Positions 1 through 32,296 of a stretch of 32,296 bases of DNA are shown here, in pieces. Numbering within the stretch: the stretch's first letter is position 1; each line of letters opens with the position of its first letter. A program made the position numbers and the translations under genes. Where the stretch lies: positions 1 to 32,296 of the forward strand of contig CAKKPF010000031.1 of NCBI GenBank assembly GCA_919901575.1. The letters are read 5' to 3'. The stretch is from Candidatus Brocadiaceae bacterium. GTDB lineage: Bacteria > Planctomycetota > Brocadiia > Brocadiales > Scalinduaceae. Below the pieces are notes generated by a model. It had not been told where the DNA came from and did not search any database. It saw nothing but the letters and a program-made list of their open reading frames with translations.

Positions 1-49
1 TACCCAATATACTATATATAGTGGTTACGGCAGTCAAGCGGATAACCAT
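1..49 (-). CDS. Probable HicA-type toxin, N-terminal fragment (cut by window edge)
   Basis: An ATG at 49-47 on the minus strand opens a frame that runs off the window after 16 codons (begins MVIRLTAVT). It starts 6 bp after the hicB stop codon. Many HicA toxins begin with a short K/R-L-[PT]-x-[VL] stretch ahead of the double-stranded RNA-binding fold, and this N-terminus resembles that. HicA is an mRNA interferase and is nearly always encoded next to HicB. The call rests mainly on position and this brief similarity. The catalytic histidine region lies outside the window, so whether the toxin is intact cannot be judged. Confidence 0.45.
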   Translation of the reverse strand, partial: MVIRLTAVTTIYSILG

Positions 50-55
50 GAAAAA

Positions 56-271
56 CTATATGCTGAAGTGGTATCTTACAGATTTATATTGTTGTATGTC
101 TTCACCGTTTTCAATCCTGTCTTCCACATGGAGTTTAATAGCGTCCCTGATATTTTCCATGACTTCTTCATAAGAATCGCCCTGTGTGTAACAACCCTGA
201 AGTTCTGGACAAAATGCAAAATAGCCATCTCTATCTTTTTCAACTACTACTGAAAATTTATATGTACTCAT
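56..271 (-). CDS. hicB: HicB-family antitoxin, type II toxin-antitoxin system
   Basis: This 71-aa protein has the HicB N-terminal fold signature: a first strand (YKFSVVVEKD), then GYFAFCPELQGCYTQGDS, then a helix EEVMENIRDAIKLHVED. HicB proteins are partly degraded RNase H-like folds that bind and neutralise the HicA mRNA interferase and often repress their own operon. The protein is short and has no obvious C-terminal helix-turn-helix or ribbon-helix-helix domain, so DNA binding is uncertain and may be weak or rely on HicA. The start is an ATG preceded by a GGGGG-containing purine run. It sits 13 bp downstream of the DUF2283 gene and 6 bp upstream of a probable hicA start, as the third gene of a minus-strand operon. 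Confidence 0.85.
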   Translation of the reverse strand: MSTYKFSVVVEKDRDGYFAFCPELQGCYTQGDSYEEVMENIRDAIKLHVEDRIENGEDIQQYKSVRYHFSI

Positions 272-284
272 TTTCCCCCTGCTT

Positions 285-554
285 CTAAGCTGTATTTAAT
301 GGGGCAAGTTCATCTTCACTTATTGGCTCAACATGTAGCTTCTCTAATGCATCTTTTATTTGTTGTATTGAAGTTGTCGCTGGTGAAACTATTTCCAATC
401 CGACAGGAATACCATTTTGGTCATAGTCAGCAATCAAATCGTTATCAATTTTAATTGTTTTAACACTTTGAGCCCCTTTTTTTCTGTTTAAGTAAAGATA
501 TGCTGCTAAGGGTTGTCCCTTTCTAAATGTAATTTCTAAATATCGATCTTTCAT
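285..554 (-). CDS. DUF2283-like small protein
   Basis: This 89-aa protein ends its core with the pattern IADYDQNGIPVGLEIVSPA. That matches the DUF2283 hallmark of an acidic D-x-D/N-G turn followed by G-[IL]-E-[IV]. DUF2283 proteins are small beta-rich proteins of unknown biochemical role, very often encoded directly beside a DUF4258 protein, and the pair is commonly suspected of being a toxin-antitoxin-like module. Here the DUF4258 gene ends 6 bp upstream. The N-terminal part (YLEITFRKGQPLAAYLYL) carries a longer first strand pair than a minimal DUF2283. An ATG start with a GAGGG Shine-Dalgarno sequence supports translation. Assignment is by motif only; the function is unknown. Confidence 0.6.
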   Translation of the reverse strand: MKDRYLEITFRKGQPLAAYLYLNRKKGAQSVKTIKIDNDLIADYDQNGIPVGLEIVSPATTSIQQIKDALEKLHVEPISEDELAPLNTA

Positions 555-560
555 AGTTTT

Positions 561-815
561 TTAACCCTCTATTGGATAGGCTGTTACAACTACTATTAAT
601 TTTTCGTCAAAATCTGGTTCGAGTATTATTTCCCAATTAGTAGAATGCAAAGTTGACACAACGACATATCGTCCAATTTCTTTATCAGGATGTAATGTTT
701 TTGCTCTATCAAGCATTTCTCTTAATTCTATCTCAGTAAAAGAGCGTTGTATCATCCTTTTCTCGACATGAGGGGTTATTTCAAGTTCCCAATCCCACCA
801 CTCAGGCCAATTCAT
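561..815 (-). CDS. DUF4258-like small protein, putative toxin partner
   Basis: This 84-aa protein has the DUF4258 layout: an early ITPHVEKRMIQRSFTEIEL segment (histidine followed by x-x-R-M-x-x-R, then a helix), a GRYVVVST strand, and a C-terminal LIVVVTAYPIEG ending typical of the family. The H/R arrangement resembles small RelE- or BrnT-type RNase folds, so an RNA-targeting toxin role is plausible but unproven. It is the first gene of a four-gene minus-strand operon and is followed 6 bp later by the DUF2283 gene. A promoter with a near-consensus -10 box lies just upstream at 841-869. The start is an ATG with no strong Shine-Dalgarno sequence. Confidence 0.6.
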   Translation of the reverse strand: MNWPEWWDWELEITPHVEKRMIQRSFTEIELREMLDRAKTLHPDKEIGRYVVVSTLHSTNWEIILEPDFDEKLIVVVTAYPIEG

Positions 816-840
816 TTATATGCCTTTCATTATTTTTTAA

Positions 841-869
841 AGTATACTCTCATCGTGTTAAAAGAGCAA
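841..869 (-). promoter_or_regulatory. Predicted sigma70-type promoter of the toxin-antitoxin-like operon
   Basis: On the minus strand, TTGCTC (869-864) and TATACT (846-841) are separated by exactly 17 bp. The -10 box matches consensus at 5 of 6 bases and the -35 at 3 of 6. It lies about 25 bp upstream of the DUF4258 start, with no gene between. Confidence 0.5.
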
Positions 870-1140
870 CTGATACCGCTAAAACCCAGAGAGGGCATCA
901 CTTCCTCCCCATTGGCGGCATGTTTTAAAGTGTTTGTTTTGTCGTTTATTAAGTGACTTGCAAAAACATACCAGCAAGGCGTTCTAATTTAAATCAACGA
1001 TCCAACTTAAAAACGTGCATTTATTTAAGACAGCTTGTCCACATCACAAGATGTGGTGAAGTTTTATGGCTTGTTGAATGAAATGGGATCATAAATCTAT
1101 ATGTTATTGAAGTCAAGAAAAAAGAGATGGTGGGGTTGAA
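870..1140. other. Gene-free spacer between two minus-strand operons
   Basis: No convincing coding frame, RNA gene or mobile element is visible here. The only clear structure is a perfect 7-bp inverted repeat at 1039-1056. The plus-strand ORF 747-956 is a shadow that starts inside the DUF4258 gene on the other strand. Confidence 0.6.
1039..1056. repeat. Perfect inverted repeat (hairpin), possible 3' end structure of purC mRNA
   Basis: CCACATC and GATGTGG form a 7-bp perfect stem around the loop ACAA, with three further pairs (CTT/AAG) beyond a 2x2 internal loop. It lies 85 bp downstream of the purC stop. There is no T-run on either side, so it is not a standard intrinsic terminator; it might protect an mRNA end or bind a protein. 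Confidence 0.4.
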
Positions 1141-2046
1141 CTATTCCGGTATTTCTTCACCCGTAAGCTTTACGTAAGCCTCAAGATATTTTTCAGACGT
1201 AGTTCGGATTACGTCTTCGGGGAGGGAAGGTGGAGAGGATTGTTTATCCCATCCGGAGTTTTCCAGATAATCCCTGACAAATTGCTTATCAAAAGATGGT
1301 TGTGATTTTCCCGGTGAATAGCTTTCCAATGGCCAGAAGCGGGATGAGTCGGGAGTCAAGACTTCATCAATTAGAATTGTTTTGTCTTCATATCTGCCCC
1401 ATTCGAATTTTGTATCGCTGATTATTATTCCTTTTGTCAGTGCATATTCGCTTGCCTTTTTGTATATCGCAATGCTTTTTTGCCTTATTTCTTCTGCGAG
1501 TTTTCTACCCGTAATCTTGGCGGCTTCTTCAAACGAGATGTTTTCATCGTGACCGGATGTTGCTTTTGTTGAAGGTGTGAAAATAGGTTCTGGCAGCTTG
1601 TCGCTTTCTTTCAGGTTATCAGGCAATCTTATCTTGCAGATAGTTCCTTGCTCTTTATACTCCTTCCAGCCTGAACCGGCGAGGTAGCCTCGTACTATAC
1701 ATTCAACTGGAACTACGTCAACCTTTTTCACGAGCATTGAACGTCCTCTCAAAAGATTCCTGTCTTCTTTTGTTATTTTATCTATTCCATCGATTGAGGT
1801 TGTGATTAAGTGATTTTCTGTCAGATCTCCCGTAAGCTTAAACCAGAATTTTGACATGAGTGTAAGGACTTTGCCTTTGTGTGGTATGCCATTTGGGAGG
1901 ACTACGTCGAAAGCTGAAATTCTGTCGGTTGCAACGATCAGGAGGTTGTCATCTATTTCAAATATGTCTCTGACCTTTCCTTTGCTGTGTCGTTTTAAGT
2001 AAGGAATGTCTGTTTCTAATAAGACTGTATCGTTAATAGCTGTCAT
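1141..2046 (-). CDS. purC: Phosphoribosylaminoimidazole-succinocarboxamide synthase (SAICAR synthetase)
   Basis: PurC joins CAIR and L-aspartate, using ATP, to make SAICAR in de novo purine synthesis in the cytoplasm. The 301-aa protein shows the family signatures in order: KGKVRD (about 22-27, nucleotide-binding loop), ATDRISAFDVVLPNGIPHKG (about 39-58), VVPVECIVRGYLAGSGWKEY (substrate pocket), and a C-terminal EVLTPDSSRFWP. The length fits the long form of the family (about 300 aa) rather than the short form of about 240 aa seen in E. coli. The ATG lies 18 bp after the J-domain gene stop, so the two probably share one transcript driven by the promoter at 2982-3010. No clear Shine-Dalgarno sequence precedes it. 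Confidence 0.96.
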   Translation of the reverse strand: MTAINDTVLLETDIPYLKRHSKGKVRDIFEIDDNLLIVATDRISAFDVVLPNGIPHKGKVLTLMSKFWFKLTGDLTENHLITTSIDGIDKITKEDRNLLRGRSMLVKKVDVVPVECIVRGYLAGSGWKEYKEQGTICKIRLPDNLKESDKLPEPIFTPSTKATSGHDENISFEEAAKITGRKLAEEIRQKSIAIYKKASEYALTKGIIISDTKFEWGRYEDKTILIDEVLTPDSSRFWPLESYSPGKSQPSFDKQFVRDYLENSGWDKQSSPPSLPEDVIRTTSEKYLEAYVKLTGEEIPE

Positions 2047-2064
2047 TTTATAAGGTGGTTAGAA

Positions 2065-2883
2065 TTATGTGCAATAGGTTTCTTGTGAGAAGTGTTTGTT
2101 CAGTTTATTTTTTAATGTTTGGGCTCCTTTGAGATTGGGACAGAGTGATAGCGCCTTATTGAAATTTGCCAATGCATTGTTCCATTCGCCTGAAGTTACA
2201 TAACAATCAGCAATCTTTTTGTAAATGAAGGCTTTTTCGTTTTTGCTTAATTTCAAATTTAATGCTCTTGTCAGGTAGGTTATCGCAGAATTGGATTGTT
2301 GCTTTGCCAGCTTTTTACATGATAAGCGAATAATTCTCTCTTTGATCTCCTCTATTAAGTACCGGCGCACAGGATTATTGTTTTCTTCTTGATAAACATA
2401 CTCGTACAGTTCAAAGGCCAGCTCATAATTTCCCTGTTTTTCATACTCTTCAGCAAGAAGAAATTTACAATCCAGATAATCTTTTAAATTTAAAAAGGCC
2501 AGAAGGTCAAATTCTTTATTTTCCTCTTTTAACCGTTCATAATTTATAACTGCCTGGTGTCCATTTTTGTTTAAGAGGTCATTTAAAACCATTTTTGCCT
2601 GAGACTTTAAGTCATACTTATAGCTATCTCTTTCTACTTTTTCTTTATAGTAAAAATTTCTTATATTGTTGCTCTGTAATTGAGTGTCGTAATGGATCCT
2701 TTTCTCTGCGTCAGTTAGAGTCTTGTATGCTGTAATCAGTAGTTTGATTTTGTCTTCTGAAGAGATTCCGTTTGTTTTGTTCTTGTCGGGATGATATTTC
2801 TTTACAAGTTTTCTAAACGAGTTTTTGATTTCATCTCTATCAGAACCCTCCTGCACTTGTAAAACCTGATAATAATTAATCAA
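2065..2883 (-). CDS. J-domain protein with tetratricopeptide-like C-terminus
   Basis: This 272-aa protein starts with a J domain (residues about 3-66): YYQVLQVQEGS, then helix II ending in the diagnostic HPD at 31-33 (KKYHPDKN), and helix IV ending in a Y-D-T. J domains stimulate the ATPase of Hsp70 (DnaK) through HPD. There is no Gly/Phe linker, zinc-finger domain or client-binding CTD, so this is a class III (type C) co-chaperone. The second half is helical and ends in TPR-like repeats (EKAFIYKKIADCYVTSGEWNNALANFNKALSLCP), suggesting a protein-docking platform. The start codon is TTG at 2883-2881 with a GAGGT Shine-Dalgarno 8 nt upstream; no better start exists. Client and partner are unknown. 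Confidence 0.85.
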   Translation of the reverse strand: MINYYQVLQVQEGSDRDEIKNSFRKLVKKYHPDKNKTNGISSEDKIKLLITAYKTLTDAEKRIHYDTQLQSNNIRNFYYKEKVERDSYKYDLKSQAKMVLNDLLNKNGHQAVINYERLKEENKEFDLLAFLNLKDYLDCKFLLAEEYEKQGNYELAFELYEYVYQEENNNPVRRYLIEEIKERIIRLSCKKLAKQQSNSAITYLTRALNLKLSKNEKAFIYKKIADCYVTSGEWNNALANFNKALSLCPNLKGAQTLKNKLNKHFSQETYCT

Positions 2884-2981
2884 TTTAGATTACCTCTTTT
2901 CTATGTTAAACGGTTGACACAACCATCTTTGTCGCACGCCTATATTCCAGATTAGATGGTGAAAATTTCGTGAATATTTGC

Positions 2982-3010
2982 ATATTATCATCAGAATACT
3001 TACAAGTCAA
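2982..3010 (-). promoter_or_regulatory. Predicted sigma70-type promoter for the J-domain gene and purC
   Basis: On the minus strand, TTGACT (3010-3005, 5 of 6 consensus) and TAATAT (2987-2982, 4 of 6) are separated by 17 bp. It lies in the 185-bp gap between the LolC-type gene and the J-domain gene, which leaves a leader of roughly 90 nt before the TTG start. Confidence 0.55.
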
Positions 3011-3068
3011 AAGTTTTTGAATTTGTTAACTAACAATAATGCTGTGATTCTCACCATAGTTGAATCTT

Positions 3069-4325
3069 TTACTCGTATCTAAGCGTCTCTATTGGATCTA
3101 AACGTGCGGCTTTTAATGCCGGGTATATACTGAATAAAACGCCGCATGCAACAGAGAAGGAAATAATTACAATTATATCCTTAAAATCCACAACGGTTGG
3201 TATTTCATTAAAGTAATAAACTTCCGGCGGGAACGGTCTCCAGCCTGAGTAATTATATACTGTTTTCTCAATCCAGTTAATTCTATTTATAAAGGCAAGT
3301 CCCACCCCTGTGCCTATTGCAGAACCGAAGAGGCCGATGAACAAACCGTTCATAAGAAAAATAAGCATTATACCTTTGGTTGTAGCGCCTAACGCCTTCA
3401 GAATGCCGATGTCTTTAGATTTTTCAAAAACAATCATGGTTAAGATTGCAAGTATGTTGAATCCTGCTACGATAATGATGAAGAACAAGATAAATGCCAT
3501 AACACGTTTTTCCAGAGCAACGGCTTTCAGAAATGTACCGCGCACCTCTTCCCAGGTTTGAATATAAAAACCAAACCCAAGTTCTCTCTGAAGGCGTTCG
3601 CGAACCAGTGGTGCATTCTTATAATCATCTAATCGAACACTTATTCCCGTAACGGAATCTTTTGCTCCAGCTAATTCTTGAGCACTCTTTAAAGGTATGT
3701 AAATATAGTTTTTATCAACATCATACATGCCCGATTTAAATTTTCCCGTAATAATAAACGGTTTTACACTAATCTTATCCCATTCTTTTATTGTCACTAA
3801 GACAATCTTTTCTCCATTATTTACAAAGCTTTCAGGGCTTGTTTCAGGGTCGCCTTCTTTGATACGCAATAGTTCGATGCCACCGAAAGCACTGGGAGTT
3901 TCTTTATCTCCATGAATTTTTAATAAATCCTGCGGTTTGTTGCCAAATTGTTTTATATAGTCTTCAAAATCTCCCACCTTTGTTTCTGCAACAGGATCGA
4001 TGCCCTTAAAGTATGTGAATTCTTTTGCGCCTCTTATGTTAAGTAGTGCAGGTCCTTCTATATACGGGGAACACGCCTTGACATGTTCAAAGGACTCTAT
4101 CATCTTTGTGACCTCTTCATAATTACTCAAACCATAGATACCTCTTTTTACGACAATAATATGTGCTAATGTACCCCTTATCTTGGTGCGTAATTCTTTG
4201 TCAAAGCCACTCATTACCGATAGTACAACTATTAACGTCATTACTCCAACGGCAACTCCTGCAACCGCGAAAAAGGTGATTTTTTTCCTTCGCAGATATC
4301 TGAGACTTATAAATAGTTTGTACAT
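3069..4325 (-). CDS. LolC/LolE-family ABC transporter permease (lipoprotein release)
   Basis: This 418-aa inner-membrane protein has the MacB/FtsX topology: one N-terminal helix (about 17-39, after LRYLRRKK), a large periplasmic domain (about 40-270), and three C-terminal helices (about 276-298, 320-345, 384-401). The loop EKSKDIGILKALGATTKGI is the typical FtsX coupling segment for the ATPase, and the C-terminus PIETLRYE matches the LolC/E family ending. LolCDE extracts lipoproteins from the inner membrane for transfer to LolA. No lolD ATPase is beside it, so the partner must be encoded elsewhere. It is divergent from aroC and separated by 185 bp from the J-domain gene. LolC versus LolE cannot be decided from the sequence. 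Confidence 0.85.
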   Translation of the reverse strand: MYKLFISLRYLRRKKITFFAVAGVAVGVMTLIVVLSVMSGFDKELRTKIRGTLAHIIVVKRGIYGLSNYEEVTKMIESFEHVKACSPYIEGPALLNIRGAKEFTYFKGIDPVAETKVGDFEDYIKQFGNKPQDLLKIHGDKETPSAFGGIELLRIKEGDPETSPESFVNNGEKIVLVTIKEWDKISVKPFIITGKFKSGMYDVDKNYIYIPLKSAQELAGAKDSVTGISVRLDDYKNAPLVRERLQRELGFGFYIQTWEEVRGTFLKAVALEKRVMAFILFFIIIVAGFNILAILTMIVFEKSKDIGILKALGATTKGIMLIFLMNGLFIGLFGSAIGTGVGLAFINRINWIEKTVYNYSGWRPFPPEVYYFNEIPTVVDFKDIIVIISFSVACGVLFSIYPALKAARLDPIETLRYE

Positions 4326-4447
4326 TTTTGTGTTTTCAAATTCGGATTTTCAAAAATACTATCATAACAATATGAACAGAAGCAATTAAAAATCCATGTA
4401 TATACGAGTATACGGCAGACTCTTTCCATTTTATATATAAAAAAAGC

Positions 4448-4476
4448 TTGTAAAAGAAGTTATATTTAAATATAAA
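4448..4476 (+). promoter_or_regulatory. Predicted sigma70-type promoter for aroC
   Basis: TTGTAA (4448-4453, 4 of 6) and TATAAA (4471-4476, 5 of 6) are separated by 17 bp. It sits in the divergent region between the LolC-type gene and aroC, about 43 bp before the aroC ATG, and lies in very AT-rich DNA, so chance matches are more likely than usual. Confidence 0.5.
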
Positions 4477-4519
4477 ATGATTATTATACATAAATTTCTA
4501 TCTTTTTTGAGGGGCTTTT

Positions 4520-5647
4520 ATGCTGACTTATACTACTGCCGGTGAATCACATGGAAAGTGTCTGATTGCAATAGTGAGTGGATTTCCGGCAGGGATTCAA
4601 TTGGACGAATCTGACATTAACGAGGAGTTAAAAAGGCGCCAGGGCGGTTTTGGCAGAGGCGGCAGGATGCAGATTGAAAGTGACAGGGTCTGCATTTTGT
4701 CAGGTGTAAGAAAGAGTACTACTATTGGAAGTCCTGTTTGCTTAAAGATCGAGAATAAAGATAGCAAAATAGACGTTTTGCCGGATGTTACAAGGCCCAG
4801 GCCAGGCCATGCTGACTTGGCGGGGATTATTAAGTATGGCCAGAAGGATGTGAGAAATATTCTTGAAAGGGCAAGCGCTAGAGAAACCGCTGCCAGGGTG
4901 GCTGCCGGGGCTTTGGCAAAGATATTACTTGCCAGGTTTGATATAAAGGTTTTGGGTTACGTTAAGGGTATTGGAGGTATAAATTCAAAGAAAATAGCAA
5001 AAACCCCGAATGAAATTTTAATAAACAGAAATAAGAGTAAGGTCTATTGTCTGGATAAACTGGCTGAAGCTAAAATGATAGAAAAAATCAAAAAAGCTAA
5101 AAAGGAAGGTGACTCTCTTGGCGGGACTATAGAGATAGTGGCATTTGGGGTGCCGCCCGGGCTAGGAAACCATACACAATGGGAATTGCGATTGGATGGA
5201 ATTCTGGCAGGCGCCTTGATGTCAATACAGGGGATAAAGGCGGTCGAGATTGGTCTTGGGTTTGGATTCTCCAGAAAGTTTGGTTCCCAGGTGCATGATG
5301 AGATATTTTATTGTGAAGACAAGGGTGCTTTCAGCAGGACGACTAATAATGCTGGCGGGATAGAATGTGGTATGACAAATGGTGAAGTTGTAATTGCAAG
5401 AGCGGTTATGAAGCCTATTCCAACCCTCATGAAACCATTGAGGTCTGTGGATATAATTACTAAAAAGCCGGAAAGTGCGTCAACAGAGCGGTCGGATGTC
5501 TGTGCTGTGCCTGCTGTATCAGTTGTTGGCGAGGCGGTTGTAGCTTTTGAAATAGCCAGGTGTTTTATGGAAAAATTTGGCGGTGACAGCATCAATGAAG
5601 TAACTCGGAATTATGAAGGTTATTTGAAGCAAATTTGCGCAATTTAA
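4520..5647 (+). CDS. aroC: Chorismate synthase
   Basis: AroC converts 5-enolpyruvylshikimate-3-phosphate to chorismate, the last step of the shikimate pathway, using reduced FMN as cofactor. The 375-aa protein shows the three family signatures: GESHGKCLIAIVSGFPAG (from residue 8, containing the catalytic His11), GHADLAGIIKYG...ILERASARETAARVAAGA in the middle, and SERSDVCAVPAVSVVGEAV near the C-terminus. The first FMN/phosphate-binding stretch RRQGGFGRGGRM is also intact. The length is normal for the bacterial enzyme (about 360-390 aa). The ATG follows a good GAGGGG Shine-Dalgarno. No other shikimate gene is adjacent, and the gene ends 63 bp before the tRNA cluster. Confidence 0.97.
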   Translation: MLTYTTAGESHGKCLIAIVSGFPAGIQLDESDINEELKRRQGGFGRGGRMQIESDRVCILSGVRKSTTIGSPVCLKIENKDSKIDVLPDVTRPRPGHADLAGIIKYGQKDVRNILERASARETAARVAAGALAKILLARFDIKVLGYVKGIGGINSKKIAKTPNEILINRNKSKVYCLDKLAEAKMIEKIKKAKKEGDSLGGTIEIVAFGVPPGLGNHTQWELRLDGILAGALMSIQGIKAVEIGLGFGFSRKFGSQVHDEIFYCEDKGAFSRTTNNAGGIECGMTNGEVVIARAVMKPIPTLMKPLRSVDIITKKPESASTERSDVCAVPAVSVVGEAVVAFEIARCFMEKFGGDSINEVTRNYEGYLKQICAI

Positions 5648-5668
5648 TAAAAAACAGGTGGTTTTAGC

Positions 5669-5696
5669 TTGAAAAAAACTTTTTATTTGCTAATCT
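5669..5696 (+). promoter_or_regulatory. Possible promoter for the tRNA-Thr/Tyr/Gly cluster
   Basis: TTGAAA (5669-5674) and TAATCT (5691-5696) are separated by 16 bp, and the tRNA-Thr starts 14 nt after the -10 box. The -35 is good (4 of 6) and the -10 weak (3 of 6). Position is the main support. Confidence 0.35.
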
Positions 5697-5710
5697 GAAA
5701 AGGATTCAAA

Positions 5711-5782
5711 GCTAGCGTAGCTCAACGGCAGAGCAGCTGATTTGTAATCAGCAGGTTGCGGGTTCGAATCCCATCGCTAGCT
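5711..5782 (+). tRNA. tRNA-Thr (anticodon TGT)
   Basis: Acceptor arms GCTAGCG and CGCTAGC pair perfectly, with discriminator T at 5782. The anticodon stem-loop CTGA-TTTGTAA-TCAG presents TGT, reading ACA. The T arm is GCGGG-TTCGAAT-CCCAT, which contains a C-A mismatch (position 50-64) and a G-T pair. CCA is not encoded. It is the first of four tRNAs before tuf1 and corresponds in position and anticodon to E. coli thrU. Confidence 0.95.
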
Positions 5783-5824
5783 TTTTATGTAATTAACGTG
5801 CAGTTGAGTGCTTTTCGATTTCAT

Positions 5825-5906
5825 GGGGAGGTACCCGAGTGGCCAAAGGGGACAGACTGTAAATCTGTTGGCGTAGCCTTCGGAGGTTCGAATCCTCCTC
5901 TCCCCA
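5825..5906 (+). tRNA. tRNA-Tyr (anticodon GTA)
   Basis: Acceptor GGGGAGG pairs with TCTCCCC (last pair G-T), discriminator A at 5906. The anticodon loop CTGTAAA within CAGA/TCTG gives GTA. The 82-nt length with a long variable arm (TTGGCGTAGCCTTC region) is the class II form typical of bacterial tRNA-Tyr. The T arm GGAGG-TTCGAAT-CCTCC is perfect. CCA is not encoded. It corresponds to E. coli tyrU in position. Confidence 0.96.
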
Positions 5907-6102
5907 TATTTTAGGTCTGTGGTTTTGTGGTATGTTCGTTCTATAGAATAATATGGCGAATACTAACTTAGAAGATGTTTTAAAGCTTCCAAAGAATCAT
6001 CACTAGTGTATATCCGATGGGTCACTGTCTCAAAGAGTGAAAACGGGAATATAAAAGAGGTTTTTAATCTACCTGCCTGAAGCGATTGTTCGGACCGAAT
6101 AT
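5907..6102. other. 196-bp spacer inside the tRNA cluster, nothing recognised
   Basis: No coding frame, tRNA or clear hairpin is visible between tRNA-Tyr and tRNA-Gly. A TATAAA lies at 6050-6055, but no good -35 box is found 16-18 bp upstream. The spacer is long compared with typical spacing in polycistronic tRNA units, so a separate promoter for tRNA-Gly is possible. Confidence 0.4.
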
Positions 6103-6173
6103 GCGGGCGTAGCTTAATGGTAAAGCCCTAGCCTTCCAAGCTAGCCATGTGGGTTCGATTCCCATCGCCCGCT
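6103..6173 (+). tRNA. tRNA-Gly (anticodon TCC)
   Basis: Acceptor GCGGGCG pairs with CGCCCGC, discriminator T at 6173. The anticodon arm CTAGC-CTTCCAA-GCTAG gives TCC, reading GGA (and GGG by wobble). T arm GTGGG-TTCGATT-CCCAT. CCA is not encoded. It corresponds to E. coli glyT in the same position. Confidence 0.96.
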
Positions 6174-6272
6174 TAAATAATTTAGATAAATCTGGCAAAT
6201 ATTGTTATCTTGTGCGGTTAAGTTATTACAGGATAGGTGGTTACATATATTTTTGCTTTTTTAAAAAAGTTT

Positions 6273-6301
6273 TTGACTTTTTTTGCATATGATGTTAAAT
6301 T
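6273..6301 (+). promoter_or_regulatory. Predicted promoter for tRNA-Thr(GGT)-tuf1
   Basis: TTGACT (6273-6278, 5 of 6) and TAAATT (6296-6301, 4 of 6) are separated by 17 bp. It lies about 50 bp upstream of tRNA-Thr(GGT), within the 177-bp gap after tRNA-Gly. The gap is otherwise empty, T-rich DNA. Confidence 0.5.
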
Positions 6302-6350
6302 AGAACACTTTGCGCCAAATTCTAAATCTTTTAGCAATTTTGCGTTATGT

Positions 6351-6422
6351 GCTGCTGTGGCTCAGGGGTAGAGCACGTCCTTGGTAAGGACGAGGTCATG
6401 GGTTCAAATCCCATCAGCAGCT
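6351..6422 (+). tRNA. tRNA-Thr (anticodon GGT)
   Basis: Acceptor GCTGCTG pairs with CAGCAGC, discriminator T at 6422. The anticodon arm CGTCC-TTGGTAA-GGACG gives GGT, reading ACC and ACT. T arm ATGGG-TTCAAAT-CCCAT is fully paired. CCA is not encoded. It lies 84 bp before tuf1 and matches E. coli thrT. Confidence 0.96.
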
Positions 6423-6506
6423 TTCATTTGTGCGTGTATGGCTTATCAAAAAATATAGAATGTTATTTCACTAAATATTAATTAGGGAATTTGAGGAGTT
6501 TATATT

Positions 6507-7709
6507 ATGGCCAAGGAGGTATTTGAGAGGACGAAGCCGCATGTGAATGTGGGGACGATAGGGCATGTTGATCACGGCAAGACGACGTTGACGTCGGTGA
6601 TAACGCATACATTATCGAAGATTGGTCTTGCGAAGGATAGGCCATTTGATAGTATAGACAATGCGCCTGAGGAGAGGGAGAGAGGAATCACGATAGCGAT
6701 AGCGCATGTTGAGTATGAGACAAAGAAGAGGCATTATGCCCATGTGGATTGTCCTGGTCATGCTGATTATGTAAAGAATATGATAACGGGTGCAGCGCAG
6801 ATGGATGCTGCGATACTGGTGGTAAGTGCGCCGGATGGTCCGATGCCGCAGACGCGTGAGCATATACTACTTGCTAGGCAGGTAGGAGTGCCGAGGATCG
6901 TGGTGTTCATGAACAAGATGGACCAGCTGGAAGATCCTGAGTTGGTGGAATTAGTGGAGTTAGAGATCAGGGAGTTGTTGAGCAAGTATGAGTTTCCCGG
7001 AGACGATATACCAGTGATCAAGGGTTCCGCGATAAAGGCTGCGGAGTGTGGTTGCGGTAAGAGGGAATGTGATAAATGTGGTTGCATACATGAATTGATG
7101 GATGCGCTGGATACTTATATACCAGATCCTGTGCGAGAGACGGACAAGCCGTTTTTGATGTCGCTGGAGGACGTGTTCAGTATAAAGGGTAGAGGTACGG
7201 TAGGTACTGGTCGAATGGATCGAGGGGTGTTGAAGGTAGGAGACGAGGTAGAGATAGTGGGTATGGTAAAGGAGATAAGGAAGACGGTGGTAACTGGGGT
7301 GGAGATGTTTAACAAGACGCTTGAGCAGGGTATGGCAGGGGATAATGTAGGGGTGTTGTTAAGGGGAATAGAAAAGGATGATTTGGAGCGAGGTCAGGTG
7401 TTGGCGAAGCCTGGCAGTATAACACCTCATACCAAGTTTGAGGCAGAGGCGTACATATTGACGAAGGAAGAGGGCGGCAGGCATACGCCGTTTTTTAATG
7501 GATACCGTCCGCAGTTTTATTTTCGGACTACGGATGTGACGGGAGTGGCGACGTTATTGGGTGGAGCAGAGATGGTGATGCCTGGAGACAATGCTAATTT
7601 GCAGATAGAGTTGATAACGCCGATAGCGATGGATGAGGGGCTGAGGTTTGCGATAAGAGAGGGCGGAAAGACGGTAGGAGCCGGTGTTGTTACTAAAATT
7701 ATTGAATAA
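6507..7709 (+). CDS. tuf: Elongation factor Tu, copy 1, with cysteine-cluster insert
   Basis: EF-Tu carries aminoacyl-tRNA to the ribosomal A site as a GTP complex. This 400-aa copy has all GTPase motifs: GHVDHGKTT (19-27), the switch I threonine in RGITI (59-63), DCPGHADY (81-88), NKMD (136-139) and GSA (173-175). Straight after the last motif comes a cysteine cluster, C-x-C-x4-C-x2-C-x-C (181, 183, 188, 191, 193), where E. coli has GDAEWE. Switch I reads [11 protein letters not shown] rather than GITINTSHVEY, and domain 2 has GTVGTGR rather than GTVVTGR. Domains 2 and 3 are otherwise complete. The Shine-Dalgarno is TTGAGGAG. The coding sequence appears identical to copy 2 at 22348-23550 from ATG to TAA. 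Codon use is strongly AAG-biased, unlike the neighbours. Confidence 0.98.
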
Positions 7710-7726
7710 GTGTAAAATTAAGCGTA

Positions 7727-7876
7727 ATGGCTAACTATATAACTTTAGCATGTACAGAATGTAGTAGTAGGAATTATAGAACAAGTAAGAAGGTAAAACA
7801 GACAGAGCGCCTGGAAACGAAGAAGTTCTGTAAGTTTTGTAGATTGCATACATTACATAAAGAGCAAAAAAAATAG
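7727..7876 (+). CDS. rpmG: 50S ribosomal protein L33, zinc-binding (C+) form
   Basis: This 49-aa frame is too short for the supplied ORF track. It starts [20 protein letters not shown] and contains CTEC and CKFC, the two CxxC knuckles of the zinc-binding type of L33. It lies 17 bp after the tuf1 stop and 6 bp before tRNA-Trp. The order tuf-rpmG-trpT-secE-nusG is the usual position of this gene in many bacteria. The ending [10 protein letters not shown] is typical of the family (H-x-x-x-x-E-x-K). L33 sits near the E-site region of the large subunit. The start is ATG with a weak ribosome-binding sequence, perhaps helped by coupling to tuf1. Confidence 0.93.
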
Positions 7877-7882
7877 AGAGAA

Positions 7883-7960
7883 AGGTCTGTAGCTCTAATT
7901 GGCTAGAGCACTGGATTCCAAATCCGGGTGTTGGGGGTTCGAATCCCTCCAGACCTGCCA
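7883..7960 (+). tRNA. tRNA-Trp (anticodon CCA), 3' CCA encoded
   Basis: Acceptor AGGTCTG pairs with CAGACCT, discriminator G at 7957, followed by an encoded CCA (7958-7960). The anticodon arm CTGGA-TTCCAAA-TCCGG gives CCA, reading TGG. It lies between rpmG and secE, so it must be cut out of a protein-coding transcript. It is the only one of the five tRNAs here with a genomically encoded CCA. Confidence 0.96.
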
Positions 7961-7986
7961 GAAAATTTTATTATAGAGTAGCAAAT

Positions 7987-8445
7987 ATGACTTTTCAAGT
8001 TTATAGGAAAGGAATGGGTGTACATGCGAGGAGTGCGGTAGCAGGTCTCTTTGGTCTTGCTGCAATATTTGCCGCATACTCTTTATATGGGGCGTTGATA
8101 AACCTTCCGGAATTCTATGCCGGTGCCAGGGTGCCTTTGCTGGATATACGTTTGACCTGGGGGGTTGTGGGTTCATGTGCCCTTTTTGTTTTGTGCGGCA
8201 TTTTTATATGTATATTTACAACTGGTTTTGAGATTGGGGTTAAGGGGCTAGATAATAAGTCCAAAAAAGCTGTTGAATTTTTCATAGAAACGCAGGCAGA
8301 GCTTCAAAAGGTTTCATGGCCGACAAGGAGCGAATTAATCGGATCAACAATTGTTGTTATCGTATGTTTGATAGTTTTGGGGGTGTATGTTTTTTGTGTT
8401 GACTGGGTAGTGTCGACTTTTATGAAAGCTATAGATATATTGTAA
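7987..8445 (+). CDS. secE: Preprotein translocase subunit SecE (three-helix form)
   Basis: SecE clamps the SecY channel in the inner membrane. The conserved core is at the C-terminus: an amphipathic helix with ELQKVSWPTRSE (about 105-116), then one membrane span (about 120-145, STIVVIVCLIVLGVYVFCVDWVV). In front are two extra predicted spans (about 18-40 and 57-82), giving 152 aa. Many bacteria have only the single C-terminal span; E. coli also has three, but this N-terminal part is not obviously similar to it. The start ATG (MTFQVYRKG) lies 26 bp after tRNA-Trp. The next gene, nusG, is 217 bp away, which is unusually far for secE-nusG. Confidence 0.92.
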   Translation: MTFQVYRKGMGVHARSAVAGLFGLAAIFAAYSLYGALINLPEFYAGARVPLLDIRLTWGVVGSCALFVLCGIFICIFTTGFEIGVKGLDNKSKKAVEFFIETQAELQKVSWPTRSELIGSTIVVIVCLIVLGVYVFCVDWVVSTFMKAIDIL

Positions 8446-8662
8446 TAAAGTTCTTAATGTCCAGGGTTGAGTGATAATAGCGTTGAACGCCTCAAGGTTT
8501 GAGTCCACGTCTATTCTACTAACACCACTAATTCAGAAATAACCGGGTGATACCCCGCCATTTTTCTACTAGGTAAGTTTCAACGAAAGAGTAACTGCCG
8601 GTAGCTAATATAAAAGATGTATCGTGTTTCTAGTTTTTAGACAAGGATTATTGTTTTGTGTT
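8446..8662 (+). promoter_or_regulatory. 217-bp leader between secE and nusG with alternative hairpins
   Basis: No coding frame is convincing here. TTGAG (8467-8471), CTCAA (8491-8495) and TTGAG (8499-8503) allow two mutually exclusive 5-bp stems; the first would enclose a GCGT-TGA-ACGC hairpin. Further down are a GGGT/ACCC hairpin (in CCGGGTGATACCCC) and a direct repeat TTCTACTA. No near-consensus promoter was found. It could be the leader of the nusG-rplKAJL-rpoBC transcription unit. Confidence 0.3.
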
Positions 8663-9211
8663 ATGGGGAAAAAGTGGTTTGTACTTCGTGTGCAAAGTAA
8701 CAAAGAGGATAAGGTCAAAAGTGATTTGGAGAAACGTATTAAGATCCAAGGAATTGAGAACCTTATCCCAAAGATTTTGGTGCTTAGTGAAAAGGTATCT
8801 GAAATCAAAGGCGGCAAGAAAAGAGTGGCCGAAAGGAAGATATATCCGGGTTATATAATGGCGGAAATAGAGGTTGATGAGAAGGGTGAGATTCCGGAAG
8901 AAGTGTGGTATATGATCCGTGAGGCGCCGGGAGCAGGTGACATTATTGGTGGAGACCGTAAGCCAATACCAATGAAAGATAGTGAGGTTGAGAAGCTATT
9001 AGAAAGAGTAGAGCGAGGGGAAGAAAAGCCGAAAGCAAAGATAGAATTTCGTAGGGGAGATAGGGTAAGGGTTAAAGAAGGACCTTTTGAGAACTTTGAT
9101 GGAGAAGTGGAAGAAGTCTTGCCAGCCAGCGGATGTTTAAAATTAATGCTTACGATTTTTGGTAGACCGACACCTGTAGAATTGGAATATTGGCAAGTTG
9201 AGGCAATATAA
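8663..9211 (+). CDS. nusG: Transcription termination/antitermination factor NusG
   Basis: NusG binds the RNA polymerase clamp, suppresses pausing, and links polymerase to Rho or to the ribosome through S10. The start MGKKWFVLRVQSNKED at 8663 is chosen over the ORF-track start at 8624, because W-[FY]-V-L near residue 5 begins the NGN domain and the extra 13 residues are unlike the family. The NGN domain covers about 3-115 and includes ERKIYPGYIMAEIEV. The KOW domain follows (GDRVRVKEGPFENFDGEVEEV, about 133-153) and ends IFGRPTPVELEYWQVEAI. At 182 aa it is of normal length. rplK begins 27 bp later. The preceding gap probably holds its leader. Confidence 0.95.
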   Translation: MGKKWFVLRVQSNKEDKVKSDLEKRIKIQGIENLIPKILVLSEKVSEIKGGKKRVAERKIYPGYIMAEIEVDEKGEIPEEVWYMIREAPGAGDIIGGDRKPIPMKDSEVEKLLERVERGEEKPKAKIEFRRGDRVRVKEGPFENFDGEVEEVLPASGCLKLMLTIFGRPTPVELEYWQVEAI

Positions 9212-9238
9212 TATACATCATTTAGCGTAGGAAGTTTA

Positions 9239-9664
9239 ATGGCAAAAGAAGCTGTTACTAAAATAAAATTGCAAATTCCTGGAGGGAAAGCTACTCCAGC
9301 ACCTCCCGTAGGCCCTGCTTTAGGACAACATGGGGTGAATATAGGTCAATTTGTTACTCAATTCAACGAGAGGACTAAAGATGCCCAGGGAACGATAACA
9401 CCTGTAGAAATCTCAGTTTATAAGGATAAGTCATTTACTTTTATTATAAAGTCGCCCCCAGCTGCCGTATTGCTTAAGAAAGCTGCAGGAATAGCAAAGG
9501 GGTCTTCAGTGCCGAACAGGGACAAGATAGGCAAAGTAACAAGGTCGCAGATTGAAGAGATCGCAAAAGTAAAGCTGCCGGACCTTAATGTAAAGAATCT
9601 TGATATGGCCGGGAAGATTATCGAAGGCACTGCGCGGTCTATGGGTGTAACAGTAGAGGGCTAG
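9239..9664 (+). CDS. rplK: 50S ribosomal protein L11
   Basis: L11 forms the GTPase-associated centre with 23S rRNA helices 43/44 and is the binding region for thiopeptide antibiotics. The 141-aa protein has the N-terminal proline-rich motif [21 protein letters not shown] (about 16-36) and the C-terminal RNA-binding domain with [19 protein letters not shown]. Length matches the E. coli protein (142 aa). It is the first ribosomal protein gene after nusG and is followed 33 bp later by rplA, the classical L11 operon order. Confidence 0.98.
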
Positions 9665-9697
9665 AAATCTTTTGTATATGCGTAAAGGAAACTAATA

Positions 9698-10384
9698 ATG
9701 AAGTTTAGAAGTAAACGTTACGCCGAATCAAATAAAACGGTCGAGAAATCGAAGGAATATGAACTGAAAGAAGCGGTTTCAGTTTTAAAAACCTTTAAAA
9801 AAACTAAGTTCGACGAAACTGTTGACATGGTTATGAAATTGAGCGTTGATCCCAAGCATTCAGATCAGATAGTCCGTGGAACATTCTCTCTGCCGAAAGG
9901 GATTGGAAAAGAGGTCAGGGTAGTAGTCTTTGCCAGCGGAGATAAAATAAAGTTGGCACAGGAGGCTGGCGCCGTAGAGGCTGGCGGTGATGATTTGCTG
10001 AAAAAAGTCGAGGGAGGCTGGTTAGATTTTGATGTGGCGATTTCAACACCAGACATGATGGGTAAGGTGGGTAAATTAGGCAGGGTTTTGGGTCCACAGG
10101 GTAAGATGCCATCTCCAAAATCAGGTACGGTAACGAATGACATTCAAAATGCGGTTAAGGAATTTAAGGAAGGTAAGATAGAATATAGAACTGATTCTGG
10201 TGGTAATGTTCATGTGCCTGTAGGGAAAACATCCTTTTCTGATGAAGATCTGGTAGAGAATATTAAATCATTTATAAAGCATATTATTAGAAATAAGCCA
10301 CCCGCAGCAAAAGGAACCTTTGTTCAAAAAATATTTATTTCATCTTCTATGAGTCCCAGTGTAAGAGTTGCGCTGGCTGCATAG
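9698..10384 (+). CDS. rplA: 50S ribosomal protein L1
   Basis: L1 builds the mobile L1 stalk that handles deacylated tRNA at the E site, and in many bacteria it represses its own mRNA. The 228-aa sequence contains the family signature VGKLGRVLGPQGKMPSPKSGTV (about 125-146) and the inner-domain segments FDETVDMVMKLSVDPKHSDQIVRG and GTFVQKIFISSSMSPSVRV. Length is normal (about 230). It sits between rplK and rplJ with short gaps. No obvious L1-type rRNA-mimic site could be identified by eye in the 33-bp gap upstream. Confidence 0.98.
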   Translation: MKFRSKRYAESNKTVEKSKEYELKEAVSVLKTFKKTKFDETVDMVMKLSVDPKHSDQIVRGTFSLPKGIGKEVRVVVFASGDKIKLAQEAGAVEAGGDDLLKKVEGGWLDFDVAISTPDMMGKVGKLGRVLGPQGKMPSPKSGTVTNDIQNAVKEFKEGKIEYRTDSGGNVHVPVGKTSFSDEDLVENIKSFIKHIIRNKPPAAKGTFVQKIFISSSMSPSVRVALAA

Positions 10385-10413
10385 TTAAAATATTTTAGTA
10401 AATTCTAAGAAAA

Positions 10414-10935
10414 ATGTCTAAAGCGTTAAAGAAATTAATTGTAGACGAACTTATAGCTGACTATAAGGATAAAAAAAATCTTATTATAGCAAATTTTAAG
10501 GGAATAAACGCTCACCAGTCTAATGTGTTGAGAAGCGATCTGAGCGAGAAAGATATTAAGGTAAAGGTGGTAAAAAATTCTCTTGCCTCCATAGCATTTA
10601 AGGAAATAGGGATTTCAGGGCTTGGGCAAATGCTTGATGCCCAGTCGGTTATTGCATCAAGCGACGATGATCCTGTAATGTTAGCCAAAACGCTAAAGAA
10701 ATGTTCTAAAGAGATATCAGAATTTAAAATTATAGGTGGATGGGTTGATGGAGAGTTGATGTCGTTTGACAATATTAGCATCCTGGCATCAATTCCTTCC
10801 AGAGAAGTGGTTTTGACACAAATATTATTTGCGATACAAGCACCTTTAGTTCAGATAGCAAATGTATTCAACGCCACGGCAAGCAGCCTTTGTCGAGTTT
10901 TGCATGCGATAAAAGAGAAAAAGAGTGATGTTTAA
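10414..10935 (+). CDS. rplJ: 50S ribosomal protein L10
   Basis: L10 anchors the L7/L12 dimers to the ribosome to form the stalk that recruits translational GTPases. The 173-aa protein starts with LKKLIVDELIADYKDKKNLIIANFKGI and carries the rRNA-binding region KVVKNSLASIAFKEIG; the C-terminal helix (about 140-170) is the L7/L12 docking site. The gap to rplA is only 29 bp, so the long L10 leader used for autoregulation in E. coli is not present in this gap. rplL follows after 35 bp. Confidence 0.97.
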   Translation: MSKALKKLIVDELIADYKDKKNLIIANFKGINAHQSNVLRSDLSEKDIKVKVVKNSLASIAFKEIGISGLGQMLDAQSVIASSDDDPVMLAKTLKKCSKEISEFKIIGGWVDGELMSFDNISILASIPSREVVLTQILFAIQAPLVQIANVFNATASSLCRVLHAIKEKKSDV

Positions 10936-10970
10936 TATAAAGAAAGTTTGAAATGTAAAAGGAGGAAATT

Positions 10971-11390
10971 ATGGGAACAGATACAGAATTGAAGAAAACT
11001 GAACGTACTGAAAAAATTGCTCAGGTACTGGAACTGATTGAAGGGATGAGCTTGCTTGAGGCTTCTCAGTTGGTAGCGGCATTTGAGGAAAAATTTGGTG
11101 TCTCTGCTTCAGCAGCAATGGCAGTTCCGATGGGCGGTATGGCGACTGCCGGTGGAAAAGAGGCGGCTAAAGAAGAGAAATCTACTTTTGATGTTATTCT
11201 GAAGGAAGTTGGCGCAAACAAGATTCAGGTTATTAAGGCTGTTCGTGCAGAAACTTCTCTTGGTTTAAAAGAGGCAAAAGCATTGGTAGATAGCGCGCCA
11301 AAACCTGTTAAAGAAGGTGTTGCAAAGGATGAAGCAGAGAAGGCTAAAAAAGCATTAGAGGATGCTGGTGCAGTAGTTGAACTTGTGTGA
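10971..11390 (+). CDS. rplL: 50S ribosomal protein L7/L12
   Basis: L7/L12 is the multi-copy stalk protein that recruits EF-Tu, EF-G and other GTPases. At 139 aa it is somewhat longer than the common 120-130, because of an N-terminal extension ([15 protein letters not shown]) before the dimerisation domain ([28 protein letters not shown]). An alanine/glycine-rich hinge follows (about 55-70). The C-terminal domain has the factor-binding signature [24 protein letters not shown] (about 84-107). The AAGGAGGAAATT ribosome-binding site is the strongest in this operon, consistent with the higher stoichiometry of this protein. Confidence 0.98.
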
Positions 11391-11439
11391 GGTAAATTAA
11401 GAAGACCTTTTTTGAACGCTACATAAAAGAAATATAAGA

Positions 11440-14400
11440 ATGAAAAAGATGGACGTAAGAAATTATGGTAAAGTCGCCGATGTAATTGAGATGCCTGACC
11501 TGATTAGGACGCAGACTAAGGCTTATGCTGCTTTCCTGCAGGAAGAGGTGCTTCCAAATAAGCGCAAAAATATAGGTTTGGAAGCCATTCTGCAAGAGAC
11601 TTTTCCAATAAAAAACTACAACGAAACGGTAAACTTAGAGTATATAAAATACGAAATAGGAAAACCACGTTATGGCCCGGATGAATGTAGAAAATTGAAG
11701 TTGATATATGGCAAACCTCTCAGAGTCTGGTTAAGATTAAACAAGGAAGAGCCTGTAGAGGAGGCGGTGTATTTGGGAGAAATCCCTGTTATGATTGGCG
11801 GCGGCGAATTCATAATTAACGGAACTGAGAGGGTCATAGTAACTCAACTTCATCGCTCACCAGGAGTGGATTTTGTTGAAGAACTGCATTCAGAGAAGAG
11901 AATGCATTCTTGCAGGATTATCCCGGAACGCGGCAGTTGGATTGAGGTTGAAGTTGGGAAAAAAGATATTTTAACTACCAAGGTTGATCAAAGTGGTAAA
12001 TTTCCTGCGACGTGTTTCCTGAGAGCAATGTCAGAGAAATATTCAAAAGACGAAGACATTATCAGGCTTTTTTACGAAACTGAAACAGTTAGTATTAAAG
12101 ATTCTGCTTCGATAAATAAACTTAAAGATAAGTATTTAGTTGGTCGGTTAATTAACCCTCAGACCGGTGAAATTATATTAGAAGCTGGACGGCAAATAAC
12201 CGAGGATATGGTTAATGTTATATCAAACTCAAATCTTAAAAAGATTGAAGTTATTAAGAGTATGGATGATCCTCTGATACTTAATACTCTGGAAACTGAT
12301 TATACAGAATCGCATGAAGATGCATTATTAAAGGTTTATACAAGATTTAGGCCAGGTAACCCTCAGCAGTTGGATAAGGCAAAACAACTGTTTCATGATA
12401 AATTCTTTGATGCAAAAAGATATAAATTAGGTCTTGTGGGACGATTTAGGTTAAATAGGAAATTAGGGCAGGAAGTATCTGAAAGTGAAATGACTTTGAA
12501 ACCGGAAGATTATATAAATTCTATCAAGTATATCGTAACACTTAGAAGAGACGAGGGACGTATTGACGACATAGATCATCTCGGCAATAGGCGCCTCCGA
12601 ACTATTGATGAGCTATTTGGAGAAGAATTGCGTAAAGGATTCCTTAAGCTTAGAAGAACAGTCCAGGAAAGGATGAATACTAAAGATCTTGAGCAGTTGA
12701 CGCCAAGAATTCTCATAAACTCTAGAACAATCTTTTCAGCAATAGAATATTTCTTTAGTCGTGGTGAACTTTCTCAGGTATTAGATCAGACTAATCCATT
12801 AGCACAGCTTACACATGAACGAAGATTAAGTGCTTTAGGGCCAGGTGGTCTTAATAGGAAAAGAGCCGGTTTTGAGGTGAGAGATGTTCACATCTCTCAC
12901 TATGGGCGAATATGTCCGATTGAGACTCCGGAGGGTACAAATATTGGTTTGATTGCATCATTAAGTATATATGCTGCAACGGATGAGTATGGTTTTCTAA
13001 TTTCTCCTTACCTGAAGGTCAAAAACGGCAAATTGACAGATGAGATTGTTTACCTTCGCGCCGATGAGGAAGAAGGTAAAACACTTGTACCTGCTGATAC
13101 GCGGACGTATTTTGGAGATAAAGGTTTAAACAATGAGGTCCTTGCACGTTTTAGTGGAGATTTCAAGCTTGTAAATGTAAAGGATGTTGATTACATGGAC
13201 GTGTCGCCAAAACAGTTGGTAGGAGTATCTACAAGCCTGATCCCATTTCTTGAACACAGTGATGCGAACAGGGCATTAATGGGGTCAAACATGCAAAGGC
13301 AAGCCGTGCCGTTATTAATAACCGAGCCACCACTTGTTGCTACAGGTATGGAAAGAATGGTTGCGCAAAATTCCAGTATGGTTGTTCGCTCTGAAAATGC
13401 CGGCACAGTTACTAAAGTAGATGGTGAACAAATAGTTATTAACGATAGTGATATATACAATCTAAGGAAATATGTTGGCTTAAACGAAGGAACCTGTTTA
13501 AACCAGAAACCTATAGTGATAGAGGGGCAAAAGGTAAGAAAGAATGAAATTATTGCTGATGGCGCTGCTACTTGTAATGGTGAATTGAGTTTGGGCAGAA
13601 ATGTATTGGTGGCCTTTATGACATGGGATGGTTACAATTTTGAGGACGCTATTGTGATAAGTGAAAGTTTGCTCAAGAATGACAGTTATACGTCAATTCA
13701 TAGAGATGAGTTTGAGGTGGAGATCAGGGAGACAACACTTGGGAGAGAGGAGTTTACCAGGGATATACCAAATGTTTCCGAGAAAGCCCTCAGTAATTTA
13801 GACGAAAACGGTATAATTCGTATTGGAACGAAGGTTAAACCGTCAGATATTCTTGTGGGAAAAATTGCTCCAAAGAGTAGAAGTGAGCTGTCTCCGGAAG
13901 AAAAACTTTTACATGCAATTTTTGGCAGAGCCGGAGAGGACGTTAAGAATGTTTCTTTGGAAGTACCATCAGGCGTAGAAGGGATTGTCATAAATACACA
14001 GCTTTTCTCCCGAAGGGCCAATCTGTCAGACGAAAAAAGACAAAAAGTTACGAATGAAATAAAAGGTGAGGAAGATAAATTCGATAAAGCAATATCAAAA
14101 GAATTTGTGAAAATGATAAAAGAGCTGGAACAGGTTTTTGACGGTGCTCTTGTAAATTTGGAGACAGACCAGCCTTTGAAAGTATCATACGGGACAGACG
14201 TCAATCGTATTCTTGATTTGCAGGAGCAATTTGATATTGGGAACTTCGATTCTGGTAGTAATAAGAGGAAAAGTGAAAAAGCATCGAAAGTTTGTGATGA
14301 ATATAATGAAAAAATTGAATCTTTGAAAGAAGAGAAGAATACAAAAATAAGTCAACTAAAAAGGGGTGATGAATTACCAAGTGGCGTATTAGAAGTGGCA

Positions 14401-15123
14401 AAGGTCTCTATTGCAACGAAAAGGAGGCTGTCTGTTGGAGATAAAATGGCAGGCAGGCATGGTAACAAGGGAGTCATAGCCAGGATCCTGCCAGTGGAAG
14501 ATATGCCATGTTTGGAAGATGGAACACCCGTTGAGATGGTTTTGAATCCGCTGGGAGTTCCTTCCAGGATGAATGTGGGTCAAATCCTGGAAACACATCT
14601 GGGCTGGGCTGCAAAAAAATTGAACTTCCAGGCTGTTACACCTATTTTTGATGGGGCGAAAGAATCTGAAATAAGAGATACCTTGAAGGAGGCAGGACTT
14701 CCAGAGGACGGTAAGACTACGTTGTATGATGGTTATACAGGCGAACCATTTAACCAAAAGGTGGCAGTTGGGTATATGTATATGATGAAGCTGCATCACT
14801 TAGTTGATGAAAAGGTACACGCCAGAGCCACAGGGCCGTATTCCTTAATAACGCAACAACCTCTTGGAGGAAAGGCAAGGTTCGGTGGGCAAAGGTTTGG
14901 AGAAATGGAAGTATGGGCATTGGAAGCTTATGGGGCGGCTTATAATTTACAAGAACTTCTCACAGTGAAAAGTGATGATGTAGAGGGTCGTACCAGAATT
15001 TATGAATCTATGGTTAAGGGTAAGAATACGCTGGAGGCTGGAACACCTGCATCATTCGAAGTACTGACTAAAGAGCTTGAGGGGCTTGGGCTTTCCTTGA
15101 CACTTGAGAAAGAAGTGTTTTAA
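11440..15123 (+). CDS. rpoB: DNA-directed RNA polymerase subunit beta
   Basis: RpoB is the second-largest core subunit of RNA polymerase, 1227 aa here. The rifampicin region reads [26 protein letters not shown], so the usual resistance positions (E. coli 513, 516, 526, 531) are the sensitive residues Q446, D449, H459 and S464. The region after it ([27 protein letters not shown]), the lysine-rich active-site block ([18 protein letters not shown]) and the C-terminal [27 protein letters not shown] clamp-anchor are all intact. Its length is closer to the Bacillus enzyme than to the E. coli one, so the large E. coli lineage-specific inserts are absent. A charged, probably coiled region (about 870-970) precedes the active-site block. 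The gap from rplL is 49 bp and the gap to rpoC is 94 bp. Confidence 0.99.
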
Positions 15124-15217
15124 ACACTTTCAATCGTTGTAAGCTTTACTCTAAAAGTGAATAAGTTAAAGTAATTAAAATTTATCTCTTTTTTTAACAA
15201 TAAATGGAGATTAGCTA

Positions 15218-18200
15218 ATGACAGTTTGCACATATGAAAAGATAAACGAATACAGCTCCGTGAGGATATCCTTATCATCAGCAGAGAGTATCAGGAGCAA
15301 GTCGTATGGTGAAATAAAAAAACCAGAAACAATAAATTATCGTACATATCGTGCAGAGAAAGATGGGCTGTTTTGTGAGCGAATTTTTGGTCCAGAGCGT
15401 AATTGGGAATGTTTTTGCGGAAAATATAAAGGTATTAAGCATAAAGGGATTATCTGTGATAGATGCGGGGTCAAAGTAACTCATTCTCGCGTAAGAAGAA
15501 AAAGGATGGGACATATTAGCTTGGCAGCGCCTGTCGTTCATATTTGGTTTTTTAAGGCAATGCCTTCGAGAATAGGAACGCTTTTAGGTATGAAAACTAA
15601 CGTTTTGGAAAGGATTATATATTTCCAGGGCTATGTTGTGATAAATCCGGGAAATACGGCGCTTAAGGAATATCAATTATTGACAGTCGATGAGTATGCA
15701 GAGGCCCAGGAAAAATATGGAGAAGGTAATTTCCGCGCTGGCATGGGAGCCGAAGCTATACGGACGATACTGCAAAACCTGGATTTAGAGAAAATATCGA
15801 AAGATCTTAGGGTAGAGCTTAAAGAAACAAAATCTAAACAGCGAACTAAGGATATAATAAAGAGATTAGCAATTGTTGAATCATTTAAAAATTCAGGAAA
15901 CGAGCCTGAGTGGATGGTTTTGGACGTTGTTCCGGTTATTCCTCCGGATTTGAGACCTTTGGTGTTATTGGAAAGTGGAGACTTTGCCAGTTCAGACTTG
16001 AACGACCTTTACAGACGAATAATTAATCGAAATAATCGTCTTAAAAAACTGATAGACCTTAATGCGCCTGAAGTAATAATTAGAAATGAGAAAAGAATGT
16101 TGCAACAGGCGGTGGACGCGCTTTTTGATAATGGCAGAGGTAAACGTCCTATCCTGGGAAGCAATAGCCGTCCCTTGAAATCTCTGACTGATATGATCAA
16201 GGGAAAACAGGGAAGATTCAGGGAAAATCTGCTTGGTAAGAGGGTTGATTATTCTGCGCGATCAGTAATAGTCGTTGGCCCCGAACTTAAATTAAGCCAA
16301 TGCGGGATACCCAAAAAGATTGCACTTGAATTATTTCAACCATTCATAATCCGACGCTTAAGGGAAATTGGGTTGGCGGATACAATAAAGAGTGCAAAAA
16401 AAATGTTGCTGAGACAAGATGAAGAAGTTTGGGACATTCTTGATGATGTTGTAAGGAAGCATCTGGTTTTGCTTAATAGGGCGCCTACATTGCATCGTAT
16501 GGGGATTCAGGCGTTTGAGCCGATTCTCGTAGAAGGTAATGCGATCAAGCTGCATCCATTAGTGTGTCGTGGATTCAATGCAGACTTTGATGGAGACCAA
16601 ATGGCAGTTCATTTGCCTCTTTCTATCGAGGCTCAAATTGAAGCAAGAACTCTAATGCTATCGGTTAATAATATTTTTTCTCCTGCTTCGGGCGAACCTA
16701 TAATTACCCCTTCTCAGGATATTGTTTTGGGTTGTTATTTTTTGACGACTATGACAGGCGAAAAAGAAGAAGAAAAACTGAGAAGCTTCAGTAATTATGA
16801 CGAAGTATTGTTGGCTTACGCATTGAAAAAAATTAATGTTCATACTCAGATTAAACTCAGATTAGCCCCAGACAAATCTGTTAAGAATGGCGAGGGTGAA
16901 CAGAGCGGGGATGGGTTATGTACTACTACCGTAGGCCGTGTTGTATTTAACGAAACCTTGCCTCCTGAGCTACCTTTTTATAACTATCCTCTTGACCATA
17001 AGGCAATAAAAAGCATTATCCAGGATTGTTATAACATTTTAGGAAAAGAGGCCACTATTGACCTGTTAGACAAAATCAAGGAGATAGGTTTTAAGGAGTG
17101 TACAAAGGCCGGCCTTTCTCTTTCGATAATGGATTTAAAAATGCCAAAGAAGAAGGCTCAGATATTGGAGAAAACTCTGAAAGAGGTGGAAAAAACACAA
17201 AAATTATACCATAGGGGTATTATCACGGAAGGCGAAAGGTATAATCAGGTAATAGATACCTGGACATATGCCGGGGAAATGGTGGCGGAGGAGATGCTTG
17301 ATGAACTTAAGAACGATGTAAGAGGTGGGAAACCATACCTTAACCCGGTATATTTAATGTCTGCATCAGGCGCCAGGGGCAGTACCCAGCAGTTGAGACA
17401 GCTTGCGGGTATGAGAGGCTTAATGGCTAAACCGTCAGGCAAGATAATAGAGACGCCAATTAAAGCAAACTTTCGCGAAGGGTTAAGCGTATTGGAATAT
17501 TTTAGCTCAACCCATGGTGCCCGAAAAGGGTTAGCTGATACAGCATTAAAAACAGCAGATTCTGGTTATTTAACAAGGAAACTTGCAGATGTTGCACAAA
17601 ATGTTATTGTCACCTGTTATGATTGTGGAACAGTTAATGGAATTAGTAAGAGCGCCGTTTACAGAGGTGACCGTGTTGAGGTCCCTCTTTACAAAATTAT
17701 AACTGGCAGAGTGTCTTTGAATAATATTGTGGATTTGGTTAATGATGAGAAAATTGTTAAGGAAAACGAATTGATTACAGAAGAGAAAGCAAAGAAGATT
17801 GAAGCTCTGGGATATGAGAAAATTCGTGTACGCTCTGCATTAACATGTGAGGTGCCGCAAGGTTTGTGTGTTAAGTGCTATGGCATGGATCGTTCTAAAG
17901 GTAAATTGGTAGAAGAAGGTACAGCGGTGGGAATCATTGCTGCCGAATCAATAGGAGAACCTGGCACTCAATTAACCATGAAAACATTTCATATCGGTGG
18001 AACTGCGACACGGTCAATTGAAGAATCAGAAATTAGGGTTAGGAGAGCTGGCAGAGTCATCTATAGTAATCTGAATGTAGTAGAAAATCCACGAGGAGAA
18101 AATATTACTCTGGGAGGCAAGGGAGAAATCCTCATCGTTGATGATAAAGACAGGCAAATCGAAAAACATGCAGTGCCACTTGGTGCCATGGTTTTAGTAA

Positions 18201-19327
18201 AAGATAACGAAAAAGTTGTAGTGAGGCGTACAATAATCAAATGGGACCCCCACATGACTCCAATACTTGCTGAGATGGCTGGTAAGGTTCGTTTCGAAGA
18301 TATAATAGAAAATAAAACTATGCGTAAGGAATATGATGCTGTAACCCGTATTAAAAGAAAGGTGATTGTAGAACATAAAGGAGACCTTCATCCTCAAATA
18401 ATTATTGAGGACAGTACCGGGAAAATCCAGGGGCTTTATCCAATACCAGAGAAGGCGCATATAGAGGTCGAAGAGGGATCAAAGGTTATTGCCGGTACGC
18501 TTCTGGCTAAAACGCCCAGAGAAATTACAAGAACCGAGGACATAACGGGTGGGCTGCCCAGAGTATCAGAGATTTTTGAGGCGAGGAAGCCAAAGGATCC
18601 TGCTGTAATGAGTGAAATTGACGGTATAGTCGAACTTGGCGAAAAGAGGCGAGGTAAAAGGACGATAATTGTTAAAGGTGAATCAGGAATGGAAGTAGAA
18701 CATCTTGTTCCTCGCGGTAAGCATCTAAGGGTACACAGGGGAGATCGTGTGAAAGCAGGAGATCCATTGGTAGAAGGGCCTCTTGTTCTTCAGGATATAT
18801 TAAGGATTTGCGGGGAAGAAGAATTACAGCAGTATACATTGAAGGAAGTTCAAAATGTTTATCGTTCGCAGAATGTGCCAATTGACGATAAGCATGTTGA
18901 AATAATTATCTCACAGATGTTGCGGAAAGTGCAGGTAGACGAAACTAACGATGCAAAATTACTGCAAGGTGCGATTATTGATAAATTTAAGTTTAAAGAA
19001 ATAAATAAGAAGGTAAAAGAGAGTGGTGGTAAGCCTGCCAGTGCCGAACCATTATTATTGGGAATTACTAAAGCCTCCGTACAAGCCGATAGTTTTATAT
19101 CAGCGGCATCTTTCCAGGAGACAACCAAGGTATTAACAAAAGCTGCTTTAGAAGGAAGTAGGGATATGCTTGTAGGCCTGAAGGAAAATGTAATCCTTGG
19201 GCATTTGGTGCCAACTGGAACGGGATACAAACCATACCAAAGAATGCTTATGGAGAAAGATGAAATAGAAACATCTGGTGATAAGATTGATGAGAAGGAC
19301 GAGTTGTTACCAACGTTATCTAATTAA
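15218..19327 (+). CDS. rpoC: DNA-directed RNA polymerase subunit beta'
   Basis: RpoC is the largest polymerase subunit and holds the catalytic magnesium. In this 1369-aa protein the N-terminal zinc site is C65, C67, C80, C83 (ECFC...ICDRC). The catalytic loop [12 protein letters not shown] places the three aspartates at 456, 458 and 460. The second zinc site is C800, C877, C884, C887, with the same spacing as in E. coli. The trigger-loop region ([21 protein letters not shown]) is intact. The C-terminal region from about 1100 ([23 protein letters not shown]) is complete. The Shine-Dalgarno is ATGGAG. The gene ends only 16 bp before rpsL, so rpoBC probably reads directly into the str operon. 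Confidence 0.99.
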
Positions 19328-19343
19328 GTTAGAGGGATAATTT

Positions 19344-19715
19344 ATGCCGACAATAAATCAGTTAATAAGAAAAGGTAGAAAAAAGGTATTAAAGAAGAGT
19401 AAAAGTATTGATTTAGAGGGATGCCCGCAAAAAAAAGGTGTTTGTCTTCAGGTTATGACGCGGACGCCTAAAAAACCTAATTCCGCTTTGAGGAAGGTTG
19501 CAAGGGTAAGATTGACAAGTGGAAAAGAAGTTACGGCTTATATACCTGGCGAAGGACACAATTTACAGGAGCATTCTATAGTTTTGATAAGGGGTGGAAG
19601 GGTACGTGACCTTCCAGGAGTTAAATACCACATAATAAGAGGTAAATTGGATACAGCAGGAGTAGATGGTAGAAAGCGCAGCAGGTCGAAATACGGGGCA
19701 AAAGGTTCAAAATGA
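19344..19715 (+). CDS. rpsL: 30S ribosomal protein S12
   Basis: S12 lies at the decoding centre and controls accuracy. The 123-aa sequence aligns without gaps to E. coli numbering through [10 protein letters not shown] (41-50) and GHNLQEHS (71-78). Lysine 43 is conserved. At position 88 the usual lysine of GRVKDLPG is arginine (GRVRDLPG), a substitution known to give streptomycin resistance in several bacteria. The C-terminus [14 protein letters not shown] is normal. The start ATG has a GAGGG Shine-Dalgarno. It opens the str operon and lies 16 bp after rpoC. Confidence 0.98.
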
Positions 19716-19755
19716 TCTTTAGTTTTTAGTTACTTGATGGTGTGGGAGACAATAA

Positions 19756-20229
19756 ATGTCACTGGAATATAGAAGTACAGAAGTTTTTCTGCGGCCAGAT
19801 GTGCGTTTTAAAAGTATTTTGGTTACTAAGTTTATCAATAATTTAATGCATAAAGGTAAGAAAAGTGTTGCTGAGAAAGTTTTTTATCAGGCCACAGATA
19901 TATTACAAACAAGATTTCCCGATAAAGAGCCTTTGGAAATAGTTGAGACTGCCATTAATAACGTAAAACCGTTGGTTGAAGTAAAGTCAAAACGTGTCGG
20001 TGGGGCGACTTATCAGGTTCCGGTTGAGGTGTCTAGAAAGAGGCAATTATCACTGGGCATTAGATGGATTCTTGAAGCAACACGAAGCAAGAAAGGTAAA
20101 GCAACACATCAAAAACTGGCGTATGAACTATCAGATGCATATAAGAAGCAGGGTGTGTCAATAACCAAGCGCGAAAATACTCACAAAATGGCGGAGGCAA
20201 ATAAAGCCTTTGCTCATTTTGCATGGTGA
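19756..20229 (+). CDS. rpsG: 30S ribosomal protein S7
   Basis: S7 nucleates the head of the small subunit by binding the 3' major domain of 16S rRNA. At 157 aa it has the usual helical layout with [32 protein letters not shown] (about 15-46), the beta-hairpin region [18 protein letters not shown], and the C-terminal [20 protein letters not shown]. The length is typical (155-160). fusA begins 16 bp later, so translational coupling between the two is possible. Confidence 0.98.
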
Positions 20230-20245
20230 TACAAGGTTTATATAT

Positions 20246-22306
20246 ATGACAAAAGAAAATCTGGCAAATCTTAGAAATATTGGAATTGCTGCTCATATTG
20301 ATGCAGGAAAAACGACAGTAACAGAACGCATACTCTTTTACACCGGTAAGAGTTTCAAGTTGGGTGAGGTTCACGAGGGTACAGCAACTATGGACTGGAT
20401 GGAGGAAGAGCAAAAGAGAGGTATAACGATAACGGCAGCGGCAACAACATGCTTTTGGAAAGATTATCGAATAAACATAATAGATACGCCGGGGCACGTG
20501 GACTTTACAATTGAAGTTGAAAGGTCTTTAAGGGTCCTGGATGGGGCGATATGTGTTTTTTGTGGCGTTGGCGGAGTCGAAGCACAAACGGAGACCGTGT
20601 GGCGACAGGCGAATAAATATAAAGTTCCGCGAATCTGTTTCGTTAATAAAATGGACCGAATTGGTTCAGATTTCATAAAAGTGGTTAACGAGATTAAAGG
20701 AAAACTGAGCAAGAATGCCGTTCCAATTCAACTGCCTGTTGGTAAAGAAAAAGACTTTAAAGGTGTTGTTGATTTAATAAAGATGAAGGCTATAATATTC
20801 GATTACGAAGATGAGTCAGGTGAGAAATTTGAAGAGCATGATCTGACGGATGACATGTTAGAGGAAGCAGAGAAATATAGAGAGATAATGATGGAGGGTA
20901 TTGCTGACAAAGTAGATTGGTTTATGGATAAATATTTGAGTGAAAGTGCGATTAAGGAAGAAGATATCGTACGTGCTGTGCGTGAAGGAACTATAAACTC
21001 AGGATTGATACCCGTGTTGTGCGGTTCAGCCTTTAAAAATAGAGGAATTCAGCAATTGCTTGATGCGGTATGTTACTATTTGCCGTCACCTCTCGATATC
21101 CCACCAATAAAAGGAACTCATCCTAAAGATGATTCTGTTATACAAAGAAAGCCTTTAGTAACGGAACCTTTTAGCGCTTTAGCCTTTAAGATAGCGTCTG
21201 ACAAACACGGAGACCTTACTTTTATACGTATTTATTCAGGTACAATTACATCAGGGCAAAGGCTTTATAATCCCAGGTTTAGGAAAAAAGAACTGGCAAG
21301 CCGTATTTATAGTATGCATGCTGACAAGCGTGAACAACTGGAAAGCGCTTCGGCTGGAGACATTGTGGCTATTGTCGGCTTTAAAGATACTGGTACAGGT
21401 GACACGATATGCGTAGAGGAAGACCCTATAGTCCTGGAGAGAATAGAATTTCCGGAAACCGTTATTTCAATGGCCATAGAGCCAAAGACGGAAACGGAAA
21501 AGGAGAAATTAGCTTTTGTACTGGCTCGACTGGCGAAGGAAGACCCAACATTTAAAGTTCATACAGATAGTGAGACTTCTCAATTAATAGTTTCGGGAAT
21601 GGGGGAATTGCATCTGGATGTCTTGAAAAACAGGATGCTGAGCGAATATAAGATAAATGCAAATGTAGGCGCTCCTAGAGTGTCATACAGAGAAACGATA
21701 GGACACGAGGCTGAAGTGGATGAGAAATTTGTTAAACAAACTGGAGGACGCGGTCAATATGCTCGTGTTGAAATCAGGCTGGAACCCTATGTTGGAGAGA
21801 AGCTTGTTGAATTTGAAGATAAAATAAAGGGAGGCGCAATTACAAAACAATATATAAAATCTGTGGAAAAGGGCATTATGGACACGGCGAAAAGCGGTGT
21901 CTCTGGCGGCTATCCTCTCATAAATATAAAAGTGACTTTGCTGGACGGTGATATGCATTCCGTTGATTCGTCAGAATTTGCCTTTTACCATGCTGCAGGA
22001 GTTGCTCTAAGAAAGGCGGTAGAAAAGGCTAAGTCTATCTTACTTGAGCCGATCATGCAGATAGAGATTACTGCTCCAGACAATTATCTTGGTGACGTGC
22101 TTGGCGATTTAAATGGTCGCAGGGCACATATAGTAGAGATGGTTACGGAAGGAGACTTGAGGGTAGTTAAAGGAAAGATTCCTTTGGCAGAGTCCTTTGG
22201 TTATTCGAGTGTCTTAAGATCGATTACTCAAGGCAGGGGTACATATACAATGGAGCCTTTAGAATATAAGCCGGCACCGGCAAAAACTTATAGTAACGTA
22301 GCATAA
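20246..22306 (+). CDS. fusA: Elongation factor G
   Basis: EF-G drives translocation of tRNA and mRNA by GTP hydrolysis. The start [19 protein letters not shown] at 20246 is preferred to the ORF-track start at 20210, because the latter lies within rpsG and adds 12 residues unlike the family. The 686-aa protein has AHIDAGKTT (16-24), the switch [15 protein letters not shown] and NKMDR. It also has domain II, domain III ([13 protein letters not shown]), domain IV ([14 protein letters not shown]) and domain V ([22 protein letters not shown]). No duplicate (EF-G2-type) features are seen. It is followed 41 bp later by tuf2 as in the classical str operon. Confidence 0.98.
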
Positions 22307-22347
22307 TTTTAGACAATCTTTAAGTTGTTTTTGGAGGAAGAAGAGGG

Positions 22348-23550
22348 ATGGCCAAGGAGGTATTTGAGAGGACGAAGCCGCATGTGAATGTGGGGACGAT
22401 AGGGCATGTTGATCACGGCAAGACGACGTTGACGTCGGTGATAACGCATACATTATCGAAGATTGGTCTTGCGAAGGATAGGCCATTTGATAGTATAGAC
22501 AATGCGCCTGAGGAGAGGGAGAGAGGAATCACGATAGCGATAGCGCATGTTGAGTATGAGACAAAGAAGAGGCATTATGCCCATGTGGATTGTCCTGGTC
22601 ATGCTGATTATGTAAAGAATATGATAACGGGTGCAGCGCAGATGGATGCTGCGATACTGGTGGTAAGTGCGCCGGATGGTCCGATGCCGCAGACGCGTGA
22701 GCATATACTACTTGCTAGGCAGGTAGGAGTGCCGAGGATCGTGGTGTTCATGAACAAGATGGACCAGCTGGAAGATCCTGAGTTGGTGGAATTAGTGGAG
22801 TTAGAGATCAGGGAGTTGTTGAGCAAGTATGAGTTTCCCGGAGACGATATACCAGTGATCAAGGGTTCCGCGATAAAGGCTGCGGAGTGTGGTTGCGGTA
22901 AGAGGGAATGTGATAAATGTGGTTGCATACATGAATTGATGGATGCGCTGGATACTTATATACCAGATCCTGTGCGAGAGACGGACAAGCCGTTTTTGAT
23001 GTCGCTGGAGGACGTGTTCAGTATAAAGGGTAGAGGTACGGTAGGTACTGGTCGAATGGATCGAGGGGTGTTGAAGGTAGGAGACGAGGTAGAGATAGTG
23101 GGTATGGTAAAGGAGATAAGGAAGACGGTGGTAACTGGGGTGGAGATGTTTAACAAGACGCTTGAGCAGGGTATGGCAGGGGATAATGTAGGGGTGTTGT
23201 TAAGGGGAATAGAAAAGGATGATTTGGAGCGAGGTCAGGTGTTGGCGAAGCCTGGCAGTATAACACCTCATACCAAGTTTGAGGCAGAGGCGTACATATT
23301 GACGAAGGAAGAGGGCGGCAGGCATACGCCGTTTTTTAATGGATACCGTCCGCAGTTTTATTTTCGGACTACGGATGTGACGGGAGTGGCGACGTTATTG
23401 GGTGGAGCAGAGATGGTGATGCCTGGAGACAATGCTAATTTGCAGATAGAGTTGATAACGCCGATAGCGATGGATGAGGGGCTGAGGTTTGCGATAAGAG
23501 AGGGCGGAAAGACGGTAGGAGCCGGTGTTGTTACTAAAATTATTGAATAA
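22348..23550 (+). CDS. tuf: Elongation factor Tu, copy 2 (identical coding sequence to copy 1)
   Basis: This is the str-operon copy of EF-Tu, 400 aa, with the same cysteine cluster (181, 183, 188, 191, 193) and the same GTPase motifs as copy 1. Line-by-line reading found no nucleotide difference from 6507-7709. The similarity stops at both ends: upstream is GGAGGAAGAAGAGGG here but GAGGAGTTTATATT in copy 1, and downstream the two differ from the first base after TAA. That pattern fits concerted evolution by gene conversion plus selection. The strong Shine-Dalgarno (TTGGAGGAAG) lies 41 bp or less after fusA, and rpsJ starts 13 bp after the stop. Confidence 0.98.
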
Positions 23551-23563
23551 TACTATTTGAGCT

Positions 23564-23881
23564 ATGGGAAACGAAAAGGATTTTAAGATTAGAATTCGTA
23601 TGGAAGCTTATGATCACAGGATTCTTGATCAGTCGGCTGCAGATATAATAGAAACTGCCAAGCGTACGGGAGCAAAGGTGTCAGGGCCGATACCCTTACC
23701 AACACGTATGGAGAGGTATACAGTTCTTCGTTCGCCGCACGTTGATAAAAAGTCTAGAGAGCAATTCGAAATAAGAACACACAAACGGTTGATAGATATT
23801 ATTGAGCCAACACCGAAAACTGTTGATGCTTTGAACAAACTTAATATGCCTGCGGGAATAGAAATAAAAATAAAAGCTTAG
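23564..23881 (+). CDS. rpsJ: 30S ribosomal protein S10 (NusE)
   Basis: S10 sits in the head of the small subunit and doubles as NusE, the NusG/NusB partner in antitermination. The 105-aa sequence contains [21 protein letters not shown] and the signature [36 protein letters not shown] (about 43-78). It opens the S10 operon only 13 bp after tuf2, so the long regulatory leader for L4 known from E. coli S10 is absent and the operon is probably read on from str. Confidence 0.98.
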
Positions 23882-23943
23882 GAATGTATTGGGTTTCTTA
23901 AATACGAAGGGTTTTTTGGTTGAATTCTAAAGGTAGATTATAA

Positions 23944-24576
23944 ATGGTAGCTAGATTACTAGGTAAGAAATTGGGCATGACCCAAACGTTTAACAAAGAG
24001 GGTGATTTGATTCCTGTGACTTTGATACAGGCAGGTCCATGTAGTATCTTGCAGATAAAAAGCAAGGAAACCGATGGGTATTCGGCTATACAGGTTGGAT
24101 TTGAAGAAAGGAAAAAGAAAAGGGCGACTAAAGCTGAAATAGGACATTGCGCAAAGGCAAAAACTGGTGTAAAAAAATTAGTGCGGGAATTTCGGGATGA
24201 TACTTTGGATACGGAATATAAGCTTGGGCAGGTATTGACAGTTGATGTCTTTAACGGCGTGGAAGTGATTGATGTAACCGGTACAAGCAAGGGTAAAGGC
24301 TTTGCCGGTGTTATGAAAAGATGGGGATTTCACGGTGGGCCTGCTACGCACGGTTGCACCACGCATAGAGGCCCAGGTTCAATTGGTTCGGGTACTGATC
24401 CTGGACGAGTGTTGAGGGGGAAAAAGATGGCAGGTAGAATGGGTGGTAATAAATGTACTGTAAGAAATCTGGAAGTTATTAAAATAGACAAAGACAAGAA
24501 TTTGATATTTGTCAAAGGCGCTGTTCCAGGTCCAAATGGCGGATATATTGTTATAAGAAAGAGTAGATATAGTTAA
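23944..24576 (+). CDS. rplC: 50S ribosomal protein L3
   Basis: L3 is an early assembly protein whose long loop reaches towards the peptidyl transferase centre. The 210-aa protein has LLGKKLGMTQTFNKEGDLIPVTLIQAGP at the N-terminus and the signature GFAGVMKRWGFHGGPATHG with GSIGSGTDPGRVLRGKKMAGRMG (about 118-165) forming the loop. The gap from rpsJ is 62 bp, and rplD follows after just 2 bp. Confidence 0.98.
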   Translation: MVARLLGKKLGMTQTFNKEGDLIPVTLIQAGPCSILQIKSKETDGYSAIQVGFEERKKKRATKAEIGHCAKAKTGVKKLVREFRDDTLDTEYKLGQVLTVDVFNGVEVIDVTGTSKGKGFAGVMKRWGFHGGPATHGCTTHRGPGSIGSGTDPGRVLRGKKMAGRMGGNKCTVRNLEVIKIDKDKNLIFVKGAVPGPNGGYIVIRKSRYS

Positions 24577-24578
24577 TC

Positions 24579-25196
24579 ATGATAAAAGTACCAGTATTTG
24601 ATAGTTGCGGCAATCCTTTAGAAAATACATCTTTGCCTGAAGAGAGATTTGGGGGTAAGGTTCACAAGGAGCTTTTGAGAGATGTGATAATTATGCATGA
24701 GGCAAATCATAGGCGAGGTACGGCGTCTACTAAAACTAAAGGAGAAGTTAAAGGCAGTGGCAAAAAACCATGGATGCAGAAACATACCGGAAGGGCGAGG
24801 GCAGGAAGTATACGTTCTCCATTATGGAAAGGTGGTGGAGTTGTTTTTGGGCCACGGCCAAGGGATTATTCTTATTCAATGCATCGTAAAGCAAGAAAAG
24901 TCGCTTTACAATCTGCGATTTTGTCTAAATTAAAAGATAATGAGGTGGTTCTAATTGATAAGCTGGAATTTGATTCTCCAAGTACAAAAAAAATGGCAAG
25001 TTTGTTGAAATGTTTAGGGGTCAGTGAAAGCTGTCTTATAGTAATACCAGAGCTAAATGAGACGATATGGAAATCATCCAGGAATATTTATAACCTGAAG
25101 GTTCGTGTTGCTTCGGACTTGAATGCTTATGAAGTGATTAAATATAAAAAGTTATTAATCGTTAAAGAGGTGTTGGATAACCTCAAATTTGAATAA
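24579..25196 (+). CDS. rplD: 50S ribosomal protein L4
   Basis: L4 lines the nascent-peptide exit tunnel through an extended loop and in E. coli also represses the S10 operon. The 205-aa protein has the loop signature RRGTASTKTKGEVKGSGKKPWMQKHTGRARAGSIRSPLWKGGG (about 47-88), which corresponds to the macrolide-contact region. No unusual change is obvious there by eye. It starts 2 bp after rplC, so the two are translationally coupled. The gap to rplW is 53 bp. Confidence 0.97.
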   Translation: MIKVPVFDSCGNPLENTSLPEERFGGKVHKELLRDVIIMHEANHRRGTASTKTKGEVKGSGKKPWMQKHTGRARAGSIRSPLWKGGGVVFGPRPRDYSYSMHRKARKVALQSAILSKLKDNEVVLIDKLEFDSPSTKKMASLLKCLGVSESCLIVIPELNETIWKSSRNIYNLKVRVASDLNAYEVIKYKKLLIVKEVLDNLKFE

Positions 25197-25249
25197 ATTT
25201 ACTAAAAACTAACTTTAAGATAAAATTAAATTTCATTATAAACTCCGTT

Positions 25250-25531
25250 ATGGACTATTATCAAATTATTAAAAGACCTTTGTCTTCAGAAAAAAGTGTT
25301 GGTGATAGAGACTCTACAAATTCGTATCACTTTGAAGTAAATAAGAAGGTTAATAAAATTCAAATAAAAGAGACAATAGAAAAACTGTTTGATGTAACAG
25401 TTTTAGGTGTTCGGACTTTAAACAAAGTTGGGAAAAAAAGAAAATACAAGAATAAGGTGTATAAAACAAGCGGATGGAAAAAGGCAATAGTAACCTTAAA
25501 AGATGGGGATAGAATAGACCTTGGTTACTAA
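25250..25531 (+). CDS. rplW: 50S ribosomal protein L23
   Basis: L23 sits at the tunnel exit and docks trigger factor and SRP. The 93-aa protein has the family pattern IIKRPLSSEKS (about 6-16), YHFEVNKKVNKIQIKETIEKLFDVTV and the basic loop VGKKRKYKNKVYKTSGWKKAIVTL. The start ATG has no recognisable Shine-Dalgarno (the upstream sequence is ATTATAAACTCCGTT). That is unusual among its neighbours and may mean it depends on local unstructured AT-rich RNA. Confidence 0.97.
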   Translation: MDYYQIIKRPLSSEKSVGDRDSTNSYHFEVNKKVNKIQIKETIEKLFDVTVLGVRTLNKVGKKRKYKNKVYKTSGWKKAIVTLKDGDRIDLGY

Positions 25532-25561
25532 GTTATTATGTGATAAGAAAGAGTGATTTAG

Positions 25562-26407
25562 ATGGGAATCATACGTTATAAACCTACAACAAATGGAAGG
25601 CGACTTGGGACGGTTTCTGACTTTTCAGAGTTAACAACGTCAACTCCGGAAAGGAGCTTACTGCTGCCTTTAAAGAAAACTGGCGGAAGGAATAGCGAAG
25701 GCAAGATTACGGTTCGGCATCGAGGTGGGGGTAATAAAAGAAAATATAGAATTATAGATTTTAAAAGGAATAAATATGACATCCCGGCAAAAGTGGCAAG
25801 CATTGAGTACGATCCCAACCGTTCAGCTAACATTGCATTGCTGCATTATGTGGATGGAGAAAAACGATATATATTAGCTCCAGCAGGTTTGACTGTAGGA
25901 AATCACATTCTATCGGGTGAAAGAGTTGATCCCCAAATTGGTAATTGTATGCCTCTTAAGAATATACATTTGGGGATTGAAATACATAACATTGAGTTAA
26001 GGCCTGGAGAAGGCGGGAAAATTGTCAAGTCGGCAGGTAGTGTTGCACGAGTTTTAGCCAAAGAAGGTAATTACGTACAAATAGTCCTTCCTTCCGGTGA
26101 AATTCGCAAAATATTTCATGAATGCAGGGCTACTGTAGGTCAGGTGGGTAATACGGACCATATGGGCAACAGGCTCGGAAAGGCAGGAAGGAATAGATGG
26201 AAGGGTAGGAGGCCGCATGTAAGAGGCACTGCAATGAATCCTGTAGCCCACCCAATGGGTGGAGGTGAAGGCCGAAGCCATGGCGGACGGCATCCTTGTT
26301 CTCCAACTGGTGTATTGTCAAAAGGTGGAAAAACAAGGAAGAAAAAGGCTGTAAGTAATAAGTTTATAATAAGAAGAAGAAAGTCCAGGCGTAATAAAGA
26401 CTCGTAA
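25562..26407 (+). CDS. rplB: 50S ribosomal protein L2
   Basis: L2 is required for subunit association and peptidyl transferase assembly. The 281-aa protein shows the RNA-binding OB-fold segment ([22 protein letters not shown], about 49-70) and the C-terminal signature [21 protein letters not shown], containing the histidine equivalent to E. coli His229. The Arg/Lys-rich tail ([11 protein letters not shown]) is normal. Length is within a few residues of the standard (about 275). Confidence 0.98.
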
Positions 26408-26452
26408 TAAAAACTAGTTATTTAGAAATATAAAAATTAAGAGAGTATAACT

Positions 26453-26722
26453 ATGGGACGTTCGGTAAAAAAAGGCCCTTTTGTTGATAGTAAGCTGCTT
26501 AAGAAGGTGTTAAAGCAAAGGGAAACAGGCTCCAAAGACCCTATTCGTACATGGGCTAGAAGTTGTATAATTATCCCTGAATTTGTGTCACATACTTTTA
26601 TGGTGCATAATGGAAAAATTTTTCAGAAGCTTTTTGTTATGGAAGATATGGTAGGACACAAAATTGGAGAATTTTCTCATACGAGAACGTATAGAGGCCA
26701 TGGCGGGACAAAGAAGAAGTAG
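26453..26722 (+). CDS. rpsS: 30S ribosomal protein S19
   Basis: S19 forms a head complex with S13 and contacts the large subunit through intersubunit bridges. The 89-aa protein has MGRSVKKGPFVDSKLLKKV at the start and the signature FVSHTFMVHNGKIFQKLFVMEDMVGHKIGEFSHTRTYRGH (about 45-84). Length is normal (about 90). rplV follows after 45 bp. Confidence 0.98.
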   Translation: MGRSVKKGPFVDSKLLKKVLKQRETGSKDPIRTWARSCIIIPEFVSHTFMVHNGKIFQKLFVMEDMVGHKIGEFSHTRTYRGHGGTKKK

Positions 26723-26767
26723 CGTAAGCGGTAACTAACTAAATTACATAAAATTTGTTATTTTAAA

Positions 26768-27112
26768 ATGAATTTCAAAGCAAGTTGTAAATACGTCAGG
26801 ATATCACCCAGGAAAGTCAGATATGTTGTTGATCTAATAAGGGGGAAGTCCGTAAATCATGCGCTGGAAGCGCTAAGACTGACACATAGAAGGGCTTCAT
26901 ACATTATAGATAAAACATTGAGGGCGGCAATCGCAGGCGCTAACGAAAAGCAAGGTGTGGATATGGATTCTCTATATATAAGAGAAATCTATGTAGATGG
27001 AGGTCCGGCGCGTAAATGGTTTCAGCCCAGAGCAAGAGGCGTTTCTACAATGATTAAGAAGCGTACGAGTCATATATCTTTGGTGTTGTCTGATGGGAAG
27101 AAATTGGTATAA
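26768..27112 (+). CDS. rplV: 50S ribosomal protein L22
   Basis: L22 places a beta-hairpin in the exit tunnel opposite L4. The 114-aa protein has CKYVRISPRKVRYVVDLIRGKSV (about 7-29), the hairpin region with YVDGGPARKWFQPRARGVSTMIKKRTSHI (about 75-103) and a short C-terminus. No insertion or deletion is seen at the hairpin tip that would suggest macrolide resistance. The 74-bp gap to rpsC holds no recognisable element. Confidence 0.98.
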   Translation: MNFKASCKYVRISPRKVRYVVDLIRGKSVNHALEALRLTHRRASYIIDKTLRAAIAGANEKQGVDMDSLYIREIYVDGGPARKWFQPRARGVSTMIKKRTSHISLVLSDGKKLV

Positions 27113-27186
27113 ATCTTCCTGACCTTGCAAGATGGTTAGTATATTTAAAGTGATATTTATTCAGGATTTTAATTAGGAAGGAAAAG

Positions 27187-27864
27187 ATGGGTCAAAAAGT
27201 TTGTCCAACAGGTTTTAGGCTGGGAATAACCGAGAATTGGAGATCACGATGGTACGCAGATAAGAAGACATTTGGTAAATTACTGGTAGAAGATCAAAAA
27301 ATACGAAGATATATTAAAAAGAACTATCGTTTCACCGGAATATCAAAAGTAGAAATTGAGAGAACACGTGATGAAGGAGCAAGAATCATTATCTTTTCGG
27401 CAAGGCCTGGTTTAATAATAGGTCGCAAAGGGTCTGAAATCGAAAAATTAAAAGAAGGTATCGAAAAATTAGTGGAGAAAACAGTAGAAATAAAGATACG
27501 TGAAATCGAGAAACCAGAGCTGGAGGCACAATTAGTAGCTGAGAACATTGCTGAGCAACTACAAAAAAGGGCGGCATTTAGAAGGACTATTAAGAAAGCT
27601 GTTGATAGTACTATGGGCCTTGGTGCAAAGGGAGTTAAGGTTCAAGTTTCTGGACGTCTAGCAGGGGCAGAGATAGCCAGGACAGAAGGGGCTACTGTTG
27701 GAAGTATACCTTTGCATACATTAAGGGCAAACATCGATTACGGATTTGCAGAGGCTTTAACAGGTTACGGCACTATTGGTGTTAAGGTATGGATTTATAA
27801 GGGGTTGGTTGATTTGGGAAAAGGGGTTGAATATGCGGTTGATGCCGAAAAGGGTAAAATTTAG
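27187..27864 (+). CDS. rpsC: 30S ribosomal protein S3
   Basis: S3 helps form the mRNA entry tunnel and its helicase activity. The 225-aa protein starts [24 protein letters not shown] and has the KH domain with the GxxG-type loop [14 protein letters not shown] (about 77-90). The C-terminal domain carries [35 protein letters not shown] (about 155-189). The last 32 bases overlap the start of rplP in another frame. Confidence 0.98.
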
Positions 27865-28252
27865 GAAGACTCAAAGAGGAACGATTAAAGGTAATGCCAC
27901 AAGGGGAAATACCGTATGTTTTGGTGAGTATGGTTTACAGTCTACTGAGCCGGGTTGGATAACGGCACAACATATTGAGGCTGGCAGGGTAGCGGCTACA
28001 CAATACGTTTCGCGAGAAGGTAAATTAGTTATAAGGATATTTCCACACAAACCGGTTACATCAAAACCTATAGAAACGAGAATGGGTAAAGGTAAGGGCG
28101 AACCTGAAAAATGGGTTGCTGTTGTAAAGCCAGGTACTATTTTGTATGAGATAGGAGGAGTTCCTGAGGATATGGCAAGACAGGCCTTTGGTAGAATCGC
28201 ATACAAGATGCCTGTCAGGGTAAGATTTATTAAAAGGAGAATGGCGATTTGA
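27833..28252 (+). CDS. rplP: 50S ribosomal protein L16
   Basis: L16 contacts the A-site and P-site tRNAs and the 5S region. The start at 27833 ([16 protein letters not shown]) is chosen because bacterial L16 begins M-L-M-P-K-R. The longer ORF-track start at 27776 adds 19 unrelated residues read from the rpsC coding region. The resulting 139 aa are normal (about 137). Signatures are [22 protein letters not shown] and [19 protein letters not shown]. It overlaps rpsC by 32 bp and has an AAGGGG Shine-Dalgarno inside rpsC. Its stop overlaps the rpmC start. Confidence 0.96.
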
Positions 28253-28485
28253 AGGCAAGTGAGATTAGAGAAAAACCGCATCAGGAAATACTTGAAGAGT
28301 TAGAAGCCTGCAAGAGAGAGTTGTTAAACCTCAGATTCCAATGGCAGGCAGGAGAGTTGCGTAATTCAGCACAATATAGACAAATCAGAAAAAATGTTGC
28401 GAGGTTAAAAACTGTTTTAAGAGAAGCAGAGCTAGGTATTAACACAAACCTCTTTGAGAAAAAGAGTGAAAAAGAAAGTACATAA
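28249..28485 (+). CDS. rpmC: 50S ribosomal protein L29, TTG start overlapping rplP stop
   Basis: L29 sits beside L23 at the exit tunnel. The 78-aa helical protein has [36 protein letters not shown], the standard L29 motif, then [18 protein letters not shown]. The start is TTG in TTGA, where TGA is the rplP stop, with an AGGAGA Shine-Dalgarno 8 nt upstream. This suggests termination-reinitiation coupling. The C-terminal tail ([17 protein letters not shown]) is slightly longer than usual. rpsQ begins in the last base of its stop codon. Confidence 0.96.
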
Positions 28486-28742
28486 TGAAAACTGAGAAAA
28501 ATGTTAAACGGCGAAAGACCGTTATTGGTGTAGTATCAAGCAGTAAAATGTCCAAGACAATTACGGTAAAATCAGAAAGGCGTGTAAAACATCCCAGATA
28601 TGGAAAATTTGTTAAAAGAGTGACCGTTTATAAAGCACATGATGAAGAGAACAAGGCTGTTAGTGGAGATAAAGTAGAGATTGTAGAATCACGGCCATTA
28701 AGCAAGAGTAAACGTTGGAGATTAGTTAGTATTATAAAATGA
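28485..28742 (+). CDS. rpsQ: 30S ribosomal protein S17
   Basis: S17 is a primary 16S rRNA-binding OB-fold protein. The 85-aa sequence has [37 protein letters not shown] (about 9-45) and the C-terminal [18 protein letters not shown] motif. The start ATG overlaps the rpmC TAA by one base (TAATG). It is the last gene of the classical S10 operon, followed 18 bp later by the spc operon gene rplN. Confidence 0.97.
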
Positions 28743-28760
28743 TATAAGGAAGCTGATAAA

Positions 28761-29129
28761 ATGATAATGGAACAAACGATGCTGGATGTTGCTGATAACT
28801 CCGGCGCTAAGATGGCTAAGTGTATTAAGGTTCTTGGCGGTTCAAAGCGTGTTTATGCGTCTGTTGGCGATATTATAATAGTTGCCGTAAAGAAGGCGAT
28901 TCCAAATGGTGTTGTTAAGAAGGGTGACGTGGCTAAAGGTGTAATTGTAAGAACAAAGAAAAATATAAGACGCGAAGACGGTTCTTATTTGAAGTTTGAT
29001 AGAAATGCAATTGTAATAGTTGATGACGAAGGAAGCCCTAAAGGTACTCGCATTTTTGGTGCAGTTGCAAGAGAATTAAGGCAAAAGAATTTTATGAGAA
29101 TTATTTCTTTAGCTCCTGAAGTAGTGTAA
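28761..29129 (+). CDS. rplN: 50S ribosomal protein L14
   Basis: L14 contributes to intersubunit bridges. The 122-aa sequence has [26 protein letters not shown] (about 5-30), the family signature [45 protein letters not shown] and a normal end. Length is exactly typical (122). It opens the spc operon, but the 18-bp gap from rpsQ implies co-transcription with S10. An ATG two codons later is a less likely alternative start. Confidence 0.98.
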
Positions 29130-29163
29130 ATGTAATAATTTAATAGGGAGTTCTTTAATAGAT

Positions 29164-29499
29164 ATGCATGTAAGAAAAAACGATACTGTACAGGTGATTG
29201 CTGGCGATGATGCCGGTAAGACGGGTAAGATCTTAGATATAATGACGAAGGAGAAGAGGGTCATTGTAGAAGGGATGAATTATATTCAAAAGCATGTAAA
29301 ACGCAGTGAGAAAAACCCACAAGGCGGACGCGTGCAAAAGGAGGCCCCCATATCTTTGTCAAATGTACTGGTAATATGCCAAAACAAGAGTTGTGAGAAA
29401 AATGGTAAGGGTGTGCGAACCAGACATAAATTTCTTGAAAATGGTGATAAGATAAGGGTCTGTTATAAATGCGGGAGAGAAATAATTACTTCTGAGTAA
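29164..29499 (+). CDS. rplX: 50S ribosomal protein L24 with C-terminal zinc-ribbon-like motif
   Basis: L24 initiates large subunit assembly. The 111-aa protein has the KOW motif KNDTVQVIAGDDAGKTGKILDI (about 5-26) and EGMNYIQKHVKRSEKNPQGGRVQKEAPISLSNV. Its C-terminal part contains C72, C77, C100 and C103 (CX4C and CX2C), resembling the zinc-ribbon form of L24 in some phyla. The first pair is CX4C where CX2C is the form I know, with extra residues after it. Whether it still binds metal is unknown. Confidence 0.95.
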   Translation: MHVRKNDTVQVIAGDDAGKTGKILDIMTKEKRVIVEGMNYIQKHVKRSEKNPQGGRVQKEAPISLSNVLVICQNKSCEKNGKGVRTRHKFLENGDKIRVCYKCGREIITSE

Positions 29500-29524
29500 A
29501 TTAATAAAATCAGGATGTTAAAAT

Positions 29525-30064
29525 ATGGCACGTTTATTAGATAAGTATAATAAAGAGATTGTACCCATGTTGATGGAGGAGTTTCATTTTAAAAACAGGC
29601 TGGAGGTTCCGAAACTTGTTAAGATTGTGATAAATATGGGTGTTGGAAGGGCAAAAGAGAATAAGAAGATTCTTGAAGATGCAGTGAGGCATTTGTCTGT
29701 AGTTGCGTGTCAGAAGCCAAAAATTACAAGGGCCCGAAAAGATATAGCCGGTTTCAAGCTTAGAAAAGGTGATGCTGTTGGCTGCAAGGTAACACTACGA
29801 GATAAAAAGGCCTACGAATTTATGGATCGCCTGATAAGTATTGTTTTCCCGAGAATAAAGGATTTTCGAGGTATTCCTGCAGGGTCGTTTGATGGTCGTG
29901 GAGGTTATACAATGGGAATAACTGAATTGGCCGTTTTTCCAGAAATAAATATTGATGACATTGAATTTGCACAAGGTATGGATATAACGTTTGTGGTATC
30001 TGTGAAATCGGATAAACAAGCGTATGGGATGCTTAAGTTGTTTGGTATGCCTTTCAGGACATAG
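29525..30064 (+). CDS. rplE: 50S ribosomal protein L5
   Basis: L5 binds 5S rRNA and forms part of the central protuberance. The 179-aa protein has LVKIVINMGVGRAKENKKILEDAVRHLSVVACQKPKITRARKDIAGFKLRKGDAVGCKVTLR (about 31-92) and the signature FRGIPAGSFDGRGGYTMGITELAVFPEINIDD. Length equals the typical 179. The gap to rpsN is 47 bp. Confidence 0.98.
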   Translation: MARLLDKYNKEIVPMLMEEFHFKNRLEVPKLVKIVINMGVGRAKENKKILEDAVRHLSVVACQKPKITRARKDIAGFKLRKGDAVGCKVTLRDKKAYEFMDRLISIVFPRIKDFRGIPAGSFDGRGGYTMGITELAVFPEINIDDIEFAQGMDITFVVSVKSDKQAYGMLKLFGMPFRT

Positions 30065-30111
30065 TTTAGTTTTTTAGAATTAATAACGGATTGCTAACCC
30101 ACGGAGTTTTT

Positions 30112-30297
30112 ATGGCAAGAAAAGCATTAATAGTAAAATCTGAGAAGGAACCAAAGTACAAAACCCGTAGATATAACAGGTGCCGGCTTTGCGGTAGATC
30201 CAGGGCGTATTATAGAAAATTTCAAATATGTAGAATATGCTTCAGGAGTCTTGCGTCAAAAGGAGAAATACCTGGTGTGAGAAAGGCCAGCTGGTAA
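30112..30297 (+). CDS. rpsN: 30S ribosomal protein S14, zinc-binding type Z
   Basis: S14 lies in the head of the small subunit. The start [19 protein letters not shown] at 30112 is chosen over the ORF-track start at 30091 because it matches the family and has a GGAG Shine-Dalgarno. The 61-aa short form has the CRLCG and CRIC knuckles of the zinc-binding type Z. The end is the usual [11 protein letters not shown]. The long zinc-free form of about 100 aa is absent here. Confidence 0.98.
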
Positions 30298-30347
30298 AGC
30301 GCCTGGAAACATAGAATTTTTTATTGAGATAAAAGGGGTTTATTAAA

Positions 30348-30746
30348 ATGAGTATGACAGATCCAATTGCCGATATGTTAACGCGTATACGTAATGCTAA
30401 TATGGTCGATAGAGAAGCAGTAAATATACCTACATCTCGTATTAAGGTGGGCATTGCAGAAGTTTTGAAAAAAGAAGGTTTTATAAAAGATTTCAAGAAT
30501 ATTCCTGATGAAAAACAAGGTGTTTTGAGGGTCTATTTAAAATACGGACCTTTAAACCAGAAAGTAATTAATCATATAAAGAGAGAAAGCAAACCAGGCA
30601 GGAGAATATATAAACAGGTGGAAGATATAGGGAAGGTACTTAACGGTATCGGTATATCAATATACTCGACTTCAAAAGGGATATTGAGTAATAAAGAGTG
30701 CAGAGAAAATAAAGTAGGTGGAGAGCATATTTGTACTGTATGGTAA
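30348..30746 (+). CDS. rpsH: 30S ribosomal protein S8
   Basis: S8 is a primary 16S rRNA-binding protein and the translational repressor of spc in E. coli. The 132-aa sequence begins [46 protein letters not shown] and has the C-terminal [31 protein letters not shown] signature. Length is typical (about 130). The following 84-bp gap before rplF is the longest in the spc part, but I saw no clear element in it. Confidence 0.98.
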
Positions 30747-30830
30747 GAGTGGTTTTGACTTAACAGAGTTATAAAGCCGGGTAATAAATTTTTCTAAAAT
30801 ATTTCTTGCATAGCTAAACGAATAAAAATT

Positions 30831-31391
30831 ATGTCCAGAATAGGAAAAAAACCAATACCAATTCCTGATGGTGTCAAAATTAAATGTGATAACGGTGTGT
30901 TAACTATTGATGGCCCCAAAGGCACAATGACACAGGAGATACATCCATTGATGAAGATAGAAGTTAATGAAGAGGCAAGGCAGATTCTTGTAATACGCCC
31001 TTCTGACGAGAGAAAATGCAAAGAGCTTCATGGTCTGGCACGTACGCTTGTAGCAAATAATATTCATGGTGTTACTGCAGGCTTTTCAAAGAGTTTGGAG
31101 ATAATAGGATTAGGGTATAACATTAAAATGCAGGGCAATGGTTTGGTTTTGCAATTAGGGTTTTCGCATCCTATTAATGTTAAAATTCCAGAGGGTATAA
31201 AGGTAGAGATTACGAATCAGACAAATCCTGGGCAATTTGCGATTAGTGGTATCGATAAGCAGTTGGTCGGACAATTTGCAGCAAATATTAGAGACTTGCG
31301 TCCACCGGAACCGTATAAAGGTAAAGGTGTTAAATATGCTGATGAGATTATTCGCAGGAAAGCTGGTAAGACGGTAGCTTCTGCATCTTAA
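30831..31391 (+). CDS. rplF: 50S ribosomal protein L6
   Basis: L6 contacts the sarcin-ricin loop region and the factor-binding site. The 186-aa protein begins MSRIGKKPIPIPDGVKI and ends with the signature PEPYKGKGVKYADEIIRRKAGKT (about 159-181). The middle has two related alpha-beta folds, as usual. Length is slightly above the E. coli protein (177). Confidence 0.98.
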   Translation: MSRIGKKPIPIPDGVKIKCDNGVLTIDGPKGTMTQEIHPLMKIEVNEEARQILVIRPSDERKCKELHGLARTLVANNIHGVTAGFSKSLEIIGLGYNIKMQGNGLVLQLGFSHPINVKIPEGIKVEITNQTNPGQFAISGIDKQLVGQFAANIRDLRPPEPYKGKGVKYADEIIRRKAGKTVASAS

Positions 31392-31428
31392 GTTTTTTTT
31401 CATTTCATTTGATTTAAAAGATTAACAT

Positions 31429-31797
31429 ATGAATGCTTTAAAGGAAAAATACAGAAAGCGGCTTAAGCGTCGTAAAGGAATAAGAAAAAGGATCTTTGGC
31501 GTTAAAGAAAAGCCAAGATTGAGCGTATATAGAAGCTCTAAAAATATATATTGTCAGTTAATCGATGATACTACCGGCAGGACACTCGCTAGCGCTTCAA
31601 CATTGATAAAAGATATTAAAGACAAATTGCCCTATGGTGGAAATATTGAAGCGGCAAAACTGGTAGGCCAAAAGATTGCAGAGGATGCTGCAAAGATAGG
31701 CATTACCAGGGTAGTTTTTGATAGAAGTGGATATAAATATCATGGCAGAGTTAAGGCATTAGCTGATAGTGCAAGGGGAAGCAACCTTGTTTTCTAA
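31429..31797 (+). CDS. rplR: 50S ribosomal protein L18
   Basis: L18 carries 5S rRNA into the central protuberance with L5. The 122-aa protein has a basic N-terminus ([18 protein letters not shown]), then [31 protein letters not shown] (about 28-58), and ends [26 protein letters not shown] with the family motif FDR[13 protein letters not shown]. Length is normal. rpsE follows after 47 bp. Confidence 0.98.
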
Positions 31798-31844
31798 AAG
31801 GCTTATTAGATAACGGGCGTTTGATTAAATAAGAGGAGGCATTT

Positions 31845-32296
31845 TTGGCGCAAAAAACTGATACTGATAGATTAGAAGAGACAGTTGTGAAAATCAACAG
31901 ATGTACTAATGTAACAAAGGGTGGTAAGAGTATGAGTTTTAGTGCATTAGTTGTAGTTGGTGATAAAAACGGAACAATTGGATATGGTTTTGGGAAAGCC
32001 AGAGAGGTTCCGAATGCAGTTGGAAAAGCAGTAAAAGACGCGAACAAAAATGTTGTTTCAGTGCCTATTGTTAATGGAACTATAACGCATGAAGTATGGG
32101 GACGTTATAAAACAGCAAGGGTATTTATGAAACCGGCAACGCCTGGAACCGGGATTAAAGCGGGAACGTCAGTGAGAACGGTTCTTGAATCTGCAGGTAT
32201 TACAGATATTTTAACAAAATGTTATGGTACGAGAAATCCTCTAAATGTTGTGAAAGCTACGGCGGAGGGTTTAAAGTCTTTGAGAACCAAGCAGGA
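31845..32296 (+). CDS. rpsE: 30S ribosomal protein S5, partial (cut by window end)
   Basis: S5 shapes the mRNA path and decoding accuracy. It is missing from the ORF track because the frame runs off the window. I read 150 codons from a TTG start at 31845 (MAQKTDTDRLEETVVKINR) preceded by an excellent AGAGGAGG Shine-Dalgarno. The family features are clear: KGGKSMSFSALVVVGDKNGTIGYGFGKAREVP (about 26-57) and MKPATPGTGIKAGTSVRTVLESAGITDILTK. In E. coli the first 20-35 residues are the spectinomycin and accuracy region; no obvious change is visible. The 3' end lies beyond the window, so full length is unknown. Confidence 0.95.
   Translation, partial: MAQKTDTDRLEETVVKINRCTNVTKGGKSMSFSALVVVGDKNGTIGYGFGKAREVPNAVGKAVKDANKNVVSVPIVNGTITHEVWGRYKTARVFMKPATPGTGIKAGTSVRTVLESAGITDILTKCYGTRNPLNVVKATAEGLKSLRTKQ

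What the first reader, a model, noticed from the sequence alone, without database searches (positions are those of the whole stretch)
7047..7085. Five-cysteine cluster inserted in the EF-Tu GTPase domain (copy 1)
Residues 181-193 read C-x-C-x4-C-x2-C-x-C, directly after the G5 motif GSA, where E. coli EF-Tu has the acidic GDAEWE stretch. Five cysteines in 13 residues is the pattern of a small zinc or redox site. EF-Tu is normally poor in cysteine and this loop is surface-exposed, so it could couple translation to metal or oxidative state, or brace the G domain. The change of length is a few residues only. Both genomic copies carry it, so the cell has no cysteine-free EF-Tu in this window. I cannot say from the sequence how widespread it is among related lineages.
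Basis: partly seen in the sequence, partly recalled or inferred. Interest (0 to 1): 0.72.

Follow-up and report, generated by a model that had tools for sequence, protein, structure and literature searches.

The report
Four-cysteine loop in bacterial EF-Tu
The protein that carries amino-acid-loaded tRNAs to the ribosome (EF-Tu) in anammox bacteria, and in scattered lineages of about twenty other bacterial phyla, has a small loop with four fixed cysteines that most likely grips a zinc ion; if so, one of the cell's most abundant proteins has an unrecognised metal site in those bacteria.

Summary
In detail: both tuf copies, identical over 1203 bp, encode C181-x-C183-x4-C188-x2-C191-x-C193 just after the G5 motif. 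The unit is four cysteines, not five. C181, C183, C188 and C191 are invariant in all 26 readable members of the window's order (the anammox order of Scalindua, Kuenenia and Brocadia). C193 is present in only 2 of 26 and is a common lone cysteine in cluster-less planctomycete EF-Tus. The same four-cysteine loop occurs in EF-Tus carrying about 20 phylum labels: 63 of 83 readable genomes in Moorella's phylum, and 5-20% of genomes in four other phyla sampled. It behaves as a unit. Of 151 fetched EF-Tus not chosen by the motif, 81 have four loop cysteines and none has three. Two homologues lost all four at unchanged loop length; three moved or shortened the spacing and kept four. On the EF-Tu tree the trait changes at least 18 times (5 firmly). 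I read it as a structural Zn(Cys4) staple bracing the loop between G5 and the next helix, an EF-Tu counterpart of the C+/C- ribosomal proteins. Metal binding is inferred, not shown; AlphaFold2 confidence did not discriminate; redox or metal control of translation has no support here.

The parts
6507..7709 (+). tuf copy 1, EF-Tu, 400 aa
   Evidence: TIGR00485 706 bits; identical to copy 2
7047..7079 (+). Cys4 core of copy 1: C181 (7047-7049), C183 (7053-7055), C188 (7068-7070), C191 (7077-7079)
   Evidence: invariant 26/26 in the order; retained at the same spacing in EF-Tus of many phyla
7083..7085 (+). C193 of copy 1, fifth cysteine, judged not part of the core site
   Evidence: 2 of 26 order members; Cys at this column in 23 of 50 cluster-less planctomycete EF-Tus
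22348..23550 (+). tuf copy 2, EF-Tu, 400 aa, DNA-identical to copy 1
22888..22920 (+). Cys4 core of copy 2 (C181, C183, C188, C191); C193 codon follows at 22924-22926
   Evidence: identity with copy 1; DNA pattern hit G000:C31:22864-22937
7727..7876 (+). ribosomal protein L33, zinc (C+) form, CTEC...CKFC: context showing zinc forms of translation proteins in this genome
   Evidence: translation; named by sequence resemblance and position, no family search run on it
30112..30297 (+). ribosomal protein S14, zinc (C+) form, CRLCG...CRICF: context
   Evidence: translation; named by sequence resemblance and position

Best explanation
EF-Tu in this organism carries a structural zinc site, Zn(Cys4), formed by C181, C183, C188 and C191 in the loop between the G5 motif (GSA, 173-175) with its short helix (175-181) and the next helix (192-204). 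Shown: the four cysteines are a conserved, co-inherited unit with a tightly kept loop length, in EF-Tus spread over many phyla, gained or lost repeatedly. Inferred: they bind one zinc ion tetrahedrally, fold the loop into a rigid knuckle, and so brace the G5 side of the G domain, replacing the short acidic loop of E. coli EF-Tu or the 10-residue insert of Thermus EF-Tu at the same place. It would work like the zinc knuckles of C+ ribosomal proteins: a fold-stabilising staple that lineages can drop, not a sensor.
For: (1) Within the order C181, C183, C188 and C191 are 26/26, with loop neighbours at up to about 2 bits and both Cys codons in use. (2) Unit behaviour: fetched EF-Tus not chosen by the motif have 4/3/2/1/0 loop cysteines in 40/0/2/14/34 (own phylum) and 41/0/0/1/19 (Moorella's phylum, negatives fully sampled). 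(3) L223 and L241 keep the loop length but lost all four together (EEGDGTRENKWSG); L218, L221 (CGCGECDWC) and L222 (CGGCTQCEWC) changed spacing and kept four. (4) Loop length fixed at 18 in 36/36 Cys4 EF-Tus of the own phylum against 13-20 in cluster-less ones. (5) Patchy: at least 18 state changes on the EF-Tu tree built without the loop, 5 forced by well-supported branches. (6) In Moorella's phylum all 61 Cys4 genomes scored have zinc-type S4, against 9 of 19 cluster-less genomes; every informative independent pair goes the same way but there are too few. (7) The window's L33 and S14 and the order's S4 (36/36) are zinc forms. (8) Precedent: S4 exists as zinc and non-zinc forms with the same kind of patchy history, including replacement of the four Cys by Glu/Arg/Ser (PMC3087516).
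Against: No metal was measured and no solved EF-Tu has the cluster. AlphaFold2 gives the loop high confidence (block 181-190 mean 94) but gives the cysteine-less homologue L223 92, so model confidence says nothing about a metal; no coordinates were available to measure S-S distances. The S4 association is not corrected for ancestry and is not seen among the other Planctomycetota (Cys4 EF-Tu genomes outside the order: 5 of 12 with zinc S4, others 142 of 344). C-x-C-x4-C-x2-C is not a textbook zinc ribbon (two C-x2-C knuckles).
Confidence: 0.72

Rival explanations
1. A thiol redox switch: the cysteines form disulfides on oxidation and change EF-Tu activity, coupling translation to redox state.
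For: Four cysteines in 11 residues could form disulfides. EF-Tu is known (own knowledge) to be redox-sensitive at Cys82 in cyanobacteria. The guanine-side cysteine C138 is depleted in Cys4 EF-Tus (2/36 against 15/50 and 1/37 against 7/17), so thiol chemistry nearby may matter.
Against: A disulfide pair needs only two cysteines, yet no two- or three-cysteine derivatives of the cluster were seen in Moorella's phylum and no three-cysteine state in either sample; the tight length constraint fits a four-ligand site better. The named carriers include strict anaerobes as well as lineages I believe to be aerobic (own knowledge).
Confidence: 0.1
2. An iron-sulfur cluster, C183-x4-C188-x2-C191 resembling the plant-type [2Fe-2S] loop with C181 as fourth ligand.
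For: Spacing C-x4-C-x2-C is shared with plant-type ferredoxins (own knowledge); many carriers (anammox, Moorella, Syntrophomonas, Pelotomaculum) are anaerobes rich in Fe-S proteins.
Against: The plant-type fold needs a distal fourth cysteine, and here the fourth is at -2. Carriers include Sulfobacillus and Thermoleophilia, which I regard as mostly aerobic. EF-Tu needs no electron carrier. Cys4 EF-Tu tracks zinc forms of S4 in one phylum.
Confidence: 0.07
3. The Cys4 loop is mainly an interaction element (for example for EF-Ts, L7/L12 or another partner) and metal binding, if any, only shapes it.
For: The loop is variable in cluster-less EF-Tus and lies on the surface in known EF-Tu structures (own knowledge), the type of place where lineage-specific contacts arise.
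Against: Non-cysteine loop positions vary freely inside the order (up to about 2 bits), which does not look like a conserved contact surface. No partner covariation could be tested with power (one search has 5 supported pairs).
Confidence: 0.07
4. Chance or neutral cysteine richness, or an assembly or annotation artefact.
For: Single cysteines do occur in the loop of cluster-less planctomycete EF-Tus (14 of 90).
Against: 26/26 conservation in the order, identical spacing in EF-Tus from isolates as well as MAGs (Moorella mulderi, Carboxydocella), reversed-pattern control empty in every genome searched with the EF-Tu pattern.
Confidence: 0.02

Closest known systems
C+/C- (zinc and non-zinc) bacterial ribosomal proteins: S4, S14, S18, L28, L31, L32, L33, L36 (PMC3087516)
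   Same: Universal translation protein; four-cysteine site present in some lineages and lost in others; patchy phylogeny; complete loss with residues such as Glu/Ser replacing Cys; Clostridia and delta-proteobacteria mainly C+.
   Different: EF-Tu is a soluble factor, not a ribosomal protein. No genome here carries a C+/C- pair of tuf genes, so no Zur-type paralogue swap is seen. Zinc is proven in the crystal structure for S4, not for EF-Tu.
Canonical EF-Tu (E. coli; Thermus thermophilus 1exm, 4h9g)
   Same: Whole protein, three domains, all G motifs; best structural matches of the model (TM 0.93-0.95 to Thermus EF-Tu); variable loop in the same place.
   Different: E. coli has a short acidic loop about 5 residues shorter; Thermus has a 10-residue cysteine-free insert; neither has the cluster.
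Zinc knuckle of archaeal/eukaryotic initiation factor e/aIF2-gamma (translational GTPase; recalled from own knowledge)
   Same: A translational GTPase of the same superfamily with a structural zinc site in its G domain.
   Different: Different place in the domain and different spacing, as far as I recall; not verified here (the paper consulted, mentions zinc only for aIF2-beta and aIF1).

Membership tests
EF-Tu (TIGR00485 equivalog) | Full-length profile match above the curated cut-off | tested here: met
   706 bits against 522.4, residues 1-400
EF-Tu (TIGR00485 equivalog) | G1-G5 motifs intact (GHVDHGKT, switch I, DCPGH, NKMD, GSA) | tested here: met
   sequence; alignment
EF-Tu (TIGR00485 equivalog) | Delivers aminoacyl-tRNA to the ribosome | not testable with these tools
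   inferred from homology and the str-operon context (fusA-tuf-rps/rpl)
C+/C- zinc translation proteins | Four conserved cysteines that come and go as a unit | tested here: met
C+/C- zinc translation proteins | Patchy distribution across phyla with many gains or losses | tested here: met
C+/C- zinc translation proteins | Zinc bound by the four cysteines | not testable with these tools
   no coordinates or metal data; no solved homologue with the cluster
C+/C- zinc translation proteins | C+ and C- paralogues in one genome (a feature of some, not all, families) | tested here: not met
   two-copy genomes are concordant by pattern: in Moorella's phylum no genome with two EF-Tu matches has exactly one pattern match; 17 two-copy order genomes are all +/+
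C+/C- zinc translation proteins | Distribution parallels other zinc r-proteins | tested here: inconclusive
   61/61 against 9/19 zinc S4 in Moorella's phylum, not significant after phylogenetic pairing; absent in Planctomycetota outside the order
Classical zinc ribbon | Two C-x2-C(G) knuckles | tested here: not met
   first pair is C-x-C, second C-x2-C
Plant-type [2Fe-2S] ferredoxin site | C-x4-C-x2-C plus a distal fourth cysteine | tested here: not met
   no conserved distal cysteine other than universal C82 of the DCPGH motif

The most novel reading that the evidence does not exclude
Because EF-Tu is among the most abundant bacterial proteins, a Zn(Cys4) EF-Tu would be one of the largest zinc pools of these cells and could act as a releasable zinc store or make elongation zinc-dependent, so that zinc supply limits translation in anammox bacteria and many Clostridia.
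Probability: 0.1. Interest if true: 0.85.

Novelty: new variant of a known kind. Interest (0 to 1): 0.52.

Why it matters
EF-Tu is one of the best-studied and most abundant bacterial proteins and is normally regarded as needing only Mg-GTP. A conserved four-cysteine site in it across anammox bacteria and lineages of about twenty phyla, repeatedly gained or lost, appears unreported in the open papers searched. If it binds zinc it adds EF-Tu to the list of C+/C- translation proteins, changes zinc budgets for those cells, and gives a natural stability variant at the hinge beside the guanine pocket. It can be tested in a culturable organism (Moorella) with standard biochemistry.

Tried and rejected
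Five-cysteine site: rejected, C193 is not conserved. Lineage-specific oddity: rejected, widespread. Model confidence as evidence of metal: tried with an all-Cys-lost control and rejected (94 against 92). Zur-type paralogue swap of tuf copies: looked for, none seen. Zinc-economy correlation through S4: strong in one phylum, not replicated in the own phylum outside the order. Residue-by-residue covariation scan: too few independent pairs to be informative and its long output was partly cut. Two early S4 sequence parsers failed and their tables are superseded. First versions of two DNA patterns had a counting error and found nothing before correction. Two of 118 genome contigs pattern hits (L102, L140) are not EF-Tu. 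Literature searches found no description of the site; they cover open-access papers only. An earlier count gave pLDDT 97 for block 181-190; the right value is 94 (97 is block 191-200), corrected.

Full report
WHAT IS THERE. The window is the whole of contig C31 of a 2.73 Mb MAG assembly and holds a canonical str-operon region: four tRNAs, tuf copy 1, L33, tRNA-Trp, further ORFs, rpoB, rpoC, fusA, tuf copy 2 and a run of ribosomal-protein ORFs (genes not covered by a family search are named by position or sequence resemblance). Residues 181-193 of the EF-Tu at 6507-7709 read [13 protein letters not shown] at 7047-7085. Copy 2 at 22348-23550 is identical over 1203 bp and the identity stops exactly at the gene ends, which suggests recent gene conversion. 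No other full-length EF-Tu is in the assembly.

WHOSE GENOME. The window therefore belongs to the anammox order of the Planctomycetota, in the Scalindua family. Whether this particular organism performs anammox was not checked.

FOUR, NOT FIVE. In the 26 genomes of the order with a readable full-length EF-Tu, C181, C183, C188 and C191 are invariant, with both TGT and TGC in use, while positions 179, 185, 186, 189 and 190 vary by about 2 bits. C193 is Cys in only 2 of 26 and usually Pro. The 10 order genomes without the motif also lack a full-length EF-Tu match in the protein search, so they are gaps in assembly, not exceptions. Column 193 is Cys in 23 of 50 cluster-less planctomycete EF-Tus: it is an independent, common single cysteine.

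WIDESPREAD BUT PATCHY. By genome, pattern hits are 38 of 392 in the own phylum (26 in the order and 12 of 356 outside it), 58 of 120 in Moorella's phylum, 22 of 108 and 10 of 111 in the phyla of a 'Deltaproteobacteria' and a Thermoleophilia MAG, 13 of 100 in that of a Nitrospirae MAG and 5 of 96 in that of a Patescibacteria MAG. These phyla were chosen because a carrier was known in each, so the figures are not a bacterial average. The reversed-pattern control was empty in all of these. On an EF-Tu tree of 216 sequences with the loop removed, the trait needs at least 18 changes, 5 of them forced by well-supported branches, against 57 for shuffled labels. Gain and loss cannot be told apart.

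THE CYSTEINES ARE ONE UNIT. In Moorella's phylum 83 genomes have a readable EF-Tu. 57 match the pattern; the 26 that do not were all fetched, and six of them still have four loop cysteines. That gives 63 with four, 1 with one, 19 with none, and none with two or three. Three of the six changed the spacing (L218 and L221 CGCGECDWC; L222 CGGCTQCEWC) and kept four cysteines. Conversely L223 (EEGDGTRENKWSG) and L241 kept the loop length but lost all four. In the own-phylum sample the counts for 4/3/2/1/0 are 40/0/2/14/34. Loop length from A178 to L197 is 18 in 36/36 Cys4 EF-Tus of the own phylum and 13-20 in cluster-less ones. This is the signature of a four-ligand site and is hard to explain by two-cysteine redox chemistry or by neutral drift.

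STRUCTURE. AlphaFold2 places the loop between helix 175-181 and helix 192-204 with block confidence 94; the overall fold matches Thermus EF-Tu in the GTP form. A control model of the cysteine-less L223 gives 92 for the same block. Confidence therefore does not discriminate, and no coordinates were returned for measuring S-S distances. No EF-Tu in the PDB sequence set carries the cluster.

WHY ZINC. The choice of zinc is inference. Four cysteines in 11 residues with kept length, presence in strict anaerobes and in lineages I believe to be aerobic, and all-or-none loss fit structural zinc best. Two indirect tests were run. First, zinc-type S4: in Moorella's phylum all 61 Cys4 genomes scored have the C+ form, against 9 of 19 cluster-less genomes (Fisher p 5.6e-8 without correction for ancestry). 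With independent pairs every informative pair agrees but there are too few for significance. In the own phylum the order is 36/36 C+ for S4, but outside the order the two traits are unrelated (5 of 12 against 142 of 344; the S4 pattern is strict and misses some C+ forms). So the zinc-economy link is suggestive, not established. Second, the guanine-side Cys138 (the NKCD cysteine of many EF-Tus) is depleted in Cys4 EF-Tus (2/36 against 15/50; 1/37 against 7/17), again not corrected for ancestry; if real it may reflect avoidance of a competing thiol beside the site.

MECHANISM. Most likely (0.72): a zinc ion held by C181, C183, C188 and C191 staples the loop and rigidifies the G5-helix junction beside the guanine pocket, giving stability, like the knuckles of C+ ribosomal proteins; lineages can swap it for a short acidic loop or, as in Thermus, a longer cysteine-free insert. 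Sensor or regulatory roles have no evidence here: two-copy genomes are concordant, with no C+/C- tuf pairs in the samples.

COMPARISON AND NOVELTY. The closest known kind is the set of C+/C- ribosomal proteins; S4 shows the same patchiness, complete cysteine loss and substitution by charged or small residues (PMC3087516). EF-Tu does not appear in that paper. Ten open-access literature searches found no description of the EF-Tu site; subscription journals were not searchable, so novelty is provisional. I class it as a new variant of a known kind.

Noticed in passing
window 6507-7709 and 22348-23550: The two tuf genes are identical at all 1203 bases with no identity beyond the gene ends, as expected from recent gene conversion (or a shared consensus in assembly).
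   Followed up: partly
L196:90-1277 (Acidobacteria bacterium 2016_B02_sed_C_26): EF-Tu-like protein only 43.5% identical to the window's, with an unrecognisable switch I (AYGPNGSTVSSFSQIEYES), DCPAHAD, and a rewritten domain III, yet with the Cys4 loop intact (RCGCGGPQCPNC): a decayed or repurposed tuf paralogue.
   Followed up: no
EF-Tu residue 138 (NKxD) across samples: The cysteine of NKCD is rare in Cys4 EF-Tus and common in cluster-less ones in both phyla sampled; possible mutual exclusion of two thiol features near the guanine pocket.
   Followed up: partly
L034, L119, L172, L181; pattern hits G546, G584: A fifth cysteine at column 193 recurs in separate lineages that also have the Cys4 core (CKCI/CQCI), so the window's five-cysteine form is not unique.
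   Followed up: partly
G488 (Moorella's phylum), C1:2258673-2259419 and C1:1854617-1855207: One tuf copy carries an in-frame TAG and a second, C- sized S4 copy carries a TAA in the same genome: pseudogenes, or a sequencing or recoding matter.
   Followed up: no
G378:C14:87895-87963 and G378:C57:28578-28646: The Scalindua sediminis genome has two different zinc-type S4 motif hits.
   Followed up: no
Planctomycetota: 183 of 392 genomes match the zinc-type S4 pattern, whereas the 2009 survey (PMC3087516, Table 2) lists Planctomycetes S4 as C- or mixed; the wider MAG sampling changes that picture.
   Followed up: no
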